Origin: Luteolibacter pohnpeiensis
GTDB taxonomy: Bacteria; Verrucomicrobiota; Verrucomicrobiia; Verrucomicrobiales; Akkermansiaceae
DNA length: 64,000 nt
Assembly: GCF_016595435.1 (NCBI RefSeq)
Contig: NZ_JAENIJ010000001.1
Span: 186,001 to 250,000 of the forward strand
Direction of reading: 5' to 3'
Part shown: one piece after another, positions 1-64,000 of the stretch
How positions within the stretch are numbered: the first letter of the stretch is position 1
How the letters are laid out: every line of letters begins with the position of its first letter
Program-made: the position numbers and the translations under genes
Notes under the pieces: generated by a model
Database searches by the model: none
What the model saw: only the letters and a program-made list of their open reading frames with translations
Told to the model about the DNA's origin: nothing

Positions 1-975
1 GACACGATGGAGTCGCTGGAAGCGAAGCGCAGCATGCCCAGCCAGTCAGCTGCGGCCTCCGATTCGAAGGAAAGCAACCTCCACTTCGCCGTGGATGGTG
101 ATGACTACGAGGAAGCGCCTGCAGTCGTGCCATCGGTGAAGGGCTTGCCAGTGCCGACCGGAACGATGGGTGCGCATTACATTTCGCCGCGCATGCGCGC
201 CCGGATGGACGACATGGGACTGCGGGAGGCGGACATTTCCGCAGTCGTCGGAACCGGAGCAGGCGGTCGCGTAACCGTTGAAGATTTGGAGCGTTTCCTG
301 GACTATCTTCAGGATTGGCCAAGCTCGACCGCCTCGCCGATGCGATTGGCGGTGGCTGATGCGATGCGCCGCAGTTGGACCCGCCCGCTGGCAAATGTCG
401 GCATTCCAGTCTTGCTGGATCGGGTGCTGGATCATCGCCGGGCCCAATCCCCGAAACCGGGCCTCACTCTTTACTTGTTGCGTGCGTTTGCCTTGGCGCT
501 GGCGGAGCAGCCGAAAACCGCCGGTTATTTCATCGGCGAAAAAATCGTCCATCCACGGTCATTTGATATCGGGGTGGCGGTTCAAGTCGATGACGGAGTG
601 GTGGTTCCAACTTTGCGCAAGGTGGACCAATTGCCGCTGAAAGACCTCGTTGCGATTTACGATGATCTGGTCGATCGCGCCCGCCGCCGACGACTCACCG
701 AGGCGGATACCAAGGGTGGTATCGCGACCGTCACCAACTTCGGCACCTTTGGACTCACTTCCGGCATGCCGATCCCGCTGCCCAATGAAACCCTGATTTT
801 AGGAATCGGGGCAGGGGTGAAGAAACCGGTCTGGAGCGATCAGGTGGAAGCGTTCCTACCTGCGACCGAGGCCGGGTTGTTTCTCACCTTCGATCACCGC
901 GTCGTCGATGGCGGTGGCGCAGGTTTGTTGCTCAAACGGGTTTGCGAACTGCTACAACACCCGGAATCCCTTTAA
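1..975 (+). CDS. 2-oxoacid dehydrogenase E2 (dihydrolipoamide acyltransferase), 5'-truncated
   Basis: E2 acyltransferase of a pyruvate/branched-chain dehydrogenase-type complex, which moves an acyl group from lipoyl-lysine to CoA. The frame is open to the window edge. The first ATG is at 7, but no lipoyl domain is visible, so the real start is probably upstream. Counting from base 7, a peripheral subunit-binding domain lies at about residues 58-97 (SPRMRARMDDMG, then GTGAGGRVTVEDL). The catalytic domain follows from about 115 and ends with the signature DHRVVDGGG, where H297 and D301 are the expected catalytic residues. Proline/alanine-rich linkers surround the binding domain, as is usual. 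The next gene, rex, starts 9 nt after the stop, so the two may be co-transcribed. Substrate specificity cannot be read from the sequence. Confidence 0.88.
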   Translation, partial: DTMESLEAKRSMPSQSAAASDSKESNLHFAVDGDDYEEAPAVVPSVKGLPVPTGTMGAHYISPRMRARMDDMGLREADISAVVGTGAGGRVTVEDLERFLDYLQDWPSSTASPMRLAVADAMRRSWTRPLANVGIPVLLDRVLDHRRAQSPKPGLTLYLLRAFALALAEQPKTAGYFIGEKIVHPRSFDIGVAVQVDDGVVVPTLRKVDQLPLKDLVAIYDDLVDRARRRRLTEADTKGGIATVTNFGTFGLTSGMPIPLPNETLILGIGAGVKKPVWSDQVEAFLPATEAGLFLTFDHRVVDGGGAGLLLKRVCELLQHPESL

Positions 976-984
976 GCCGATCTC

Positions 985-1623
985 GTGGAAAACCCGGACA
1001 AAATTGGTAAAATCGATATCCCGAAAAAGGCGATCTATCGCCTTTCGATTTACCACCGGTGTCTTCAAAAACTGCACGATAACAACGTCGAGACCGTTTC
1101 CTCCACGACTCTTGCCAGGGCTGCTGGCGTGAAACCGGCGCAACTGCGCAAGGACCTCGCCTATTTCGGCCAATTCGGCACCCGTGGCTTGGGATACCCG
1201 GTAGAAATCCTTTCCAACATCATCCGTGAAACGCTCGGTCGCGAGCACTTGCAGCCGGTGATTTTGGTCGGAGCGGGTAATCTGGGTTCGGCTTTGCTGC
1301 GTTATCAAGGTTTCGGTCGCGAAGGTTTCGAAGTGGTCGCCGCGTTTGACTCGATGCCTGAGGCGGCGATTGCCCGGGGGGTGATGATTCCCGTGATTTC
1401 GATCGACCGGCTGGAGGAGTTCATCGAGGAACGCGCCATCAAACTCGCCATCCTCTGCGTGCCGGTGGAGGCGGCGCAGTCCATTGCCAATCGACTGGTC
1501 AACGCCGGGGTCCAAGGCATTCTCAACTTCTCACCCATCGTTCTGGAGGTGACCGAAGAAGTGACGGTGAACAACGTCGATCTTGCACTTGAGCTGGAAC
1601 ATCTCGGATATTTCATCCGCTGA
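985..1623 (+). CDS. rex: Redox-sensing transcriptional repressor Rex
   Basis: Rex senses the NADH/NAD+ ratio and represses fermentation and respiration genes when NADH is low. The 212-residue protein has the family's length and order. An N-terminal winged helix (LSIYHRCLQKL, then TLARAAGVKPAQLRKDLAYF) is followed by the GQFGTRGLGY linker. A Rossmann NAD(H) domain begins with VGAGNLGSALL at about residues 93-103. The C-terminal helix LALELEHLGYF matches the domain-swapping helix of Rex dimers. The start is GTG at 985, just behind the E2 stop. The next gene, a sigma factor, begins 1 nt after the Rex stop, so E2, rex and sigma look like one transcription unit. No Rex operator was identified nearby. 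Confidence 0.95.
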   Translation: MENPDKIGKIDIPKKAIYRLSIYHRCLQKLHDNNVETVSSTTLARAAGVKPAQLRKDLAYFGQFGTRGLGYPVEILSNIIRETLGREHLQPVILVGAGNLGSALLRYQGFGREGFEVVAAFDSMPEAAIARGVMIPVISIDRLEEFIEERAIKLAILCVPVEAAQSIANRLVNAGVQGILNFSPIVLEVTEEVTVNNVDLALELEHLGYFIR

Positions 1624-1624
1624 T

Positions 1625-2200
1625 ATGAAAAAGTCCCCCGGCCAGCCCCAGAAAACGGCAAGCTCCAGCGCTCCGCCCGCGAAGGAAACGGAGATTTCCG
1701 TCGAGGCATTTGTCGGCGCTGCGCTGCAGAAATATCAGGCGGCGCTGATCAGCTACGTCATCACGATTGTGCGCGACCCGGAGCGTGCGCGGGTTGTCGT
1801 TCGCGACACGTTCATTCGCCTGTGCCAGCAGGATTTTTCGAAAGTAAAAACCGATCTCAAAGTCTGGCTTTTGATCAATGGCCGGGATGCGGCATTACAG
1901 GTTTCACAGAAAGGAAAGCCTAGCCAGCCACCGGACGAGATCCGATGGCAGCGGGTTGCCGGACCGGATTTGTCGGCAGATGAAAAGTTTCTGCAAGACG
2001 AGCGATTCACCAAAATCATGCAGCTTCTCGATCAACTTCCGATCAAACAGCGGGAGGTTCTCATTCTTCATTGCCAGCAACGGATGAATGCTCTGGAGAT
2101 TTCCAAAATCACCGGACTGTCCTCCTCCCAAACAAAAGTCCATCTGCACGCAGGCCTGAAAAGGATGGGAGAATTGCTGCCTAACGATTTGAAAATCTGA
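1625..2200 (+). CDS. ECF-type sigma-70 family RNA polymerase sigma factor
   Basis: Small sigma factor of 191 residues. It has a region 2-like helix (ALISYVITIVRDPERARVVV, DTFIRLCQQDF) and a region 4 helix-turn-helix at the C-terminus (QLPIKQREVLILH, then ALEISKITGLSSSQTKVHLH). The N-terminal 30 residues are a polar extension. The ATG at 1625 follows the rex stop directly. An upstream in-frame start at 1583 would overlap rex by 41 nt and adds residues unrelated to sigma factors, so it was not used. The region 2 core is rather diverged (VVVRDTFIRL in place of the usual DLVQDTFL), so promoter recognition may be atypical. It is followed at 38 nt by an anti-sigma-like gene, the normal arrangement for ECF systems. 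Confidence 0.85.
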   Translation: MKKSPGQPQKTASSSAPPAKETEISVEAFVGAALQKYQAALISYVITIVRDPERARVVVRDTFIRLCQQDFSKVKTDLKVWLLINGRDAALQVSQKGKPSQPPDEIRWQRVAGPDLSADEKFLQDERFTKIMQLLDQLPIKQREVLILHCQQRMNALEISKITGLSSSQTKVHLHAGLKRMGELLPNDLKI

Positions 2201-2238
2201 AACATGGTTTATCATCAATCATCGCCCATGTTTCGCCC

Positions 2239-3480
2239 ATGACACTGACTCCGGAAGATCCACGCCTCACCTCCTATCTGTTAGGAGAACTGTCGCCTGA
2301 AGAAGCCGCAGCCGTTGAGAAGGCTGTAGCTGAAGACCCGAAGCTGCAGGCCGCTTTGTCGAAATTTGATGATATTCGCGAATTGATCGGGGATTCCCTG
2401 ATGCGGAATGATTATCAATTGCACGCGGATCAGCAGGATGCTGTCCGGCGGAGCGCGGTCCTGGCCGACCGGACGCGGAAGCTCACACCCGCACCGGTAG
2501 CCGTTCGAAAGTTTCCGATCAAACCCGTGCTGATTGCATTGGGAACGGTCGCTGTGGTCGTCATTCTCGGAGCCGTGATTTTCGGCGGATCGAAGGATCA
2601 ACCGGTGGCTTCATCCGGATCGCCAGAAGCCTCTACTCCAGACGAATCCGTTGCTGCACCCGCCTTGCCGAAATTTGCCATTGGCCCGGACAATCCCAGT
2701 GGATTCAGTGCAGCGCCAGTCTTGGAAAACCGCCCGGATGAGGCTGAGTTTCCGCCGCTTCTTTTTCGCAACCCAATCGCTGCCAGCGAATCGCCAGTGC
2801 TGTCGTTGCCGATTCGTTCCGGTCATACGAGCCTCGATTGGGTGAGCAATTTCATTCACCAAAACAGCAAATTGCCGCCGGTTAATTCCGTTCGGATCGA
2901 AGAGTTTCTGAACGCATTCGAGTTGTTACCAGCGGGAAGTGCCGCCATCGCCAAGGGGGTTTCCTTGTCGGCCGAAGCCATTTCCTGCCCATGGAAACCA
3001 TCCGCCGTTCTCCTGATTGTATCGTTGCGCGGTGCGCCGAATGCCAATCATGAAGTCACGGCGAGTTTCCGGGCGGACCCGACGATGGTTTCCCATTATC
3101 GCTTGCTCGGCTATTCGCCGATGTCGGGTGAGGGGAAGGATCTTCCGATGACAACCCAGGTTCCTGCGAAATCGATGGTGACGCTGGCCTTGGTGATTGA
3201 GCCGCAGGGGGTGGCGAAAAATTTCGGAACATTGGATTGGACCGTCGATCACGAGAGCGCTCCAGCGGTGCCGATGGTTTTCAATCCATCAAATGAACCT
3301 TCGGACGATGCCCGATTTGCGGCTCTGGTTTGCACTTACGGGCAATGGTTGGCTGGCGATCAACGGGGGATCATCGACACTGAAATCGTGGCGGCGATGG
3401 CCCGTGAGGTCGCCTCGGAATCCATTTCCCCGGAACGATACAGTTTTCTGGAATTGATCGATCGCTCACTGAGCCTGTGA
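2239..3480 (+). CDS. Anti-sigma-like membrane protein with a VWA-less YfbK-type C-terminus
   Basis: 413 residues. Residues 1-50 (SYLLGELSPEEAAAVEKAV) match the short N-terminal helical domain of anti-sigma and YfbK-like proteins. One membrane helix lies at about 94-116 (PVLIALGTVAVVVILGAVIF), followed by a Pro/Ser-rich linker. Residues 178-260 follow the domain that precedes VWA in YfbK proteins (LPPVNSVRIEEFLNAF, then ISCPWKPSAVLLIVSLRG). The protein then jumps straight to the segment that normally follows VWA (DUF3520-like: ASFRADPTMVSHYRLLGY, later LVCTYGQWL and YSFLELIDRSL). The roughly 170-residue VWA domain with its MIDAS motif is absent. Its position 38 nt after an ECF sigma gene suggests a membrane anti-sigma factor whose periplasmic part derives from YfbK. 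The domain reading is mine, by motif memory. Confidence 0.72.
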   Translation: MTLTPEDPRLTSYLLGELSPEEAAAVEKAVAEDPKLQAALSKFDDIRELIGDSLMRNDYQLHADQQDAVRRSAVLADRTRKLTPAPVAVRKFPIKPVLIALGTVAVVVILGAVIFGGSKDQPVASSGSPEASTPDESVAAPALPKFAIGPDNPSGFSAAPVLENRPDEAEFPPLLFRNPIAASESPVLSLPIRSGHTSLDWVSNFIHQNSKLPPVNSVRIEEFLNAFELLPAGSAAIAKGVSLSAEAISCPWKPSAVLLIVSLRGAPNANHEVTASFRADPTMVSHYRLLGYSPMSGEGKDLPMTTQVPAKSMVTLALVIEPQGVAKNFGTLDWTVDHESAPAVPMVFNPSNEPSDDARFAALVCTYGQWLAGDQRGIIDTEIVAAMAREVASESISPERYSFLELIDRSLSL

Positions 3481-3488
3481 GCCACCGC

Positions 3489-3998
3489 TTAGTTGGGCAG
3501 AGTGGTTTTACCGTCTGACTCAAGCAACGTGGGTTCCACGACTTTCAAGCGGCGAATCTCGAGCTCTTCGCGCTGGGTATTGGCTGATTCGATCAAGCTC
3601 GAAAAATCCACATCGGCGATTGCCGGACAATGAGGTTGGATTTCCTGCAAGGCGACCCAGAGCAATTTTTTGCCGCAGATCCCAAGTTCGAGCATCTCAA
3701 GCGCTTCCATAAATCCAAGCTCGGGCGGGTTGAGACCGTCCCACATCATCTTCAGGCGTCCAACTTTCATCGACAAATCACCGCTGGCTTGGGCGAGCCG
3801 GTTCTGGCTCATGTTCAGCGTTTTGAGTAAACGCGTGAGTTGATCGAAATCTGATTTCACCTGCAGTCGCAGGTTGCGATAGAATGAAGTGTCATCCGGA
3901 GCATTTTTCCGATTCGCGAGATCTTCCAACAATTGTAGTGCGCCAGTGGCACCGGCTAAATGGTCGTTGAGATAGCGTTCGAGATTGGATGAATTCAT
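3489..3998 (-). CDS. Hypothetical helical protein
   Basis: 169-residue cytoplasmic protein with no signal peptide or membrane segment. I do not recognise the family. The sequence is almost wholly helical and amphipathic (NLERYLNDHLAGATGALQLL, SDFDQLTRLLKTLNMSQ, SLIESANTQREELEIRRLKV), with a pattern that could form a helical bundle such as ferritin-like or DUF892-like folds. The metal-binding ExxH pairs of such proteins are not seen. The ATG at 3998 is preferred over a start 21 nt upstream because the extra residues look unrelated. It converges on the anti-sigma gene with 8 nt between the stops. Confidence 0.6.
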   Translation of the reverse strand: MNSSNLERYLNDHLAGATGALQLLEDLANRKNAPDDTSFYRNLRLQVKSDFDQLTRLLKTLNMSQNRLAQASGDLSMKVGRLKMMWDGLNPPELGFMEALEMLELGICGKKLLWVALQEIQPHCPAIADVDFSSLIESANTQREELEIRRLKVVEPTLLESDGKTTLPN

Positions 3999-4119
3999 AA
4001 GACAGCGGCCTTTTAGCAAGCGATATGCCAGTGCCCATGTTCGTCCCGGTTTGCCGCTTCTTGGAGTGGTCGTTTGGCTCGAGAGATTTCAGGAATGGGC
4101 CTTCTGCCATTCGCTCAAA

Positions 4120-5385
4120 TCATTCAATCGGCTGCCGCGCTGGAGTCCGGAGATTCAGCGGTAGAAGGATCAGAAGGCCGGAAAGGAAAAACAAGCCATT
4201 GATGCCAATCGCGATCCGGTAGCCGAATGCCCATGCAAGGCAACCAAAAACGAGGGTGCCAATCACGCCGGCAAGTTTGGTAAAAAATCCCCAGTAGCCG
4301 AAAAATTCGCCGCTTCGGCCGTCGGGTGTGAGTGTGGAAACCACTGCCCGACCTGCGGATTGCAACGACCCCATTGCAATTCCCGCCAGAATACCAATGA
4401 CGTAGAATTCAACTTTCGTCTGACAGAGTGCAGCCCAGACGCAGATGCCGATCCATAGAATGAGGGAAATGATCAAGGCAGGTTTTGCACCCGCTTTGTC
4501 CTGCAAAAATCCAAAGCCAAAAGCGCCCGCTGCGCCTGCAAGCTGTAGAACAACAAACAGTCCGATGATCTCTTCATCGGCCATGCCTAAAACCTTTTTG
4601 GCGAAGATTGAGGCAAACCCGACAACTGCGACTAAGCCGGAGGTAAAAAGCGTTAGCGAAAGGAACAGAATCGAGAGTGTGCGGTGTTGGCGTAAAACTC
4701 CGAGGGAGCCGACGTTGGTCTTCCAGCCAGCTGACCAAACCGTTTCTCCCGGGGCCAGGTTATGAGGCTTGGCCCGCTCTTTGAGAAAGAAAAGTGTAGG
4801 AAGGCTGGCTAACATGAAGAACAGCCCGGTCATGACGAAGGTCCACGGCACCCTGCCATCGCCGCTTTTTACGATCGCAAGCGCGATGACAAGGCTGAGT
4901 AATCCGCCGAAATAGCCAAAACTCCATCCGTAGCCGGAAATTTTTCCTGATGTTTCCGGAGTACTGATTTCCGGTAAAAATCCCGCGCAGAGGTTTTCGC
5001 TCAGGGAGAACGCAATGTTGGCGATCACGACGGTGATCAAAGCAGGCCAGATTTCGCCCGGTCCAACAAAGTAAAGTGCCATCGTGGCCAAAGAACAGAC
5101 CACCGATGTCATCATCAAATAGGATTTTTTGCGGGCCTTGACGTCAGCCATCGCTCCAATCAATGGCGATAGTAGAATGACAACAACTTGAGAGGAAGAA
5201 AGGGCGAAGCCCCACCAGGCGGCAGCGCTGGGAGATCCTCCAGCGACGATTTTCTCGAAATAAACCGCGTAAATCACCGTGATGATCACCGTGGTGAACG
5301 AGGAGTTGGCGAAATCGAAACAGCACCATCCGAAAATTTCCCGTTTCTTCACCGGGCCAGGGTCCGCCAAGGCGTGTTGATTCAT
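4120..5385 (-). CDS. MFS transporter, UMF1/Atg22-like family
   Basis: 421-residue integral membrane protein with about 12 hydrophobic segments. The N-terminal REIFGWCCFDFANSSFTTVI closely follows the signature of the UMF1 (Atg22-like) branch of the major facilitator superfamily, thought to export small metabolites. Other MFS features are the loop-2 segment PLIGAMADVKARKKSY and the repeated loop GFLQDKAGAKPALI between helices 8 and 9. The ATG at 5385 was chosen. A longer frame begins with TTG at 5421 but adds only 12 residues without a family match. The neighbours on the same strand are spaced by 70 nt or more, so it may be transcribed alone. The substrate is unknown. Confidence 0.85.
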   Translation of the reverse strand: MNQHALADPGPVKKREIFGWCCFDFANSSFTTVIITVIYAVYFEKIVAGGSPSAAAWWGFALSSSQVVVILLSPLIGAMADVKARKKSYLMMTSVVCSLATMALYFVGPGEIWPALITVVIANIAFSLSENLCAGFLPEISTPETSGKISGYGWSFGYFGGLLSLVIALAIVKSGDGRVPWTFVMTGLFFMLASLPTLFFLKERAKPHNLAPGETVWSAGWKTNVGSLGVLRQHRTLSILFLSLTLFTSGLVAVVGFASIFAKKVLGMADEEIIGLFVVLQLAGAAGAFGFGFLQDKAGAKPALIISLILWIGICVWAALCQTKVEFYVIGILAGIAMGSLQSAGRAVVSTLTPDGRSGEFFGYWGFFTKLAGVIGTLVFGCLAWAFGYRIAIGINGLFFLSGLLILLPLNLRTPARQPIE

Positions 5386-5455
5386 TGGCGGGAGTAAAGC
5401 CGTGAAAATGTGGGGGCGCAAGCCGACAAAAATGACAGGAAAGCCCCTATCACTT

Positions 5456-5902
5456 TCATCTCAAGGCAACGTAAGTGCCGGTCAGAGTGACCGCCGTTTC
5501 ACCATTTTCCTCGATCAAAACCGTGAGTTTGATGCGGGATTTGCCCTTTTGGTGGAAGATTTTGAGAAATTTCGCCAGTTTCTTTGGATCTGGGGCCAGG
5601 CAAGTCGCGCGTAGTTCGCCGCGCACGGGTTTTTGGTAGGAGATGGTGCTGTCCCGGATCACGATGTGGGCATCTCGATCGCCAAGAGCGATCCAAAGGA
5701 ATGTGTAGCCGGCGAGGGTTGCCAAGGCACTCAGGCTGCCACCAAATGCGGTGCCCAGGTGATTATGGTTTGGCTCCAAGGGAGCACAGAGAGTCAGTTC
5801 CGTATCGTTGACTGCCACCACTTGGACGCCCATGGCACGAGAAAGCGGGATTTTCTCATGCAGGAATTTCTGCAGCTCCAAGCTCGAATCGGTGGGAGTC
5901 AT
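5456..5902 (-). CDS. YiiD C-terminal-type hotdog thioesterase
   Basis: 148-residue single-domain protein with a hotdog-fold pattern. Its central helix (NHLGTAFGGSLSALATLAGY) is followed by beta strands (HIVIRDSTISYQKPVRGEL). This resembles the putative thioesterase domain at the C-terminus of YiiD (PF09500-like). Such proteins are expected to hydrolyse acyl-CoA or acyl-ACP esters, but the substrate here is unknown. The next gene downstream starts elsewhere; the upstream gene on the same strand ends 13 nt away, so 5915-6361 and this gene are probably co-transcribed. Confidence 0.78.
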   Translation of the reverse strand: MTPTDSSLELQKFLHEKIPLSRAMGVQVVAVNDTELTLCAPLEPNHNHLGTAFGGSLSALATLAGYTFLWIALGDRDAHIVIRDSTISYQKPVRGELRATCLAPDPKKLAKFLKIFHQKGKSRIKLTVLIEENGETAVTLTGTYVALR

Positions 5903-5914
5903 CGGAATCGTGAA

Positions 5915-6361
5915 TCAAGGCAGGGGCTGCGCATCAATGGCATCCTTTGGAACGTTTGGAAGACGCTTCATTTTCCGGGCTGCCACTTGCTTGCGCAGTT
6001 GTTGAATGAAAAGTCGAAACAGTTGATCCAGAACTAGTCCTGTCAGCAATCCGGCAAGAGCTCCGGCGAGCGCGCCCGCGCCAATCGCGATCCAAGATTG
6101 GATGGGAATATCGAAAATTTTCACGGCGAGCCAAGTGCACACGCAGCCAGCAGGCAATCCGGCGACAACTCCGCATTGCAGAAAAAAGGCACGGATTCCA
6201 TGGGAATATTTGCCGCTTTTGAAGCCGATCACCAATGAGGAGGAGATCACGCCAAGCGCCATCAGGGCGGAGAGGATGAGGCACGCAAACAAGCCAATCG
6301 CGATCCCGACACCCATCAGGACCAGCACGATCAGCAAGGCAATGAGGCCAAAAACAACCAT
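5915..6361 (-). CDS. Hypothetical integral membrane protein
   Basis: 148 residues with four predicted membrane helices. Two lie at the N-terminus (VVFGLIALLIVLVLMGVGIA, FACLILSALMALGVISSSLV), one in the middle (CGVVAGLPAGCVCTWLAVKIF), and a small-residue-rich one follows (IAIGAGALAGALAGLLTGLV). A basic C-terminal tail (QQLRKQVAARKMKRL) should face the cytoplasm. No family was recognised. It lies between riboflavin synthase (18 nt upstream) and a thioesterase (12 nt downstream) on the same strand, so the three probably share a transcript, but no functional link to riboflavin is evident. Confidence 0.65.
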   Translation of the reverse strand: MVVFGLIALLIVLVLMGVGIAIGLFACLILSALMALGVISSSLVIGFKSGKYSHGIRAFFLQCGVVAGLPAGCVCTWLAVKIFDIPIQSWIAIGAGALAGALAGLLTGLVLDQLFRLFIQQLRKQVAARKMKRLPNVPKDAIDAQPLP

Positions 6362-6379
6362 GAGACTTTTGAACTGAGA

Positions 6380-6982
6380 TTAGCCACGATTCGCGATCCC
6401 GGCGGCCAGCAGTTTATCGACGTGCTTTGCCAAAAGATCGGCTTCGAGATTTACCGGTTGGCCGGATTTGGCGGCGCGCAGGTGAGTGTGATCCCACGTG
6501 TGCGGGGTGATCCAGAAAACCGCCGAGTTCGGCAGAAGCTCGGCGATGGTCAGAGAGATCCCATCGATCGCCAGTGAGCCTTTGTCGATGCAGAGGCGGT
6601 GGATTTCGGGGGGGAGGCTGATTTCCAGTCGGTGATCGTTTCCGCTGGGTTCGATGGAGGCGATGCTGCCGGTCGCATCGACGTGGCCTTGGACGAAATG
6701 CCCGCCAAGCCGATCGCCAACACGGAGTGCTCGCTCCAGATTGACCACGGAACCGGTGGTTAGATGACCGAGGGAGGTGACTTTCAAAGTCTGGGCTAAC
6801 AAGTCAAACGCGACTCCTGTTTCTTCGAACGAGGAGACTGTGAGGCAGCAGCCATTGACCGCGACCGAGTCTCCCAAGGCTAGTTCCTGGGAAAACGGGA
6901 TATCCAGAGTGAGTTTGGCTTGGTCGCCCAGTGATACGAGACTGAGAACGCGGCCGGTGGCTTCGACAAGACCGGTGAACAT
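6380..6982 (-). CDS. ribE: Riboflavin synthase, alpha subunit
   Basis: Catalyses dismutation of two 6,7-dimethyl-8-ribityllumazine molecules into riboflavin and the pyrimidine precursor. The 200-residue length and the two tandem lumazine-binding barrels are typical. Barrel 1 starts MFTGLVEATGRVLSL and contains VNGCCLTV. Barrel 2 starts near residue 98 with GHFVQGHVDATGSI and contains SLAIDGISLTI. NLERALRVGDRLGGH joins the barrels. No FMN riboswitch was seen upstream: the preceding gene ends only 5 nt away, so ribE is probably transcribed with the antiporter gene. No other rib gene is in the window. Confidence 0.96.
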   Translation of the reverse strand: MFTGLVEATGRVLSLVSLGDQAKLTLDIPFSQELALGDSVAVNGCCLTVSSFEETGVAFDLLAQTLKVTSLGHLTTGSVVNLERALRVGDRLGGHFVQGHVDATGSIASIEPSGNDHRLEISLPPEIHRLCIDKGSLAIDGISLTIAELLPNSAVFWITPHTWDHTHLRAAKSGQPVNLEADLLAKHVDKLLAAGIANRG

Positions 6983-6987
6983 GGCAA

Positions 6988-8640
6988 TTACGGGTGTTCG
7001 GGCTGAAGGTTTTTAACCTCCGGAGTAGGGGGTTCAGCCGTAGCACTGGTTTCGTGCGTGGCTTCCATGCCCTCGACTGGCTCGAACATTTTGTCAATGC
7101 CCCGGTCTGGGAAGAACATCATGCAGGTGGCCACCAGAATGGTAGGGATCAGGGCACCGAGCATCAGTTTTCCGGGGGATACACCATCACCGAAGAAACG
7201 GCCGAGCAAGGCCTGTCCGGCAGGGTTCGGAGCATTGGCGATGACCGTGAGGCCACCACCGGTGACGGCACCCGCGAGCACCGCGTATTTCAAGTGGGGC
7301 GAAAGCCCTTCCACCTGGCTGGCGAGGAAGGTGATGGCGGCGTTGTCGTTGAAAGAGGTGAGGATCGTGGAGCCGATAAAGAGTGGCCATTCCTTCAGGC
7401 TGGAAATGATCGGGGCAAGCCACCAGCCCTGCAGTCCACCGTGGATCACCAGACCGCCCAAGAAGAAACCGACCAAAATGGGGCCGCGCAGATTGATGTC
7501 GTGTTGGTGGTGCGCCGTGGCTTGGGAGAAGGCGAGGAAGAATAAGAAGCCGCCAATGAAGAGTGGTGGGTAGTGGGAAAACGCTACAGTCCACGCCATG
7601 AACGCGAGGTGAGTGATGATGACAAACGGAGGAACCCGGCGCTCCTTGACGATCAGATCGCCTTTGCCATCACCATCGTGATCACCCGCGCGTGATGCCA
7701 TTTGGCCGAGTTCCTTGCGGAAAAACAGGTAATAGATCGTGCTGGAAACCACGATGGAGAAGACTGCTTTGTCACCGTAGTGCAAAAGCATCTCAAAGGT
7801 GGTAAGACCCCACTTTTGCGCGACCATCAGAACAGGCGGAGCGGCAAAGTTGGTCAGAACTCCACCTACGGAAATGTTCACAAAGAGCAGACCGAGAGTG
7901 GCATAGGCGAACTTTGGAGATGGCTTGAGGCTGTAGAACTTTTTCGCCAGCAGCATGGCTGCGATGGTCATGGCTCCTGGCTCCGTGATGAATGAGCCGA
8001 GAAGCGGGGCGACGATCATGATGGAGAGCCACCAGGCCGCAGGAGTTTGTTTGCCGATCCGGGCGAATCCACTGAGGCAGGATTCAGCGAAACGCAGGAT
8101 GGGGCGGGTGGAGGCCAGCGCCATGATGATGATGACGAATAGGGGTTCGGTGTAATTGACCCCCATGAAGTAAGCCTTCACCGTATTGAGATCGTAGTAG
8201 CCAAACATCGCGACGATCAGGACGAGCACCCAGATGCCGAAGATGGCTTCCACCTCGCCTAGGAAATGCAGGGCGGTGGCCTTGAAACTGACCATATCTC
8301 CCGCTACCGCCGCTTCTCCTTCTGCGGCTTTGAGCCGGCGAATCTTCGCATCATGCTCGTGTTGCACGTGATGCGCGCGCTTGGTGATCGGAATCGCGAA
8401 GAAAGTGTGGACGATGGCGAGCAGGAAAATGATCGTTGCGACTAACAGAAACGGCTGTTCCTTGGCACGGAAGGCGAGGCGTTCCCCGATGCTATCCAGG
8501 CCTTTGGCTTTTTCCAACTCATTGAAGTGACTCATTTCTGTCACGAAGGCCGGCTCAGCAAGATGAGATTCGGCTGCCCGGACCGGTGAGTGGAACGTGA
8601 GAAAGAGAGTGGCGAGGAGCAGGAGAAAGCGTTTCGTCAT
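6988..8640 (-). CDS. Putative Na+/H+ antiporter (PF07399-like)
   Basis: 550-residue inner-membrane carrier. A signal-like N-terminus (KRFLLLLATLFLTFHSPVRA) precedes a short periplasmic stretch and about 12 membrane helices. Conserved-looking stretches are PLLGSFITEPGAMTIAAMLL, NISVGGVLTNFAAPPVLMVA, STILTSFNDNAAITFLAS and GGGLTVIANAPNPAGQALL. Together they match the putative Na+/H+ antiporter family found in Verrucomicrobiota and Chlamydiae and resemble arsenite/NhaD-type carriers. A His-rich cytoplasmic loop (RAHHVQHEHDAKIRRL) lies near residue 95. A D/G-rich loop (AGDHDGDGKGDL) near residue 320 looks like a calcium-type loop. The ion specificity is inferred only from the family. Confidence 0.85.
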   Translation of the reverse strand: MTKRFLLLLATLFLTFHSPVRAAESHLAEPAFVTEMSHFNELEKAKGLDSIGERLAFRAKEQPFLLVATIIFLLAIVHTFFAIPITKRAHHVQHEHDAKIRRLKAAEGEAAVAGDMVSFKATALHFLGEVEAIFGIWVLVLIVAMFGYYDLNTVKAYFMGVNYTEPLFVIIIMALASTRPILRFAESCLSGFARIGKQTPAAWWLSIMIVAPLLGSFITEPGAMTIAAMLLAKKFYSLKPSPKFAYATLGLLFVNISVGGVLTNFAAPPVLMVAQKWGLTTFEMLLHYGDKAVFSIVVSSTIYYLFFRKELGQMASRAGDHDGDGKGDLIVKERRVPPFVIITHLAFMAWTVAFSHYPPLFIGGFLFFLAFSQATAHHQHDINLRGPILVGFFLGGLVIHGGLQGWWLAPIISSLKEWPLFIGSTILTSFNDNAAITFLASQVEGLSPHLKYAVLAGAVTGGGLTVIANAPNPAGQALLGRFFGDGVSPGKLMLGALIPTILVATCMMFFPDRGIDKMFEPVEGMEATHETSATAEPPTPEVKNLQPEHP

Positions 8641-9252
8641 GGTGTCAGGGAATTCCCACGGGTTTCATACGAGCAAGGGTAGGAAAGGGCAAGGCAAACC
8701 GGACCGGCAGACTCAGCGACGAGCACAAACCGAGATGGAGCCGAAATGTTGGGAATGGTTGCTATTTTCTTGGCTTGTAAGTGAAACGCTTATTTTCACT
8801 CAGGATTTCAACCGATTGTAAGATAGTTTGTGATGTTGCATGTTAGATGCATGACATTTGATCAGTGTTCCCCCCAACTGCGGATATCATTTCGGCATAC
8901 TTCATCTTGTATTTCAGCCCTAGGGCTGGAGCGAAGAATGGAGCGATCTGGTAATTTGTCAGCGAATGTTAGCTGGGTGATAGAGAACCAAGTTTCAAGT
9001 GGTATCATGGTTCTTGGAAAATGTGGGCAGATAGGTCTAACAGCCATTTCGAAGCTGATAGACATTTGTAAGGAATGGTCACCAATTCGCAGAAATTCGA
9101 CTGTTCAATATGGTCGGATCTTTTTCGATTCAGATAGTCTGAAAGTCCGAATGGTTTGAAATTAGAGGGGTTACAGGCGGTCTTACAGTACCTTGTATAC
9201 GAGTGTTTGTTCGACCAGTATTTGCAGCAATCTAACAATCAGTCCTGCGGGT
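8641..9252. other. 612-bp intergenic region, no supported gene
   Basis: Stretch between the divergently transcribed antiporter and the sensor kinase. It is clearly more A/T-rich than its surroundings from about 8760. The only sizeable frame (8830-9159, plus strand, 109 codons) has no recognisable domain or convincing ribosome binding site. It presumably holds the promoters of both flanking genes. No operator, RNA or repeat could be identified with confidence. Confidence 0.5.
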
Positions 9253-12200
9253 ATGGCCATAAATAGCGAACAGAATGATGAAAGTCTCCACAGCAGCTGG
9301 AAAGGCTCCCGTGCACAGCTTGCATTCCCGGAAACAACTCATCCTGCGCGATTTGATCGCAATCTAACGGTTTCCATCGTTGGCATTGGTGGCTCAGAGG
9401 GTGGGCTGTTACCTCTTCAAGAATTACTGTCCACCTTGGAGACTCCGACGGGGTTGACTTTCATCGTTGTGGCTCATGGAGCTTTTGAAGCGGAATGCCC
9501 GTTTGTTGAAGGGCTCCGGCGTTTCACTGCCATGCCGGTGCGACTGGTGAAGGATTCAGCGGTGTTAGAGCCGGATCATGTTTATGTGGTGCCAGCCGGT
9601 AGCTACGTATCGATCAAAAATGATTTACTTCAAGTCAACGACATGAAGTGGCCCGAGGGCAGTCACATGACCTTGGATTTATTTTTTCGGGCTTTGGCGG
9701 ATGCCCACCGCCACCGGTCCGTTGCAATTGTTCTTTCAGGAGCACAAGACGACGGCTCGATTGGTTTGAAAAGAATCAAAGAACGTGGTGGATTGACGAT
9801 CTGCCAAGATCCCTCCGAAGCGGAACATGCGAGAATGCCCCGGGCTGCCATAGCGACGGGGATGGTCGATCGCGTTGTGAAAGTGGCGGATATGCCAGAT
9901 CTGTTGCTGAAATTTAAACAAGGCCAGAATGAGCTCTATACTGCGGATCGCATCGGCAAAGGGGCTGATCATGATTTCGCAAGCAGTGATGGGAATGATG
10001 ACGTTATCTGGCGAATTCTGATGTATTTGAAAGACCGGATTGGCCTCGAGTTCAGCCGTTGCAAGCAACATCATATCAGGCAACGTGTGAGCAGGCGGAT
10101 ATGGCTCAATAAAGCTCAAGATGGATTGGCATATCTTGAGATGCTCAAACAGCGACCCGCGGAAACTACGGCATTATTGAGAGATTTGTTGGTCGGCTTC
10201 ACGAACTATTTCAATGCCGAAGAATTCATTCGGTCACTTGAAATTCAGATTCCCGGCATGATCGAAAATCATTCAGGACGAACCATCCGCGTTTGGGTAC
10301 CCGCATGTTATACCGGTGAGGAAGCTTACACGGTTGCCATGTTATTAAGCGGTCATGCAGCGAAATTGGAGCAACCTCCGTCCATCCAGGTATTTGCAAC
10401 GGATCTAGACCAGGCTGCACTCAACTTTGCGCGTGAAGGGAGATATATGGAAATGCCAGGTCTCGATTTTTGTGCAGAGCAGATCCAACAATATTTTGAA
10501 CGATGCAATAATGGATTTCGAGTCAAGAAATCGATCCGTGATATGGTTTTGTTTGCGCGCCATGATCTATTCATTGAGCCACCATTTTCACAGATGGATC
10601 TGATATCATGCTACGATCTCGTACTCGGATACGTAGAAGGACCTTCAGAGCAGATAATGGCGATTCTCCGTAATGCACTGCGTCTTGGCGGGAAATTAAT
10701 TCCTCACAGTAAAACGGACGAATTTGCGGAATCGATGAACCGCGAAGCGATTCGTATGGAGCGGGACACCCATTCATTCAGTCGATGCGAGGAAATCAAT
10801 CAAGGCGGGATGAACGCTCAGGCGTCCCGAAACAATTTCCCAATCCTTTGTGAAACAACTGGAGTTTCTGAGAACGGGGCTACGGAATATCAGTCGGTTG
10901 ATGGGTTGATGAATTCACCACACGCCGAGAATTCCCTGACTCCGGATATCATTGAGCAGTTAACACCACCCATCATGATCATCGGACCGGATTACCGGAT
11001 CGTCAATAGGTCTAAAAAAGCAATCAAGTTTCTGCAGCGGAAGAGCGGGCGTGAAAGTGGGAATTTACTGCAAGATATCCGTCCCGAAATACGGGCGAAT
11101 TTGGCAGAGGCTCTCCATCGTGCAGAGCAGACTGAAAAGAAATTAATTCTCTCAAATGCAGAATATTATGAGAACGGAAATCGCATTTGGATAGAGATCG
11201 CAGTTCATCCGACGCAACCAGCGATGAAAGGATTCCGTTTGGTGGCGTTCCGGGAGCTGGGGGCTGCATTGACGGCTTGGCCGAGTGTTGAATTCGTTCA
11301 GCCAATGATATCATCTCAAATTGGTCGGCCGACTCAGACTGCTGAACCCTGCCAGCAGCAGAATCATGAGATTACTGAGAAGCAGACTAGACAGATTCGT
11401 TCGTTGAAAAGCGCGAACAAGCAAATCGCATCTGCAAATCGGGAGTTGAAGAAAAAGCTGGATGATTTGAAGCGGAATAACATCGAATTGAAAAATTTGA
11501 TGGCGTCTACCAAAATTGCCAAATTGTTTTTGGATACCAAATTACGCGTCAGCCGTTCAACCCCGTCGTCCACTGGTATTTTTGACTTTCCTCAATCTGA
11601 TATAGGTCGGCCATTTTGTGAACTGACCCATCAATTGGAATATCCTGAAATTCATTCAGACGCAGCTCATGTTCTACGGTCCTTATCCTTGATTGAACGT
11701 GAAGCGAGAGATTTGCGCGGTCATTGGTTTTTGGTCAGACTATTTCCATATCGAACGACAGAAGATCTGATCGCCGGGGTGGTCATCACTTGCGTGGATA
11801 TCACGGAACGGAAAAAAGCCGAGGAAGCTCATCGCTGGCTGTCTGCGATCGTCGAGTCTTCCAATGATGCGATTTTCAGTTTCAATATGGATGGCAAAAT
11901 CATCAGTTGGAATCGCGGGGCGGAACGAATTTTCGGCTATACAGCAGAGGAAACCGTAGGGCGAGAGCAGTCGATTCTCGCTCCGAAGCAATATCAAGCT
12001 GAGTTGATTGACATGCTCGAAAAGTTGCGCGACGGAGAGGCCATAGATCAGTTTCAGACCATTCGTCGGTGCAAGAACGGGAAGCTGATTGATGTTTCTC
12101 TATCGGCAGCTGTGATGAGAAATGAGGCCGGCGAGATTGTGGCGGCAACGGCGATTGCCCAGGATGTCACCGAAAGGAATCAGGCAGTTAGAGATTTGGA

Positions 12201-12930
12201 GAAAGCCCGGGATGAATTGGAACATCGGGTTGAGGAGCGCACCGCAGAGTTGCAACGACGAGTCCGGCAACTGGGAAAAATGGCGGCAGAACTGACGTTC
12301 GCCGAGCAACGCGAACGAAAGCGCATGGCTCATGTTTTACATGACGGTCTTCAGCAAATGCTGGTTGCTGCTAAAATGCGCGCGGAATCTTTAAATATGC
12401 AGTGTCCTGGTGATCGTTCGCCTGAAGTCACTTCATTGGTCGAACTGATGGATGAGGCACTGGCCTGTTCACGATCACTGGCAATTGAACTTTCTCCTCC
12501 GATTCTGTCTGAAGGCCTTCCCAAAGCCTTGGAGTGGCTATGCAAGATATGGTTGATGGATCGCTATCATCTGAAGGTTGATTTGCATCTTGATATGTCT
12601 CTTGACGCTGAGGGCGAGAATCTGAGGAATCTGATATTTCTATCGGTCAAGGAGCTGCTTTTCAATGTCGTGAAACATTCGGGCGTTCTGGAGGCGACCG
12701 TTGATCTTTATAAAGTGGGCGAGTCTGAACTGTGCGTGCTTGTTCAAGATTATGGCGTTGGTTTTCAAACCGGCGCCACGGGATTGAAGTCCCGTGCAGC
12801 CTCAGGATTCGGACTTTTAGGTCTGCGCGAACGCCTGGAAATGTTGGGCGGAGCATTTAAAATCGAACGAAATCGATCTCGTGGAGTCAAAGCAACCATC
12901 ACTGCGCCCCGCGCCAAATCCTTTCAATGA
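9253..12930 (+). CDS. CheB-CheR-PAS hybrid with NarL-type sensor histidine kinase
   Basis: 1225-residue cytoplasmic sensor. Residues 35-235 form a CheB-like methylesterase domain with all three catalytic positions retained: S48 in IGGSEGG, H75, and D166 in SGAQDDGS. Residues 250-510 form a CheR-like methyltransferase domain with SAM loop VPACYTGEEAYT (348 onward). Its usual C-R-N motif is replaced by SCYDLVLGY. Three PAS-like segments follow at about 560-670, 760-853 (ending VDITERKKA) and 860-973 (ending DVTERNQA), with coiled coils at 706-760 and 975-1010. The kinase core is HisKA_3-type: phospho-acceptor H1030 in HVLHDGLQQM, then an HATPase (KELLFNVVKHSG, GFGLLGLRERLEML). The ATG at 9253 is preferred over a TTG at 9193. 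The partner regulator follows at 30 nt. No receptor or flagellar genes are nearby. Confidence 0.9.
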   Translation: MAINSEQNDESLHSSWKGSRAQLAFPETTHPARFDRNLTVSIVGIGGSEGGLLPLQELLSTLETPTGLTFIVVAHGAFEAECPFVEGLRRFTAMPVRLVKDSAVLEPDHVYVVPAGSYVSIKNDLLQVNDMKWPEGSHMTLDLFFRALADAHRHRSVAIVLSGAQDDGSIGLKRIKERGGLTICQDPSEAEHARMPRAAIATGMVDRVVKVADMPDLLLKFKQGQNELYTADRIGKGADHDFASSDGNDDVIWRILMYLKDRIGLEFSRCKQHHIRQRVSRRIWLNKAQDGLAYLEMLKQRPAETTALLRDLLVGFTNYFNAEEFIRSLEIQIPGMIENHSGRTIRVWVPACYTGEEAYTVAMLLSGHAAKLEQPPSIQVFATDLDQAALNFAREGRYMEMPGLDFCAEQIQQYFERCNNGFRVKKSIRDMVLFARHDLFIEPPFSQMDLISCYDLVLGYVEGPSEQIMAILRNALRLGGKLIPHSKTDEFAESMNREAIRMERDTHSFSRCEEINQGGMNAQASRNNFPILCETTGVSENGATEYQSVDGLMNSPHAENSLTPDIIEQLTPPIMIIGPDYRIVNRSKKAIKFLQRKSGRESGNLLQDIRPEIRANLAEALHRAEQTEKKLILSNAEYYENGNRIWIEIAVHPTQPAMKGFRLVAFRELGAALTAWPSVEFVQPMISSQIGRPTQTAEPCQQQNHEITEKQTRQIRSLKSANKQIASANRELKKKLDDLKRNNIELKNLMASTKIAKLFLDTKLRVSRSTPSSTGIFDFPQSDIGRPFCELTHQLEYPEIHSDAAHVLRSLSLIEREARDLRGHWFLVRLFPYRTTEDLIAGVVITCVDITERKKAEEAHRWLSAIVESSNDAIFSFNMDGKIISWNRGAERIFGYTAEETVGREQSILAPKQYQAELIDMLEKLRDGEAIDQFQTIRRCKNGKLIDVSLSAAVMRNEAGEIVAATAIAQDVTERNQAVRDLEKARDELEHRVEERTAELQRRVRQLGKMAAELTFAEQRERKRMAHVLHDGLQQMLVAAKMRAESLNMQCPGDRSPEVTSLVELMDEALACSRSLAIELSPPILSEGLPKALEWLCKIWLMDRYHLKVDLHLDMSLDAEGENLRNLIFLSVKELLFNVVKHSGVLEATVDLYKVGESELCVLVQDYGVGFQTGATGLKSRAASGFGLLGLRERLEMLGGAFKIERNRSRGVKATITAPRAKSFQ

Positions 12931-12960
12931 ACTCATTCGAAACCTCAAAATCATAAATCA

Positions 12961-13605
12961 GTGAAACGTGTATTTATCATCGATGATCATCCAATCTTGC
13001 GGGAGGGATTACGCCGTCTTTTGGAAAGTCAGCCAGGATTTGAAATATGTGGAGAAGCCAGCGTGGCGGCAGGTCTAACCGAACGCATTCTCCAATTGAA
13101 GCCTGATCTGTTGATCATGGATATTGCACTGCCGGACAAAAGCGGTTTGGAGCTTATTAAAGATTTACAATCGATTGGATCGAATGTGCCAATTCTCGTC
13201 TTTTCCATGCATGATGAAATGCTCTATGCAGAACGTGCCCTGCGTGCTGGAGCCAAAGGTTATTTGATGAAAGGCTCGGGAGCTGACTCTTTGGCAACCG
13301 CCATTAAAACCGTAGTTGCGGGTAATCATTACCTGAGCCAACGCGTTTCTTCCCATATCCTGGCAAGTTTGTCAGGAAAGCGAAAAGCTGGAAATCTTCC
13401 AATCGAGCGGTTGACCGATCGTGAGTTGCAGATTTTTGAATTAATCGGTCGTGGTGCCACCGTGGCCCGGATCGCGGAACAGCTGCATATCAGCCCAAAA
13501 ACGGTGGAAGCTCACCGTGGGAATATGAAGACCAAGTTGGATTTGGCGGATGCTGCACGGCTGATGCGTGAGGCGGTGATTTGGGTTGAACTCTCAGCGG
13601 GATAA
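12961..13605 (+). CDS. NarL/LuxR-family response regulator
   Basis: 214-residue DNA-binding response regulator. The receiver domain (1-120) contains the acidic pair in FIIDDHP, the phosphorylatable D54 in LIMDIALPDKSG, and a KG pair in RAGAKGYLMKG. The LuxR-type helix-turn-helix spans about 150-205 (LTDRELQIFELIGRG, IAEQLHISPKTVEAHRGN). The start is GTG at 12961, 30 nt behind the sensor kinase gene, whose HisKA_3 core is the normal partner of this class. The two form a two-component system. Its target genes cannot be read from the window. Confidence 0.93.
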   Translation: MKRVFIIDDHPILREGLRRLLESQPGFEICGEASVAAGLTERILQLKPDLLIMDIALPDKSGLELIKDLQSIGSNVPILVFSMHDEMLYAERALRAGAKGYLMKGSGADSLATAIKTVVAGNHYLSQRVSSHILASLSGKRKAGNLPIERLTDRELQIFELIGRGATVARIAEQLHISPKTVEAHRGNMKTKLDLADAARLMREAVIWVELSAG

Positions 13606-13630
13606 ATCGCTTCGAAGAATCACCAGCTCG

Positions 13631-13671
13631 TCTGCTACCGCCGCGCATCACTCAGCGACGGCGGTAGCAGA
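13631..13671. terminator. Perfect 13-bp stem-loop between convergent genes
   Basis: The arm TCTGCTACCGCCG (13631-13643) pairs perfectly with CGGCGGTAGCAGA (13659-13671) around a 15-nt loop. It lies just after the response regulator stop and overlaps the last codons of the convergent MFS gene. No T-tract follows on either strand, so termination is plausible in both directions but unproven. Confidence 0.5.
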
Positions 13672-15024
13672 GTCATCTTGGGAGCTGCTCAATGGCTGCG
13701 ATTCAACCGCGTGGATCAGCCCCCGGTAGGCTATGATTCCTGCGATGTAGAGGACGGCGGTTGTTAGGAAAATTTGCCAATAAGGTAAGTCATGTGTGCG
13801 TAGTAGCTGGAAACAGCGAGCCGCAAGCCACCAGGAACCGCTCCATATCGCACCGCTGCAGGCACTCATCAGCTCGCGATTTCTTTCCCCGACATAGGTC
13901 ATGGTGAGCTCACTGGTCGAGGGGCCAGCCATGCTCATCAAGGGTTGCCGAAAAATGAAGCAACACACGGCCAGAGGAAGTGCCCAGAAGGCCGTTTTGA
14001 GCAATTCGGTAAGTCCCATTACCATCAAAATCAAAACCGCTATGGATTGCACCCCGATGATGGCGCCTTTCCACCCGAGCCTGCGTTTCACCTCGGGCAC
14101 GATCAACCCGGCGATTAACACCATCACACTGCTGATCGACCCGAAACCTGAATAGGCTTTTGAGCTGAGGTGGTGCACATGCCGGAAAAACAAGCTCATG
14201 AATTGAATGCTCAATCCGGCGCCAGTCGCGATGCAAAGCGTCGGAACTAGAGCCTTGGCGAGAATCGGCCAATCTTCGCGATGAATATGCAACCAATGCT
14301 GGGTGGGTTTTTGGCTTGCGACGGGGTTTGGCAGTCGCGCGTAAACGAAAGGAGCTACTGATGCAATCAAGGTAAGTATCAAGAGGGTCGCATGCTCATC
14401 GAAAACAAGGGTCATGCCTGCGATCTGCATTTGCCCCAATGATTGGAGAGCGGTTGATAAAATTCCTCCGCAGACACTGGCACCAGCCCAAGTCGCGAAA
14501 AGCAGGCTGAGTGCTTCGCTCGATTGCTCGGATGGCGCCAATCGCAATGTCATCGGCAAACTTGCGACGTTCAGTAACAAGTTGGCGAATCCCATGCAGA
14601 GAAATGCGATGGAGGCTGCGGACATCATTCCCAAACGGACCGTCTCCAGGGCTACAAGTGCAGAGACCGGAAATAGAATCGAGCCCAGGAGGAGGGGAGT
14701 CTTCAAGGGTTTGCCACGCAGCCAAAGTCCTGCGGGAAGAGCGAGAAACAAAGTGGCTAGAAATCGCTGGGAGCCGAGCGCTGCGATTGCGGGGTCATCC
14801 AAGCCACAACCCTGGAGGAAAAGATTGAGTAGCAAGAATTGCGCAGTGGTGATCAAATTGATCAGAAACTGACCGCTGGCGAATAAAATCACTGGGCGAG
14901 GTAAGTCGCGGTATCTTTCCAACCAAGCAGGGAGTTGCGGCATGCCGCCGCTTTCATGATCGGCAATTTCCGTGGAAGCAAGGGATTTGAGTGATGGCTG
15001 CGAGATCGGGAGGTGCCAACCCAT
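13648..15024 (-). CDS. MFS transporter
   Basis: Integral membrane protein with about 12 hydrophobic helices in two halves. It begins after a short hydrophilic leader (LPAWLERYRDLPRPVILF). MFS-like features are the helix LFATWAGASVCGGIL and the loop PEVKRRLGWKGAI between helices 8 and 9. No closer subfamily was recognised, and the substrate is unknown. The start is uncertain: GTG at 15084, ATG at 15024 and ATG at 14943 are all in frame, and none has a clear Shine-Dalgarno sequence. The 15024 ATG is a compromise. The gene is divergent from a small membrane protein gene and convergent with the response regulator. Confidence 0.75.
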   Translation of the reverse strand: MGWHLPISQPSLKSLASTEIADHESGGMPQLPAWLERYRDLPRPVILFASGQFLINLITTAQFLLLNLFLQGCGLDDPAIAALGSQRFLATLFLALPAGLWLRGKPLKTPLLLGSILFPVSALVALETVRLGMMSAASIAFLCMGFANLLLNVASLPMTLRLAPSEQSSEALSLLFATWAGASVCGGILSTALQSLGQMQIAGMTLVFDEHATLLILTLIASVAPFVYARLPNPVASQKPTQHWLHIHREDWPILAKALVPTLCIATGAGLSIQFMSLFFRHVHHLSSKAYSGFGSISSVMVLIAGLIVPEVKRRLGWKGAIIGVQSIAVLILMVMGLTELLKTAFWALPLAVCCFIFRQPLMSMAGPSTSELTMTYVGERNRELMSACSGAIWSGSWWLAARCFQLLRTHDLPYWQIFLTTAVLYIAGIIAYRGLIHAVESQPLSSSQDDSATAVAE

Positions 15025-15123
15025 GATTTGGGGCAAAGGGCTATCGATTCCGCCATAAATCCCAATGACTCGCTTCCTGTGCACTGTTCTTGACCTGTGC
15101 TATTTCGCAAAGTAGTTGCTGAT

Positions 15124-15654
15124 ATGCTTTCCCCTTCGCCTGCGTCTTTTCCTCCTGCTCCGCCGCCACCGCTTCCTCCTTCTCAATTTGGCGTGCCTGC
15201 GGGTGGGCATGAGGAAGCATCACTCCACCCGGACGTGATAGATTTTCTGGAACGAGTAAAACGAGGTGAGCGTGTGATCACGATACCTTATGTGCTTTCG
15301 ATCCTGATTCTAACATTACAGCGCAGTATGGGAGGGATTCATTATGTGAACTCATCGAACTGGCCGATGGGACGCATAATCATCGCTACGATCGTTACCT
15401 CCATTTTTGGTTGGTGGGGGTTGCCGTTTGGACCCATTTTCTCGCTAATATCTTTGTATTATCTTTGGTTCGGTGGGCGCGATCAAACTCGCACCATGCT
15501 GAAATCCATGGTTGGCCCAGTGGAAGCCAGTCGAATTCTCGCTAATGCTGTAAAGCCGAAGCCTACAGCCGGAATTTGGATCATTCGAACCATTATCGTA
15601 TTAGATATTTACGCAGTCGTTCAATTATTTCTAACGATCATACAGGGTGCATGA
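15124..15654 (+). CDS. Hypothetical proline-rich membrane protein
   Basis: 176 residues from the ATG at 15124 (an in-frame GTG lies at 15097). A Pro/Ser-rich cytoplasmic leader (FPPAPPPPLPPSQFGVP) is followed by three membrane segments: ITIPYVLSILILTLQ, a Gly/Trp-containing pair around IFGWWGLPFGPIFSLISLYY, and IWIIRTIIVLDIYAVVQLF. A basic loop (GGRDQTRTMLKSM) sits between the second and third. No family was recognised. It stands alone on the plus strand, with a 258-bp gap after it in which nothing was recognised. Confidence 0.6.
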   Translation: MLSPSPASFPPAPPPPLPPSQFGVPAGGHEEASLHPDVIDFLERVKRGERVITIPYVLSILILTLQRSMGGIHYVNSSNWPMGRIIIATIVTSIFGWWGLPFGPIFSLISLYYLWFGGRDQTRTMLKSMVGPVEASRILANAVKPKPTAGIWIIRTIIVLDIYAVVQLFLTIIQGA

Positions 15655-15912
15655 TGGAATTGAAAAATTTACACTGAAACGTCGGTCCTAATCCGCCTAA
15701 CCATTGGCGGCGATCGATGAGTCGCCCAGATGGATTGATCGTTTGGTCAAGGATTTGATGTTGAGCCGATTTTTCAAAAGCCATTTTTGGCTAGAAGAAT
15801 TCATTGATGGATGCTTTGGAGGCAATCTGAAATCTAGTATCTCAACTTGTGGACCGGGAATGAAAAGTGATTAGGTTTCAACCGCCGGATAAAGATCATC
15901 ATTCGGATCTTG

Positions 15913-17832
15913 TCAGGGAATGGCGATGATTTGTAATCCGGTGACGCCAGTCCAGCCGCCTTCGAGATCGCCGCGCCAATCGATTTGGATGTCTTTGGAA
16001 GTGTTATCTGGGAAAATGACGAAGTTTCCTATCGTGGCTTGCTCCGGTGATATTCCACCGGATTGGGAAAATCGGCCATCCACCCATCCGAGCTGGTAGT
16101 AACAATCCTTGCTGGTTTTTGAGCTGCTTGAGTTCGATGTGAGTGTTACTTTACCCTTACCTCCATTGTCGTCCGCTCCTAGATAGACATAAACTTGGTA
16201 TTTTTTGTAGGGGATGTTTTGAATCGTAAGGGTTCCGCCTGCCTGAATGTATCCTTTTTGCAGTTTCAGATTTTCGTTTTTGAAACCCCAATCTCGTCCT
16301 GTTTTGGATCTCCAATCGTTGTCTCCAGCAGGGACTTTCCATTCCAACTTGGTTGGTGTTGGCTGTCCCTGATCGTCGATCGCGTGATCGACCGATCCTT
16401 TTGCTCCTGTTAGATTGTTCCAGTTTCTTTGCGAAACCATTGGTTCGCCTGTTAGGTCAGTGGATTTCAGGATCGTCGATTCGTCATCATTAACTGAAAA
16501 ATTGAGTCCAATCGCTTGCGTGATGAGTCCGGGTATCGTTCCAGGCGGAGCCATCGTGTAGTCGGGTACGGGATTTTTCGCAAAGACTCTCACGTAATCG
16601 ATCCACATGTCGGAACCTTCCTGATACCGGCTGAGATCGATTTTCCAGCCGCTGATGCCGCCGATAGCATAGTTGATTAAAAAACAGTGCGGGTATTGTT
16701 TTGATATTTCACCTGTGGGGTGGCGAAACACTTCAATATTATCAAAATAATAAATGGTATCCTGAAGATCGATTTTACAGCCGTAGGTGTGAAAGGTGGT
16801 GGACCAATACGACTTGCCGCCTAGCTCCATGATTTTTGCTACCGTGTTCGGGTGCTCTTTTTTGCTGCCGTCAGCATTGAATTGACCCCAAAAGTGACCG
16901 ACGATGGAATAGCCAGGATGATTCGGGTTGCCTTTTCCGACACCGCCATAGGCTTCTACAATATCGAGTTCGTCACCACGGGTGCCGGGATCCAAATGGG
17001 TGATGGTCCAAAAGGCGGGCCAAGTACCGATGGCGGATTGGGCGGTAAAACGGCATTCAAGATAGCACGGAGCTTTCGCCCAAATACCTTTGCCATCCAT
17101 GTTTACGGAGGCAATGAGACCCGTTCGGCCCTGCGGCGAGCGTGAATCCTTGCGCGCTGCAATCTTCAGCCAGGTGCCAGTTTGAGAAAATGGTTCGCCA
17201 TCCTCGAGATCATCACTGAATGGCCAGCCACTGAAGTCGCCGAATCTCGGCTTGTGTGCCATGTAGGTGGCATTTCGGCCGTCATTGGAAATGGACGGAC
17301 TTTGATCAAAGTCGTCGGCGAAGATCAATTCCATGCCTAGTGCTGGATCAGGAATGTTATTTGGAATTCCCTGATTCCATTTCACACCACCGGTATTGAA
17401 TAGTTGAAGTTCACAAACATCTCTTTTGCCGGCTGCGTTTTCGGCCATGATGCGGATATTGATAGGACCGTTGGGAAATTGATCCGCTCGAAAAACAAAT
17501 GAGCCGTTTCCCCCAGCGTCCAAGCGAATCCCATCTGGACTTAGATTCTGATCGTGTCCCCATGGATTTGGAAATTGAGAAGTGGGTTGCTGCCAGCAAA
17601 ATGCGGAAGCGTGCTCCATTCCACTGGCCTTGAACTGGATTGGCACATCGCCGCGAATTTCTGAGCGATACGCGGGGCTGGATACTCGAATGGATTGAAT
17701 CCAGTTTTCTCCACCCGTGTCCTGGCCATAATTGAATTCGGTGTATTCGTCCGATTGGGCACTGGCCAAATGGACGGAAATCACCAGAATCGGGAAGATC
17801 GAGCAGATCCGCCGGCATATCGATTTCACCAT
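15913..17832 (-). CDS. Secreted glycoside hydrolase family 16 protein with C-terminal accessory domain
   Basis: 639 residues with a Sec signal peptide (ICSIFPILVISVHLASA, cleavage near residue 25). Residues 45-145 form an Ig-like domain (NWIQSIRVSSPAYRSEI). The GH16 beta-jelly-roll domain spans about 165-425. Its catalytic signature ExDxxE is intact as E288, D290 and E293 in GDELDIVEAYG, with substrate-cleft Trp/Phe residues in TWPAFWTITHL. This predicts an endo-acting retaining beta-glucanase or galactanase (laminarin, agar or carrageenan class); the substrate is not determined. Residues 435-639 form a beta-rich domain (YKKYQVYVYLGADDNGGKGK, ending GGWTGVTGLQIIAIP) resembling accessory domains common in verrucomicrobial secreted enzymes. 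The gene begins 5 nt after the DUF808 gene stop. Confidence 0.88.
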   Translation of the reverse strand: MVKSICRRICSIFPILVISVHLASAQSDEYTEFNYGQDTGGENWIQSIRVSSPAYRSEIRGDVPIQFKASGMEHASAFCWQQPTSQFPNPWGHDQNLSPDGIRLDAGGNGSFVFRADQFPNGPINIRIMAENAAGKRDVCELQLFNTGGVKWNQGIPNNIPDPALGMELIFADDFDQSPSISNDGRNATYMAHKPRFGDFSGWPFSDDLEDGEPFSQTGTWLKIAARKDSRSPQGRTGLIASVNMDGKGIWAKAPCYLECRFTAQSAIGTWPAFWTITHLDPGTRGDELDIVEAYGGVGKGNPNHPGYSIVGHFWGQFNADGSKKEHPNTVAKIMELGGKSYWSTTFHTYGCKIDLQDTIYYFDNIEVFRHPTGEISKQYPHCFLINYAIGGISGWKIDLSRYQEGSDMWIDYVRVFAKNPVPDYTMAPPGTIPGLITQAIGLNFSVNDDESTILKSTDLTGEPMVSQRNWNNLTGAKGSVDHAIDDQGQPTPTKLEWKVPAGDNDWRSKTGRDWGFKNENLKLQKGYIQAGGTLTIQNIPYKKYQVYVYLGADDNGGKGKVTLTSNSSSSKTSKDCYYQLGWVDGRFSQSGGISPEQATIGNFVIFPDNTSKDIQIDWRGDLEGGWTGVTGLQIIAIP

Positions 17833-17837
17833 GAAAT

Positions 17838-18770
17838 CTATTTACGCGACGGTCTTGCGATGTGTTGCAATTTACGAAACGAAAGAATCAAACCTAAAAC
17901 CACCGTGCCTGCGACTAGGCCCGTCAAACCATTCAACAAAGGTGGAACTATTTTTGCGAGCCAAACTGCAGATGCTCCACCATGGGTGATTGATTCCAGT
18001 ATGGCTTCGATCGCGTGGTGAATGGGAGGTATGCCATGAGAGATGATGCCGCCACCAACAAGAAACATGGCGGCAGTTCCTGCGACCGAGAGGAGTTTCA
18101 TCAAAAATGGTGCAAACCAGAGAATCGATTTTCCGATGCTGCGGGCGGCTGATGAATCGCGTTGACTCAGATAGAGTCCAGCGTCGTCAAGTTTCACAAT
18201 TCCGGCCACCAAGCCATAGACCCCAGCGGTCATGACCACGGCGATGATGCTGAGAACAAGCAGTTGGGGAAGGAATCCCTTACCTTCCACAGTGCCGAGT
18301 GTGATGGCAATGATCTCGGCTGATAGAACAAAATCCGTTCGGATCGCTCCCTTGACCTTGTCGGATTCTGATTCGGGCTTTTCCTCGAGTTGGGTCAGCT
18401 TCTTGACGGCAACTTCATGGTCCTTGGGCTGGCGGTGAAAGAGCAAATGGTGGAGTTTTTCGCAACCTTCAAAACACAGATAAAGCCCGCCGACCATGAG
18501 CAGAGGGGTGATTCCCCATGGAGCAAAGGTCCCGATGACTAATGCGAGGGGGACGAGGATGAGTTTATTGATGAATGATCCTTTCGCCACCGCCCAAACC
18601 ACGGGCAGTTCACGTTTTGAAACGACACCGCTGACCTGTTCGGCATTGAGTGCCAGATCGTCGCCTAACACCCCGGCTGTTTTTGAGGCGGCCTTTTTGC
18701 TGAGAATTGAGACGTCATCGAGGATCGATGCGATGTCGTCGAGAAGGGTAAGGAGACTGCCTGCGGCCAT
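17838..18770 (-). CDS. DUF808 family (YedI-like) inner-membrane protein
   Basis: 310-residue polytopic membrane protein. The N-terminus ([23 protein letters not shown]-like [19 protein letters not shown]) is the family's characteristic opening. The middle carries a basic cytoplasmic loop ([19 protein letters not shown]) followed by [16 protein letters not shown], also typical. About six membrane helices follow, and the C-terminus is basic ([13 protein letters not shown]). The biochemical role of DUF808/YedI is not established. It is the upstream member of a pair with the GH16 gene, 5 nt apart, though no functional link is known. Confidence 0.9.
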
Positions 18771-18904
18771 ATAAAGATCATGTCCTCCATGGTTAGGTCA
18801 TGGGCAAGTCACAAAAAACAAAAGTCGTCCGGCATTGTCAGGCGAGATCGGCATCCATTTACAATCAAGAGACTGACAGGAGAGCGATCTAACGCGTCTA
18901 GGTG

Positions 18905-19363
18905 TCAGCGCTCACGGAGGAAGGATTCTGCTTGAGAAGTCTCAACCGGCAATTGTGGATCGCGAATTTTGGAATAGGTGTATGCCGCCCGGATGGCGAT
19001 CGCATAAAAGAGAATGTCGATCGGAGAGAACATGGCGACGAGAACGTCGTAAGAAGCAGCATAGTTGAAATGGAGATAGGTATTCAAAAAGCCGAGACCA
19101 TTTTCCTTTGCGACGAATCCGATTCCAGAAAGCACGTTTCCCGCGACACATCCAAGGATGGCAAATCCCACACCAATCATACTGTAAGCTGTCGTGTGTC
19201 CGCGTCCCATGAGTCGGATTAAAAATCCGATCAGTGCGCCGACTCCAATTGCCATGTAGCCGATTTGGTAACCTGTATAGACCGTGACCATGGTCCAAAT
19301 AGCCGCTCCTAAAACGGCACCGATTGCTCCTCCGGCGATGGCCAAAACAATGTTTCCTTTCAT
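18905..19363 (-). CDS. Hypothetical membrane protein
   Basis: 152 residues from the ATG at 19363. A much longer frame extends to 19624, but its extra residues look non-coding and overlap the divergent gene at 19551. There are four hydrophobic segments: IVLAIAGGAIGAVLGAAIW, GYMAIGVGALIGFLIRL, MIGVGFAILGCVAGNVLSGI and a last one around FSPIDILFYAIAIRAAYTY. Gly-rich helices and the pattern resemble small uncharacterised Bacteroidetes/Verrucomicrobia membrane proteins, but no family was firmly recognised. Confidence 0.62.
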   Translation of the reverse strand: MKGNIVLAIAGGAIGAVLGAAIWTMVTVYTGYQIGYMAIGVGALIGFLIRLMGRGHTTAYSMIGVGFAILGCVAGNVLSGIGFVAKENGLGFLNTYLHFNYAASYDVLVAMFSPIDILFYAIAIRAAYTYSKIRDPQLPVETSQAESFLRER

Positions 19364-19550
19364 GCTCTCGTCGCGGAACGCTAGGCGGCTATCGTTGAGG
19401 TGGAAGCCTAAAAGCAATTGAATGGGTGAATTCCCGTAAGACAGATGTCGACATTTCCCGGGATTCGTTCGTCGCCGGATCAATGAGCCTGCACAGCGAA
19501 AGGCGGCTGGTGCTTGCAGAAGCTCACTTTTCCGTCCATGCTCCAAGAGC

Positions 19551-20018
19551 ATGATCCCAACTCCTAACCAACTGTTCTCGCGGTTTGAGCGCGGAGAAAT
19601 CGAACGTGATGAACTCCAAGCCATGATGGCGATTCACGCGCGCGAATTGATCGGCGAAATGGAGGAGGATTATCGAAATCCGGCCGCGGCTTTGATGGAG
19701 AGCCTCTTGGCAAGGCGTGCGGTTGGCCGTTTGGTAAGGCAGCATAGCGGCCGATTGGTGCGTGAGGTTTTGGAGGCACTTTCCGAGGTCGAGGATTTTC
19801 CTCCGGCAAAGTATTTATGGAATGCGTCGCATCCGGATGTTCCGCTGCATTGCTATTTCCGAATTCGGCGGGCACCGATGTTTCGCATCGTCTCGTTGGA
19901 GCTGGAGCGCGAAAAGGTTTTGGTTGCTACCGAATATGGCTCAGTCGCCAAAGGCTTGGCGACCAAACGCTCATTCACCTTGAAGCGGGATGTGGCTTGG
20001 CGGCTTGTGGTGGTTTAG
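19551..20018 (+). CDS. Hypothetical cytoplasmic protein
   Basis: 155 residues, no signal peptide. The N-terminal half is helical (PNQLFSRFERGEIERDELQA, AMMAIHARELIGEMEEDY). The C-terminal half has a beta pattern (LHCYFRIRRAPMFRIVSLEL, VLVATEYG). I do not recognise the family. The 3' end overlaps the convergent MATE gene by 44 nt (19975-20018), so the last 14 codons of each gene encode protein on both strands. Confidence 0.6.
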   Translation: MIPTPNQLFSRFERGEIERDELQAMMAIHARELIGEMEEDYRNPAAALMESLLARRAVGRLVRQHSGRLVREVLEALSEVEDFPPAKYLWNASHPDVPLHCYFRIRRAPMFRIVSLELEREKVLVATEYGSVAKGLATKRSFTLKRDVAWRLVVV

Positions 20019-21345
20019 TCCGTAGCCACAAGCGCGGCCCCAAAGTGAGGCAGGCTACCGAGAGGCCTCCTGCCAAACCCCACCACACTCCGCGGGTTCC
20101 CAGGTGGAAATGAAATCCGAGCGCGATGGCAAGTGGAAGTCCGACCAGCCAATAGGAGATGAACCCCATGAGTGCTGGCACGTGGGCATCGTGTAATCCA
20201 CGCAGCATGGCTCCGGAAACCACCTGAAGGCTATCGACCAATTGGAAAATCCCGACAATGATCAAGAGGGAGGCAGCCAGCGAAATGACCTCTTTGTTAG
20301 AAATGAAGAGGCTTGTTAGATTTTTCCCAAATAACAAAAATGTGGCTGCCGTCATGAGGGCGATGATCGTTGCCAGCAGCCAGCCGGAGATGGCGATAGG
20401 ACGCAATTGGTGATCCAGCCCGGCTCCATTGGCTTCGCCGATACGGACGGTCAGCGCCATTGATAGACCGAGTGGGATCATGAAAGCGGTGGCGGCACAC
20501 GTGATGGCTACCTGATGCGCGGCCATCGGCGTGGAGCCGAATCGACCAATGATAAGGCCGGAGGTAGAAAAGGCCGCGACCTCGCATAGCATGTGGAGAC
20601 TGGCTGGCCAGCCGATGCCGAGCAGGCGGCGTATGGCGGTGAAATCCGGCCGTCGGAACCAACGATAGGGGACCCATTCCCGCAAGCCGTGGGCATGCAG
20701 CAACCAGACAATCATGGCAATCAAGACGAGTGTTCTGGAGATGAAAGTGGCTGTTGCGGCTCCAGTCAGTTTCATCGCTGGAAAGCCGAAGTGACCATAG
20801 ATCAGCAACCAGTTTAGGCCGATATTGAGGGCGACACCTGACATGAAAATCCAGAACGGTGGCCATGGCCGGTTCAGGGCATCGGCATGATTTTTCAAAG
20901 CCAAAGCGGCCAGTCCCGGTATGATCGAAGCCATGAGAATTCGGAAAAACGCAGGCGTCCTTGCGGTCACAGCTTCAGGTTGACCGAATAGGTCCAGTCG
21001 CAATGAGATCAGCCAAGCCGCCGCGAACAACAGGGTGCCGATTGCTAGAGCGAGGTACGTTCCGTTGCGACAACTGGCACGGGCAGCTTCAGGGTCATTC
21101 GATCCTTTTGCGTTTGAGGTAAAAACCGAAACGGCGGTGAGGAGCCCAATGCCAAAGACAAAGGGCACGTGAAATACGGCGTTGGCAAAAGTGAGCGCAG
21201 CGAGCTCGGTAACGCCGAGTTTACCGATCATGACGGTGTCCGCCACTCCGAGCAGCATCTGGCTGAGTTGGCCGATGATGAGCGGGAAGGCGAGACGTAG
21301 GGTGCGTTTTGATTCGTGGACCAGATGCATGGGTTCGGCGGTCAT
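19975..21345 (-). CDS. MATE family multidrug/organic cation efflux transporter
   Basis: 457-residue carrier with 12 membrane helices arranged as two homologous halves, as in NorM-type MATE exporters that use Na+ or H+. Diagnostic segments are PLIIGQLSQMLLGVADTVMI in helix 1, AVFHVPFVFGIGLLTAVSVF in helix 2, LNRPWPPFWIFMSGVALNIG in the first half, and GWPASLHMLCEVAAFSTSGL with MAAHQVAITCAATAFMIPLG in the second. The ATG at 21345 was preferred to a TTG at 21393. The transported compound is unknown. Its 3' end overlaps the convergent gene by 44 nt. Confidence 0.92.
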   Translation of the reverse strand: MTAEPMHLVHESKRTLRLAFPLIIGQLSQMLLGVADTVMIGKLGVTELAALTFANAVFHVPFVFGIGLLTAVSVFTSNAKGSNDPEAARASCRNGTYLALAIGTLLFAAAWLISLRLDLFGQPEAVTARTPAFFRILMASIIPGLAALALKNHADALNRPWPPFWIFMSGVALNIGLNWLLIYGHFGFPAMKLTGAATATFISRTLVLIAMIVWLLHAHGLREWVPYRWFRRPDFTAIRRLLGIGWPASLHMLCEVAAFSTSGLIIGRFGSTPMAAHQVAITCAATAFMIPLGLSMALTVRIGEANGAGLDHQLRPIAISGWLLATIIALMTAATFLLFGKNLTSLFISNKEVISLAASLLIIVGIFQLVDSLQVVSGAMLRGLHDAHVPALMGFISYWLVGLPLAIALGFHFHLGTRGVWWGLAGGLSVACLTLGPRLWLRTKPPQAAKPHPASR

Positions 21346-21532
21346 TCGCCGCCAGGCAGCGGAGGTGTGAGGCCGCGAAGCCCGGATGTCCAAGATAATC
21401 GTTCGTGAGCCTTGTCCTTGATCTTGTGGAAATTGTGGCGATCAAGACTATTTAGAGCAACCTGAGATTCTCGCGCGAACTGCATCTTTGCGTTCGAGAA
21501 AACAGGAAATATCTCGTTCCGTCAGCGCTATT

Positions 21533-23980
21533 TCAAAATTGATAGGTTGCAGAAATGAAAAAGTTCCTGCCGGGTGCCGTGGTTCGATCATCTACGGACG
21601 ACGCTTGCCCACCGAAACTATCGAGGCCGAGGTGGCCACCGCTACGCCGGACAGTTCCCCAGTTCCAGTATTTTTCGTCGAAAATATTATTGATTCCAAT
21701 ATTCAAGGTGAGATCCGGAACGGGCTTCCACCAACTGACTAAATCCAAAGTGAACCAGGCGGGTGGATGAAACATTTCACCATTCATCGTGGTATCATCT
21801 GTCCGTGTCATGGCTCCTGTGTAAGTCCCGATCAGTCGGCTGCCAAATTTGCCTTCTGGATCCGCGTAGCCTAGATATCCAATGATTTTCCAGGGTTCGA
21901 CGGTATTGATAGGTTCATCGGTTGTTAGATTATTGCCGATGGTGTAAGCTGCATTTAATCCAAGCGTAACGCCTTTTAAGGCAGGCTTCCAAGAATCAGC
22001 ATTCCATTCGCCAGATGCTTCTATCCCGTAGATTTCAGCTGATCCACGGTTTACAGCTGTGGTGATCACGCTGCCGTCCTCAAGGACATCTACCACGACA
22101 TTATTTTCGATGAAGTCTTGATAACGTGTATAAAAAAGTTCGGCTCCAAATCGGCCAATCCGGCTTTCACCTTTATACCCAAGCTTGAAGGCATGGCTGA
22201 CTTCTTCCTGCAAGTCAGGGTTTGGGATGGTGATTTGCTGGTAGCTGCTGGACGGGTGATCGAACACCATGGTCAATTCCTCAGCAGAAGGATTGCGGAC
22301 TCCCATTCCGTATCCTGCGTATAGGCGAGTATTTTCAGTGGTATGATAGGCGATGTCTAGCCGGGGTGACAGCGTGATGTTTTGATAGCCATCGCTTGCT
22401 TCCGGTATGGTTCCGCTGCCGACTGCGTCTTGCAATCGCTGCATGAAATCTTCAGTTAGATCTGTGTTGATATCGTAGAAATCAAACCGCAATCCTCCTG
22501 TTAAATCCCATTTTGGGCTGACCTGGGCCTCGTCTTGCAAGAATAATCCGAGACGCGTGGTTGTCGCAGGCGCAAATGAAATCCGATTCGTTTCTGTTAC
22601 GACCGTTTCTTCTTCGAATGTTCCTGCGGGACCCGTTAGATCGGGTACGACTGTGCCATTGGTTTCGATACGATCGAAGCGATTCGATGATTCTTCTTGT
22701 GATAAATCGATGCCGCCTGTGAATAAATGATGGGTATGACCCAAGTCGATGGACTTTCTCGCAACTGTATTTAAACCGTAAATTTCGGTTATAAAATCAA
22801 TCCATTGCTCACGGTTTCTTCCATCAACCATGAGATCTGGGTTGGTCGTGGCGATCCATTCTCGCCATTGCTCAGAGATATCGGTCCGCTCCGTTGCCAG
22901 GGTTCTTGGATTGGTGCTGATGTTATGACTCGATGATTCTACTTTTTGCCAATAAAGCTGTGTTTCGACTCCGTCGATCCAACTCGCTACCGGGCGATAA
23001 GTCCACTTGACGCTGGCGCGATTCCTCTCTTCTTCCTGCCAGTTTTCAATGCTTTGCTTGTAGATATTGAACATCTCTATCGACGGATGCAATGCGCTTT
23101 GCATGTCAGCATAGACATCCCGATGATAATGCTCGAAAGTGAACTGAATGACGTGATCACCTGCATCGTAACCAACTTTGCCTAACCAGGAGTCGCTGTT
23201 TAGCGACATTGGATCTGGAGAAATGCTTCCATTGTTGGAAGTCTCATTGGTATCACGACCCGCATAGAGGAGGAGATAATCGACGGGGCCGCTTTTTCCT
23301 GCACCGCCGAGTTGCCATGCCAGACCGTCGTTACTGGAGAAATATTGAGTTCGTGCGAGGCCCCCCCAATTTTTGTCCCGATATATGTCCGAAGGTTCCA
23401 GGGTTTTCATCGAAACCACACCACCCATGGCATCACTACCGTAGAGGGCACTAGCCCCTCCTTTGAGAATCTCGACCAACTGGAACATGGAAGGGTCGAA
23501 ATAATCGCGCCCCATGCCCCCGGCACCTGTTTCGGAACCACCATCGAATGAAGTGGAAACGTATTCGGGTGGTTGACGAATGCCATCGACTTCGATGCCA
23601 ACTCGATTTCCTTCAATGCCCCGAATATTGAAACTTGAGGCACCACTTGATCCATACGCGACGGCACCATCACCAGTGGTCATGTCAAAAGGAACAACGA
23701 CTGTTGGATCATATTTAACGATGCCACCAAGGTCCTGGACTCCCGTTTCTTCCATCGTTTTCCTGTTCACCCGCGTTACGGTGCCTTTGGTATCGAGCCA
23801 TTTTTCTGGATTGAGCGATGCCACCACAATCATATCCTCCAAGGTTTGAAGAGTGGGGGAGTCCGGCTCTTGGGATTGCTCACTTTCCTGGGGCGTTTCT
23901 TGACCAAATCCTCCGGGAATTGAAGTTAGCAGGAATATGGTTCCATACAGAAAATAACGCGGATACGATGGGGAAATCAT
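21533..23980 (-). CDS. TonB-dependent outer-membrane receptor, haemoglobin/transferrin type
   Basis: 815 residues with a signal peptide (YFLYGTIFLLTSIPGGFG). The plug domain spans about 65-225, including FNIRGIEGNRVGIEVDGIRQ and LVEILKGGASALYGSDAMGG. The beta-barrel follows to a terminal phenylalanine (ISATYQF). In the barrel, GVRNPSAEEL and NPDLQEEVSHAF occupy the places of the FRAP and NPNL boxes of haem/haemoglobin receptors, with a histidine (FDHPSSSY) between them. This suggests haem or iron-protein uptake, but the boxes are degenerate. Two secreted-protein genes lie immediately upstream on the same strand (gaps of 18 and 74 nt) and probably share the transcript. No TonB, ExbBD or haem ABC genes are in the window. 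Confidence 0.88.
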   Translation of the reverse strand: MISPSYPRYFLYGTIFLLTSIPGGFGQETPQESEQSQEPDSPTLQTLEDMIVVASLNPEKWLDTKGTVTRVNRKTMEETGVQDLGGIVKYDPTVVVPFDMTTGDGAVAYGSSGASSFNIRGIEGNRVGIEVDGIRQPPEYVSTSFDGGSETGAGGMGRDYFDPSMFQLVEILKGGASALYGSDAMGGVVSMKTLEPSDIYRDKNWGGLARTQYFSSNDGLAWQLGGAGKSGPVDYLLLYAGRDTNETSNNGSISPDPMSLNSDSWLGKVGYDAGDHVIQFTFEHYHRDVYADMQSALHPSIEMFNIYKQSIENWQEEERNRASVKWTYRPVASWIDGVETQLYWQKVESSSHNISTNPRTLATERTDISEQWREWIATTNPDLMVDGRNREQWIDFITEIYGLNTVARKSIDLGHTHHLFTGGIDLSQEESSNRFDRIETNGTVVPDLTGPAGTFEEETVVTETNRISFAPATTTRLGLFLQDEAQVSPKWDLTGGLRFDFYDINTDLTEDFMQRLQDAVGSGTIPEASDGYQNITLSPRLDIAYHTTENTRLYAGYGMGVRNPSAEELTMVFDHPSSSYQQITIPNPDLQEEVSHAFKLGYKGESRIGRFGAELFYTRYQDFIENNVVVDVLEDGSVITTAVNRGSAEIYGIEASGEWNADSWKPALKGVTLGLNAAYTIGNNLTTDEPINTVEPWKIIGYLGYADPEGKFGSRLIGTYTGAMTRTDDTTMNGEMFHPPAWFTLDLVSWWKPVPDLTLNIGINNIFDEKYWNWGTVRRSGGHLGLDSFGGQASSVDDRTTAPGRNFFISATYQF

Positions 23981-23998
23981 GACGAAATGGGGGGGATA

Positions 23999-25090
23999 TT
24001 AATAGGCGATTTCGAGTCGCATGAATCGACTTTTATGGTTAGAAAGCGCTGCCTCATCGGTGACTGTCACCTCGTCACGATCATCTAACTCACTGATTTG
24101 AATCATGGATGATCCAGCTCCATTCCAAATCCAATCCTCTGTTCCTGTTTTACTTGCAAGGGTTGTCCATGTTGCCAAATCGCTCGATGTGCTAACAGTG
24201 TAGACCAAGGCTGATGACGGTTCTGCCGGCATCTTGAAGGACAAGCTCATGTGCTGTTCCGCATCTATCGAAATCACTTCGGGCTTAGGGCTGGCTCCTG
24301 GACCGTCTTCTCCTTCATTCGAATTGGGGTCTGTGCCCAATGCGAACTCGAGTAAATTTGACAACCCATCATGATCAGGGTCTGCATCACTCGCGGCACT
24401 CCCTGAGTCATCAATTGATCCGAAATGGGTTTGTTTCCAATCTTCGAACTCGTCAGACGAATGATCGCTAATATCTGTAAATTTCGAGGCGACATCGACG
24501 CGAATTCCTCTAACAGAAGTATGATTTGCAAGCGGGAGAGTGATGGTGATGGATGTGATTTCCTCGCTGATAGCGGAAAGATCCCATTGCCATGTAGCTC
24601 CTCGGTAGACAAATGAGTCAAGACCGTCCGTGTCCGGGATTCCAGTTCCGTTATCGACCTCTTCCGAATCATGAAGAATCATCGGCAGCGGCGATAGTTC
24701 TTGATTTCCGCCATTGTAACTCAATTTCGGGCCACCATTAATTGGAAATTCGGACTCAGGATCCCACACGGCATCAATCTGAAAAACAGCTTGTTGGATG
24801 TCAAAGTTGGTCGCCTGTTGGCTGACCGAAACCGAATACGGACCGGACCAGCTGTATAGCCCGGAACTTGCTGAGTAACCCGGACTGTTTACGGTGAGAG
24901 AGCCGCTCACATTCCATGGATCATCCGCATAATAATTCGGATTCACTGAGGTCAGCGTCGTCCATGAGCTGGAGCTCGTGGTGCCATCCAAATCGTAAAT
25001 GGCGATGAGTGAATCTGACTCTTCTGCCCTGATCGGAGCGATGATGAGTAAAACACCAAGAAGGGTCACGATGATGTGCCGAAGAGTCAT
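23999..25090 (-). CDS. Secreted beta-rich protein with calcium-type (TSP3-like) loop
   Basis: 363 residues with a signal peptide (HIIVTLLGVLLIIAPIRAEE). The mature protein is Ser/Thr-rich and beta-patterned, with many acidic and few basic residues. Residues 30-205 resemble the neighbouring PEP-CTERM protein: VFQIDAVWD here against LFQIQIGEA, WQWDLSAISEEITSITI against LWFDLSGIVGDIDRFDI, and RGIRVDV against YGISIQQ. Near residue 235 a DPDHDGLSNLLEFALGTDP segment is a thrombospondin type 3-like calcium loop. The end (SRFMRLEIAY) matches endings of secreted verrucomicrobial proteins. It lies 18 nt upstream of the TonB receptor gene in the same orientation, so a surface partner or binding protein for that receptor is possible. 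No enzyme motif was seen. Confidence 0.75.
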   Translation of the reverse strand: MTLRHIIVTLLGVLLIIAPIRAEESDSLIAIYDLDGTTSSSSWTTLTSVNPNYYADDPWNVSGSLTVNSPGYSASSGLYSWSGPYSVSVSQQATNFDIQQAVFQIDAVWDPESEFPINGGPKLSYNGGNQELSPLPMILHDSEEVDNGTGIPDTDGLDSFVYRGATWQWDLSAISEEITSITITLPLANHTSVRGIRVDVASKFTDISDHSSDEFEDWKQTHFGSIDDSGSAASDADPDHDGLSNLLEFALGTDPNSNEGEDGPGASPKPEVISIDAEQHMSLSFKMPAEPSSALVYTVSTSSDLATWTTLASKTGTEDWIWNGAGSSMIQISELDDRDEVTVTDEAALSNHKSRFMRLEIAY

Positions 25091-25164
25091 CCGAATTGAT
25101 CGATTTTAACCTGTAAATATGGAACCATGACTGTGGATCTCTGCTGGTGTCAGCTGAGTAATCC

Positions 25165-25956
25165 TTATCTTCTGCGTCGAATAAGTCCGGCCAATCCAAT
25201 CGCGCTCAAAAGAGAAATAGCCGGTTCAGGCACTGCGGCGGGTAGAATCGATGCGTCTACAGTCGTATCATCTTGCTGGATGCTTATTCCATAAATTTGA
25301 GCGTGTTGGACCGCGCTCCATGTAATGTCGAAACGATCAATATCACCGACAATACCACTCAAATCGAACCACAGTGCGTAAGTGTTGGTATATAGAACCT
25401 CGTCCCCGTCTGGAGTGGAAAATGTCCCTGCATCAAATTGGTCATACAAAGATGAACCTGAAGCAACTATCGTATATATCGTGCTATCACCAGATAAAGT
25501 GTATGATAGTAGAGGAAGCTCATGATTGTAAAAATCATAGCCATAAGCTTCGCCGATCTGAATTTGGAAAAGAATGGTTTGCAGACCGACTATGGGATCA
25601 CTCGTGCTTAATGACAGGGTTCCGCCAAAGAGATTGGAGCTGCTGGAAAAGCCACCGAAATAGATGGATGAACTGGCAACGAATGCACCCCCCTCTGCTC
25701 CATTGCTGATTTTTGTCAATTGAGTGGAGGGGTCGTTTTGGTTGTTCTGGGAATTGATGGGCGACCAGATGGAGTTGCCTGGAAACCCACCGGTCGTGGT
25801 GATCGTGCTGCTACTCAGGTCATTCCAGGATGCATAGCTGCTATCGCTGCTCAGGCCTGAAATGGGCTCCAGAGTAACACCATTCAGAGTGGTGCTGGCC
25901 ATAGAGGCTGCTCCCAAGCAAAGAGAAAGGGCCAACTGCCGATAGATTTGTTTCAT
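25165..25956 (-). CDS. PEP-CTERM sorting-domain protein, related to its neighbour
   Basis: 263 residues from the ATG at 25956 (a GTG at 26058 gives a longer, unlikely start). It has a signal peptide (LALSLCLGAASMAS) and ends with a PEP-CTERM anchor: VPEP, a hydrophobic helix (AISLLSAIGLAGLI) and RRRR. Exosortase processing would place it at the outer surface or in the extracellular matrix. The body is beta-rich and shares its motif order with the protein encoded 74 nt downstream (24-25 kb), which suggests duplication followed by different C-termini. It is the first gene of a probable operon ending in the TonB-dependent receptor. A ligand-binding role is inference only. Confidence 0.82.
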   Translation of the reverse strand: MKQIYRQLALSLCLGAASMASTTLNGVTLEPISGLSSDSSYASWNDLSSSTITTTGGFPGNSIWSPINSQNNQNDPSTQLTKISNGAEGGAFVASSSIYFGGFSSSSNLFGGTLSLSTSDPIVGLQTILFQIQIGEAYGYDFYNHELPLLSYTLSGDSTIYTIVASGSSLYDQFDAGTFSTPDGDEVLYTNTYALWFDLSGIVGDIDRFDITWSAVQHAQIYGISIQQDDTTVDASILPAAVPEPAISLLSAIGLAGLIRRRR

Positions 25957-26098
25957 TTCGGGAGCAGCATGCCCTTCTAACGGCGATGCCGCTCCCGTTG
26001 GATTGCGCGAAATTAGCGCTGGTTTGCTGGTGTGGACGATGAATTGCGATTCAAGCACCCAATTGCTTTTTATCTAAAGCTTTCTCTGTGTAACGCCC

Positions 26099-26986
26099 TC
26101 AACGGCTGCATGTTGCCATACCGAGATTTGACAGAATGCGTTGCACGGCGGTCGATTGATTGAGCGTGTAGAAGTGAATGCCTGCAACTTGGTGGTCAAG
26201 CAGATCGGCGCATTGCTGTGTCGCGTGATGGATACCAATGTTCATTGCGACTGCATCGTTTCCGTTAGAGCGCTGCATGGCTTTCATCAATTTAGCCGGG
26301 ATACGCGATCGAGCCGCGAATTCGGATATTCTGGCTAAGGCGGAATTGCGAGTGATCGGCATGATGCCGGCTAAAATGGGAATCCTGATTGAAGCGATTT
26401 CACAACGTTCCCGGAAATCCAGAAAGTCCCTGTTATCGAAGAAAAGTTGTGTGCAAATGAAGTCGGCACCAGCTTCGGCTTTAGCCTTCAAATGATCAAG
26501 TTCCACCATCCGGTTTCTTGCGTCCGGATGCCCTTCAGGATATGCCGCTACTCCAATTCCTAGATCACAGCGGTGTTTTTCCGAGAACTTCTGAATGAAA
26601 TTCACGAGGTCTGAAGCGTAACGAAAATCTCCGTCCTTGATGCAATTCATTCTCGGTGAATCGCCACGCAACACCAAAAGATTGCGTATCCCTGCTTTGA
26701 CGTATTGCTCCAGGATTCGGGTGACCTCATCCTTGGTGTGCCCGATTCCTGTTAGGTGGGGTATGGTTGGGAATGGTTTTTGCTGTTTCAGCTTGAGGAC
26801 CAGCTCATGCGTCGCATCGCGTGTCGATCCGCCAGCACCGTACGTAACGCTGATGAATGATGGCGAATAATTTTCCAATTCAGAAATCGACTGGAGCAAT
26901 GATTTTTCGACAGCTTTGGTACGCGGTGGGAAAAATTCGAATGAGAACTTTGTGTCCGGGCCTGCTAAAATATCACGAATATGCAT
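26099..26986 (-). CDS. metF: 5,10-methylenetetrahydrofolate reductase
   Basis: 295-residue flavoenzyme that reduces methylene-THF to methyl-THF, the methyl donor for methionine synthesis. The TIM-barrel starts with KFSFEFFPPRT, the family's opening motif with the catalytic Glu. It continues with FISVTYGAGGSTRDATHEL, PTIPHLTGIGHTKDEV, LLVLRGDSP and GADFICTQLFFDN, all typical. The gene starts 15 nt after metE on the same strand, so metE-metF form an operon that supplies methyl groups and transfers them to homocysteine. The divergent metR is the likely regulator. Confidence 0.96.
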   Translation of the reverse strand: MHIRDILAGPDTKFSFEFFPPRTKAVEKSLLQSISELENYSPSFISVTYGAGGSTRDATHELVLKLKQQKPFPTIPHLTGIGHTKDEVTRILEQYVKAGIRNLLVLRGDSPRMNCIKDGDFRYASDLVNFIQKFSEKHRCDLGIGVAAYPEGHPDARNRMVELDHLKAKAEAGADFICTQLFFDNRDFLDFRERCEIASIRIPILAGIMPITRNSALARISEFAARSRIPAKLMKAMQRSNGNDAVAMNIGIHHATQQCADLLDHQVAGIHFYTLNQSTAVQRILSNLGMATCSR

Positions 26987-27001
26987 TGCTTCTGATCTAC
27001 A

Positions 27002-29362
27002 CTATGCCCGCTCACAAAGTTCCGGTTTCGTTGCCTTTTCCCTGAGATTGCGTGCAGCATCGACCATATTGATTAGCGAAGGCTCAACTTCTTCCCAACT
27101 TCTGGTTTTTAAACCACAATCCGGATTCACCCAAAGATTTCGCCTTTGTAGGACGGCCTCGGCTTTCTCCATCAGTTTCTCCATTTCCTCGGTGGTAGGG
27201 ACTCTCGGTGAATGAATGTCATAGACGCCAGGGCCAATCTCATTGGGGTAATCGAAATCGACGAAGGCATCCAGTAGCTCCATGTTGGAGCGTGATGTTT
27301 CAATGGTGATGACATCTGCGTCCATCGCCGCGATGGCCTCGATGATATCATTGAACTCGGAGTAACACATGTGAGTGTGAATTTGCGTGTCATCTCTCAC
27401 ACCACTTGAGCAGAGACGGAATGCGTCCACAGCCCATGCTAGATAGGTCGGCCAATCCTCTTCCCTCAGCGGCAATCCTTCTCGAAATGCTGGCTCATCG
27501 ATCTGGATCGCTGCGATGCCGATTTTTTCCAGATCGATCACTTCATCACGAATGGCTAGCGCAATCTGTCGGGCCGTAACATCACGCGGCTGATCATTTC
27601 TAGCGAACGACCACTGAAGGATGGTTACAGGTCCTGTGAGCATGCCTTTCATCGGGCGCTGGGTTAATGTTTGAGCGAATTTCGACCAATAGATTGTCAT
27701 GGGATTCGGTCGACTTACGTCACCATAGATGATGGGAGGTTTCACGCAGCGACTTCCGTAGCTTTGAACCCAGCCGTTTTCGGTGAATAAGAAACCTTCC
27801 AATTGTTCTCCAAAATATTCGACCATATCATTGCGTTCAAATTCCCCGTGAACTGGCATATCGATGCCAATCCGATTTTGAAACTGAACGCAGTGCTCGG
27901 TTTCTTTTTTGAGGAATGCGTCATACTCCGCGTTACTCATGATGCCTTTTTTCCACTTTGCGCGGGCGGATCGTATGTCCTTCGTCTGAGGAAATGATCC
28001 GATCGTGGTGGTCGGGTAGAGCGGGAGTTTCAACTTCTCATGTTGCAAACTTTGACGATTGGCGAACGGTGATGTGCGTATGCTGTCGCCAGGAGTAATC
28101 GCCTTAAGACGAGCCTGAACACCGAGGTCACGAATTTTTGTGCTAGTATTGCGTCTCTCTCTGCTTTCTTGATTCGCCTGTAAAACGTTGAGATCGGATT
28201 CGCCAGTTAGAAGGTTTCTTAAAGTATCGACCTCGATCATTTTTTCGTCCGCGAACGCGAGCCAATCTTTGATCTCTCCATCCAGATCCGGTTCATTTCG
28301 CAACGTGACCGGGGAGTGGAGCAACGAACAAGAAGGTGCGATCCATAGGCGATCTTCCCCTACAGCAGACGTCGCTTGCTTCAGGATGCCGAGTGAATCC
28401 TCAAAATCGTTTTTCCAGATGTTGCGACCATCAACAATGCCTAGCGATAGAATCTTGTTAGACGGGAATTTGGCAAGCAATTCACTCAATTCATTCCGAC
28501 CTCTAACCGCATCGAAGTGCAGGCCTGCAACAGGGGAGTCCAGCGCGGCTTTTAGATTTTGACGTAATCCGCCAAAGTAAGTGGCCACGAGAATTTTAGG
28601 CGAATTGGATACCTGAGACAATCGTTCATAAGTGCGCTGATAGTGCGTCCGTTCTTTATCTGTTAGATCCAGAGCGAGGATGGGCTCGTCCAGTTGAATC
28701 CAACTCGCGCCTTCATTACCCAGTCTGGAAAGGATTTCTTCATAGACGGGTATCAAACGATCAAGCAGCTCCATTCGATCAAAGTTGCTGCTGGTTCCTC
28801 CAGTAACTTTTCCCAGTTTTAGGTAGCTCAAGGGGCCAATGAGTGTTGGCTTGGCGTCGAATCCTAGTGCTTTGACTTCATGATATTCATTGAATATTTT
28901 CGTGTCAGATAGCTTGAATTCAGTGGTGGATTTGAATTCCGGGACGATGTAATGGTAGTTGGTATCGAACCATTTCGTCATTTCACTGGCATAGGTCGCG
29001 ATGTGGCAGTTTTTGCATTCATTGGCGTGATCGCTAGTGGTGCTAAGATGATGGGTGCCACGTGCGATCCGAAATCGAGTATCCAGATCTGCGGCTTTTC
29101 CATCCCATGCAAAGCGTTCAGGAACGTTGCCAAACAGGCAGGTGGCATCCAGAATTTGGTCATAGAATGAAAAGTCGTTACAAGGCACCAAATCGATTCC
29201 AGCAGCGATTTGCTTTTTCCAGTTTTGTTCGCGCAGATTTCTGCCGACGGCCTCCAATCCAGCTCTCGATAGTTTCCCTTTCCAATACAGTTCTGTTGCT
29301 TTTTTGAGTTCTCGTTGCTCGCCGATCCGTGGGTAGCCTAAAAGGTGGGTTCGTGTTTTCAT
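27002..29362 (-). CDS. metE: Cobalamin-independent methionine synthase
   Basis: 786-residue enzyme that transfers the methyl group of 5-methyl-THF(polyglutamate) to homocysteine without B12. The N-terminal barrel begins HLLGYPRIGEQRELKKA. The catalytic barrel starts near PLYPTTTIGSFPQTKDIR. The zinc ligands are visible: His and Cys in HTHMCYSEF, Glu in ITIETSRS, and Cys in NPDCGLKTR. The ATG at 29362 gives the standard N-terminus (MKTRTHLLGYPRIG). A longer frame to 29395 adds 11 residues. It is followed at 15 nt by metF and preceded divergently by metR. No B12 or SAM riboswitch was recognised in the 92-nt intergenic region. Confidence 0.97.
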   Translation of the reverse strand: MKTRTHLLGYPRIGEQRELKKATELYWKGKLSRAGLEAVGRNLREQNWKKQIAAGIDLVPCNDFSFYDQILDATCLFGNVPERFAWDGKAADLDTRFRIARGTHHLSTTSDHANECKNCHIATYASEMTKWFDTNYHYIVPEFKSTTEFKLSDTKIFNEYHEVKALGFDAKPTLIGPLSYLKLGKVTGGTSSNFDRMELLDRLIPVYEEILSRLGNEGASWIQLDEPILALDLTDKERTHYQRTYERLSQVSNSPKILVATYFGGLRQNLKAALDSPVAGLHFDAVRGRNELSELLAKFPSNKILSLGIVDGRNIWKNDFEDSLGILKQATSAVGEDRLWIAPSCSLLHSPVTLRNEPDLDGEIKDWLAFADEKMIEVDTLRNLLTGESDLNVLQANQESRERRNTSTKIRDLGVQARLKAITPGDSIRTSPFANRQSLQHEKLKLPLYPTTTIGSFPQTKDIRSARAKWKKGIMSNAEYDAFLKKETEHCVQFQNRIGIDMPVHGEFERNDMVEYFGEQLEGFLFTENGWVQSYGSRCVKPPIIYGDVSRPNPMTIYWSKFAQTLTQRPMKGMLTGPVTILQWSFARNDQPRDVTARQIALAIRDEVIDLEKIGIAAIQIDEPAFREGLPLREEDWPTYLAWAVDAFRLCSSGVRDDTQIHTHMCYSEFNDIIEAIAAMDADVITIETSRSNMELLDAFVDFDYPNEIGPGVYDIHSPRVPTTEEMEKLMEKAEAVLQRRNLWVNPDCGLKTRSWEEVEPSLINMVDAARNLREKATKPELCERA

Positions 29363-29454
29363 GCTTGGATCGACCATAGGCGAGAACCCGACCATTCTGT
29401 TAACTCATTGTTTTTATCATCGTCATTCGAAAATTGGATGATCAGATTTGCTTC

Positions 29455-30369
29455 ATGATCGAACTCCGCCATTTGAAAGCTCTGGTTGCAGTGGCTGAAA
29501 CTGGAAATTTGTCCAAAGCTGGCAAGCGACTCAATCTGTCCCAGCCTGCGCTTTCTCATCAAATGAAGGCGCTCGAAGAGCACGTTGGTGCTGAATTGTT
29601 CCAGCGAAAAAGCAATCCGCTAAAGCTCAGCCCAGCAGGAGACCGGCTTCTAACAACAGCCTATGAAGTGGAAAAGCTGATCGTGCAAAGCGAGCGTGAT
29701 CTAGCAAGAATTGCTGAAGGCAAGGCCGGGCAGTTAAGAATCGCGGTAGAATGCCATTCATGCTTCGACTGGTTGATGCCGAGCATGGACGCGTTTCGTG
29801 AAGGCTGGCCGGAGGTGGAGATGGACCTGGTTTCAGGTTTCCATCCGGATCCAGTAGGACTTCTGCATGAGGATGTTGCTGACTTGGTCATTGTTTCCCA
29901 TGTCAAACCTCGACCTCAGGTCGTTCACCACCCCTTGTTTCGATATGAGGTGCTGGCTCTATTGGCGAAAAATCATCCGTACACCTCCAAAACTCATCTA
30001 ACAGCTAGAGATTTCGCCAGAGAAACGTTGGTTACATATCCAATTCCTGATGATCGGATCGACGTAATCCGTGATGTGCTTGCACCGGCGAAAATTGAAC
30101 CTCTGCGCCGCAAGACGGAACTTACGGTCGCGATCCTGCAATTGGTCGCCAGCCATCGCGCCATAGCGGCGATGCCGGGATGGGCGGTTCAGCCTTATTT
30201 GGAACGAAATTACGTGGCGTCCCGTCCGATCCGGAAAAATGGCTTATTTGCCAACCTCTACGCGGCCACAACCGATGTGGCCGCGAAGTCGGTTTATATG
30301 TTAGAGTTTCTGGATACGATGCGCCGGATCAGCTTTTCGACCTTGAAAGGGATCGAGTTGCCGAAGTGA
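29455..30369 (+). CDS. metR: LysR-type regulator MetR
   Basis: 304-residue LysR-family activator of methionine genes that uses homocysteine as co-effector. The N-terminal winged helix (MIELRHLKALVAVAETGNLS, NLSQPALSHQMKALEEHVGA) is followed by the effector domain. That domain contains ECHSCFDWLMPSMDAFREGW and VEMDLVSGF, which closely match MetR of Enterobacteria. The ATG at 29455 is chosen over a TTG at 29434. It is transcribed divergently from metE-metF, the classical MetR arrangement. A perfect TGAA-N5-TTCA operator was not seen in the 92-nt gap. Confidence 0.93.
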   Translation: MIELRHLKALVAVAETGNLSKAGKRLNLSQPALSHQMKALEEHVGAELFQRKSNPLKLSPAGDRLLTTAYEVEKLIVQSERDLARIAEGKAGQLRIAVECHSCFDWLMPSMDAFREGWPEVEMDLVSGFHPDPVGLLHEDVADLVIVSHVKPRPQVVHHPLFRYEVLALLAKNHPYTSKTHLTARDFARETLVTYPIPDDRIDVIRDVLAPAKIEPLRRKTELTVAILQLVASHRAIAAMPGWAVQPYLERNYVASRPIRKNGLFANLYAATTDVAAKSVYMLEFLDTMRRISFSTLKGIELPK

Positions 30370-30399
30370 TGGCGTATCGCGAGATCCTGTGGTGCCCAG

Positions 30400-31953
30400 T
30401 TAGAGCTGGAATGTATCGTCTTCCGGTTTATCACCGAGTGCCATCTGGACTTCGCCATTGTTGGCCAGGTGGACCAAACAGTGATAAGCATCTTCGGGAT
30501 CGGAATCTGTCTCGTAAGCCATTTCAGCGGCCGTTTTCGCATCGGCTGTTAGATGGCCACGAACTTGATTCAGCAAGTTGAGGAAGACGCCGGCGGCCTT
30601 TTTCCCTGCCTCGACCCCGGGCTGATGGTAGGCATTGATATGCACCAGCGATGCATAGAAAGAAACTGCTCTCTCGAAGAGGGCGATCAATGATCCCAGT
30701 TGGAATGGAGTTACTTCCGGGATGGATATGGTGATTGATTTGCGGCCGGATTCATAGAGCGCCTTGCGTGTGCCGCGTAGAAAGCCCTGCAGGAAATCCG
30801 CACTTGTATTGCCAGGTTCCACTTCGATCGATGGTCCCGATCGTCCTTGGCGGACTTCGATGAATGTCGCGAAAAAATTGTTCAATCCATCGCGCAGTTG
30901 CTGGATATAGGCGTGTTGATCGGTAGATCCTTTGTTGCCGTAAACTGCAATACCTTGATGAACTGTATTGCCATCAAGATCCTTTTCCTTGCCGAGTGAC
31001 TCCATCACGAGTTGTTGGAGATATTTGGAGAAAAGAACCAGCGAGTCCTTATAGGGCAGGACGACCATGTCCTTCTCTCCCTTTCCGTTGCCGACGCAAT
31101 ACCAGGCGATGGCGAGTTGCATGGAGGCGTTGGTGGAGACATCAGCACGACGTGTCTCTGCATCCATGGCTGCAGCGCCGGAGAGAAGCTCATCAATCTG
31201 GATTCCTTGAAGCGCGGCAGGTACTAGGCCCACCGTAGACAATACCGAGGTCCGGCCTCCCACCCAGTCTTCCATTGGAAACCGGGCTATGAAACCATGG
31301 GCATCCGCAAATTGATCGAGCTTTGAGCCTGTTCCGGTGATGGCGACTGTGTGCTTTCCGAAATCGAGTCCAGCGGCATCGTATGCGGCCTTTGTCTCCA
31401 TCATGCCATTGCGCGTTTCCGGTGTGCCACCGGACTTCGAGATGACGAGAACGAGTGTCGTGGCGAGGCCAAGGCTGGCGAGCTTTCCTAGCGTATGGTC
31501 GATGCCGGCAGGGTCCGTGTTGTCTAAAAAGAAGAGCGGAAGCTTTGCATTTTGTCCCAACGCCTCGGAAACCAATTGAGGCCCCAATGCGGAGCCACCA
31601 ATACCAATGAGGAGAACTCGTTCGAAAGTTCCGCCGCCTGGAGGAACTACCACGCCGGTGTGAACCTGCTCTGCAAAGGCTTTCAGTGATTCAAGTGGCT
31701 CGGTGATTTCACGCTGTATTTCTGGGGTCGGAGCAATCGATGGATTGCGCAGCCAGTAATGCCCGACCATTCGTTGTTCATCCGGATTTGCAATCGCGCC
31801 CGATTCAAGGGCAGCCATGTCTGCGAAGGCTTTATCGATTTTTGGCGATAGCATATCATAATCGGAATCGCTCAGATCCATCAAAGATAGATCGATCGAG
31901 AATCCGAATTCAGGGTAGCGGACGATGCGTTGATTGTAGGTTTTCCAGGACAT
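30400..31953 (-). CDS. pgi: Glucose-6-phosphate isomerase
   Basis: 517-residue cytoplasmic enzyme that interconverts glucose-6-phosphate and fructose-6-phosphate. Sugar-isomerase (SIS) motifs are LIGIGGSALGPQLVSEAL and LVISKSGGTPETRN, with EDWVGGRTSVLSTVGL in the first SIS domain. The second contains KDSLVLFSKYLQQLVMESLG, QGIAVYGNKGSTDQHAYIQQ (with the catalytic-site residues of the family) and the C-terminal HINAYHQPGVEAGKKAA. It is last in a minus-strand series of kinase, apt, pgi with gaps of 31 and 25 nt, probably one operon. Confidence 0.96.
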   Translation of the reverse strand: MSWKTYNQRIVRYPEFGFSIDLSLMDLSDSDYDMLSPKIDKAFADMAALESGAIANPDEQRMVGHYWLRNPSIAPTPEIQREITEPLESLKAFAEQVHTGVVVPPGGGTFERVLLIGIGGSALGPQLVSEALGQNAKLPLFFLDNTDPAGIDHTLGKLASLGLATTLVLVISKSGGTPETRNGMMETKAAYDAAGLDFGKHTVAITGTGSKLDQFADAHGFIARFPMEDWVGGRTSVLSTVGLVPAALQGIQIDELLSGAAAMDAETRRADVSTNASMQLAIAWYCVGNGKGEKDMVVLPYKDSLVLFSKYLQQLVMESLGKEKDLDGNTVHQGIAVYGNKGSTDQHAYIQQLRDGLNNFFATFIEVRQGRSGPSIEVEPGNTSADFLQGFLRGTRKALYESGRKSITISIPEVTPFQLGSLIALFERAVSFYASLVHINAYHQPGVEAGKKAAGVFLNLLNQVRGHLTADAKTAAEMAYETDSDPEDAYHCLVHLANNGEVQMALGDKPEDDTFQL

Positions 31954-31978
31954 GGTTAGAAAGGTTTGGAGTTAGATC

Positions 31979-32503
31979 TCAATAGGAGAGAATCGAGTGA
32001 ATCGGATGTTGGGAAAGATTATCTCTTCCGTGAAGAAAGGTGAGCTCAATCAGGAATGAAATGCCGACGAGATCCGCATCGAGTTTTTCCAGCAGACTTA
32101 CTGCCGCCGCGGCTGTGCCACCAGTCGCTAGGAGGTCATCGACTAGAAGGACGGTTTCACCAGGCTTGATGGCATCTTCGTGGAGCTCGATGACCGCTTC
32201 TCCATACTCCAGAGAGTACGCCGCTTGATGAGTTTTCCAAGGGAGTTTACCCTTTTTCCGAACTGGGATAAACCCAGCTCCCAAGCGGTCTGCGACCGCT
32301 GCGGCAAAAATGAAACCACGAGCATCGATCCCGACGACCTTGTCGATCTTGCGGTCTCCAGCGGTTTCACAAAGCAGATCAATGGCCTGGCGGAACAGCT
32401 TTCCATCGCTAAGGATTGGCGTGATGTCCTTGAAGATGATGCCAGGTTTTGGGAAATCGGCAACGTCCCGGATGGCTGCTTGGAGTTCTGCGGTCTTGGA
32501 CAT
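31979..32503 (-). CDS. apt: Adenine phosphoribosyltransferase
   Basis: 174 residues from the ATG at 32503. The longer frame to 32644 adds 47 residues overlapping the upstream gene and is rejected. It salvages adenine with PRPP to AMP. The substrate hood PKPGIIFKDITPIL, the conserved GIDARGFIFAAAVADRLG and the PRPP-binding loop VLLVDDLLATGGTAAA are all present. It lies between the small P-loop kinase and pgi in a probable operon. Confidence 0.95.
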   Translation of the reverse strand: MSKTAELQAAIRDVADFPKPGIIFKDITPILSDGKLFRQAIDLLCETAGDRKIDKVVGIDARGFIFAAAVADRLGAGFIPVRKKGKLPWKTHQAAYSLEYGEAVIELHEDAIKPGETVLLVDDLLATGGTAAAAVSLLEKLDADLVGISFLIELTFLHGRDNLSQHPIHSILSY

Positions 32504-32534
32504 GGGCGAAGGTTCTGAATTTAAGTGGCAACAA

Positions 32535-33125
32535 TCAAGGCGCAAGCGACTTCGTGAGTTTAGACTCATCAAGCGATTGGAGCCAAGCTTCCGCTTGATT
32601 CGGGTGGATGAAACGGATGAATCGAATATGCGAATATCTTTCATCCACGATAGCTGACTGGTATTTTAACTGGTTTTTGGAATGGGTTTTGATCGACCAC
32701 AAGATGATCGAATCCCGACTGAGAAAACTTTTGCGGAAGGTTTCCCGATTTCCCGAGCCAGGCCAGATTTCTTGCTTACTCCAGGAACGCAGCATCGCTC
32801 GTTTCACTGCACGGGTGATTGTCCTCAAGAACGTGTAGTCGAGCCAAATCACCGTTTCGACCTGTTCCCACTTCATCGATACGGTCCGGGTGTAATTGCC
32901 ATCCAAAATCCATCGCGAGCCACTGAGCTGATTTTTCAGTTTGTCAAAAAATTCATTGTCGGTGGAAGGAGACCAATTCGAGTGCCAATAAAGTCGATCC
33001 ATTTCGATCAGCGGGGCCGCGAGACGCTCTGCAAGACGTCGGGCGAATACGGATTTCCCGCTACCACTCGTCCCAATCACGTTGATTCGATCCAAGCCGG
33101 ATGGTGTGATGAAAGGGTCCCGCAC
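32535..33125 (-). CDS. P-loop kinase, FlaR/topology-modulation type
   Basis: 196-residue nucleoside-kinase-like protein. Walker A is GTSGSGKS (residues 18-25), followed by FARRLAERLAAPLIEMDRLY, WILDGNYTRT and VIWLDYTFLRTI. This layout matches the FlaR/AAA_17 family of adenylate-kinase-like proteins called DNA topology modulation kinases. Their real substrate is unclear. The start is GTG at 33125. It is the first gene of the group kinase-apt-pgi on the minus strand, which hints at a nucleotide-metabolism role, but this is weak evidence. Confidence 0.8.
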   Translation of the reverse strand: MRDPFITPSGLDRINVIGTSGSGKSVFARRLAERLAAPLIEMDRLYWHSNWSPSTDNEFFDKLKNQLSGSRWILDGNYTRTVSMKWEQVETVIWLDYTFLRTITRAVKRAMLRSWSKQEIWPGSGNRETFRKSFLSRDSIILWSIKTHSKNQLKYQSAIVDERYSHIRFIRFIHPNQAEAWLQSLDESKLTKSLAP

Positions 33126-33256
33126 GATGCCATTTTAAATGGCAAATTTTCAAAAATGACAAGTGCGCTGATTTGAAGGAAAGAACGGCATGGATTTGCC
33201 ATATTTGAATGGACAAAGAATCCAATTGAGCAACACCCTTTGCAGGCTCTAACAAT

Positions 33257-36200
33257 TTAATGGTCTTTGGGATAGTCGGCTAAATTCTCAAGTTCGAATC
33301 TGAATATTCGGCCGAAGAAATCGACGAAAAACGGCTTACCTTCGGAATCGATGGCAGCGACCCCTGATGGGAGTAGAACACAGCGGTTCTGAACACGGGT
33401 TTCTGCGAGCGTTTTGACGCTCCCAGTTCGCAAGGTTAGGATGCTGGAAGGAATAGGGGTTATGTTGGTTGCTGGGCGATTATCAGAACGGAATTCGGGC
33501 GTAGTTGGTGGCTGGTTGGTAATGCTCGGTGGGTTGGATTGCCAGCCATCCAAATTTACACTAAAAAAACCATTTCGACATATAGCTCGTAGAATTTTAC
33601 CGTGCTCCGCAAAATGCAATGAATTCGCTTTTGTTGTTTCGAATAAACGGTGTGGATAGTCTCCAGGTTGGTCTAGCTGGATCAGATGGATTCCTGCATT
33701 CTTACCAGGCCATGCAAGATATTTTCCATCCGGCGAAAGAGCAATCTTGTCTAAGGTCTCAGTGTAGATGAATGCAGTAGGCTCCATGCTATAGAGAAGA
33801 TGGATTTCCTGATCTCTCAGATCTAGTAGATAAAATCGGTTTTCACGGGTATAGTAAATCACGCGACTGTCGGCGAAGCGAATCCATACAATGGCATGGA
33901 GCTCGCCACACGAACCATCGATCTTGAAATCTTTAGTAACTTTCGTGCTCAAATCAAACAAGGTTAGCCCCTGGTTGGTCAATGCAACGAATTGATGACT
34001 CGAAGGATCGACTAGAACCATTTGTCTAAATCCTTTTAGTTGACCAATTTTTTCGACACCTGGTGGCATGCCGCCAGTGAGAGAGCTATGTTCAATCCAA
34101 AGATCAGCGATGTAGATGGCGCTGCCATCATGAGGCTTGCTGCAAGTTAGAACAATCGTGCTGGTGGATTGAGGTGCAACGGATCGGTGGGTGGTGAATT
34201 CGCTGTGGAGGCTTGAGAAAGATTGCCAAGTTGGGAAGGGGATTTCGGGTGAAGGATCTTTCGAAAGAGTACTTCGGTCGATCTCATGCCCCGTGGAATC
34301 CCGGAAACTCAGTGCCAGCTGGACCCCGCTATTAGACAGTAACCATCCTCGAACACAGGGAGAAGGCGCAATTGGATTACAAGGGAAAGTGAGTAAATCT
34401 ATAGTCTGGGAACCGGTGTTTTCAGAAATTTCCATAACACGACTCTGTTCGAATGGTCCGTGAATATCTGATGATTTGAAGGGTGGACTCACTTCCGGTG
34501 CATCCATGACAATCCTCTCTCTGATTTGAATTGGAACAGACAATCGTATGTTTTTTCCTGACCGTTCTTTCGCGAGTAATGCGATAAATTGGCTGTCTTC
34601 TGGCAAATCAAGATCAATTTGTCCTGTTGCTTTTGCCGCTAAAACGGAGTGAAAGGTCTTCATACGATCGACCCGGTTACCGGTTACAAATTCCAAATCG
34701 TAGAGACCATCGAGAAAGGAAAAGTCGCAAGATGGAATAGTGTAATCATTTTGCGATTGGATGCTGGATAGTGACCAGCTGATTTTCCACGTTTCGCCGG
34801 TGAATATCGCGGATATTTGTGGCTGAGCGCCTGCTGGGTTTCGAGTTATCAGATCCAAGACTTGCTGGCGCCAGTTGCTATTATGAATTTTCGGGTCGAG
34901 TGGATATGCAAGCCACGGACGAAATTTTTCGTATAACGAAATATCGGATGAATTACTGGATAGCAACCGGTCGAATAAGGCAAGAACGTGTTGTGAGTAC
35001 TTTGGGCCAGGTGCAAGGTCCTTCAAAAAAGATGAGGCAATTAACTCAAGTCTGTTTTTGGGAATGGTTTTGAGGGAATTATGATCTGGAAAATTTGTTG
35101 CCCACATTTCTCGTGGTGCCTCGGCTTGACTGGTTAATCCACAAAACTCAATCCAGCTCACATCACGTGAATATCTGGCCATGGGCCAAGCGATTTCGTT
35201 GAGCATGAATCGTTTCGATTGGGAGTCCTCAGTCGTGATGAGCTGCTTGATTTGAGACCAGTCGGTATCGATAAAAGAGCCATCACCCAGCTTAGTCGCG
35301 AGAGTGAATTTGCTAAGACAGTCTTCAAATGACGAGAAAAGATCGCTGAGTTGGCCCGTTGAATGAATGAATCGAAACCGAAGTTTTTCGCCATCATTGG
35401 CTAAAAACTTCAGGAGTAGTAGCAGTTTATTTTTGAAGGAAATTTGCTGCTCTTGATTGAGTGACTTTAAGAACGGAATGATCGATTGATCCAAAGTTTC
35501 GGGATTAGGATAAGCCGCTAGCTTGATGATTAATCTGACACGTGCAGTCGCTGACGTTTCTGGATATCTCGATTCAGCATCTGCAAGTGGAATGGCTAAA
35601 TTGAGTTTGATCAGTGCTTCAATATCCAAATCATCGATGTTGAGATCGGTTGGCTGTGTCTGTGAAGCATGATTTGATGGAGTTGTTCGTACAGTGAAAT
35701 ACGCATCAGCTAAAATATCAACCGCTGTGGCCTGGTGATTTTGATCCACCAATTCACTCGCAATTTCAGCCAACATGCGACCGTTTGCTGGAGTTATGGC
35801 GCGGTAGCGGTTCAAGATAGGTTTGAGACTCTCTGGCTCGATTTTGGCTAGATGGCGGTAGAGAGGAAGAAAGTCGCTTTGGTCACTGATAGTTGGTATG
35901 GGTGATGTCGATTCCTCATCCAAAATGGGGGAATTCAGTAGTAATTCTACCAGTTGGTGATTGTTCTCTCTGGTGAATAGTTCGAAGGGATTCAATCGGG
36001 GGGATCTTGAGGAAGGCTGCGTCATGATTTGATGAATCGTTTTCATCAAATAAGAAGGAGAGACCTTGTAGAGTGATTCCATTGCTCTGAGGGCTAGCTC
36101 AGGGTTGTTTTCCTCTGTTGCTGCCGCAAGCACATCGGCCGCCACCCATCTTTCTGACGGGTCCAGCTTGAATAGTTGTTTTGCGTAGGGATAGATGGCT

Positions 36201-38902
36201 TGGGTCGAATGGGTGACATGGAAACTATGAAGGAGGCATCGAACTCGAAGGATGGTGATGTCTGATTTCCTTGCTTCTTCTAGCTGCTTGACTAGATCCT
36301 TTTCAAATCCGTCATACAGGTGGTTGTTTATCAGAATTTGATAAGAAGTATTCTCGGGTGAACTATCTGTTGTCCCATGGCTTGAATGAATGGATCGATT
36401 TGAATTCCAGAATTGTGAGTATCGGGCCAGTATTTGTTTTGCGAGATCGATTGCCCTTTCTGAATTTGACTCGTCGGATTCGACGCAAATTTTCAGTTGA
36501 TCAATGATATCCAAGGAATGGCTGTCACTCATTCCTGTGGGTAAGTCTTCCGGTTTCGGATCTGCGGAATTGAATTGTCTCTTGATTGTTTCCAGAATTT
36601 TTTTTGTATCTCTAACGGGCCGCCGTGCTGGTCTAAGATTATTTGGGACTAGATAGTTGTGATATGCGGTGAATGCGCGTGCTTTAGCTGGACAGAGATA
36701 CTGATCGCAGTTTTCCAAATAATGGGCAGATTCTTCGGGGGAATGGCCTCTAGCTATTGCTTCTGCAAACAGGAACATCCCGGCTGTTGGATCGATAGGG
36801 GAGGTTTTGTTGAAGTTCTCAATACGATCTTTGGCAATTGCTACCACCTTTTCGTCAGGACACAGATATTCACCTGTTTGAACCAGTAAATCATAAACGA
36901 GGGTGCGTTCTGGAAAATCTGCGAAGAAGATCCGGAGTCTTGCTTGTAGTTCGGTGTCCAGTTGGTTTGATTCTGGATTGAAATAGGATACACTATTTAC
37001 CCAAGGTGAGTGAATTGAGATGATTGAAAATATGGTATTCTGGGGCGGAGGGACGCGGTGATGGCCATCTATAGCGCGGTATGAGCTACTTGTGTCGAAT
37101 CCTTGGCCGAGGATTGATACATCCGGGGGCAAGAATAGGTAAATAAATGACAGTTCAGAGTTAGCCTCTACTTCTTCCAGATTTCTGGGAATGGGTTTTG
37201 TCTGAAGGGCCCGATATTTTTCCAATCCAGCTGCTGATTTAGGGATTGCATTGATTATGCTTTGGCGAAATGACTCAGAGTGCTCTCCTGCAGTTACGAT
37301 TACCTTGGAGATTGCCGTTTCCACGTCGGGATTCGGAACTCCAGAATTAATTAGAAAAGTGAATGTGGAATAGGCGTTAATGTGCAAATCCAGTGGGCTG
37401 ACTGATCGATCTCCCATCAATAGATCGGGCAATCGATCAAGTAATATAGCTAGAGATTCTTCCGATAATCCATGCTGCCTGGAGCGGTAATTGAAGTAAT
37501 CTAGCAGTCTGAATCCGGAAATGCTTGGTGGTAAATTCTGGAAATGGCAAAGTGGTATGGTTTTGTCAATTTGATCCTCCAAATCTGCTGCAATCAAATA
37601 ATAAATCTGTCTTTCAGGGGATAATTTTTCGAACTTCGGATTGGTTTTCAGAATTTGGTAGCATGTTTCTGGTTTTATCAGATTTGATAACCTTCTGAGC
37701 GCCTTGTAGGCATTGTCACCCTGATATAGTTCTTGATCACTCAGTTCTTCGTGAAGATCTGTAGCTGCAACTTCTAAATATTTTACAGATTCATTCCTCT
37801 TTGTGATTTGGGATGACGCCATGATCAGGTTTAGGTCACTATTTCCTGGATCTGTCGTGAAGATATCCAGCAGGCGTTGCTTGATTTCTGGAGTAACATG
37901 ACCCATCGGTATTCCGGGGCGACTTGTAAATAAATCTGCCGTTTCAATTTGACCTGTCGGCATATTTAGCCAAGCGATGAGCGGTTGTGAATACCTTCCG
38001 CAAAGCTGGAGTAATCGCCGTCTTTCGCCGGTCGTCAGGTCTCCACGGTTCAAGGCTTCGGCTAAATATCGGTTCAAGATAGGTTCGTTATTGGCATGGA
38101 TCTGATAGAGGGTTTCTAGATCGCCGACGGAAGGTTTTTTGCCAGCCTCTTCAATCGCTTTATTATATTCACTTGTTTGGCCTAGCGCGTCATGCCACAA
38201 TGCTCTCAAGACTGGCGATTCTGTTTCCTGTAGCAGCTTGTCCACATTGCCTGTGCGCCTAGCAATTTCTAAATGTTGGATCGCCAATTTGGTCCTAACT
38301 CTTCCTGCTAGCGGATCCTGTTGTTCCAGAAATGACAGCAATTCCATCGCCTCATCCTGATGGTTGGCAATGACATCGTTCCTTACCACTGAAAGCCATA
38401 GTTGAACATTCGAGAGGGAAAGAGTGTCTCCATCATGGATGGTCCTTTTGGCTTCCTCGGTTTCTCCTAATTTCCAGAGAAGTGATGCTTCTCGTGCAAT
38501 GTCGGTAATGGGTCCTCCTCGCTGCGCATCCAGTGCTGCGGGATAATCGTGATCTTCTTCCAGTAAATTGGTAAGGCATAGCTGGATATTCGGATTTGGC
38601 TGTTCTTTAGCCATCGACGCGCGTAACGCGGCGATAAATTCCTTACGATGTTCCGATGACATCGGCAGTCCCACGAAGCCGCTCATGAGAACATCATCTC
38701 TCATCACTAAAGTAGGGCGTGGTATGGCTGCTACGACAGTCGCCGGGGTCTTGCCGACAACATCAAAAAAGTCTGGTTTTTGGGTATTCTCCGCTGTTTC
38801 GCCAAATGCAGGCGAGAAAATTGGGGATACCCATACCAGCGCCAAAAAAAGAATGGCATGGCTCATCAACATAATGATTCGGGTTAATTTGCGAGAAGGC
38901 AC
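33257..38902 (-). CDS. Giant secreted protein of unknown function (1881 aa)
   Basis: 1881 residues with a signal peptide (IIMLMSHAILFLALVWVSPIF). Residues 80-1250 are largely helical with TPR/Sel1-like cadence, for example REASLLWKLGETEEAKRTI and AIDLAKQILARYSQFW. A beta-rich region follows at about 1330-1640. The last 220 residues look like a beta-propeller (FVALTNQGLTLFDLS, YYTRENRFYLLDLRDQEI, LSPDGKYLAWPGKNAGIHLI). This is not a recognised named family. The organisation suggests a periplasmic or outer-membrane scaffold; no catalytic motif was seen. The gene is A/T-richer than most of the window. It stands 131 nt upstream of the kinase-apt-pgi group on the same strand. Confidence 0.7.
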   Translation of the reverse strand: MPSRKLTRIIMLMSHAILFLALVWVSPIFSPAFGETAENTQKPDFFDVVGKTPATVVAAIPRPTLVMRDDVLMSGFVGLPMSSEHRKEFIAALRASMAKEQPNPNIQLCLTNLLEEDHDYPAALDAQRGGPITDIAREASLLWKLGETEEAKRTIHDGDTLSLSNVQLWLSVVRNDVIANHQDEAMELLSFLEQQDPLAGRVRTKLAIQHLEIARRTGNVDKLLQETESPVLRALWHDALGQTSEYNKAIEEAGKKPSVGDLETLYQIHANNEPILNRYLAEALNRGDLTTGERRRLLQLCGRYSQPLIAWLNMPTGQIETADLFTSRPGIPMGHVTPEIKQRLLDIFTTDPGNSDLNLIMASSQITKRNESVKYLEVAATDLHEELSDQELYQGDNAYKALRRLSNLIKPETCYQILKTNPKFEKLSPERQIYYLIAADLEDQIDKTIPLCHFQNLPPSISGFRLLDYFNYRSRQHGLSEESLAILLDRLPDLLMGDRSVSPLDLHINAYSTFTFLINSGVPNPDVETAISKVIVTAGEHSESFRQSIINAIPKSAAGLEKYRALQTKPIPRNLEEVEANSELSFIYLFLPPDVSILGQGFDTSSSYRAIDGHHRVPPPQNTIFSIISIHSPWVNSVSYFNPESNQLDTELQARLRIFFADFPERTLVYDLLVQTGEYLCPDEKVVAIAKDRIENFNKTSPIDPTAGMFLFAEAIARGHSPEESAHYLENCDQYLCPAKARAFTAYHNYLVPNNLRPARRPVRDTKKILETIKRQFNSADPKPEDLPTGMSDSHSLDIIDQLKICVESDESNSERAIDLAKQILARYSQFWNSNRSIHSSHGTTDSSPENTSYQILINNHLYDGFEKDLVKQLEEARKSDITILRVRCLLHSFHVTHSTQAIYPYAKQLFKLDPSERWVAADVLAAATEENNPELALRAMESLYKVSPSYLMKTIHQIMTQPSSRSPRLNPFELFTRENNHQLVELLLNSPILDEESTSPIPTISDQSDFLPLYRHLAKIEPESLKPILNRYRAITPANGRMLAEIASELVDQNHQATAVDILADAYFTVRTTPSNHASQTQPTDLNIDDLDIEALIKLNLAIPLADAESRYPETSATARVRLIIKLAAYPNPETLDQSIIPFLKSLNQEQQISFKNKLLLLLKFLANDGEKLRFRFIHSTGQLSDLFSSFEDCLSKFTLATKLGDGSFIDTDWSQIKQLITTEDSQSKRFMLNEIAWPMARYSRDVSWIEFCGLTSQAEAPREMWATNFPDHNSLKTIPKNRLELIASSFLKDLAPGPKYSQHVLALFDRLLSSNSSDISLYEKFRPWLAYPLDPKIHNSNWRQQVLDLITRNPAGAQPQISAIFTGETWKISWSLSSIQSQNDYTIPSCDFSFLDGLYDLEFVTGNRVDRMKTFHSVLAAKATGQIDLDLPEDSQFIALLAKERSGKNIRLSVPIQIRERIVMDAPEVSPPFKSSDIHGPFEQSRVMEISENTGSQTIDLLTFPCNPIAPSPCVRGWLLSNSGVQLALSFRDSTGHEIDRSTLSKDPSPEIPFPTWQSFSSLHSEFTTHRSVAPQSTSTIVLTCSKPHDGSAIYIADLWIEHSSLTGGMPPGVEKIGQLKGFRQMVLVDPSSHQFVALTNQGLTLFDLSTKVTKDFKIDGSCGELHAIVWIRFADSRVIYYTRENRFYLLDLRDQEIHLLYSMEPTAFIYTETLDKIALSPDGKYLAWPGKNAGIHLIQLDQPGDYPHRLFETTKANSLHFAEHGKILRAICRNGFFSVNLDGWQSNPPSITNQPPTTPEFRSDNRPATNITPIPSSILTLRTGSVKTLAETRVQNRCVLLPSGVAAIDSEGKPFFVDFFGRIFRFELENLADYPKDH

Positions 38903-39138
38903 TCACCCAATCACCGACTTCAGGTGCTGTAGAGCATTATTTTTAAAAATTGAAAATTTGCTCAAAACTCATGCCCGAAAATGTATCCAGATCATTTGGA
39001 TTCCATGAATAGGGATAAACATGGATGTTTGAAGGTTGCTCCCGCAGGCACTTATGTGAGGAGATTTCTGCGATTTTGCCGTATGTTTGGACATTTTGGA
39101 CCAAATCGTTCAACCTCTGGCGGGTTTTCCATGATGTT

Positions 39139-39513
39139 ATGAAGAAGTGTCCCTTTTGTGCCGAAGAAATTCAGGATGATGCGATTAAGTGCAAACATTG
39201 CTCCGAGTTTCTCGATGAATCGAAGCGACCCGTCACGGTTGTGCCTCCATCCATCCCGCATGATTATGCCGCCCCAAGCCCTGCACCGGTGCCGTTTTTC
39301 TACCGCACTGGTTTCATCGTCTTTCTTTTTCTCCTCTTTCCACCAGTTGCACTTCCATCGATCATTCTCCATCCGCGATTGAACAAAGCCTGGAAAATCG
39401 GGCTTTCCATCGCGATTCTTGTTGTTAGCTGGCTGACTTACATTGCACTGAAATCGTTCATCAATCAATTGAACGAAGAAATGAAAGTCTTGAACCAAGG
39501 TTTTGGTGTCTGA
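39139..39513 (+). CDS. Zinc-ribbon membrane protein
   Basis: 124 residues from the ATG at 39139. The frame is open from 39025, but the extra residues have no zinc-ribbon character. The N-terminus is a double-knuckle zinc ribbon: CPFCAEEIQDDAIKCKHC supplies four Cys ligands (CxxC-N10-CxxC). A Pro-rich linker is followed by two membrane helices (TGFIVFLFLLFPPVALPSII, IGLSIAILVVSWLTYIALK) and a short soluble tail. Such small zinc-ribbon/TM proteins are common and mostly uncharacterised. It is divergent from the giant protein gene. Confidence 0.75.
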   Translation: MKKCPFCAEEIQDDAIKCKHCSEFLDESKRPVTVVPPSIPHDYAAPSPAPVPFFYRTGFIVFLFLLFPPVALPSIILHPRLNKAWKIGLSIAILVVSWLTYIALKSFINQLNEEMKVLNQGFGV

Positions 39514-39544
39514 ATCTTGCTTGATTGTCTAACTTCATATCACT

Positions 39545-41725
39545 TCAAGGCTTTGTAAAAGATAGCCTGAAAAAGCGAGATGGCTCCGTTATCAGTTCGG
39601 TGTAAGGCGGCTGCGGTGATGGTGATATTTCGGTCCAGTCCTCGCCAAGATCGACGTTGGATTCCAAGACACCGGTGCCGGACCAATCGACCACAATGTT
39701 TCCTTGCACGACCACGGGTTTGTAGAGTTGAGGCTCTTCTGTTGATGAAGCGCTGATGATCAGGGCGCCGAGATAAGTGAAGTGATAAGCATTGTTGTTC
39801 GAGGAACCCGGAGATACTTCAATGGTTAGAACTCCTTCTGCCGTGGGTGTCAGATCCGTCAGGACAGCAACTGTGTTGATGTTGTTAGATGGATTCAACG
39901 AGGTTGAGTTTACGCTAGCTCCGGTAACCGTATAAAGTGTCTCACGATTATCGGAAACATCAGTTCGTGAAGCGTAAAACGTGAGCGAATAGGTCATCGC
40001 TGGATCCAGTCCGGTGATTTTGAAGGCTGGGAAAATATTCGCGCGTTCGTTGAAGAACTCGGTGTTTCCGTAAAACGAATCCTGGCTTGCTGTCGTTGGG
40101 AAATCAGTCGCTGTTAGAGTGCCGTTCGGGTTCGCATCGTTGAACCGTCGTATCATTTCCAATTGAAGGTTTCCTGCATTTCCTGCCTCGTCCAATAGTG
40201 GGCCAAGCACTCCGGAATCTGTGGCGGCGACAGCAGAAGTGACATTGTTCCAGGTCCGGTCGGGATCGGTGGTGGAGCTGGTAACGGTCGCTCCAAAATC
40301 ACAATACCAACTGCTGCCCGAAGCGGACTGGGCGTGGGTGATGAAGAGAGATCCGGCGGAAAAGGCATTGCCAGCGATGTCGGTGACCACTGGATTCACG
40401 CCAACCACAAATCCATCTTCCACGGAGCTTTCCAGCACCAGCGTGACCGATTTTCCGTCGGACGAAAGCGTGGCGGAAATGACTTTCACGACTTCGCCAT
40501 GGTAGGCGACGGTGTAATTCGCCGCGATCGCCGCTTGTTCGGAAGCAAGCGCTTCACTGAAGCCCAGCTGGATCGTCGTGGAATCCGTTAAGCTGGCTTC
40601 CAGCGGCGTGGGGGGCACTTCATCCGATGTTACGGTCAAAACCACCGGGTCGCTGGTCAGGGTCGAAACTGCATTGGTGATTTCCACTTTAAAAACAGCT
40701 CCATTCAAATCTGAATCTGCAGCTTGGATGGTATAGCTTAATTCATTCGCACCATCGATCGCTTTATCGTTCTTGAACCACTGGATGGATTCCGGCTCCG
40801 ATCCGCGAATCAGCGCGTTAAAAGTTACCGATTGGTTTTCGCTAACCGTTTGGGAAGTAGGCTGGCTGACAAATGATAATTCCACCGTTCCGGTCACGGT
40901 TTGCCAGGCCATGCGTTCGAGAAATGCCGGATCTTCCGTTAGATTCAATCCCAAGGAACTGATCGCCTCCTCCGTGTGCAGTCCTTCCGGGCTTTCGCCG
41001 TAGATGGTTGCATAGAAAACCGCCGCGCTGAGGAAGTATCCATTGTCATTTCCGTGGTATTCGTCACTGCCGTGCAAGTCCGCGAAATCCGTATCCGATT
41101 CGGCGAGCAAACCGCCCGCGTTTTCCCATGCATCGCCGACCGGGGAGATGAGGACTGGTGCGTTCTCAGGATGATCGGTGGTTAAGGCAAGGGCGAGAGC
41201 TTGATAGTTGGTGCGCAGCTCCGATTGCATCTCTGAGGTGGTCGCGAACGTGCTGGCGGTCGAGCTACCCGTGATCAATGAATGTTTCGCGCTGCGCGCC
41301 CAGGTTTCGTAAAGGATCACCTGAGTCGCCGAATGATTCGCGATAACGCGATCATATAAAAGCGTTCCATAAGTCATGTGATCCTCGACGCTGCCAATGT
41401 GAGTGGGTTGCGTTGAGTAGTTTTGCAGGATCACGTAGTCCCATTGGCGCGATGCAATCGCAGCCTGGCTGGTGGCATCATTTTCATGAAATTCAAAGCT
41501 CTGCCCGCCAACGGCCCGCATTTCCGTGGTCGGATCTTCATGGCCTCCGGCGATCGCGAGTCGGTCGAAAATTTCAGGCACACTGGTAGTGCCTCCCTCG
41601 CCATAGGTGAAACTATTACCTATAAATAAAATCTTTTGCTCGGCATGAGTCGAAATGCTGAGGGCAAAAAGCGTGGCAGCGGAAAGAAAACCGGAAATGT
41701 GAATTCTAGGCATGGGTAGGTTCAT
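39545..41725 (-). CDS. Secreted SGNH-like protein with Ig-like and shared C-terminal domains
   Basis: 726 residues with a signal peptide (ISGFLSAATLFALSISTHA). Residues 29-285 resemble an SGNH/GDSL esterase: the block-I-like KILFIGNSFTYGEGG carries the candidate Ser, and DYVILQNYS follows. An Ig-like domain spans about 290-375 (SFVSQPTSQTVSENQSVTFN), then an SbsA/Big-like domain. Residues 480-670 form a beta domain with SSWYCDFGA, TASQDSFYGN and YSLTFYASRTDVSDNRETLY. The same domain makes up most of the PEP-CTERM protein at 44250-44939. The end (DWTEISPSPQPPY, RFFRLSFTKP) is a familiar verrucomicrobial terminal segment. The gene is divergent from the ECF sigma gene, 156 nt away. The esterase activity is inferred. 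Confidence 0.75.
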   Translation of the reverse strand: MNLPMPRIHISGFLSAATLFALSISTHAEQKILFIGNSFTYGEGGTTSVPEIFDRLAIAGGHEDPTTEMRAVGGQSFEFHENDATSQAAIASRQWDYVILQNYSTQPTHIGSVEDHMTYGTLLYDRVIANHSATQVILYETWARSAKHSLITGSSTASTFATTSEMQSELRTNYQALALALTTDHPENAPVLISPVGDAWENAGGLLAESDTDFADLHGSDEYHGNDNGYFLSAAVFYATIYGESPEGLHTEEAISSLGLNLTEDPAFLERMAWQTVTGTVELSFVSQPTSQTVSENQSVTFNALIRGSEPESIQWFKNDKAIDGANELSYTIQAADSDLNGAVFKVEITNAVSTLTSDPVVLTVTSDEVPPTPLEASLTDSTTIQLGFSEALASEQAAIAANYTVAYHGEVVKVISATLSSDGKSVTLVLESSVEDGFVVGVNPVVTDIAGNAFSAGSLFITHAQSASGSSWYCDFGATVTSSTTDPDRTWNNVTSAVAATDSGVLGPLLDEAGNAGNLQLEMIRRFNDANPNGTLTATDFPTTASQDSFYGNTEFFNERANIFPAFKITGLDPAMTYSLTFYASRTDVSDNRETLYTVTGASVNSTSLNPSNNINTVAVLTDLTPTAEGVLTIEVSPGSSNNNAYHFTYLGALIISASSTEEPQLYKPVVVQGNIVVDWSGTGVLESNVDLGEDWTEISPSPQPPYTELITEPSRFFRLSFTKP

Positions 41726-41881
41726 TCAATGGGTTTCGGAAGATTGGCTTAGAAAGGGTGTGCCGAAATGGCGGAGTACCACTCTTTTTTCCTCCCCGAC
41801 TGTTTTTTCTCCGCCACGGAAAAACATTGCCGCATTGGAAATTTCCGGGCTTGGTGAACTTGCAACATGTGCCGCCACATG

Positions 41882-42463
41882 ATGGACGAATCGACCGAGA
41901 AGACCTTGATCAATGCCTCTAAGCTGGGGGACATCGCTGCTTTCGACGAACTCGTGAAGTCGAACCAAGCCAGCATCCGCGCGTACTTCCGCATGCGAGT
42001 CTTCGATTGGGCGGCGGCTGATGATCTGGCGCAGGAAGTTTTTCTAACCGCTTACAAGCGACTGGGAACCTTCCGCGGTGAAGCCCGGTTCGGTGCCTGG
42101 ACCCGTGGAATCGCCTCCAATCACTTGCGCAACTGGTTGCGCCAGCGTCGCGATGAACCCGTTGGCGGTGGGGAAGAGCTGCAATCGCTTTTCACCAGCC
42201 AGATCGACCTCAGCTACCAATTCGAAAGTTCGGTTGAACCCGAGCCGGAGGAGGCGGTGATGCTCGCGGCCTTGGATAACTGCTTGAGCAAACTCGGCAG
42301 GTCCGCGCGCAGCTTGTTAGACGAGCGATACCATGTCGGCAAAACCGTTCGTGAGATTGCAGATGGGACTTCGCGCGGCTATTCGGCCATTGTGATGCAG
42401 CTTCTGCGCATCCGGAAAATTCTCGCAACCTGCATCCGCCAGCAGCTCGGTCCCACCCGATGA
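41882..42463 (+). CDS. ECF-type sigma-70 family RNA polymerase sigma factor
   Basis: 193-residue sigma factor. Region 2 contains AAFDELVKSNQASIRAYF, DWAAADDLAQEVFLTAYKRL (the usual core-binding helix) and the -10-recognition stretch GEARFGAWTRGIASNHLRNW. Region 4 is SLLDERYHVGKTVREIAD followed by GTSRGYSAIVMQLLRIRKIL. A second ATG lies 3 nt upstream at 41879. The stop overlaps the start of the next gene by 4 nt (ATGA), so translation of sigma and its anti-sigma-transporter partner is coupled. Shared ancestry with the ECF group found beside FecR-like genes in Verrucomicrobiota and Planctomycetes is likely. Target promoters were not identified, but secreted proteins flank it on both sides. Confidence 0.92.
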   Translation: MDESTEKTLINASKLGDIAAFDELVKSNQASIRAYFRMRVFDWAAADDLAQEVFLTAYKRLGTFRGEARFGAWTRGIASNHLRNWLRQRRDEPVGGGEELQSLFTSQIDLSYQFESSVEPEPEEAVMLAALDNCLSKLGRSARSLLDERYHVGKTVREIADGTSRGYSAIVMQLLRIRKILATCIRQQLGPTR

Positions 42464-44139
42464 AAAAGCAGGATGCGGATGAATTGCTGGCCCGTGTCCT
42501 CGGCGGCAAATCCAGCGAGGAGGATCGGGCATCGTTACTCGACTGGCTTGCTCAAAACCAGGACCAGCGATCAGAAGCAGCTGAGCAGTTGGTGATCGAT
42601 AGCCTGCTCGGTGTGACTTTGGAAAAGAATTCCGGCGATGATTTTCGAGATCGTCTCCTGCAAAGACTGGCACTCGAACAAGAGCGGAGATCATTCCAAA
42701 ATCTGGGTGCCAGAGTGCAGCTGAATAGCCGCAAGCTTGGGTTCATCCTCGGCCCGCTGTTGGCGACGATCAGCTGGTTCCTGCTCCATTTTCTGCTGGC
42801 GGATGCTCCGGCGATCGCTGGAAAAGCGGCACCTGCGTGTTGGGCTGGCGCGGTGCTCATCTGGTGCGTGGTGTGGTGGATTTTCGAACCGGTACCCATC
42901 GCCGCTACTTCGCTCATTCCACTCGCGCTTTTTCCGCTGTTCGGAGTTTTGGACGAAGTCGAGATTGCGGATTCTTATGCCAATCACTTGGTTATACTTT
43001 TCCTTTCAGGCTTTATGCTTTCGCGCGCGATGGAGCAGAGCGGCGCCCACCGGAGGCTGGCACTGGGGCTTGTTAGAATGATCGGTGGCTCGGGAGGGCG
43101 GCCCTTGGTGCTCGCTTGCATGATTGCTTCCGCGGGTCTCAGCATGTGGACATCGAACACGGTGACGGTGCTCATTTTGCTGCCGATTGTGATCGCGATT
43201 ATCGATCAACGGCGGGATCGCCAGCTTGCGACGCCGCTTTTGCTTGGGATTGCTTATGCCGCGGCCATTGGCGGGATTGCTTCGCCCATTGGCACTCCAC
43301 CGAATGCCGTGCTCATTGCCCAGGCAGATTTGCTCGTCGCAGCGGGGCAGCTTGCGCATCCGGTTGGATTCGTCGATTGGGTCAAATTCGGGCTGCCTGT
43401 TTCGCTCATTCTGGTTCCTCTGGCCTGGCTGTGGCTCACACGCGGAATTTTACCAGCCGCTCCGTTTCGCATCGCGCCGCTCGGTCCTTGGAGGAAAGCG
43501 GAAGTCCGCGTTTCCTTGGTCCTCGGGTTGACCGCAGTGCTCTGGATGACCCGCTCGGATCCCTACGGCGGCTGGAGTTCGCTACTCGGGGTGCCGACCC
43601 TGAAAGACAGCACCGTCGGCCTGTTGGCGGTGATCGCGCTTTTCCTCATTCCCAACGGCAACCGGGATGGAAAAAATCTGCTGGAGTGGGAGCACGCCGC
43701 GAAAATTCCCTGGAACGTTCTCATCCTGTTAGGCAGCGGTATCGCCATCGGAAATGCCATCGCCGCCACCGGTCTCAGCCAGGCGATTGCAGAAAACCTC
43801 AATCTACTTGGCGGGCTTTCGACCTTGCCCATGGTGGTTGTCGTCGTCATCGCGGTTAGCCTTCTCACCGAAATTGGCAGCAACACGGCCACTTCCACCA
43901 TTTTACTTCCGCTGCTAGCAGCTACCGCTCTCGCCGCGCAGATTCCGCCCATGCTGTTGATGGTTCCGGCTGCCATGGCAACGAGTTGCTCGTTTCTGCT
44001 TCCCGTGGCAACGCCGCCCAATGCGGTGGTGTTTGCCGTTGGTGAGTTTTCCATCCGCAGAATGCTTTTCGAAGGAATGGTGCTGAAAGCCATCAGCGCG
44101 GTGGTCATCATTGCCGTTTGCTACCTGATGATGGCCTGA
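42460..44139 (+). CDS. Anti-sigma-like domain fused to an SLC13/DASS sodium:anion symporter
   Basis: 559 residues. Residues 1-75 are soluble and helical (ADELLARVLGGKSSEEDRAS, LLDWLAQNQDQRSEAAEQL). They match the cytoplasmic N-terminal domain of FecR/DUF4880-type anti-sigma factors. Residues 92-559 are a complete divalent-anion:Na+ symporter. Both SNT motifs are present (TSNTVTVLILLP at 231-242, GSNTATSTILLP at 473-484), each followed by its partner motif (GTPPN at 278-282, ATPPN at 517-521). Substrates of this family are dicarboxylates, citrate or sulfate. The start codon overlaps the sigma stop. The simplest reading is that the transporter is both carrier and membrane anchor of the anti-sigma domain, so transport state could control sigma release. 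Architecture is seen; mechanism is inferred. Confidence 0.85.
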   Translation: MKKQDADELLARVLGGKSSEEDRASLLDWLAQNQDQRSEAAEQLVIDSLLGVTLEKNSGDDFRDRLLQRLALEQERRSFQNLGARVQLNSRKLGFILGPLLATISWFLLHFLLADAPAIAGKAAPACWAGAVLIWCVVWWIFEPVPIAATSLIPLALFPLFGVLDEVEIADSYANHLVILFLSGFMLSRAMEQSGAHRRLALGLVRMIGGSGGRPLVLACMIASAGLSMWTSNTVTVLILLPIVIAIIDQRRDRQLATPLLLGIAYAAAIGGIASPIGTPPNAVLIAQADLLVAAGQLAHPVGFVDWVKFGLPVSLILVPLAWLWLTRGILPAAPFRIAPLGPWRKAEVRVSLVLGLTAVLWMTRSDPYGGWSSLLGVPTLKDSTVGLLAVIALFLIPNGNRDGKNLLEWEHAAKIPWNVLILLGSGIAIGNAIAATGLSQAIAENLNLLGGLSTLPMVVVVVIAVSLLTEIGSNTATSTILLPLLAATALAAQIPPMLLMVPAAMATSCSFLLPVATPPNAVVFAVGEFSIRRMLFEGMVLKAISAVVIIAVCYLMMA

Positions 44140-44195
44140 GGCGATATTTTTCGTTTTTTGGTGTGGTACGATTCCTCGGTTCGACACCCACATTA

Positions 44196-44218
44196 GACCG
44201 GCATCCATTTTGCCGGTC
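44196..44218 (+). terminator. 8-bp perfect stem-loop after the transporter gene
   Basis: GACCGGCA (44196-44203) pairs with TGCCGGTC (44211-44218) around a 7-nt loop. It lies 57 nt after the transporter stop and 32 nt before the PEP-CTERM start. It could end the sigma-transporter transcript or act as a leader structure for the PEP-CTERM gene. No T-run follows it. Confidence 0.35.
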
Positions 44219-44249
44219 GGAAATCGTAACCCAATTCCAGGAAACCTAC

Positions 44250-44939
44250 ATGATCCCCAAACTATTGATCCCTGCCATTGCGGCAGTCTTCGCTACCGGT
44301 TCCTTAAACGCCGCAGTCGTTTACATCGATTTCGGTGGCAGCGACACCAGTGGAAACTGGAACTCCATCACCGATGAAGTCAGTGGCTCCATCCTCGATG
44401 CCATCGACAGCAACGGCCAGTTTACCGGCATCTACGTGGAAGTGACCTCCCGCTTCAATGCCTCCAACTACACCGGCACAACCGATTCCTCAGCGGGCTA
44501 TCCATCGACTGCGACCGGCGATTCGTTCTATGGCAACGCCTATCAGGCATACAACGGGCAACCGATCATTGCCAGCTCCACCGTGACGTTTTCCAATCTC
44601 ACCGCCGGTGTGCAGTACAGTTTCACCTTTTACGCCTCACGCGTCGGCGTGGCCGACAACCGCATCACCCGCTACACGCTCACCGGAGAGGGCGATGCGG
44701 AGTATGTTGAACTGAATACCTCTAACAACGTCACCAATTCCGTCACGATTTATGACGTCGTCGCGGATGAGAATGGTGAAATCACGTTGGATGTAGGTGC
44801 AGGCACTGGGAATGACAACACGACCGGGTTTTACTACCTCGGAGTGGTTGAAATCAATTACGTCGTCCCTGAGCCGACTTCCGGCATTCTTGCTCTGAGC
44901 GGCCTTGCTCTCGCGACCTTGCGCAGACGGCGGCGCTAG
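44250..44939 (+). CDS. PEP-CTERM sorting-domain protein
   Basis: 229 residues from the ATG at 44250 (the longer frame from 44118 overlaps the transporter and has no signal). It has a signal peptide (IPKLLIPAIAAVFATGSLNA). The body is a single beta domain (VVYIDFGGSD, TATGDSFYGN, YSFTFYASRVGVADNRITRY, FYYLGVVEI). It is clearly homologous to residues 480-670 of the secreted SGNH-like protein at 39.5-41.7 kb. The C-terminus VPEPTSGILALSGLALATL followed by RRRRR is a PEP-CTERM anchor for exosortase processing. It lies 110 nt downstream of the sigma/anti-sigma-transporter pair and may be controlled by that sigma factor. Confidence 0.85.
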   Translation: MIPKLLIPAIAAVFATGSLNAAVVYIDFGGSDTSGNWNSITDEVSGSILDAIDSNGQFTGIYVEVTSRFNASNYTGTTDSSAGYPSTATGDSFYGNAYQAYNGQPIIASSTVTFSNLTAGVQYSFTFYASRVGVADNRITRYTLTGEGDAEYVELNTSNNVTNSVTIYDVVADENGEITLDVGAGTGNDNTTGFYYLGVVEINYVVPEPTSGILALSGLALATLRRRRR

Positions 44940-44954
44940 GCTGAGATTTCGCAT

Positions 44955-44997
44955 CCTTCCTTACATCGGACCCGATAGTTGGAGCATGTAAGGAAGG
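44955..44997 (+). terminator. 12-bp perfect stem-loop after the PEP-CTERM gene
   Basis: CCTTCCTTACAT (44955-44966) pairs perfectly with ATGTAAGGAAGG (44986-44997) around a 19-nt loop, followed by TTTCT. It starts 15 nt after the PEP-CTERM stop and is a plausible rho-independent terminator. Confidence 0.6.
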
Positions 44998-45076
44998 TTT
45001 CTCGCGCCAGGGGTGAATTGCCGTTGAGTTGGTGAATTTCGCGATTGCCGGACTGCCGCTGGCGGCTAGAAGTCCG

Positions 45077-45418
45077 ATGATGAACTTTGAGTCGTTGAAA
45101 GCTTGGGCGGAGGAGGAGACCCGCGCGGTGGTGAAGATTTTACCGAAAGAGGTAAAAGAGGCCGCCGGCAAATGTGCGGTTTCATACGAAACCAAACCGG
45201 CCGCGGATCAGGACGATGACGATTTAAAAGGCGATGAGCTGGGGGTTTTTGTCGGCGCTTCGCATGATGAGATCGACGGCGAACTGCCGCCGAGGATCCG
45301 GCTCTTCCTCAGCAACGTTTGGGAATGGGTGGAGGAAGATGAACAGGATTTTCGCGACGAAGTCGGAACCGTCTACCTCAATGAGCTGGGACTGTTTCTC
45401 GACTCGATCGGCGGTTGA
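45077..45418 (+). CDS. Metallopeptidase-fold protein (PF06262-like) without the zinc site
   Basis: 113 residues. The segments GVFVGASHDE, ELPPRIRLFLSNVWEWV and DFRDEVGTVYLNELGLFL follow the order and spacing of the small zincin-like metallopeptidase family PF06262. In that family the last segment carries HExxH (typically LHELGHHLG). Here both zinc-binding histidines are replaced: N102 and L106 in LNELGLFLDS. Only the glutamate E103 remains, so the protein should be catalytically dead. The start is ATG at 45077, or 45080 directly after it. It is convergent with purN, 15 nt apart. A non-enzymatic role or a decaying gene are both possible. Confidence 0.72.
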   Translation: MMNFESLKAWAEEETRAVVKILPKEVKEAAGKCAVSYETKPAADQDDDDLKGDELGVFVGASHDEIDGELPPRIRLFLSNVWEWVEEDEQDFRDEVGTVYLNELGLFLDSIGG

Positions 45419-45433
45419 GCGAATCGACCCGGA

Positions 45434-46006
45434 TCAATTGGCGGTCGCGATTTTGGCAATCGCCGCCGGGTAGAGCCGGTGTTCGATTTCCTGAATCCGC
45501 GCATGTAGGGATTCCGCTGTGTCGTCGGGAAGAATGGCGAGTTTTTCCTGCATCACCACCGGGCCGGTGTCCATGCCCGCATCGACCTGATGAACCGTGC
45601 AACCGGTTTCGGTAGCTCCGGCTTCCAGCGCCTGCTTCCACGCGGCGATGCCTGGGAACGCGGGTAGCAGGGAAGGGTGGATGTTGAGAATCCGGTTCGG
45701 AAACGCATGGAGCAGCGGGGCTTTGACCAGCCGCATGAAACCGGCGAGGCAGACGAGTTCCACGCCCGCTCCCTTGAGCTGGCTTGCGACAGCAGCTTGC
45801 GCCTCATCGGGAAACTTGTTGCGGAAGCCATGGCAATCGATCACATGCGCTGGAATGCCGCGCAGCCGGGCACGTTCCAGGATGTAGGCATCGGGATGAT
45901 CGGAAAGGACGATCACCACCTTGGCGTCGAGAGTTCCTGCGTCGATCGCATCGAGAATTGCCTGAAGATTTGAGCCTGAACCAGAACCGAGAACGCCAAG
46001 AAGCAT
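45434..46006 (-). CDS. purN: Phosphoribosylglycinamide formyltransferase
   Basis: 190-residue enzyme of purine synthesis that formylates GAR to FGAR with 10-formyl-THF. The N-terminus LGVLGSGSGSNLQAILDAID is the GAR-binding glycine loop. The catalytic Asn and His lie in ILNIHPSLLPAFPG, and the catalytic Asp in the DAGMDTGPVV segment. LVCLAGFMRL is also typical. Length and domain order are normal. It is a single minus-strand gene between plus-strand neighbours; no purine riboswitch was seen. Confidence 0.96.
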   Translation of the reverse strand: MLLGVLGSGSGSNLQAILDAIDAGTLDAKVVIVLSDHPDAYILERARLRGIPAHVIDCHGFRNKFPDEAQAAVASQLKGAGVELVCLAGFMRLVKAPLLHAFPNRILNIHPSLLPAFPGIAAWKQALEAGATETGCTVHQVDAGMDTGPVVMQEKLAILPDDTAESLHARIQEIEHRLYPAAIAKIATAN

Positions 46007-46101
46007 GGAGCTGGTTTAGAGGCTGATGGAGCGGTGCCAAGTTTTTTGTTCAGGCGACTTGGAGCTTGGAAAATGCAGGTCGGGAGGTTAGTTGCATCGG
46101 C

Positions 46102-47202
46102 ATGCACGACTCCAGAATCGACGCTCTCGCCCGCCAATTGGTCCGATACTCCACCGCGCTGAAAAAAGGCGAAAAGGTGTTGATCGATTTATACGATGTC
46201 CCGGATTCCATCGGCATCGCTTTGGTGCGCGAAGCGCGGGCGAAGGGGGCGTTTCCATTCGTGCGGATTCACCAATCCCGCCTGACCCGTGAAATGATGC
46301 AAGGAGCGGCCGATGATCAATATGAGATCGCGGCGAAATTGCTGCTCGCGGAAATGAAGGAAATGGACGCCTACATCGCCGTGCGTGGTGGCCAGAACAT
46401 TTCGGAAACCTCTGATGTACCTGCGGCGAAAATGCAGCTGGTCATGAAGCACATGCGGCCGGTGATGGATCATCGCGTGCGCAAGACCAAGTGGTGCGTG
46501 CTGCGCTGGCCAAGCCCATCCATGGCGCAGCAAGCGTCGATGAGCACCGAGGCGTTCGAGGATTTCTACTTCGATGTCTGCCTGTTAGATTACAAGGCGC
46601 TGGTTCCAGCGATGAATGCGCTGAAGAAATTGATGGATAAGACCGACCGGGTGGAGCTCATCGGACCGGGAACGGATCTGCGATTTTCCATCAAGGACAT
46701 CCCAGCCATTGTTTGCGGCGGCAACTACAACATTCCGGACGGCGAAGTCTTCACTGCACCGGTCCGCGATTCGGTCGAGGGCTACATCACCTACAATGCA
46801 CCGACGATCTATCAAGGCATCGCGTTCGATGGCATCCGTCTGGAATTCGAAAAAGGCAAGATCGTCAAAGGCGAAGCCGGTGCCAAAACCAAGGCGCTCA
46901 ACAAGATTTTGGACAGCGACGAAGGGGCCCGCTACATCGGCGAGTTCGCCCTCGGTTTCCATCCGAAGATCAAAGAGCCGATGCGCGACATTTTGTTCGA
47001 CGAGAAAATCGCCGGCTCGTTCCACTTCACGCCCGGCCAGGCCTACGAGGATGCGGACAACGGCAACCGCTCGCAAGTTCACTGGGACATGGTGAACATC
47101 CAGCGCAAGGACTACGGCGGTGGCGAAGTTTGGTTCGACGGCAAGCTCATCCGCAAAGACGGAGTGTTCCTGCCAAAGGCATTGGCGAAATTGAATGGCT
47201 GA
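46102..47202 (+). CDS. M29 family (thermophilic-type) aminopeptidase
   Basis: 366-residue metal-dependent aminopeptidase, AmpS/PepS-like. The N-terminal domain begins [20 protein letters not shown], with [14 protein letters not shown]. Typical family segments are [37 protein letters not shown] (metal-ligand Glu), [30 protein letters not shown] and [20 protein letters not shown], followed by QVHWDMV with its ligand histidine and aspartate. The ATG at 46102 was chosen; an upstream frame start at 46066 adds 12 atypical residues. It releases N-terminal residues from peptides in the cytoplasm. A bidirectional terminator follows. Confidence 0.92.
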
Positions 47203-47223
47203 GACGCCTAACTTTTCAAAATC

Positions 47224-47260
47224 AAAAAGGCGCACCCTCATTTGGAGGATGCGCCTTTTT
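47224..47260. terminator. Bidirectional rho-independent terminator
   Basis: The arm AAAAAGGCGCACCCTC (47224-47239) pairs with GAGGATGCGCCTTTTT (47245-47260), one mismatch, loop ATTTG. The A-run on the left and T-run on the right give a U-tail in both directions. It separates the aminopeptidase from the convergent POT transporter gene. Confidence 0.85.
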
Positions 47261-47282
47261 TGTGGGAGACGGCTGAATCGGA

Positions 47283-49111
47283 TCAGTCGTTCATGTAAGT
47301 CTTGTAGCGGTAGGCGATGGCGTAAGGGATGAACAGTACCGCAGTAGCCAGAGCCAGAAGGGCAAAGAAACGGAAGTAGCTGGCACCCTCGAGTTTGCTC
47401 TGACCGCCGCTGAACTCGGTGTAGCGGAATCCGTTTTCGGCGGGTGGGTCCACGACCTTGAGCTCAGCCTTGCGCTTGGCGAGCCATGAGTCCGGGTTGA
47501 TGGTTTCGGCACTGATTTTTTCGACCGTCATGCCGATGTCCCACTCGGTTCCCGCCTTGCGATCCGGACCGTCACTCATCAGGCGGACTTTTGAGGAATC
47601 GACCAGGCTGTAACGGATCGGGTTGCCGAATTTGTCGGTGGCATTGCCGACGATCTTCTGACCTTCCTCAGGACTTGGGAATTTGCCTTCGGCGGCAGCG
47701 GCTGCGGTTTCGATCCGTTTGGCAGCATCGACAAACACCTCATGGCCGGGAATTTCCAGCGATTTGATTTCGCCCTTGGTGGTGTGGGCGACGAGATCGT
47801 CATCGGTGCCGGTTTTGCCGTCGTAACCGGGGAGGACGACGTTGCTCGGTGAATCCTGCCAATTGGCTGGGAGTTTGACGGTTGCCTCGGGCAATTGCGA
47901 TTCCGCCGGCTCAGGAATATTGATGTAGTGGTTCACTTGGGCGGTGAATTGGTTGCCCAGGAAAACGCCATGATCCAGGATTTCATCGCCTTTGGAGCCT
48001 GCGTGTAGCAGAACTCAAGCGACACAATGGAGACCAGAATTTCCGAGGCGGTGAGCAGGAAATATGGCAGCAGCTGCCAAAGAATCGATGGTCGCTGGCC
48101 ATTGTCGATCCAACTTTGGATCATCGTGGAAGCTCCGAAGGACGCGGCGAGCAGGAAGAAACCCACGCTGATTTTGCGCAGCGGTGTTAGCGTGATGACT
48201 TTGCTGGCGGCGGGGTAAACCAGGAAGGTGAACAGAGGGATGAACGCGAGAATCAAGATGGGATTGACCGCCTGAATCTGGGATTCCAGCAGCGTGATGC
48301 CACCCACGGTGAGGTTCATCTTTTGAGCCTGCAGCACCCATGAAGAGCCGGTTTGGTCGAACAAGGCCCAAAATACCGCGTTAAAAACGAACAGCGGCAG
48401 GATTTTGGCGATCGCCTTGAGTCCGCCGCCATCGAGGATTTCTTTAAAGAAAGCAGCTCCAGCTGGAGGCACGTGGATGAATCGGTTGCGGCCCATCCAG
48501 AACATCAGGGTCGCGATCGCCATCAGCACACCGGGAACGCCGAATGCCCAGTGTGGACCGTAGTATTCCAACAGCCACGGGGTGAGGAGGGTGGAAAAGA
48601 AGGAGCCGAAGTTGATGGAAAAGTAGAACCAGTTGTAGACCCGGGTGAGGAGATGCTGGTTACTCTTGCCGAATTGGTCACCGACGTGGGCGGAAACGCA
48701 GGGTTTGATGCCGCCGGAACCGAAGCAGATCAGACCGAGACCGGCCACCATCCAGGCAAACGAGCCACCGACGGAGCCCATGCACGCCAACGCGGCATGA
48801 CCCAGGCAGTAGACGATCGAGAGCCAGAGGATCGTGTTGTATTTGCCAAAAAAAACATCGGCCAGGATCGCGCCCAGCAGCGGAGTGAAGTAAACCCAGC
48901 TGGAAAATTGGTGGTAATACTCGATCGCTTTGGTCTCGTGCAGCGCCTGCACCGGCGCGGAGTCCATCAGGTGCAGGTATTGGATCATGAAGACGGTGAG
49001 GATCGTCTTCATGCCATAGAACGAGAACCTTTCAGCTGCTTCGTTGCCGATGATGTATGGGATGCCGGATGGCATTCGAGTGGTATCGGTCGGGGCGCTG
49101 CGGTAAGACAT
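47283..49111 (-). pseudogene. POT/PTR2-family peptide transporter, split by a frameshift
   Basis: Proton-coupled oligopeptide transporter interrupted by one frameshift. Frame 1 (47933-49111) encodes residues 1-392, with IPYIIGNEAAERFSFYGMKT, LADVFFGKYNTILWLS and FGSGGIKPCVSAHVGDQFG as family signatures. It derails after KAMKSWIM. Frame 2 (to 47283) continues as GVFLGNQFTAQVNHYINIPE. One extra G in the ATGGCG around 47966-47971 would restore GVFLG. The resumed part contains a soluble insert of about 150 residues and a final helix pair (FRFFALLALATAVLFIPYAI). The insert (FGNPIRYSLV, SDGPDRKAGTEWDIGM) resembles the calcium-loop region of type II pseudopilins. Either a true inactivating deletion or a sequencing error explains the break. 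Everything else in the gene looks functional. Confidence 0.85.
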
Positions 49112-49212
49112 AGGTCGGTGTTAGATGGGCTTGGGAAAGGAGCTTCGGCCAGGAAGCACAATGTCTGCCGGAACCGGAACAAATTCCCCCGGCAGCATAT
49201 CAAACGGCTGGA

Positions 49213-50214
49213 TTACCAGCGCACGGCAGCAGCGGCCCAGGTCAGGCCTGCACCAAAAACCACGAGCACGATATGATCGCCACGCTTGAACGCGCCGGAT
49301 CGGTTTGCCTCGTCCAGTGCAATGGCCACCGCGGCGGCTGAGGTGTTGCCGTATTTGTGCAAATTGACGAAAACCCGTTCGTTTGGCACCGCGAGGCGGT
49401 CGGCGATGGCATCGATGATCCGCAGGTTGGCCTGATGGGGGATGACGCAGGCGATTTGCTCGGGCTGCAGGCCGGAGCGCTCGATGACTTTTTCAGCGGC
49501 TTCCTTCATGCGGATGACCGCGTGCTTGAAGACTTCCTTGCCGAGCATGGCCAGGCTGGCGAGGTGTTTGCCGGCATTTTCCGGTGTGATCGGGCAGGCC
49601 GAGCCACCGCCGGGGATGTTGAGAAGGTGGGTCAGGTTGCCGTCGGTGCCCATTTCGGTCGCCAGAATCGAGCCTTCGCCTGGTTCGGCGCGGCGAAGCA
49701 CGGCAGCTCCAGCACCGTCACCAAAGAGCACGCAGGTGCCGCGATCCTCCCAGTTCACAAAGGCGGAAAGTTTTTCAGCGCCAATGATCAGCGCATTCTT
49801 GAAGGCACCGTCCGAAATCATCCGTTTGGACAACTTCATGGCATAAAGGAATCCCGAGCAGGCGGCGGAAATATCGAAAGCGACGGCGCGTTTGGCTCCC
49901 AGCATTTGCTGAACGTAGCAAGCGGTGGCCGGGGTGAAGGTGTCGGGAGTGATGGTGGCAACGATGATCAGCTCGATGTCCTCGGCGGCAATGCCAGCTT
50001 GTTCCAGCGCGCGTTCGGCGGCTTTTGCGGCCATGTGGGACGTGTATTCGCCCTCTGCGGCAATCCGGCGCTCCTTGATGCCGGTGCGGGTGACGATCCA
50101 CTCATCGCTGGTATCCACAAGCGTCGCCAACTCCTCATTGGTCAGGATTTTCTCAGGGACATAGCTGCCGGTTCCGGCGATGCAGACTTCAATGGAGGAA
50201 GCGGATTCACTCAT
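49213..50214 (-). CDS. fabH: Beta-ketoacyl-ACP synthase III
   Basis: 333-residue condensing enzyme that starts fatty acid synthesis from acetyl-CoA and malonyl-ACP. The catalytic triad is visible: Cys in DISAACSGFLYAM, His in IPHQANLRIIDAI, and Asn in KYGNTSAAAVAIAL. The opening GTGSYVPEKILTNEEL and DEWIVTRTGIKERRI is standard. It is last in the minus-strand cluster YceD-rpmF-plsX-fabH, a very common arrangement for phospholipid and fatty acid supply. A stem-loop lies in the 195-nt gap after plsX. Confidence 0.97.
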   Translation of the reverse strand: MSESASSIEVCIAGTGSYVPEKILTNEELATLVDTSDEWIVTRTGIKERRIAAEGEYTSHMAAKAAERALEQAGIAAEDIELIIVATITPDTFTPATACYVQQMLGAKRAVAFDISAACSGFLYAMKLSKRMISDGAFKNALIIGAEKLSAFVNWEDRGTCVLFGDGAGAAVLRRAEPGEGSILATEMGTDGNLTHLLNIPGGGSACPITPENAGKHLASLAMLGKEVFKHAVIRMKEAAEKVIERSGLQPEQIACVIPHQANLRIIDAIADRLAVPNERVFVNLHKYGNTSAAAVAIALDEANRSGAFKRGDHIVLVVFGAGLTWAAAAVRW

Positions 50215-50360
50215 GTGGCCGGAGCGTGGAATTGCAGGAGCGGGGGAACAAGTTCAATTTGAATGCGCTCGTCCCGAAATACCCGAAATGCTGGGTTGGA
50301 TCCTCACCGTCAGGTTGATAGCGCAGATGCCTCTGCCGTTGCAGAAGTCAGTGGAAATCT

Positions 50361-50383
50361 CGGCGCGATGAGCCATCGCGCCG
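50361..50383. terminator. 10-bp perfect hairpin between plsX and fabH
   Basis: CGGCGCGATG (50361-50370) pairs with CATCGCGCCG (50374-50383) around the 3-nt loop AGC. On the plus strand a six-T run follows 7 nt later. On the minus strand, the direction of plsX and fabH, no T-tract follows, so partial attenuation or an RNA-processing site is as likely as full termination. Confidence 0.45.
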
Positions 50384-50409
50384 TAACCCGTTTTTTCAGA
50401 TCAATCAGA

Positions 50410-51447
50410 TCAAGCCTCGATGACTTCGGCAGCAGGGGATTCGTGGAGAGCGGCAAGCGCCTCTTCGATCCGTGGATTGACGCCGTGTTCGACGGTTTCT
50501 ACTGCCACGCGGATGGCGTTTTGAATCGCAAGCGCGGAGGATGAACCGTGGGCGATGATGACCACGCCATTCACACCGAGCAGCGGACTGCCGCCGTAAG
50601 TTTCGTAACTGCTCTTTTCCTTCAGTGCTTTGAAGGCGCCGCTGGCCAGAGCGGCACCGCAAAGGCGCAGGGGATTGCCCTTGAGCTCGGCCTTCAGCCA
50701 TTTCGAAACGGCCTTGGCGGTGGCTTCGACGCTTTTGAGGACGATGTTGCCGACAAAACCGTCGCAGAGCACGACGTCCAATTCAGAGTCGAACAGGTCG
50801 TGGCCTTCGACATTGCCGATGAAATTGATGCCCGGAGTGGCGCGCAGGCGCTTGAATGTTTCCTTGGTGAAAGTCGTGCCTTTTTCGTCTTCCTCACCGT
50901 TCGACATCAGGCCCACCCGTGGGTTCTTGACGCCCAGAACGTGGCGGGCGAAGGCGGTGCCCATGATGGCGTAGGCAACCAGATGTTCCGGTTTGGCCTC
51001 TGGATTCGCGCCTGCATCGAGAATGTTGCAAAGCCCGTGTTCGTTCGGAATGGCGGAGGCGATGCCCGCGCGATCGATTCCTTTGAGCGTGCGCAGCTTC
51101 AGGGTCGCCGCGGCCACGGCGGCTCCGGTGTTGCCTGCGGAGACGAAGGCGTCCGCCCGACCGTCCTTCACCATGTCCATCGCGATGCTGATGGAGGACT
51201 GCTTCTTGCGACGCACCGTTTTCGCGCCCGGCTCGGACATGCCGATCACTTCCGGGGCGTGGACGATGCTCACGCGCTTGTCATTGAGATTCAGTCCCTG
51301 CTTGGCGCATTCCTCCTTCAGAATGTCCTCGTCGCCCACAAGAAAGAGGTGCTCCAGCTTGGGATACAAACGGAGCGCGGCGATGGCTCCTCCGATATTG
51401 ACCGCAGGCGCGCGGTCTCCTCCCATGGCATCCAGGGCGACTTTCAT
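50410..51447 (-). CDS. plsX: Phosphate acyltransferase PlsX
   Basis: 345-residue peripheral membrane enzyme that converts acyl-ACP to acyl-phosphate for phosphatidic acid synthesis. The start MKVALDAMGGDRAPAVNIGG and the later segments VSAGNTGAAVAAATLKL, LLDAGANPEAKPEHLVAYA-like LDAGANPEAKPEHLVAYA and VLCDGFVGNIVLKSVEA are diagnostic. It is placed between rpmF (99 nt upstream) and fabH (195 nt downstream) on the minus strand. Confidence 0.97.
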   Translation of the reverse strand: MKVALDAMGGDRAPAVNIGGAIAALRLYPKLEHLFLVGDEDILKEECAKQGLNLNDKRVSIVHAPEVIGMSEPGAKTVRRKKQSSISIAMDMVKDGRADAFVSAGNTGAAVAAATLKLRTLKGIDRAGIASAIPNEHGLCNILDAGANPEAKPEHLVAYAIMGTAFARHVLGVKNPRVGLMSNGEEDEKGTTFTKETFKRLRATPGINFIGNVEGHDLFDSELDVVLCDGFVGNIVLKSVEATAKAVSKWLKAELKGNPLRLCGAALASGAFKALKEKSSYETYGGSPLLGVNGVVIIAHGSSSALAIQNAIRVAVETVEHGVNPRIEEALAALHESPAAEVIEA

Positions 51448-51545
51448 GTGTGATTCGGCGATCTACGGAAAAAACGATACGAAAATCACCGCGCAAGGAG
51501 AGCCCGGCGCGGTCATTTCAAAGATGGATCTTCGATGGAAAGCTC

Positions 51546-51728
51546 TTAGAGAGCTTCGACATCCAGCACTTGGCGATCGCGATAGTTGCCGCAGGATGGG
51601 CAAGCGATGTGGGAAGGAATGCGGGTTCCGCATTCAGGGCAGCTCTTGAAGATCGGTGCACGCCAGCGGTTTGCGCCACGGCGCATTTTTTGACGGCTTT
51701 TGGATTGGCGGCGCTTTGGTACGGCCAT
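51546..51728 (-). CDS. rpmF: 50S ribosomal protein L32
   Basis: 60-residue ribosomal protein. MAVPKRRQSKSRQKMRRGAN is the canonical N-terminus. A zinc ribbon is formed by CPECG and CPSCGNYRDRQVL, so this is the C+ (zinc-binding) form. The start is the ATG at 51728; a longer frame to 51827 runs into the YceD gene. It lies 13 nt after the YceD stop and upstream of plsX, the standard order. Confidence 0.97.
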   Translation of the reverse strand: MAVPKRRQSKSRQKMRRGANRWRAPIFKSCPECGTRIPSHIACPSCGNYRDRQVLDVEAL

Positions 51729-51741
51729 GGTCGTATGTAGT

Positions 51742-52245
51742 TTAGGGTTGGTCCTTGAGGTCCTTGAGAGAATCGAGGGCCGACCATCGGTCGCTTCCCT
51801 CGGAGCGGGGCGGAGTCCGTAGCCCATCTTCGGGCGTTTTGTCTACTGATAAATATCGAGAATCGATTTCGCAGGGTTCGGGCTCATCTCCCTCGTCACA
51901 ACGCGGGTCTGCCGGGAAGTTGATCAGGATCTCTTCACGCAAGGCATCCGTAGCATCCACCTCACCCGCGCTTTCGATCTCCAACGACACCGCAGCGTCT
52001 TCTAAATGAATGGTTTTCTTGAATTCCTTCAAAGTCACCACGCAGGTGAATTGGAACGGCGCGGACAAGGTTCCGGTCAGCAGGAGCTCAGATCCGAATC
52101 GCTGCACCCACAGGTCGTATTCGAGTGGGCCCAATGGCTTCGCATCACCTTCAGGGAGGTCGAAAATCTCCTGCGGCAGCTCGCCGGAATACGCCTTCCC
52201 CTCATCAGGAAGGGAGCTTAGTTCGATCTTCAATCGCCTGTTCAT
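51742..52245 (-). CDS. DUF177/YceD family protein
   Basis: 167 residues from the ATG at 52245 (in-frame ATGs at 52272 and 52284 are alternatives). The core LLLTGTLSAPFQFTCVVTLK, EFKKTIHLEDAAVSLE and DALREEILINFPADPRCDEG matches DUF177, though the usual second cysteine pair is reduced to C-x-C-like DPRCDEGDEPEPC. YceD proteins are implicated in 23S rRNA or ribosome maturation and almost always precede rpmF, as here. It heads the YceD-rpmF-plsX-fabH cluster. Confidence 0.88.
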   Translation of the reverse strand: MNRRLKIELSSLPDEGKAYSGELPQEIFDLPEGDAKPLGPLEYDLWVQRFGSELLLTGTLSAPFQFTCVVTLKEFKKTIHLEDAAVSLEIESAGEVDATDALREEILINFPADPRCDEGDEPEPCEIDSRYLSVDKTPEDGLRTPPRSEGSDRWSALDSLKDLKDQP

Positions 52246-52678
52246 GGACAGATCGTAACCCGGCGATTTCATCCGCCAAGTCACAATTCCAGACGAATTG
52301 GATGATGCGATGTAAAATTTTTATATCTCTGAATGAAAGATTTGCGATCACTTACGTTGCGCAGTGGTTGGCCTTTCACCCTTTCGAAGTGAATTTTTTA
52401 AATTTTTAGGCTTCAGAGAAAAATCAGCGCTCCGTGAAATATTTTAGAGCCCCAAGATAAGCCCGAAAGCCGATTGGCAAATCGCCGGAACTGCTGGAAA
52501 AATCGGACCATCGGGCAATCTGCAATTCGGCTATGCATACAACATATGGTATTGTGAATAATTTGTGGATACCACATAAGGAGATTCGGTTTGACCCCGG
52601 TGGGCATAATCTGCCACTATCCCCGACGCTGCGCCGCCACGAGCGAGCCGCTCGCCGGCCCCGAAATCACTCTCCACC
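52246..52678. other. 433-bp divergent intergenic region upstream of nrdB and YceD
   Basis: A/T-rich between 52300 and 52580, then G/C-rich up to the nrdB start. It must contain the promoter of the YceD-rpmF-plsX-fabH cluster and that of nrdB. Two palindromic sites at 52537-52577 are listed separately. No gene or structured RNA was recognised in it. Confidence 0.6.
52537..52577 (+). promoter_or_regulatory. Candidate operator pair (possible NrdR boxes) upstream of nrdB
   Basis: Site 1, ATACAACATATGGTAT (52537-52552), reads ATACCATATGTTGTAT on the other strand, close to known NrdR boxes as I remember them. Site 2 contains the perfect palindrome TGTGG-ATA-CCACA (52564-52576). The centres are about 25 bp apart, which is not the helical-turn spacing usual for NrdR. 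They lie about 100 bp before nrdB. Confidence 0.35.
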
Positions 52679-53767
52679 ATGTCTGCCACCACCACCGTCA
52701 CCCTGGGATCCAAAACCTTCGTCCTCGATCGCGAAAAAGCCGAAGCCGCCTTCGCTGCCAAGCGCGTGATCAACGGCAAGGACACGATGTTCTTCAACAT
52801 TCTGCCCCTCAAATACCAGTGGGCCTACGATCTCTACAAGACGATGAAGAACAACCACTGGGAGCCGGAAGACATCACGATGCAGAAGGATGTCGAGCAG
52901 TGGCGCTCCAACGAAATCACCGATGTCGAGCGGTGGATCATCAAAATGGGCATCGGTTACTTTTCCGCTGCCGAGGGCATCGTCGGTGACAACATCCTTC
53001 ACGTCGTCCGCGAGGTCGTCACCGCGCCGGAGCTGAAGCTGGTTCTCGGCCGCCACGCGCACGAGGAAAACATCCACGCTGACAGCCTGGTCTACATGCT
53101 TTCCTCACTCGGCCTCAACCCGCACGAGTGCGAGGCGATGTTCGAGGACATCCCGACGATTAAGGAAAAGAACCACTTCGTCGTCTCGAACAGCCGCTCG
53201 CTGCGCCGCGACATCGACCTCACCGTCACCGAAAACAAGCAGGCGCTCGCCAAGAACATCTTCATGTTCGGCCAGGTCATGGAAGGCACCCAGTTCTACG
53301 GCTTGTTCGGCATGATCCTCAGCCTTTACCGGCAGAACAAATTCCCCGGCATCGGCACCATGTTCCGCTACACCATGCGCGACGAATCGAACCACATCGA
53401 GGTGTTCCGCAACCTGCTGATGGATCTGATCGATGAAAACCCGGACGTCTGGACCGAGGAATTCCGCGAAGACCTGCGCCAGACGATGGCCGAGGGCATC
53501 CGCCTCGAAAAACAATTCATCCGCGACTGCCTGCCGGTTTCCGCGATCGGCCTCAACTCGGACGACTTCGAAACCTACATCGACTACATCGCCGATCGTC
53601 GCCTCGTTTCCTGCGGTCTCAATCCGCTCAACGCATCGACCGGCAACCCATTCCCATGGCTGGCCGAGCTGATGGACATCAAAAAAGAAACCAACTTCTT
53701 CGAAGGCCGAGTCACCGAATACCAAAAAGCCTCCGCCCTAGGCACCGTCGACGACGACGAGCTTTAA
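52679..53767 (+). CDS. nrdB: Ribonucleoside-diphosphate reductase R2, class Ic-like (no radical tyrosine)
   Basis: 362-residue small subunit that holds the metal cofactor starting the radical for deoxyribonucleotide synthesis. The dimetal ligands are E99 (SAAEGIVGD), E130 and H133 (EENIHADS), E202 (VMEGTQFYG), and E236 and H239 (RDESNHIEVF). Ligand 1 is Glu, as in chlamydial R2, not Asp as in E. coli. The position four after H133, which is the radical Tyr in ordinary R2 (Tyr122 in E. coli), is Leu137. This is the pattern of class Ic enzymes that use a Mn/Fe cofactor instead of a tyrosyl radical. The tail SALGTVDDDEL should dock to NrdA. nrdA follows but is separated by the IVP cassette. Confidence 0.93.
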   Translation: MSATTTVTLGSKTFVLDREKAEAAFAAKRVINGKDTMFFNILPLKYQWAYDLYKTMKNNHWEPEDITMQKDVEQWRSNEITDVERWIIKMGIGYFSAAEGIVGDNILHVVREVVTAPELKLVLGRHAHEENIHADSLVYMLSSLGLNPHECEAMFEDIPTIKEKNHFVVSNSRSLRRDIDLTVTENKQALAKNIFMFGQVMEGTQFYGLFGMILSLYRQNKFPGIGTMFRYTMRDESNHIEVFRNLLMDLIDENPDVWTEEFREDLRQTMAEGIRLEKQFIRDCLPVSAIGLNSDDFETYIDYIADRRLVSCGLNPLNASTGNPFPWLAELMDIKKETNFFEGRVTEYQKASALGTVDDDEL

Positions 53768-53784
53768 CCACCATGGGGTGGTGG

Positions 53785-53817
53785 AGTGCCAAGTGATCAG
53801 TCATCAGTGATCAGTGG
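53785..53817. repeat. Left terminal inverted repeat of the IVP cassette
   Basis: Two blocks: AGTGCCAAGTGATCAGT (53785-53801) and CAGTGATCAGTGG (53805-53817), separated by CAT. Both pair perfectly with the right end. The TGATCA core is repeated in each block, giving internal self-complementarity. Confidence 0.85.
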
Positions 53818-53836
53818 AAGAGTAGATTCAAGAACC

Positions 53837-54256
53837 ATGAGCGACATCCAAACATTCGAGGACCTAGAGGTCTGGAAACGCGGCTGCAATCTTGCCGTGG
53901 ATCTGCATGTTGCTCTGGCAGAGTCCAAGGACTTTGCATTGCGGAATCAAATGGAGCGCTCATCCCTCTCGATCCCTTCGAACATCGCTGAAGGCGCTGA
54001 GCGCGACAGCACGGCGGATTTTATCAAATTCCTCCGCTACAGCAAAGGCTCCTGTGGCGAACTCCGTACCCAGCTCTACATTTCCGAGCGCATTCGACAA
54101 AGGCTCAACGCTCCGCCGCTCGCGGAGAACCGTGCGATGATCAAAGAAACACGCGAGCTTTCCCGCATGCTGCAAGGTCTCATCAACTCCCTCCATCGCC
54201 GCCTTCCTCAAAAAGGAGGACAGGCATCAATCACCCCTTCCTCCTCCGAACCTTAG
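53837..54256 (+). CDS. Four-helix-bundle protein (23S rRNA intervening-sequence protein family)
   Basis: 139 residues from the ATG at 53837. The family's signature line is present: FEDLEVWKRGCNLAVDLHVA, RNQMERSSLSIPSNIAEGAE and FLRYSKGSCGELRTQLYISE. These proteins form pentameric four-helix bundles. They were named from intervening sequences in 23S rRNA and also resemble the Avd proteins of diversity-generating retroelements, but no reverse transcriptase or template repeat is nearby. Their biochemical role is unclear. The gene sits inside a 33-bp inverted repeat and interrupts the nrdB-nrdA operon, which suggests insertion of a small mobile cassette. Confidence 0.9.
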   Translation: MSDIQTFEDLEVWKRGCNLAVDLHVALAESKDFALRNQMERSSLSIPSNIAEGAERDSTADFIKFLRYSKGSCGELRTQLYISERIRQRLNAPPLAENRAMIKETRELSRMLQGLINSLHRRLPQKGGQASITPSSSEP

Positions 54257-54263
54257 CCTCCAC

Positions 54264-54296
54264 CCACTGATCACTGCTAACTGATCACTTGGCACT
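54264..54296. repeat. Right terminal inverted repeat of the IVP cassette
   Basis: CCACTGATCACTG (54264-54276), CTA, then ACTGATCACTTGGCACT (54280-54296). This is the reverse complement of the left end except for two bases in the 3-nt spacer. It starts 7 nt after the IVP stop codon and ends 27 nt before nrdA. Confidence 0.85.
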
Positions 54297-54323
54297 TTCC
54301 TTCCCTTACACTCACGCCCGACC

Positions 54324-57300
54324 ATGTATCGCTCCCTCAATCTAAACGAAGACCTCGCCCTGAAACAAGTCGTCACCGATCGCTTCGCGCTCACAGACCG
54401 CGGCTTCGCGTGGCGCGATGTGCTTGCCAAAGACAAAACCGTTGCCGTCCCGGACATCACCATCACCCGCGGCAATACCGACACGCAGTTCTCTCTCGCC
54501 GACGTGGCCGATGCAATCGGCGACTCGCTGGCCGACCTGCTGATCTCCCGCTCGGAAGATGAAAAATCGATCTTCTCGGATGTGAACCGCAAGTTCGTTT
54601 CCGATGTCGCGCACTCGGTCGCTTCGTTCCTCACGAACTCGCTTAAAGCCGATGGCCGCCTGCGCCTTTCCGAGGCCGATCTTTACCTGTTGATCGAAAA
54701 AGCTCTGGTCGAAAACGAAGCGCACGATGTCGCGAAGTCGCTGGCATTCCGCCGCTCGATGCAAAAAACCGGCGCGGTCGATGTCCACGTCGGCCCGCAC
54801 GCGCTGCCGGTCCGCTTGATCCGCCGCAATGGCAATGTCGTCCCTTGGTCGGAGACGAAAATCGAGATCGCGGTGCGCAAGGCGTTCCTCACCATCAAGG
54901 AAAATCCGGAGCCAGCCGTCGAGGTCGCCAAGGGCGTGACCGATCGCATCCGCCGCGGCGATTCGTCGTTTGTCCACATCGAGGACGTGCAGGACATGGT
55001 GCAGGAGGAGCTGATGCGCCAGGGCCACTACAAGGCCGCGACCCACTATGTGCGCTACCGCGATGAGCGCGCCCGCCTGCGCAAGGAAGAGGAGGAAAAT
55101 GCGGAGGACGTGAACCAGGAGTTCATGATCACCGTCACCACCGAGGACGGAAAATCCTCGTTCTGGGACGGCAGCGAGCTGCGCAAACGCATCGCCTACG
55201 CCATGATCGGCCTCGACATCGCCATGCCGGAATCGGAAATCGAACGCGAACTCCGCCGCTCGGTCGGGTCCGAAATTTCCGAGCGCGATCTGAAAAACAC
55301 GATCATCCTCAACGCCAAGGCACTGATCGAAAAGGACGCGGATTTCGCGAAGTTCGCCGGCCGTATCCTGCTTTCCTACATCTACGAGGAAGTCCTCGAC
55401 TGGAGCATTTCCAAGGACGGCATCGAGCAACTCCGCGCCGCCCACCAGGCCGCGTTCAAGAGCTACCTCAAGCACGGCGTCGCCATCAAGCGCCTGCACC
55501 CGGACCTGCTCGAGGCCTACAATCTGGACAAGCTGGCCGAGGCCTTCGACCCGACCGCCGACCTCGATTTTGACTACCTCGGCATTCAGACGATGTATGA
55601 CCGCTACCTCATCGTCGATAAAACCGGTGCCAAGCCGCGCCGCATCGAGACCCCGCAATTCTTCTGGATGCGCGTCGCCATGGGCTTGTTCAAGAAAGAG
55701 GAAAAGGACGCGGAAGGCTGGGTCATCCGGCTTTACAACCTCTACAAAGGCCGCCGTTTCTGCTCCTCCACGCCGACGCTTTTCAACTCGGGCACGCTCC
55801 ACAGCCAGCTCTCGTCCTGCTACCTCTACAAAGTCGACGACTCGATCGAATCGATCATGTATCGCGGCATCGCCGAAAACGCATTCCTCTCGAAATGGGC
55901 CGGCGGCCTCGGTGGTTCCTGGACCGCCGTCCGCGGCACCGGTGGCTACATTCAAGGCACCAACGGCGAGTCCCAAGGCATCATCCCATTCCTCAAACTC
56001 CACAACGACCAGCTCGTCGCGGTGAATCAGGGCGGCAAGCGTCGCGGCTCCGGCTGCGCCTACCTGGAGTCCTGGCACAACGACATCGAGGACTTCCTTG
56101 AGCTGCGCAAAAACACCGGCGACGAACGCCGCCGCTGCCACGACATGAACACCGCCAACTGGGTGCCGGACTTGTTCATGAAGCGCATGGAAGAGCGGGG
56201 GACCTGGACCTTGTTCCGCTCCAATGAAGTGCCGGACTTGCACGATCTCTACGGTCAGGCATTCGAGCAACGCTACTGCGAATACGAAGCGCTGGCCGCC
56301 GAAGGCAAAATCTGGTCGCGCCAGATGCCCGCGCTCGAGCTGTGGAAATCGATGCTCAAGATGGTCTTCGAAACCGGCCACCCATGGATCACCTTCAAGG
56401 ACCCATGCAACGTCCGCAGCCCGCAGGACCACGTCGGCGTCATCCACTCGTCGAACCTCTGCACCGAGATCACGCTCAACACGTCCGATCAGGAAACCGC
56501 CGTCTGCAACCTCGGCTCGGTCGTGCTCGACACGCACATCACCCCCGATGGCGCGCTCGATCACGAGATGCTGAAGGAAACGATCACCGTCGCCATCCGC
56601 GCGCTCGATAACGTGATCGACATCAACTTCTACCCGACGCCTGCCGCGAAAACTGCGAACTCACGCCACCGCCCGATCGGCCTCGGCGTGATGGGCCTGC
56701 AGAACGCGCTCTACAAGCGCGGTCTCGCCTTCGCTTCGGACGCCGCGGTTGAGTTCAACGACGAGTTCATGGAAGCGATCGCCTACTATGCCTATAGTGC
56801 TTCCAGCGATCTCGCAGCCGAAGTCGGCACCTACTCGACCTACAAGGGCTCGAAGTGGGACCGTGGATTGCTGCCGCAGGACACGGTCGATCTCCTCGCC
56901 ACCGAGCGCGGCCGCAAGATCGATGTCCCGCGCGGCGGAAAAATGGACTGGTCCGTCGTTCGCGAAAAAATCGCCAAGCACGGCATGCGCAATTCCAACG
57001 TGCTCGCCATCGCGCCGACCGCCACCATTTCGAACATCATGGGCACCACCCCCTGCATCGAGCCGAACTACAAGAACCTCTACGTGAAGTCCAACCTCTC
57101 CGGCGACTTCATCGTTCTCAACGGCAACCTCGTCAACGACCTCAAAAAAGCCGGTCTCTGGAATCAGGAAATGCTCGATCAGCTCAAGTATTTCGACGGT
57201 GAGCTCGACGCCATCGACGACATCCCGGAAGCGATCAAGCAGAAGCACAAGACCGTCTTCGGCATCAGCCACGAATATATCGTCGACGCCGCCGCCCGCC

Positions 57301-57590
57301 GCCAGAAATGGATCGACCAAAGCCAGTCGGTGAACCTCTTCCTCGCCACCCCGGACATGAAGACCCTGTCTCACATGTATCGCCGTGCCTGGGACAAAGG
57401 CCTCAAAACCACCTACTACCTGCGCACCCTGCAAGCGTCCAACATCGAGAAATCCACCATCGACGTCCGCAAAGAGCAACGCGGCATTATGGCCACCCAA
57501 TCCACCAAACGCGAATTCACCGCCGAAGAAAAAATGGCCTGCTCCATCGATGCCATGATGAACGGCGGGGAATGCGAGGCTTGTCAGTGA
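54324..57590 (+). CDS. nrdA: Ribonucleoside-diphosphate reductase R1, multi-ATP-cone type
   Basis: 1088-residue catalytic subunit. Two clear ATP-cone allosteric domains lie at residues 162-252 (RLIRRNGNVVPWSETKIEIA) and 267-357 (DGSELRKRIAYAMIGLDIAM). Residues 55-145 look like a third, degenerate cone (LYLLIEKALVENEAHDVAKS). The catalytic barrel has LSSCYLYKVDDSIES (first active-site Cys), SNLCTEITLNT (Asn, thiyl Cys and Glu) and AVCNLGSV (the third Cys). The C-terminus ECEACQ supplies the redox-exchange Cys pair. Several ATP cones are typical of chlamydial-type NrdA and match the class Ic-like NrdB encoded upstream. The neighbouring reading frames on the opposite strand are shadows caused by high GC at third codon positions. 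Confidence 0.95.
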   Translation: MYRSLNLNEDLALKQVVTDRFALTDRGFAWRDVLAKDKTVAVPDITITRGNTDTQFSLADVADAIGDSLADLLISRSEDEKSIFSDVNRKFVSDVAHSVASFLTNSLKADGRLRLSEADLYLLIEKALVENEAHDVAKSLAFRRSMQKTGAVDVHVGPHALPVRLIRRNGNVVPWSETKIEIAVRKAFLTIKENPEPAVEVAKGVTDRIRRGDSSFVHIEDVQDMVQEELMRQGHYKAATHYVRYRDERARLRKEEEENAEDVNQEFMITVTTEDGKSSFWDGSELRKRIAYAMIGLDIAMPESEIERELRRSVGSEISERDLKNTIILNAKALIEKDADFAKFAGRILLSYIYEEVLDWSISKDGIEQLRAAHQAAFKSYLKHGVAIKRLHPDLLEAYNLDKLAEAFDPTADLDFDYLGIQTMYDRYLIVDKTGAKPRRIETPQFFWMRVAMGLFKKEEKDAEGWVIRLYNLYKGRRFCSSTPTLFNSGTLHSQLSSCYLYKVDDSIESIMYRGIAENAFLSKWAGGLGGSWTAVRGTGGYIQGTNGESQGIIPFLKLHNDQLVAVNQGGKRRGSGCAYLESWHNDIEDFLELRKNTGDERRRCHDMNTANWVPDLFMKRMEERGTWTLFRSNEVPDLHDLYGQAFEQRYCEYEALAAEGKIWSRQMPALELWKSMLKMVFETGHPWITFKDPCNVRSPQDHVGVIHSSNLCTEITLNTSDQETAVCNLGSVVLDTHITPDGALDHEMLKETITVAIRALDNVIDINFYPTPAAKTANSRHRPIGLGVMGLQNALYKRGLAFASDAAVEFNDEFMEAIAYYAYSASSDLAAEVGTYSTYKGSKWDRGLLPQDTVDLLATERGRKIDVPRGGKMDWSVVREKIAKHGMRNSNVLAIAPTATISNIMGTTPCIEPNYKNLYVKSNLSGDFIVLNGNLVNDLKKAGLWNQEMLDQLKYFDGELDAIDDIPEAIKQKHKTVFGISHEYIVDAAARRQKWIDQSQSVNLFLATPDMKTLSHMYRRAWDKGLKTTYYLRTLQASNIEKSTIDVRKEQRGIMATQSTKREFTAEEKMACSIDAMMNGGECEACQ

Positions 57591-57664
57591 GTTCCGGTTG
57601 TTATGCGTGACCCGTCCCGCGACACCTTGGTTAGCGGGATGGCACTCGTGACGTTAGCGGATTA

Positions 57665-59119
57665 TTGAGCACGACATGTCGCCTTCTTGAATCACACTTC
57701 GAAACTCTCCGCCACCGACGCATCAAAAAAGCGCTGGCTTACTTAGGAACGCAAATGCCGGAACTCGATTCAGCCACCGTCGATAAACTTGCCGATACTG
57801 CAGAAATGTTTCTAGCGGACTGGGGAGAAGGCTTTTCATTCCGTCGCAAACCAATCGGCGTGGGTGCCACGGCCGCTGTATTTGAAGTCTCAAAGAAGAA
57901 AGCAAAATATGCGCTGAAAATTTACAGTGAGCGTCTCTACACTGGCGAAAAATCGACAGCACAACTTCATCGTACAAAACTACAGGAAAAATTAATTGGG
58001 CATGATTGCAAAAGCCTAGTCACAATTCAGTCGATCCAGCTTTATAAATCCTCTTGCATATGCCTAATGGAGTATTTGCCTTGGGATACTCTAAAGAAAT
58101 GTTTGGCTAAAATCCCCGAGGACAAAATTCAGATCCTGGTGGATCAGTTGATCGATGTGATTGATTACTTAAAATCTGTCAACTTGATACACAGGGACAT
58201 TAAACCAGAAAACATATTGATCTCCCCGGATTTCTGCTCTCTAAAAGTTGTCGACATAGGTGTAGTTCGAGAGATTTCGGGAGCGGAAGATAGAATCGAT
58301 GGAACTGACACAGGAAAACTAAGGCCGTTTCTCGCAACTGCGCAGTATAGCCCTCCTGAATATCTATTTCGCACTTTCGAACCCTCGGAAGATTTATGGA
58401 ACGCCGTAAATATATACCAAATTGGTGCAATAGTGCACGACATGATCGTTCAAAAACCACTTTTTGACGAAGAAGTCCATTCGGGTAATCGATATAAATT
58501 GGCGCTTGCGGTATTAAGAAGTAAACCCGTTCTTGGGGCGGCGGCGAAAAGTCGTGAGTCGCGCCTCGCGGCAATTGCAGAATTAGCACTAATAAAAGAT
58601 CCAGTATTAAGAAATGATCTCGTCAAAATAAGTGATTTCAGAACTCCAAAATCAGAACGTGCATCAGAAGCACTGGCCGGAATTCTTGGGAAAATTAGTA
58701 TCAATGCCAAACATCAATCGAAACTCAATGAACTAATCGAGGAAAAGGAAAGGTATTGCTCCCAAAAAATTGAAACAATCGTTGCTGCAACGATTGCGAG
58801 TATCCACTCCAATTTTGAGCATTCTTTGAAATGCAATCGACAGAAATCGAAAAGCACATTGCACCGACAAGTCTTCCAAATTAAGCTGCCTGCACGACAG
58901 ATTAAAGAGAGCTTTTTTCTCGAATTCGATGAGATCGTAGACCCTACTCTTGATGAAATAAACGTCATATTAGGTCGAGAACACGGCAGCACTACCATAA
59001 CAAAAATTGTTGGCACCATGTCTTCTGAATCGGATTTACTTGAACCTGGTATTATGACTCATGCGTTTGAGGCTATTTGCGAGCAATTGAAAGCGAACAT
59101 CGATTATAACGGCTTATGA
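57665..59119 (+). CDS. Serine/threonine protein kinase, first gene of a four-gene block
   Basis: 484 residues counted from TTG at 57665; the next in-frame ATG is at 57755, and the true start is uncertain. The kinase domain spans about 58-330. It has the glycine loop IGVGATAAVF (64-73), Lys85 in YALKIY, the catalytic loop HRDIKPEN (176-183, D178) and a metal-binding Asp in VDIGVVRE (DIG replaces DFG, D197). The C-terminal 150 residues are helical without a recognised domain and no membrane helix, so the kinase is cytoplasmic, unlike PknB-type sensors. The stop overlaps the start of the helicase gene by 4 nt. The block is visibly A/T-richer than nrdA beside it, which suggests acquisition by transfer. 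A defence or stress role is inference from context. Confidence 0.88.
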   Translation: MSTTCRLLESHFETLRHRRIKKALAYLGTQMPELDSATVDKLADTAEMFLADWGEGFSFRRKPIGVGATAAVFEVSKKKAKYALKIYSERLYTGEKSTAQLHRTKLQEKLIGHDCKSLVTIQSIQLYKSSCICLMEYLPWDTLKKCLAKIPEDKIQILVDQLIDVIDYLKSVNLIHRDIKPENILISPDFCSLKVVDIGVVREISGAEDRIDGTDTGKLRPFLATAQYSPPEYLFRTFEPSEDLWNAVNIYQIGAIVHDMIVQKPLFDEEVHSGNRYKLALAVLRSKPVLGAAAKSRESRLAAIAELALIKDPVLRNDLVKISDFRTPKSERASEALAGILGKISINAKHQSKLNELIEEKERYCSQKIETIVAATIASIHSNFEHSLKCNRQKSKSTLHRQVFQIKLPARQIKESFFLEFDEIVDPTLDEINVILGREHGSTTITKIVGTMSSESDLLEPGIMTHAFEAICEQLKANIDYNGL

Positions 59120-60300
59120 AGAACACTTGGTGGACTAACCTCGAAGACTTGGATGTGGATCAGGAAAAGGTTTTAGACCTTCCTCCGTCGGGCAAGCATG
59201 TCATTTTCGGACCCCCAGGCTGTGGCAAAACCAACCTATTACTTCTTCGCGCTAAATATTTATATGGGAAAGAGGGATTTAAGAACATTCTTTTTCTTAC
59301 CTACACAGGATGTTTGGCCGACTTTATTAGATCTGGATTGAATGATCAGAAATTTTTCAAGCCTGATCAGGTTCAGACGTTTTGGTCATGGGCAAGATCG
59401 CATATCTCAACCTATTATCCGCAAGGCCTCGCCGATTTTGAGTCGCTTTTTATTAAAAATAAAGACAAGAAGATTGAGAACAGCAAAGATAACAAAGAAC
59501 GGAAGAATAAAATTTTGGTCGAGCTCCTGGAAAGTGCCTACGCCAAAGCGCCGACTCACATCCTCTACGACGCTGTCTTTATTGATGAAGCTCAAGATTT
59601 GACAAAAGAGCAGATAGTAGAGTTGTCACGGCTCGCTCCGGTAGTAACGATTGCCGGTGATGATCGTCAGGGTTTATATGGAATGGACGGACTATCTGTT
59701 CAGGGTTTTAAATCTATAACGTTGGAATACCATTACAGGATTGGCAAAAGAATATGTGAAGTGGCGGATAAGATTCTTCCGCCCAAAGATGGCAATAACT
59801 CACTTTTGGATTATTGCTTATATTCTGAAGAGAAGAATGCGTCTGACGCTGATATTTTCTCACATGCAACAAGGAATGACCAGTATCGCGCGATACTTGA
59901 TAGACTGCAGACCCAACTTAGAGCCTTTCCTGATGAACTATTAGGAGTGATTCTTCCTACAAACGGCATGATCGAGGAGTTTAAGTCCTACCTTAAAGAT
60001 AGTGAATTTTTTGAGATCACATCCTTTCATTCGGACGAAGGAGTAAATAATTCATTTCGTTCGGATCGACCGATTCATGTGCTGACTATTCATGCGGCAA
60101 AAGGGACAGAATTTCGTGCGGTTCATATTGCTGGCGGAGAGGAAATAAAATTCCCGATGAACCGGCGCGAAGTGTCATTTACAGCAATCACAAGAGCAAA
60201 AACTTCATTATCACTTCATTACAGTGGACAGGTCATGCCCTTTATTGCCAGTGCCTTTGCGAAGACGAGCACAATCACCAAGAAGGATCTATTCTCATGA
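59116..60300 (+). CDS. Minimal UvrD-like superfamily 1 helicase/ATPase
   Basis: 394 residues, about half the size of UvrD or PcrA. The ordered SF1 motifs are Walker A GPPGCGKT (32-39), Walker B FIDEAQDLT (155-163), motif III GDDRQGLYG (181-189), motif IV-like LEYHYRIGKRI (203-213), motif V LTIHAAKGTEF (323-333) and motif VI FTAITRAKTSL (354-364). The accessory 1B and 2B subdomains seem reduced to a short charged insert (KNKDKKIENSKDNKERKNK). Unwinding therefore may be weak; an ATP-driven nucleic acid translocase or switch is possible. Four-nt overlaps at both ends couple it to the kinase and to the next gene. Small UvrD-like proteins occur in phage defence systems such as Gabija (GajB), but no Gabija nuclease partner is here. 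Confidence 0.88.
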   Translation: MKNTWWTNLEDLDVDQEKVLDLPPSGKHVIFGPPGCGKTNLLLLRAKYLYGKEGFKNILFLTYTGCLADFIRSGLNDQKFFKPDQVQTFWSWARSHISTYYPQGLADFESLFIKNKDKKIENSKDNKERKNKILVELLESAYAKAPTHILYDAVFIDEAQDLTKEQIVELSRLAPVVTIAGDDRQGLYGMDGLSVQGFKSITLEYHYRIGKRICEVADKILPPKDGNNSLLDYCLYSEEKNASDADIFSHATRNDQYRAILDRLQTQLRAFPDELLGVILPTNGMIEEFKSYLKDSEFFEITSFHSDEGVNNSFRSDRPIHVLTIHAAKGTEFRAVHIAGGEEIKFPMNRREVSFTAITRAKTSLSLHYSGQVMPFIASAFAKTSTITKKDLFS

Positions 60301-61661
60301 AATGGGACAATTATAGATGGGTGGAAATTTCGCGATCTGAACTATTGTCATTTATTTTCAGTCGCGATAGATCGCATAGAACTAGCTCACCTCCAAAAAG
60401 TAGGAGGCTTTTAGCCGGTTTCGAAGGATACCACTCTAATTCGGAAGAGCGCCCCGAGGTCCTTGTCATTGAAGATGAAGATGCAGAGGATTTGATGGCG
60501 TGGCTCTATGCATTCGCTGCGGACTTCATGCCTCTTAGCATGCATTTTCAAGTAGTGCTCGCCTCTGATTTTGACGCTATAATGCGGACGGACTCTTTTT
60601 CGAATCCGATTTTCGAACCTGTATGGGCCTCAATGATTTTGGGTGAATTCATGATGCGTGGCCGGGGTAGTAAAGTTCTTAAAGATTTTTATATATCGTG
60701 GATTGAAACGTCCTGCAGCTACTCCCTTTTAGCTGCACTGCAAGTTTATGGTGATAATAAACTGATATATGACACATTTATCGGTCGGCTTAGACGACTC
60801 AAGGCGAACGAGCAACTGGGTTTTCCTGAGCTTCGGCTTGAGACACTTGAAGTAGCTTGGAAAGTCTGTATTGATTTACCTGATCGCGCATATCAATTTG
60901 AACGCGAAGATGAATTTTTGTTTGTTCAAAGGCTTTTCCATTTGCTGGAGAGCTCCGCGAATAGACAATTTAGCCATGAGTTTCTTGATTTGCTCTATTC
61001 CTCCTATTTTAAATCAGATTCCGTGGAGCGTCGGCTCACAGGTTTCGACCAAGTGGTTCGAAAGTGCTCCGATCAAAATCTCTCGGACCAAACGGAAGTG
61101 GGGTTTTATTTAGGAGCGGCGGCGTTCCTTGTTGGAAGGGGAACTTCCCATCTTGGACTTATTGACCGTCCTGCTTCCAGCTTTCCGTCCGCCTACCTTT
61201 GGTTTTCGATTCTAGCAGGCCTTTGTGGGAAAAATTCATGGGATCCACGTTGGTTCGAGCTAATTAGACGAATAACACCTTTTTTGCGTAGTAAGAGACT
61301 TGAGGGGGATAAACCTGCTGACCTTTGCTGGGTGGAATTTTCTGCTATGGAAAGGAGTAGAGAATCGTTGTCATTCGCTAAGGATATAGTTCGTATTTTT
61401 CCTAGTTCTCTTGTCTTGGAATTGATTCCGAACGTTCATTTCCAAATTCGATTGGCGCGCGAGTCTGCAGATAGTGAGAGGTCGACAACAGGAGGTTCTC
61501 CCACGAAAGGTTCAAACCGGGAGCTAATTCTTCAGATAGAAAGTTTGTTGAAGAGGTTGACGAAAGGTCTTGATACGCAGTCGTCTCAAATCCCTGAGCA
61601 ACCTGAACTTAAACTTATTACGGAGGAAAAATCGAATCGGAAGAAGCGATCATCAGATTGA
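60297..61661 (+). CDS. Unrecognised 454-residue protein of the kinase-helicase block
   Basis: No family was recognised. The protein is soluble, largely helical, and rich in aromatic residues (SMHFQVVLASDFDAIM, FEPVWASMILGEFMMRGRG, FYLGAAAFLVGRGTSHLGL). It has no signal peptide or membrane helix. A helical-repeat (HEAT or TPR-like) scaffold is a reasonable guess for residues 120-380. The C-terminal 60 residues are polar and end in a basic cluster (KSNRKKRSSD). Its start overlaps the helicase stop by 4 nt (ATGA), so it must be translated with it. This coupling, rather than its sequence, is the reason to treat it as a component of one system. Confidence 0.7.
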   Translation: MKWDNYRWVEISRSELLSFIFSRDRSHRTSSPPKSRRLLAGFEGYHSNSEERPEVLVIEDEDAEDLMAWLYAFAADFMPLSMHFQVVLASDFDAIMRTDSFSNPIFEPVWASMILGEFMMRGRGSKVLKDFYISWIETSCSYSLLAALQVYGDNKLIYDTFIGRLRRLKANEQLGFPELRLETLEVAWKVCIDLPDRAYQFEREDEFLFVQRLFHLLESSANRQFSHEFLDLLYSSYFKSDSVERRLTGFDQVVRKCSDQNLSDQTEVGFYLGAAAFLVGRGTSHLGLIDRPASSFPSAYLWFSILAGLCGKNSWDPRWFELIRRITPFLRSKRLEGDKPADLCWVEFSAMERSRESLSFAKDIVRIFPSSLVLELIPNVHFQIRLARESADSERSTTGGSPTKGSNRELILQIESLLKRLTKGLDTQSSQIPEQPELKLITEEKSNRKKRSSD

Positions 61662-61686
61662 TGATACCTTAACTTGTAAGTTAACG

Positions 61687-62181
61687 ATGAAGAAAATTGT
61701 AGATCTAGGGTGCTCTCACTACATAGCCCATTTCTCGGATCCGCTATCCGCTCGATATTTGTGGCGCGGTTTTAAGAAGAAAAACTTTCATGGGATACAC
61801 AAACTTGGCCCAGTTGTTGGGCGACAACCGCGCAACAATTCCCCCCTTGTTCATCATACTGCAGACACCTGGTTTCTTGATAATTTCGGGATTAGGTATC
61901 GTTCAGAATCGCTATTTTGCACTGGTGATAAAACGATTGCGTCCCACTACGGGAATGTTTATCCAATTGTCCCTCAGAACGATCATCGGTTTTGCTGGAG
62001 TCCAATAATTAGGGATCTTTTTGCGGAGGTGGAGCTTAACTTCATAAATCCAAAAGACACCAATTCAATCGTTACACTGCTTGAGGGTGCATCCTATACT
62101 GAGGCAAATCTCTCTGATGCCTTGATAAAAGGGCACGAAATAATGGTTAATGCACCAGGATTTTTTATTTTGGCTGATTAG
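61687..62181 (+). CDS. Unrecognised 164-residue protein, last gene of the block
   Basis: Starts at the ATG at 61687, 25 nt after the previous stop; a longer frame back to 61570 overlaps that gene and lacks the same character. The segment FLDNFGIRYRSESLFCTGD, then ASHYGNVYPIVPQNDHRFCW and SPIIRDLF resembles a pattern I recall from uncharacterised phage and bacterial proteins (a W-S-P-x-x-x-D-L ending after an RS-x-x-x-F-x-TGD block). ADP-ribosyltransferase-like folds have been a guess for such sequences, but I cannot confirm it. No membrane segment is present. It is the natural candidate for an effector of the block, and this is only inference. Confidence 0.62.
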   Translation: MKKIVDLGCSHYIAHFSDPLSARYLWRGFKKKNFHGIHKLGPVVGRQPRNNSPLVHHTADTWFLDNFGIRYRSESLFCTGDKTIASHYGNVYPIVPQNDHRFCWSPIIRDLFAEVELNFINPKDTNSIVTLLEGASYTEANLSDALIKGHEIMVNAPGFFILAD

Positions 62182-62841
62182 CAGTTCTTAATGGATCGGT
62201 GTAGAAAACTTTGTGTTTTAGTAGGTTCAGATATGGGTTAGGCGGGCTAGAGCTTTACTCCAGGGAGCTTCTTGATAGAGCCAGCTGCGTAGCCATCGCA
62301 AATATCGAACGGTGCTCTGAGTGGCCCGCTGAAAGACTTGGTTCATGAAGTTATTCGCTTGCTGGTAGGTTCGCCTTCGCGGTTCTTGCGTGTTTTTTGT
62401 CTGCGGTGTTTTTTCCTGGTTTCGACTTTGTCATCGATTCCTTCTGCGCATTGGATGGCTTGTTCAAATAGCAGGGTGAGGTTGTGAGACAGGCATTGAA
62501 ATAAGGCTTGGGCTTCTTTTGCAGTTTGGCTGCTGGCCCAGGATTTGGTTTCCGCCATTTTGTTTTTGAATGGCTCAAAAACCTTTTCATGCTCCTCGCC
62601 GGTCGCACTCTTTCAGAGCACGTCGCGTTCGCTCCTGTCCATGTCGCTCCGCTCCATTCGATATCTGCGATGTTTGTAGCCTAATGCGATGGTCCAAGCG
62701 GGAAGTTGTATTTCATTTGTTAGATAAGTGTAAATTTTTCCCTCACTAGGATCATGGCGAAGGGGTAGGCATTTAAAATAGGCCTTTTATAATATAATGA
62801 ATCATCGTAGCCGTACCGGATGCTTTGCACTTGATTCAGGT
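62182..62841. other. Gap between the kinase-helicase block and the beta-strand-repeat gene
   Basis: 660 bp that hold the transposase remnant (62220-62608) and a leader region. At 62788-62798 two overlapping TATAAT-like hexamers occur about 45 bp before the next gene, a possible -10 element, but no good -35 sequence was seen at the right spacing. Confidence 0.4.
62220..62608 (-). pseudogene. Decayed transposase C-terminal fragment (IS4-like)
   Basis: Minus-strand remnant readable in two frames. The first part (MAETKSWASSQTAKEAQALF, QCLSHNLTLLFEQAIQ) is followed by a basic region and a stop near 62343. A shifted frame then reads FMNQVFQRATQSTVRYLRWL and RSWLYQEAPWSKALARL. These two blocks are what I would expect at the C-terminus of IS4-type transposases. 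The N-terminal catalytic part is missing, the frame is broken, and no terminal inverted repeats were found. It marks the right side of the kinase-helicase block. Confidence 0.5.
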
Positions 62842-64000
62842 ATGCGGGCCTTGAAGGATCGCCGCATGTCGAGATCATGGAAAATCGCCGCCACGCTGGC
62901 CGGGCTTGTCGTTACGAACAGCGTCGTCTCTGCTGCCAACTATTACTGGAATCCGGCCACCCCGTCGGGAAACTGGGTGATAAATGCGTACTGGAGCGTC
63001 GGAGCTCCGGGGACCTACAACCAGAGTTGGTTCAACAACAACAATTCGGCGATTTTTTCAGGAGAGGACCAAATTGTGAATTTGGACAGTATTGTGACGG
63101 TTGTGTCGATGGATTTCACTGCGGATGGCATCCAGATCAGCGACGGAGGTGGTAGCATCTTCATACATGGTTCCGTGCCGATTTCTGTTTCCGGGACGGA
63201 CATCGCCACCATCAATGCGCCGCTGATAAGCGTTGGAGTGGGAGTGGTGATGGTGAAGCAAGGACCCGGGACACTGGTGCTTTCCGGGGCGAACAACATC
63301 AACACGGTCAATGTGGATGCCGGAACCTTGCGCCTCGGCGGGAACAGCGCGATCGCCTCGGCAATCTCCTCGTCTTCGCTGATCGTGAATGGGACGTTGG
63401 ACCTTGCCGGGTACTCCGCATCCCGCTCAGGTCTGACAGGAAGTGGTGTGATCACCAATAGCGGGGCCCAAGCCTCCACCCTGACCCTGGGAACCTCATC
63501 ATCCGGGACGAGCAACTACGGTGGTGTGATTCAAAATGGCACGTCGCAGGTCAACCTCATCAAAAGTCAATCCAACACCCAGATTCTCTCCGGAGCCAAT
63601 ACGTTCATGGGAACGACCACCGTCAACGCGGGAACCCTCGCCGCATCCAATGCCACGGCCATCGGTAGCAGCACGCTGGTGCTCAATGGAGGCAATTTCT
63701 CCACCTCGGTGGCCACCGTCGGAGCGGGTGGTGTGACGATCGCAGGTGGAACCCTGAGGCTGAACGCAGGGAGTGCCGGAGCGCTCGCGCTTTCGGCGGG
63801 ATCGGACTTCAGCATGACGGGCGGGACATGGGCCCTCCAACTCGCAGAGGGAGCCGATCAAATCACCGGCAGCGGGATGTTTTCAATCACCGGCGGCACC
63901 CTGGACCTCGGCGGTGGCGAGATCGACTACGACCAATCCTACACGTTGTTCTCCGGGTTTTCCTCAGGCAGCGTGAGCGGCTTGACGATCAGTAACTACA
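62842..64000 (+). CDS. Secreted autotransporter-associated beta-strand-repeat protein, 3'-truncated
   Basis: Open from the ATG at 62842 (or the in-frame ATG at 62866) to the window end, so the C-terminus is missing. A signal peptide (SWKIAATLAGLVVTNSVVSA) is followed by a beta-rich, Gly/Ser/Thr/Asn-rich passenger. Repeats of the autotransporter-associated type (PATR) are visible: VKQGPGTLVLSGANN with VDAGTLRLGG, then ILSGANTFMGTTTVNAGTLA and TLVLNGGNFS. Such proteins form long surface beta-helices and, in Verrucomicrobiota, usually end with a PEP-CTERM or autotransporter domain, which cannot be seen here. GC content is back to the window's higher level, unlike the block upstream. Confidence 0.85.
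   Translation, partial: MRALKDRRMSRSWKIAATLAGLVVTNSVVSAANYYWNPATPSGNWVINAYWSVGAPGTYNQSWFNNNNSAIFSGEDQIVNLDSIVTVVSMDFTADGIQISDGGGSIFIHGSVPISVSGTDIATINAPLISVGVGVVMVKQGPGTLVLSGANNINTVNVDAGTLRLGGNSAIASAISSSSLIVNGTLDLAGYSASRSGLTGSGVITNSGAQASTLTLGTSSSGTSNYGGVIQNGTSQVNLIKSQSNTQILSGANTFMGTTTVNAGTLAASNATAIGSSTLVLNGGNFSTSVATVGAGGVTIAGGTLRLNAGSAGALALSAGSDFSMTGGTWALQLAEGADQITGSGMFSITGGTLDLGGGEIDYDQSYTLFSGFSSGSVSGLTISNY

Follow-up and report, generated by a model that had tools for sequence, protein, structure and literature searches.

A putative anti-sigma domain joined to a DASS/SLC13 carrier and co-encoded with an ECF sigma factor in Luteolibacter pohnpeiensis

The window, the 64,000-nucleotide stretch of DNA that was analysed, contains an ECF sigma factor gene directly followed by a gene whose product combines an anti-sigma-type domain with a carrier of the DASS/SLC13 family. 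The genes on either side encode a secreted DUF4886 protein, in divergent orientation, and a small PEP-CTERM protein. The features of this region are as follows.

39545-41725, minus strand: secreted DUF4886 (SGNH-like) and Ig-domain protein, divergently encoded, candidate regulon member
41758-41782, minus strand: weak candidate promoter/operator element GTGSTAC-N4-CC-N8-ACAC upstream of the DUF4886 gene
41867-42463, plus strand: ECF sigma factor, TIGR02989-like (Rhodopirellula/Verrucomicrobium type), 198 residues, identified by domain searches
42460-44139, plus strand: fusion of anti-sigma domain and DASS/SLC13 carrier, 559 residues in an uninterrupted frame
42460-42735, plus strand: anti-sigma domain, residues 1-92, homologous to the N-termini of the FecR-type anti-sigma factors of sister sigmas
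42634-42798, plus strand: continuous helix predicted by AlphaFold, residues 59-113, from the last anti-sigma helix into DASS TM1
42739-44136, plus strand: DASS/SLC13 carrier domain, residues ~94-559, identified by TIGR00785, PF00939 and fold match
43153-43161, plus strand: first SNT motif, residues 232-234
43294-43305, plus strand: first TPPN motif, residues 279-282
43879-43887, plus strand: second SNT motif, residues 474-476
44011-44022, plus strand: second TPPN motif, residues 518-521
44163-44187, plus strand: weak candidate element GTGSTAC-N4-CC-N8-ACAC upstream of the PEP-CTERM gene
44250-44939, plus strand: small PEP-CTERM exported protein, candidate regulon member

The product of the sigma factor gene contains Sigma70 region 2 (E 1.9e-11) and is recognized as an ECF sigma factor by the general model TIGR02937, which matches residues 25-188 with 72.6 bits against a cutoff of 42.9. 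The match to TIGR02989 reaches the end of the model with an E-value of 1.3e-34, but its 119.5 bits fall short of the cutoff of 124.55; judged by its sequence, the protein is a close relative of the TIGR02989 type that formally lies slightly under the cutoff. A second in-frame ATG at 41882 is the start that was used in the original prediction. One other ECF-like sigma match is found within the window at 1718-2149 (+), though it is distant (E 3e-4), and the gene following it encodes a product (L064) with an anti-sigma-like N-terminus and one transmembrane helix.

The stop codon of the sigma gene and the start codon of the fusion gene share four nucleotides (ATGA). The original prediction had described an ECF sigma factor coupled by such an overlap to an unbroken 559-codon frame, and this holds: the frame runs without interruption and the four nucleotides are shared. 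The same pairing of sigma and fusion is present in a second genome (G135).

No Pfam or NCBIfam model scores above threshold for residues 1-92. DUF4880 (PF16220) matches the full protein with an E-value of 0.23 (11.8 bits) and residues 1-92 alone with 0.059 (13.7 bits), both below the gathering cutoff of 25 bits, and the NCBIfam 'antisigma' model is also sub-threshold (E 0.17 for the whole protein, 0.025 for the N-terminus alone). A family-specific profile was constructed from 26 N-termini of the FecR-type anti-sigma factors that partner the nearest sister sigmas, with the fusions left out. It matches residues 4-80 with a domain E-value of 8.7e-10 in the full protein, residues 1-92 alone with 1.5e-11 and the G135 fusion with 6.2e-12. 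As controls, the best E-value among 2000 composition shuffles is 0.012, and zero unfused DASS proteins are matched by the profile. A profile search of the PDB returns MucA and an entry labelled RseA N-terminal domain as its top two entries (E 0.003-0.004).

The AlphaFold model of the anti-sigma domain consists of four helices (residues 3-14, 20-32, 34-55 and 61-97) with a mean pLDDT of 80.6, about 86-95 over residues 1-50 and 62-75 beyond; a mixed alignment (A2) that placed anti-sigma fragments inside the DASS part was left out of the folding. The predicted model has the three-helix bundle and fourth helix of the class I anti-sigma fold. Foldseek analysis of the predicted domain against 350,542 chains gives RsiW, RslA and MucA as leading matches, all from structures solved with the sigma factor bound, followed by ChrR and the partner of SigK. 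The E-values are weak (0.7-3), as expected for a small helical domain, and most of the leading matches are anti-sigma factors. By sequence homology, residues 1 to about 92 clearly belong to the class I anti-sigma domains of the FecR-partner type, and on the basis of this homology and the shared operon the domain would bind the co-encoded sigma factor. The anti-sigma N-terminus proposed for this carrier is thus upheld by the family-specific profile. Its description as FecR/DUF4880-like is right in kind; the proposed check against Pfam anti-sigma and DUF4880 models gives only sub-threshold scores, and the periplasmic FecR domain (PF04773) is absent from the fusion in a Pfam scan.

The window genome has several further sigma paralogues (L037-L040, L044, L045) whose genes overlap one that encodes a similar N-terminus and, after it, one transmembrane helix, and the closest sigmas in other genomes of the order (42-53% identity) have the same downstream arrangement. 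The partners of these sister sigmas contain the anti-sigma domain, a transmembrane helix, FecR and LamG in that order, and mostly begin with the same 4-nt overlap. Eight of these related anti-sigma factors were scanned: the FecR domain is matched in all eight, above cutoff in five, and Laminin_G_3 is matched in seven. The FecR/LamG anti-sigma factors of Verrucomicrobiota therefore have in common with the fusion a sigma clade, the N-terminal domain, in most cases the 4-nt overlap, and the spacing to the first transmembrane helix. They differ from it in being single-pass proteins with periplasmic FecR and Laminin_G_3 domains, where the fusion has a multi-pass carrier instead. L045, located on C55 of this genome, is a sigma with the same overlap onto an anti-sigma-like protein, and in that partner the stretch between the N-terminal domain and the transmembrane helix is longer than usual.

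The remainder of the fusion protein is identified as a DASS/SLC13 carrier by TIGR00785 (232.7 bits, cutoff 198.6) and PF00939 (E 3.3e-50). As originally predicted, the symporter is complete and retains both SNT and both TPPN motifs in the window protein; in the G135 fusion the first TPPN is replaced by TPAN. The full-length model has a pTM of 0.74, and its carrier part, which is predicted with good confidence, matches NaCT, NaDC3, NaS1 and VcINDY at E-values of about 1e-20. The characterized carriers VcINDY, NaDC1/3 and NaCT are likewise complete, with SNT and TPPN motifs and this fold; the fusion adds the 92-residue anti-sigma domain, the coupling to a sigma gene and some altered conserved positions. 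The window carrier departs from 5 of 39 strongly conserved DASS positions, the most among the 61 sequences compared. A nonfunctional carrier kept as a dead sensor was considered on the basis of a small reference set, in which 21 of 92 invariant positions are broken; with the drop to 5 of 39 in the wider set, mild relaxation at most is claimed. These departures, together with TPAN in G135, indicate that transport may be impaired, and efficient transport by the fused carrier is uncertain. The binding motifs are otherwise preserved, and the carrier therefore probably still recognizes its ligand. Comparison of the two fusions gives 66% identity for the carrier and 40% for the anti-sigma domain, so conservation is stronger in the carrier. 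The window genome additionally encodes a DASS paralogue that is unfused (39% identity).

The second fusion, in G135, belongs to another family of the same order and is full length, with 60% identity over residues 4-558 in an open frame. The sigma gene directly upstream of it encodes a protein 53% identical to the window sigma. Draft contigs and the sub-threshold scores of the public domain models would leave room for an assembly or annotation artefact, or for an N-terminus other than an anti-sigma domain. Set against this are the 276-kb length of the window contig, the profile match described above, and the independent presence of the fusion with its neighbours in G135, which, barring an error common to both assemblies, excludes chance or assembly error as its source; the artefact explanation is hardly credible. 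The search of other genomes suggested with the original prediction recovers the fusion intact, and in neither genome is it resolved into separate genes with an intervening stop.

The fusion is rare, being present in two genomes among several hundred. Searches of 75 genomes of the G135 family, of 73 genomes of the window's genus, and of overlapping samples of 387 genomes from the order, 384 from the class and 388 from the phylum gave no further fusion. At about 60 unfused DASS loci, no sigma gene lies nearby and no anti-sigma domain is present, and a homologous N-terminal extension was not found in the long open frames at other DASS loci. A Cycloclasticus MAG locus (L036), where tblastn coverage spans residues 1-559, was rejected as a fusion, as its ORFs correspond to an ordinary 459-residue DASS protein beside a GGDEF/EAL gene. 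In phylogenetic trees the two fusion-associated sigmas form one clade (98/92); sigmas with FecR partners are found next to this clade as well as outside it, so the fusion looks derived. The two fused carriers also form one clade (100/100), nested within a broader set of unfused carriers that come from related genomes and Gammaproteobacteria MAGs. These sequence relationships are most simply read as a single event that replaced the sensory part of a FecR-type anti-sigma factor with a carrier.

In DASS carriers such as VcINDY, the N-terminus is cytoplasmic and TM1 lies in the scaffold domain. With such an N-terminus the anti-sigma domain would lie on the side of the membrane where it is needed, adjoining the moving elevator domain. 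Residues 59-113 are predicted as a single helix, meaning that the last anti-sigma helix runs directly into TM1. FecR has a cytoplasmic part followed by a transmembrane segment at residues 85-100 (PMC9249621), and the spacing to TM1 in the model of the fusion is the same. This spacing agrees with a carrier that serves only as an anchor or scaffold, with regulated proteolysis or some other trigger freeing the sigma, as happens in FecR/RseA-type systems; most membrane anti-sigma factors have a transmembrane anchor, and for many of them release is proteolytic (PMC9249621, PMC8103513). However, the whole carrier of about 465 residues is kept at the higher identity given above with its SNT motifs intact, which is more than a mere anchor would need, and a periplasmic sensor domain is absent, making the anchor explanation unlikely.

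Control in the reverse direction would have the sigma factor or the anti-sigma domain regulate the carrier, with sigma release as a secondary effect. In Pho90-type carriers, SPX is a cytoplasmic domain that gates transport. Yeast Pho90 is the closest architectural analogue, a DASS-fold carrier that, like the fusion, has a cytoplasmic regulatory domain at its N-terminus (for the role of the SPX domain, see PMC7381174). Its SPX domain belongs to eukaryotic phosphate control with no sigma factor, unlike the fusion, whose N-terminal domain is specifically of an anti-sigma family and shares its operon with a sigma that is sister to those partnered by domains of this kind. Reverse control is thus regarded as distinctly unlikely. 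Two separate products are another alternative, in which a long form acts as anti-sigma factor and a short form from an internal start is an ordinary transporter, tethered without coupling. Candidate in-frame starts do occur near the junction, a GTG near residue 86 in the window and an ATG at a similar position in G135. By eye, no clear ribosome-binding site precedes the GTG, neither genome has a stop or a separate gene, and the unfused DASS loci are without a nearby sigma; we judge this alternative very unlikely.

The two genomes have a four-gene neighbourhood in common, with a rearranged gene order. A homologue of the DUF4886 protein adjoins the G135 fusion, and a 41% identical homologue of the PEP-CTERM protein adjoins the G135 sigma gene. 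The main domain of the PEP-CTERM protein corresponds to the last ~190 residues of the DUF4886 protein in the window (35% identity, 3e-26), and for this common domain no Pfam model scores above cutoff, the PEP-CTERM tail being the exception. A 25-base element lies ahead of the DUF4886 genes of both genomes and, in the window, also ahead of the PEP-CTERM gene, which is three of the four intergenic regions, and is absent from the region between sigma and PEP-CTERM genes in G135. The element was found post hoc and 18 of 2567 shuffles are equally good, giving a p of about 0.007 before correction for the choice of three regions out of four. A scan of both genomes identified one further perfect match, on C77 of G000. 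The DUF4886 and PEP-CTERM genes are proposed as the regulon, for which the neighbourhood evidence is good and the promoter evidence is weak. Elsewhere in the window, at 33257-38902 (-), lies a gene for a predicted exported protein of 1881 residues with no Pfam match above threshold. In G135, another sigma-like gene and a serine/threonine-kinase-like protein follow the module at L124 (6730-9779, -).

Considered together, the protein is probably a membrane sensor and anti-sigma factor in one chain, with the state of the carrier controlling release of the sigma factor. The cytoplasmic N-terminal domain (residues 1 to about 92) would hold the co-encoded ECF sigma, as homology and operon structure suggest, and the DASS carrier would take the place of the periplasmic FecR/LamG sensor of the sister systems. 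Binding of substrate or Na+, or the elevator movement of the carrier, may alter the anti-sigma domain by way of the unbroken helix 4-TM1 or by contact with the moving transport domain, and the sigma factor would then be released or re-captured. Once freed, it may transcribe its own operon along with the DUF4886 and PEP-CTERM genes, a target set to which the conserved neighbourhood and the weak motif point. The proposal that the Na+/anion symporter itself acts as the anti-sigma factor's sensory domain, its occupancy or transport state directly setting sigma activity and switching on genes for secreted proteins, is given slightly better than even chances. The carrier may also import its anion, in which case the protein would be a transceptor; it does have the defining arrangement of a carrier fused to a signalling output domain.

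Among known systems, the nearest precedents are CbrA and Pho90. CbrA combines an SLC5 transporter and a histidine kinase in one chain and has been termed a rare transceptor (PMC13022988). CbrA and CrbS, with their SLC5-STAC-histidine kinase arrangement, resemble the fusion in joining a symporter-family domain to a transcription-control output in one chain (PMC13022988, PMC7096432, PMC5715377). They differ in the carrier family and in a kinase output through STAC/PAS, whereas the output of the fusion would be direct sequestration of a sigma factor. IutY and ECF36-type proteins are also unusual fusions within ECF sigma systems (PMC8999054, PMC9249621), but there the sigma and anti-sigma are joined to each other without a transporter. 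Anti-sigma domains occur in combination with a variety of sensory domains, which within a given group are conserved (PMC7406223). A fusion of anti-sigma domain and carrier was not encountered among the papers found, a literature that does not include the main ECF classification (10.1093/nar/gkaa1229). The protein may accordingly be described as a FecR-clade anti-sigma factor with a DASS carrier as its putative sensor, and as transceptor-like if the carrier does gate sigma release.

ECF sigma factors are a major means by which bacteria link transcription to the environment, and how a signal leads to release of the anti-sigma factor is often not understood. If the proposed mechanism is correct, the fusion represents a form of ECF signalling absent from the literature searched, with a secondary transporter as the anti-sigma sensor, and adds a new output to the small set of transceptors (SLC5-kinase, SPX-DASS). 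The fusion indicates that a whole carrier can take the place of an anti-sigma factor's input domain, and with a putative sensor module from one of the structurally best-understood transporter families, the question of sigma release becomes directly accessible through the VcINDY/NaDC ligands and binding-site mutants already known. In a first look, G185 and G135 have 93 and 63 sigma candidates respectively, far above most of their relatives, which suggests large expansions of ECF systems in the order.

Follow-up and report, generated by a model that had tools for sequence, protein, structure and literature searches.

Do the four closely spaced genes that follow nrdA in Luteolibacter pohnpeiensis form a system of defence against phages, and do all of them belong to it? 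An earlier note on the window, by which we mean the whole stretch of 64,000 nucleotides analysed, had proposed an undescribed four-gene defence system. Our comparisons bear out the proposal for three of the genes (K, U and C), but not for a system of four parts, since the last gene (D) joins the trio in the window only. K-U-C is a well-supported candidate for a defence module of three genes, to which an accessory ART-like gene has been added. The features discussed are these.

54324-57590, plus strand: nrdA, the upstream anchor of a variable slot, kept in relatives.
57755-59119, plus strand: K, a Ser/Thr kinase (Pfam Pkinase, E 9e-27) with orthologues; the reading frame is open to a TTG at 57665.
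59116-60300, plus strand: U, a compact UvrD-like SF1 ATPase of 394 aa (Pfam UvrD_C and UvrD-helicase).
60297-61661, plus strand: C, 454 aa, mostly helical, of no recognised family.
61687-62181, plus strand: D, 164 aa, matching phrog_11975 (E 8e-24), with a predicted ADP-ribosyltransferase-like fold.
62191-62558, no strand assigned: a decayed repeat that closes the segment on its downstream side; the host genome holds 23 matches to it, itself counted, most of them partial.

The described layout of a kinase, a UvrD-like ATPase and two unrecognised proteins is present in full. The plus-strand reading frames run from 57665 to 59119, 59116 to 60300, 60297 to 61661 and 61687 to 62181; ATGA overlaps at 59116-59119 and 60297-60300 couple the first gene to the second and the second to the third, and 25 nt separate the third from the fourth. 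The segment is A/T-richer, as had been stated, with a GC content of 0.41-0.47 over 57750-62500 versus 0.56-0.63 in nrdA and beyond 63000. Two details are to be revised. The kinase had been started at 57665, but that TTG is probably unused: ATG 57755 is preceded by AGGA, and the protein that it would begin, MPELDSATV, lines up with the first residues of its closest orthologue, MPALDQKTI. Of the two borders, nrdA stands, while the supposed decayed transposase is the repeat remnant listed above.

The kinase and helicase motifs had been called intact; they are, and the orthologues keep them as well. K, a cytoplasmic Ser/Thr protein kinase extended at its C-terminus by about 150 aa, preserves K85, the HRD at 176-178 and the DxG at 197-199 (numbered from the TTG), and its orthologues in the six other complete loci share 31-40% identity across the matched part. 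U carries Walker A K38, DEAQD at 157-161 and motif VI R360. Its relatives among known structures, in a search of the PDB, are UvrD/PcrA, HelD and GajB; the motor motifs are present, and at 394 aa the protein probably has no room for the full accessory domains of UvrD. C matches nothing in Pfam, NCBIfam or PADLOC (2.0.0) at E<=1, and D has no match of useful strength in the same three collections. Structure prediction, which had been proposed for both proteins, was informative for D (pLDDT 93) and poor for C (pLDDT 54), and we discarded the fold matches of the C model because a model of that quality does not bear interpretation. Direct search of 99 genus and order relatives and of plasmids gave no other relative of P0003. 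A C profile made without the window matches residues 5-449 of the window protein (E 1e-41), which also aligns with the C of viral contig L104 at 26% identity over 473 columns (E 4e-39). By these comparisons C is diverged, at 15-35% between loci, yet homologous; it is a candidate scaffold or sensor.

Is the trio a unit outside this genome? The order and strand of K-U-C are identical in seven complete loci: the window, a Cupriavidus plasmid, a Rhizobium plasmid, an alphaproteobacterial genome (L099/L135) and the viral contigs L104, L105 and L106. Two further loci, L103 and L016, run off the ends of their contigs. A search of plasmids with U returned Cupriavidus pMTS3 and two near-identical Rhizobium leguminosarum plasmids, and in both lineages U is preceded by K and followed by a reading frame of 457-460 aa that the annotation cuts short. 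Scanning viral contigs for a P-loop DNA pattern, together with profile searches, added loci L103-L106, L016, L099 and L100. Across loci the genes overlap or are adjacent. The U proteins of the K-U-C loci, nine in all, group in a single clade with 100/100 support, L100 adjoining and the NERD-UvrDs lying apart. Moreover, K, U and C co-diverge: among the seven complete loci their pairwise distances correlate at 0.90 (K-U), 0.87 (U-C) and 0.80 (K-C), and no more than 8 of 3000 permutations gave values as high. L100 lacks a kinase: a different first gene is followed by a U that is fused to an additional stretch at its N-terminus, and then by C, so that K may be replaceable in the module.

It had been stated that single homologues in core genomes, without conserved order, would speak against a system; the orthologues keep their order instead, and the UvrD matches examined in genome contigs as possible single core-genome genes were NERD-UvrDs or distant genes, not orthologues. 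The module is rare, and our sample is accordingly small. With at most five candidates scored per genome, it was found in 1 of 378 genomes of the window's phylum, the window's own; U-C was found in 2 of 385 genomes in the class of G479, one with K and the other being L100, and in none of 369 in the class of G480. U was not found in phage GenBank records. Some other compact UvrD genes have a similar arrangement. Two genomes from the phylum of the window (L190, 766-4481, and L191, 4612-8270, both on the minus strand) have a compact UvrD, of 423 and 404 aa, that shares a 4-nt overlap with the end of a reading frame of 815 aa that by eye is Hsp70/DnaK-like, a pair that is possibly a sister module of K-U-C. 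At L098 (1465-3990, plus strand) a compact but distant UvrD of 355 aa, preceded by a 341-aa reading frame, overlaps by 4 nt a reading frame of at least 487 aa, in a layout resembling that of K-U-C.

The earlier note knew of no system with these parts, and the trio is indeed absent from PADLOC and from the literature searched; subscription papers and preprints lay mostly outside that literature, so the trio may have been described before. The text of DefensePredictor deals with other kinases only, not with K-U-C. The trio is akin to the kinase-based defences PD-T4-6, KKP and Mokosh, but it fails a defining feature of each. PD-T4-6, the best PADLOC match of K (E 1.6e-21 across the kinase domain), is a single-gene Ser/Thr kinase system that stands alone, whereas K has its own C-terminal extension and is accompanied by U and C in all complete loci. 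Mokosh combines a kinase and a helicase within one defence system, and the kinase region of MkoA is matched by K (9e-9); however, MkoA is one large polypeptide (1112 and 1607 aa in the PADLOC models), while K and U are separate proteins joined by a 4-nt overlap, and MkoA is absent from the 25 best matches of U. KKP is a prophage-borne Ser/Thr kinase defence module (PMC11341870) with two kinases and a phosphatase and without UvrD or C; the operon has a single kinase and no phosphatase match.

Other systems share single parts with the operon. K matches mad6 of MADS (3e-21), and the N-terminal part of U weakly matches mad8 (4.5e-8), but these matches are confined to the kinase domain and the P-loop region, and neither C nor D matches a MADS protein. 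MADS also needs a methylase and other mad genes, whereas the operon has no methylase and the gene upstream is nrdA. GajB of Gabija is likewise UvrD-like (profile E 4e-20; PDB GajB 1.5e-9), although this profile similarity to U is distant and GajB is longer (about 500 aa against 394). The OLD-type nuclease GajA is not among the listed matches of any of the four proteins, and the partners of U are a kinase and C. The best PADLOC match of U is the NERD+UvrD entry C3a187 (E 1e-23), but U lacks a NERD domain and NERD-UvrDs form a separate clade.

The location of the module supports a role in defence. Conserved order next to defence genes had been named as a check, and the seven complete loci prove to be phage-, plasmid- and defence-associated. 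One copy lies inside a Mu-like prophage (L105, beside a head maturation protease and a Mu F-like minor head protein) and two others lie beside lysis genes (L106, with an endolysin and a tail-completion, or neck, protein; L104, with an Rz-like spanin). L016 neighbours an integrase; its kinase lies in two frames at 6513-7990 (plus strand), by frameshift or assembly error. As phage structural or lysis genes surround or adjoin three of the loci, and an integrase adjoins one, the module might regulate its own prophage or plasmid, through lysogeny, superinfection or copy control, and defend only as a by-product, much as KKP has a regulatory side. We consider this rather unlikely, because there are plasmid and chromosomal copies without evident phage and because the neighbours of these copies are Hachiman, RmrTA, a toxin-antitoxin-like pair and a defence-rich slot. 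The Rhizobium copy adjoins Hachiman HamA/HamB (E 7e-131 and 0), and the Cupriavidus copy adjoins RmrT/RmrA. The HTH/RelE-like pair near K-U-C at L135 was judged by eye.

The slot is the one that the window itself occupies. Full-length relatives of nrdA are about 82-92% identical, whereas the 3' flank varies between them, and in the window, where this flank runs from 57591 onward, K-U-C is what follows nrdA. In genus relatives the same position holds AbiD (E 3e-68), SIR2, CHAT paired with PDC-S60, and GmrSD/NsnA (4e-62). Three of the genomes have C5-cytosine methylases there, and a type II REase and an unrelated kinase also occur. The 3' flank of nrdA (L167-L186 and the window) is a variable slot that often holds defence-type genes, with no evident defence gene in about 8 of 20 relatives, in a comparison confined to this slot. 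Loci L167, L173, L183 and L186 in this slot hold what by eye are toxin-antitoxin-like pairs. From the conserved order, the gene coupling and the co-divergence, together with these settings (prophages, plasmids, the Hachiman neighbour and the defence-rich slot), we regard it as moderately likely that K-U-C is a mobile three-gene module of anti-phage defence.

The fourth gene has a different history. All seven members of the D family that were scanned match phrog_11975. Relatives of D are multicopy in two phages, at nine places in Agrobacterium phage Atu_ph07 and at five in Salicola phage SCTP-2, and occur in many viral contigs; among predicted viral structures, too, D matches the jumbo-phage family. 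D is a member of this family, yet it is placed in a bacterial operon. One Atu_ph07 paralogue (L107, 13850-14938, plus strand) has an extra N-terminal domain that by eye is GNAT-like. The model of D (pTM 0.87; 26 sequences) predicts an ADP-ribosyltransferase-like fold. Against the PDB its TMq is 0.45 for 2aua, 0.36 for 2hw2, 0.35 for 7wr5 and 0.33 for 7wr3, although the best E is weak, at 0.09. The only entries above 0.3 are BC2332 (2aua), two of OspC3 and rifampin ADP-ribosyltransferase, the rest listed being at or below 0.18; BC2332 and OspC3 we take to be ART-like. Conservation in the family (R27 in 21 of 26 sequences, S75 in 24, E151 in 24; R46 and R72 invariant) suggests that R27, S75 and E151 may be catalytic residues of the R-S-E type. 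Several ARTs per jumbo phage have been reported, and ARTs are common in jumbo-phage groups 2 and 3 (PMC7824862).

Bacterial relatives of D are scarce. The D profile found none in 274 genomes of the class of G480, and weak phylum matches (L011 and L012) were dropped when the family profile failed to sustain them. Outside the window, the sole relative of D found in bacteria is carried by two Pantoea plasmids, where a protein kinase gene follows it immediately (L015, 7929-9458, plus strand, a two-gene unit of a D-family ART-like protein and then a protein kinase). It is this neighbour, together with the ART-like fold and the 25-nt operon spacing, that brings to mind a toxin-antitoxin-like unit in which D is a toxin that the kinase, or else C, holds in check until infection frees it. 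Such an arrangement appears quite improbable, given that D is missing from the other K-U-C loci, that the Pantoea kinase has no U and C partners and that relatives of D are mainly phage genes. D lies downstream of C in none of the other K-U-C loci examined, which places it outside the conserved core as an accessory gene. With the family multicopy in jumbo phages and a repeat remnant directly downstream, D may even be an unrelated, phage-derived passenger that adds nothing to K-U-C, a reading compatible with defence by the trio and one that deserves serious weight, although we lean against it. D shares the strand, the close spacing and the equally low GC of its neighbours and has an intact reading frame, and in Rhizobium the annotation places a short FRG-domain remnant after C, which suggests that add-ons make use of the fourth position. 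The ART-like fold makes a role as effector plausible.

Taken as a defence, K-U-C would probably be a new kinase-type system with an optional ART-like effector and an abortive action, in which sensing may fall to the ATPase, transmission to the kinase and execution to an effector. U would bind a nucleic-acid structure that arises as the phage replicates and, scaffolded by C, would release K; K would then phosphorylate one or more proteins of the cell or of the phage, halting growth or phage production. D would be an optional add-on in the operon, probably a second, NAD-dependent effector. Nucleic-acid sensing by a kinase has a bacterial precedent in CapK, an immune regulatory kinase that is activated by ssDNA (PMC13373217). 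A wider scheme, which we offer tentatively and hold to be doubtful, is that compact UvrD ATPases are exchangeable sensor switches whose partner sets the output (a kinase with C, the Hsp70-like proteins of L190 and L191, or the first gene of L100), the module in the window also driving an effector of a jumbo-phage ART-like family, in two stages of phosphorylation and ADP-ribosylation.

If the defence reading of K-U-C is true, it would be a kinase-based immune module in which control of the kinase lies with a UvrD-type ATPase and a partner of no recognised family, a signalling layout without description in the literature searched. A jumbo-phage enzyme family would be at work on the bacterial side. 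The genus-wide slot behind nrdA would, moreover, be a ready hunting ground for more defence genes.
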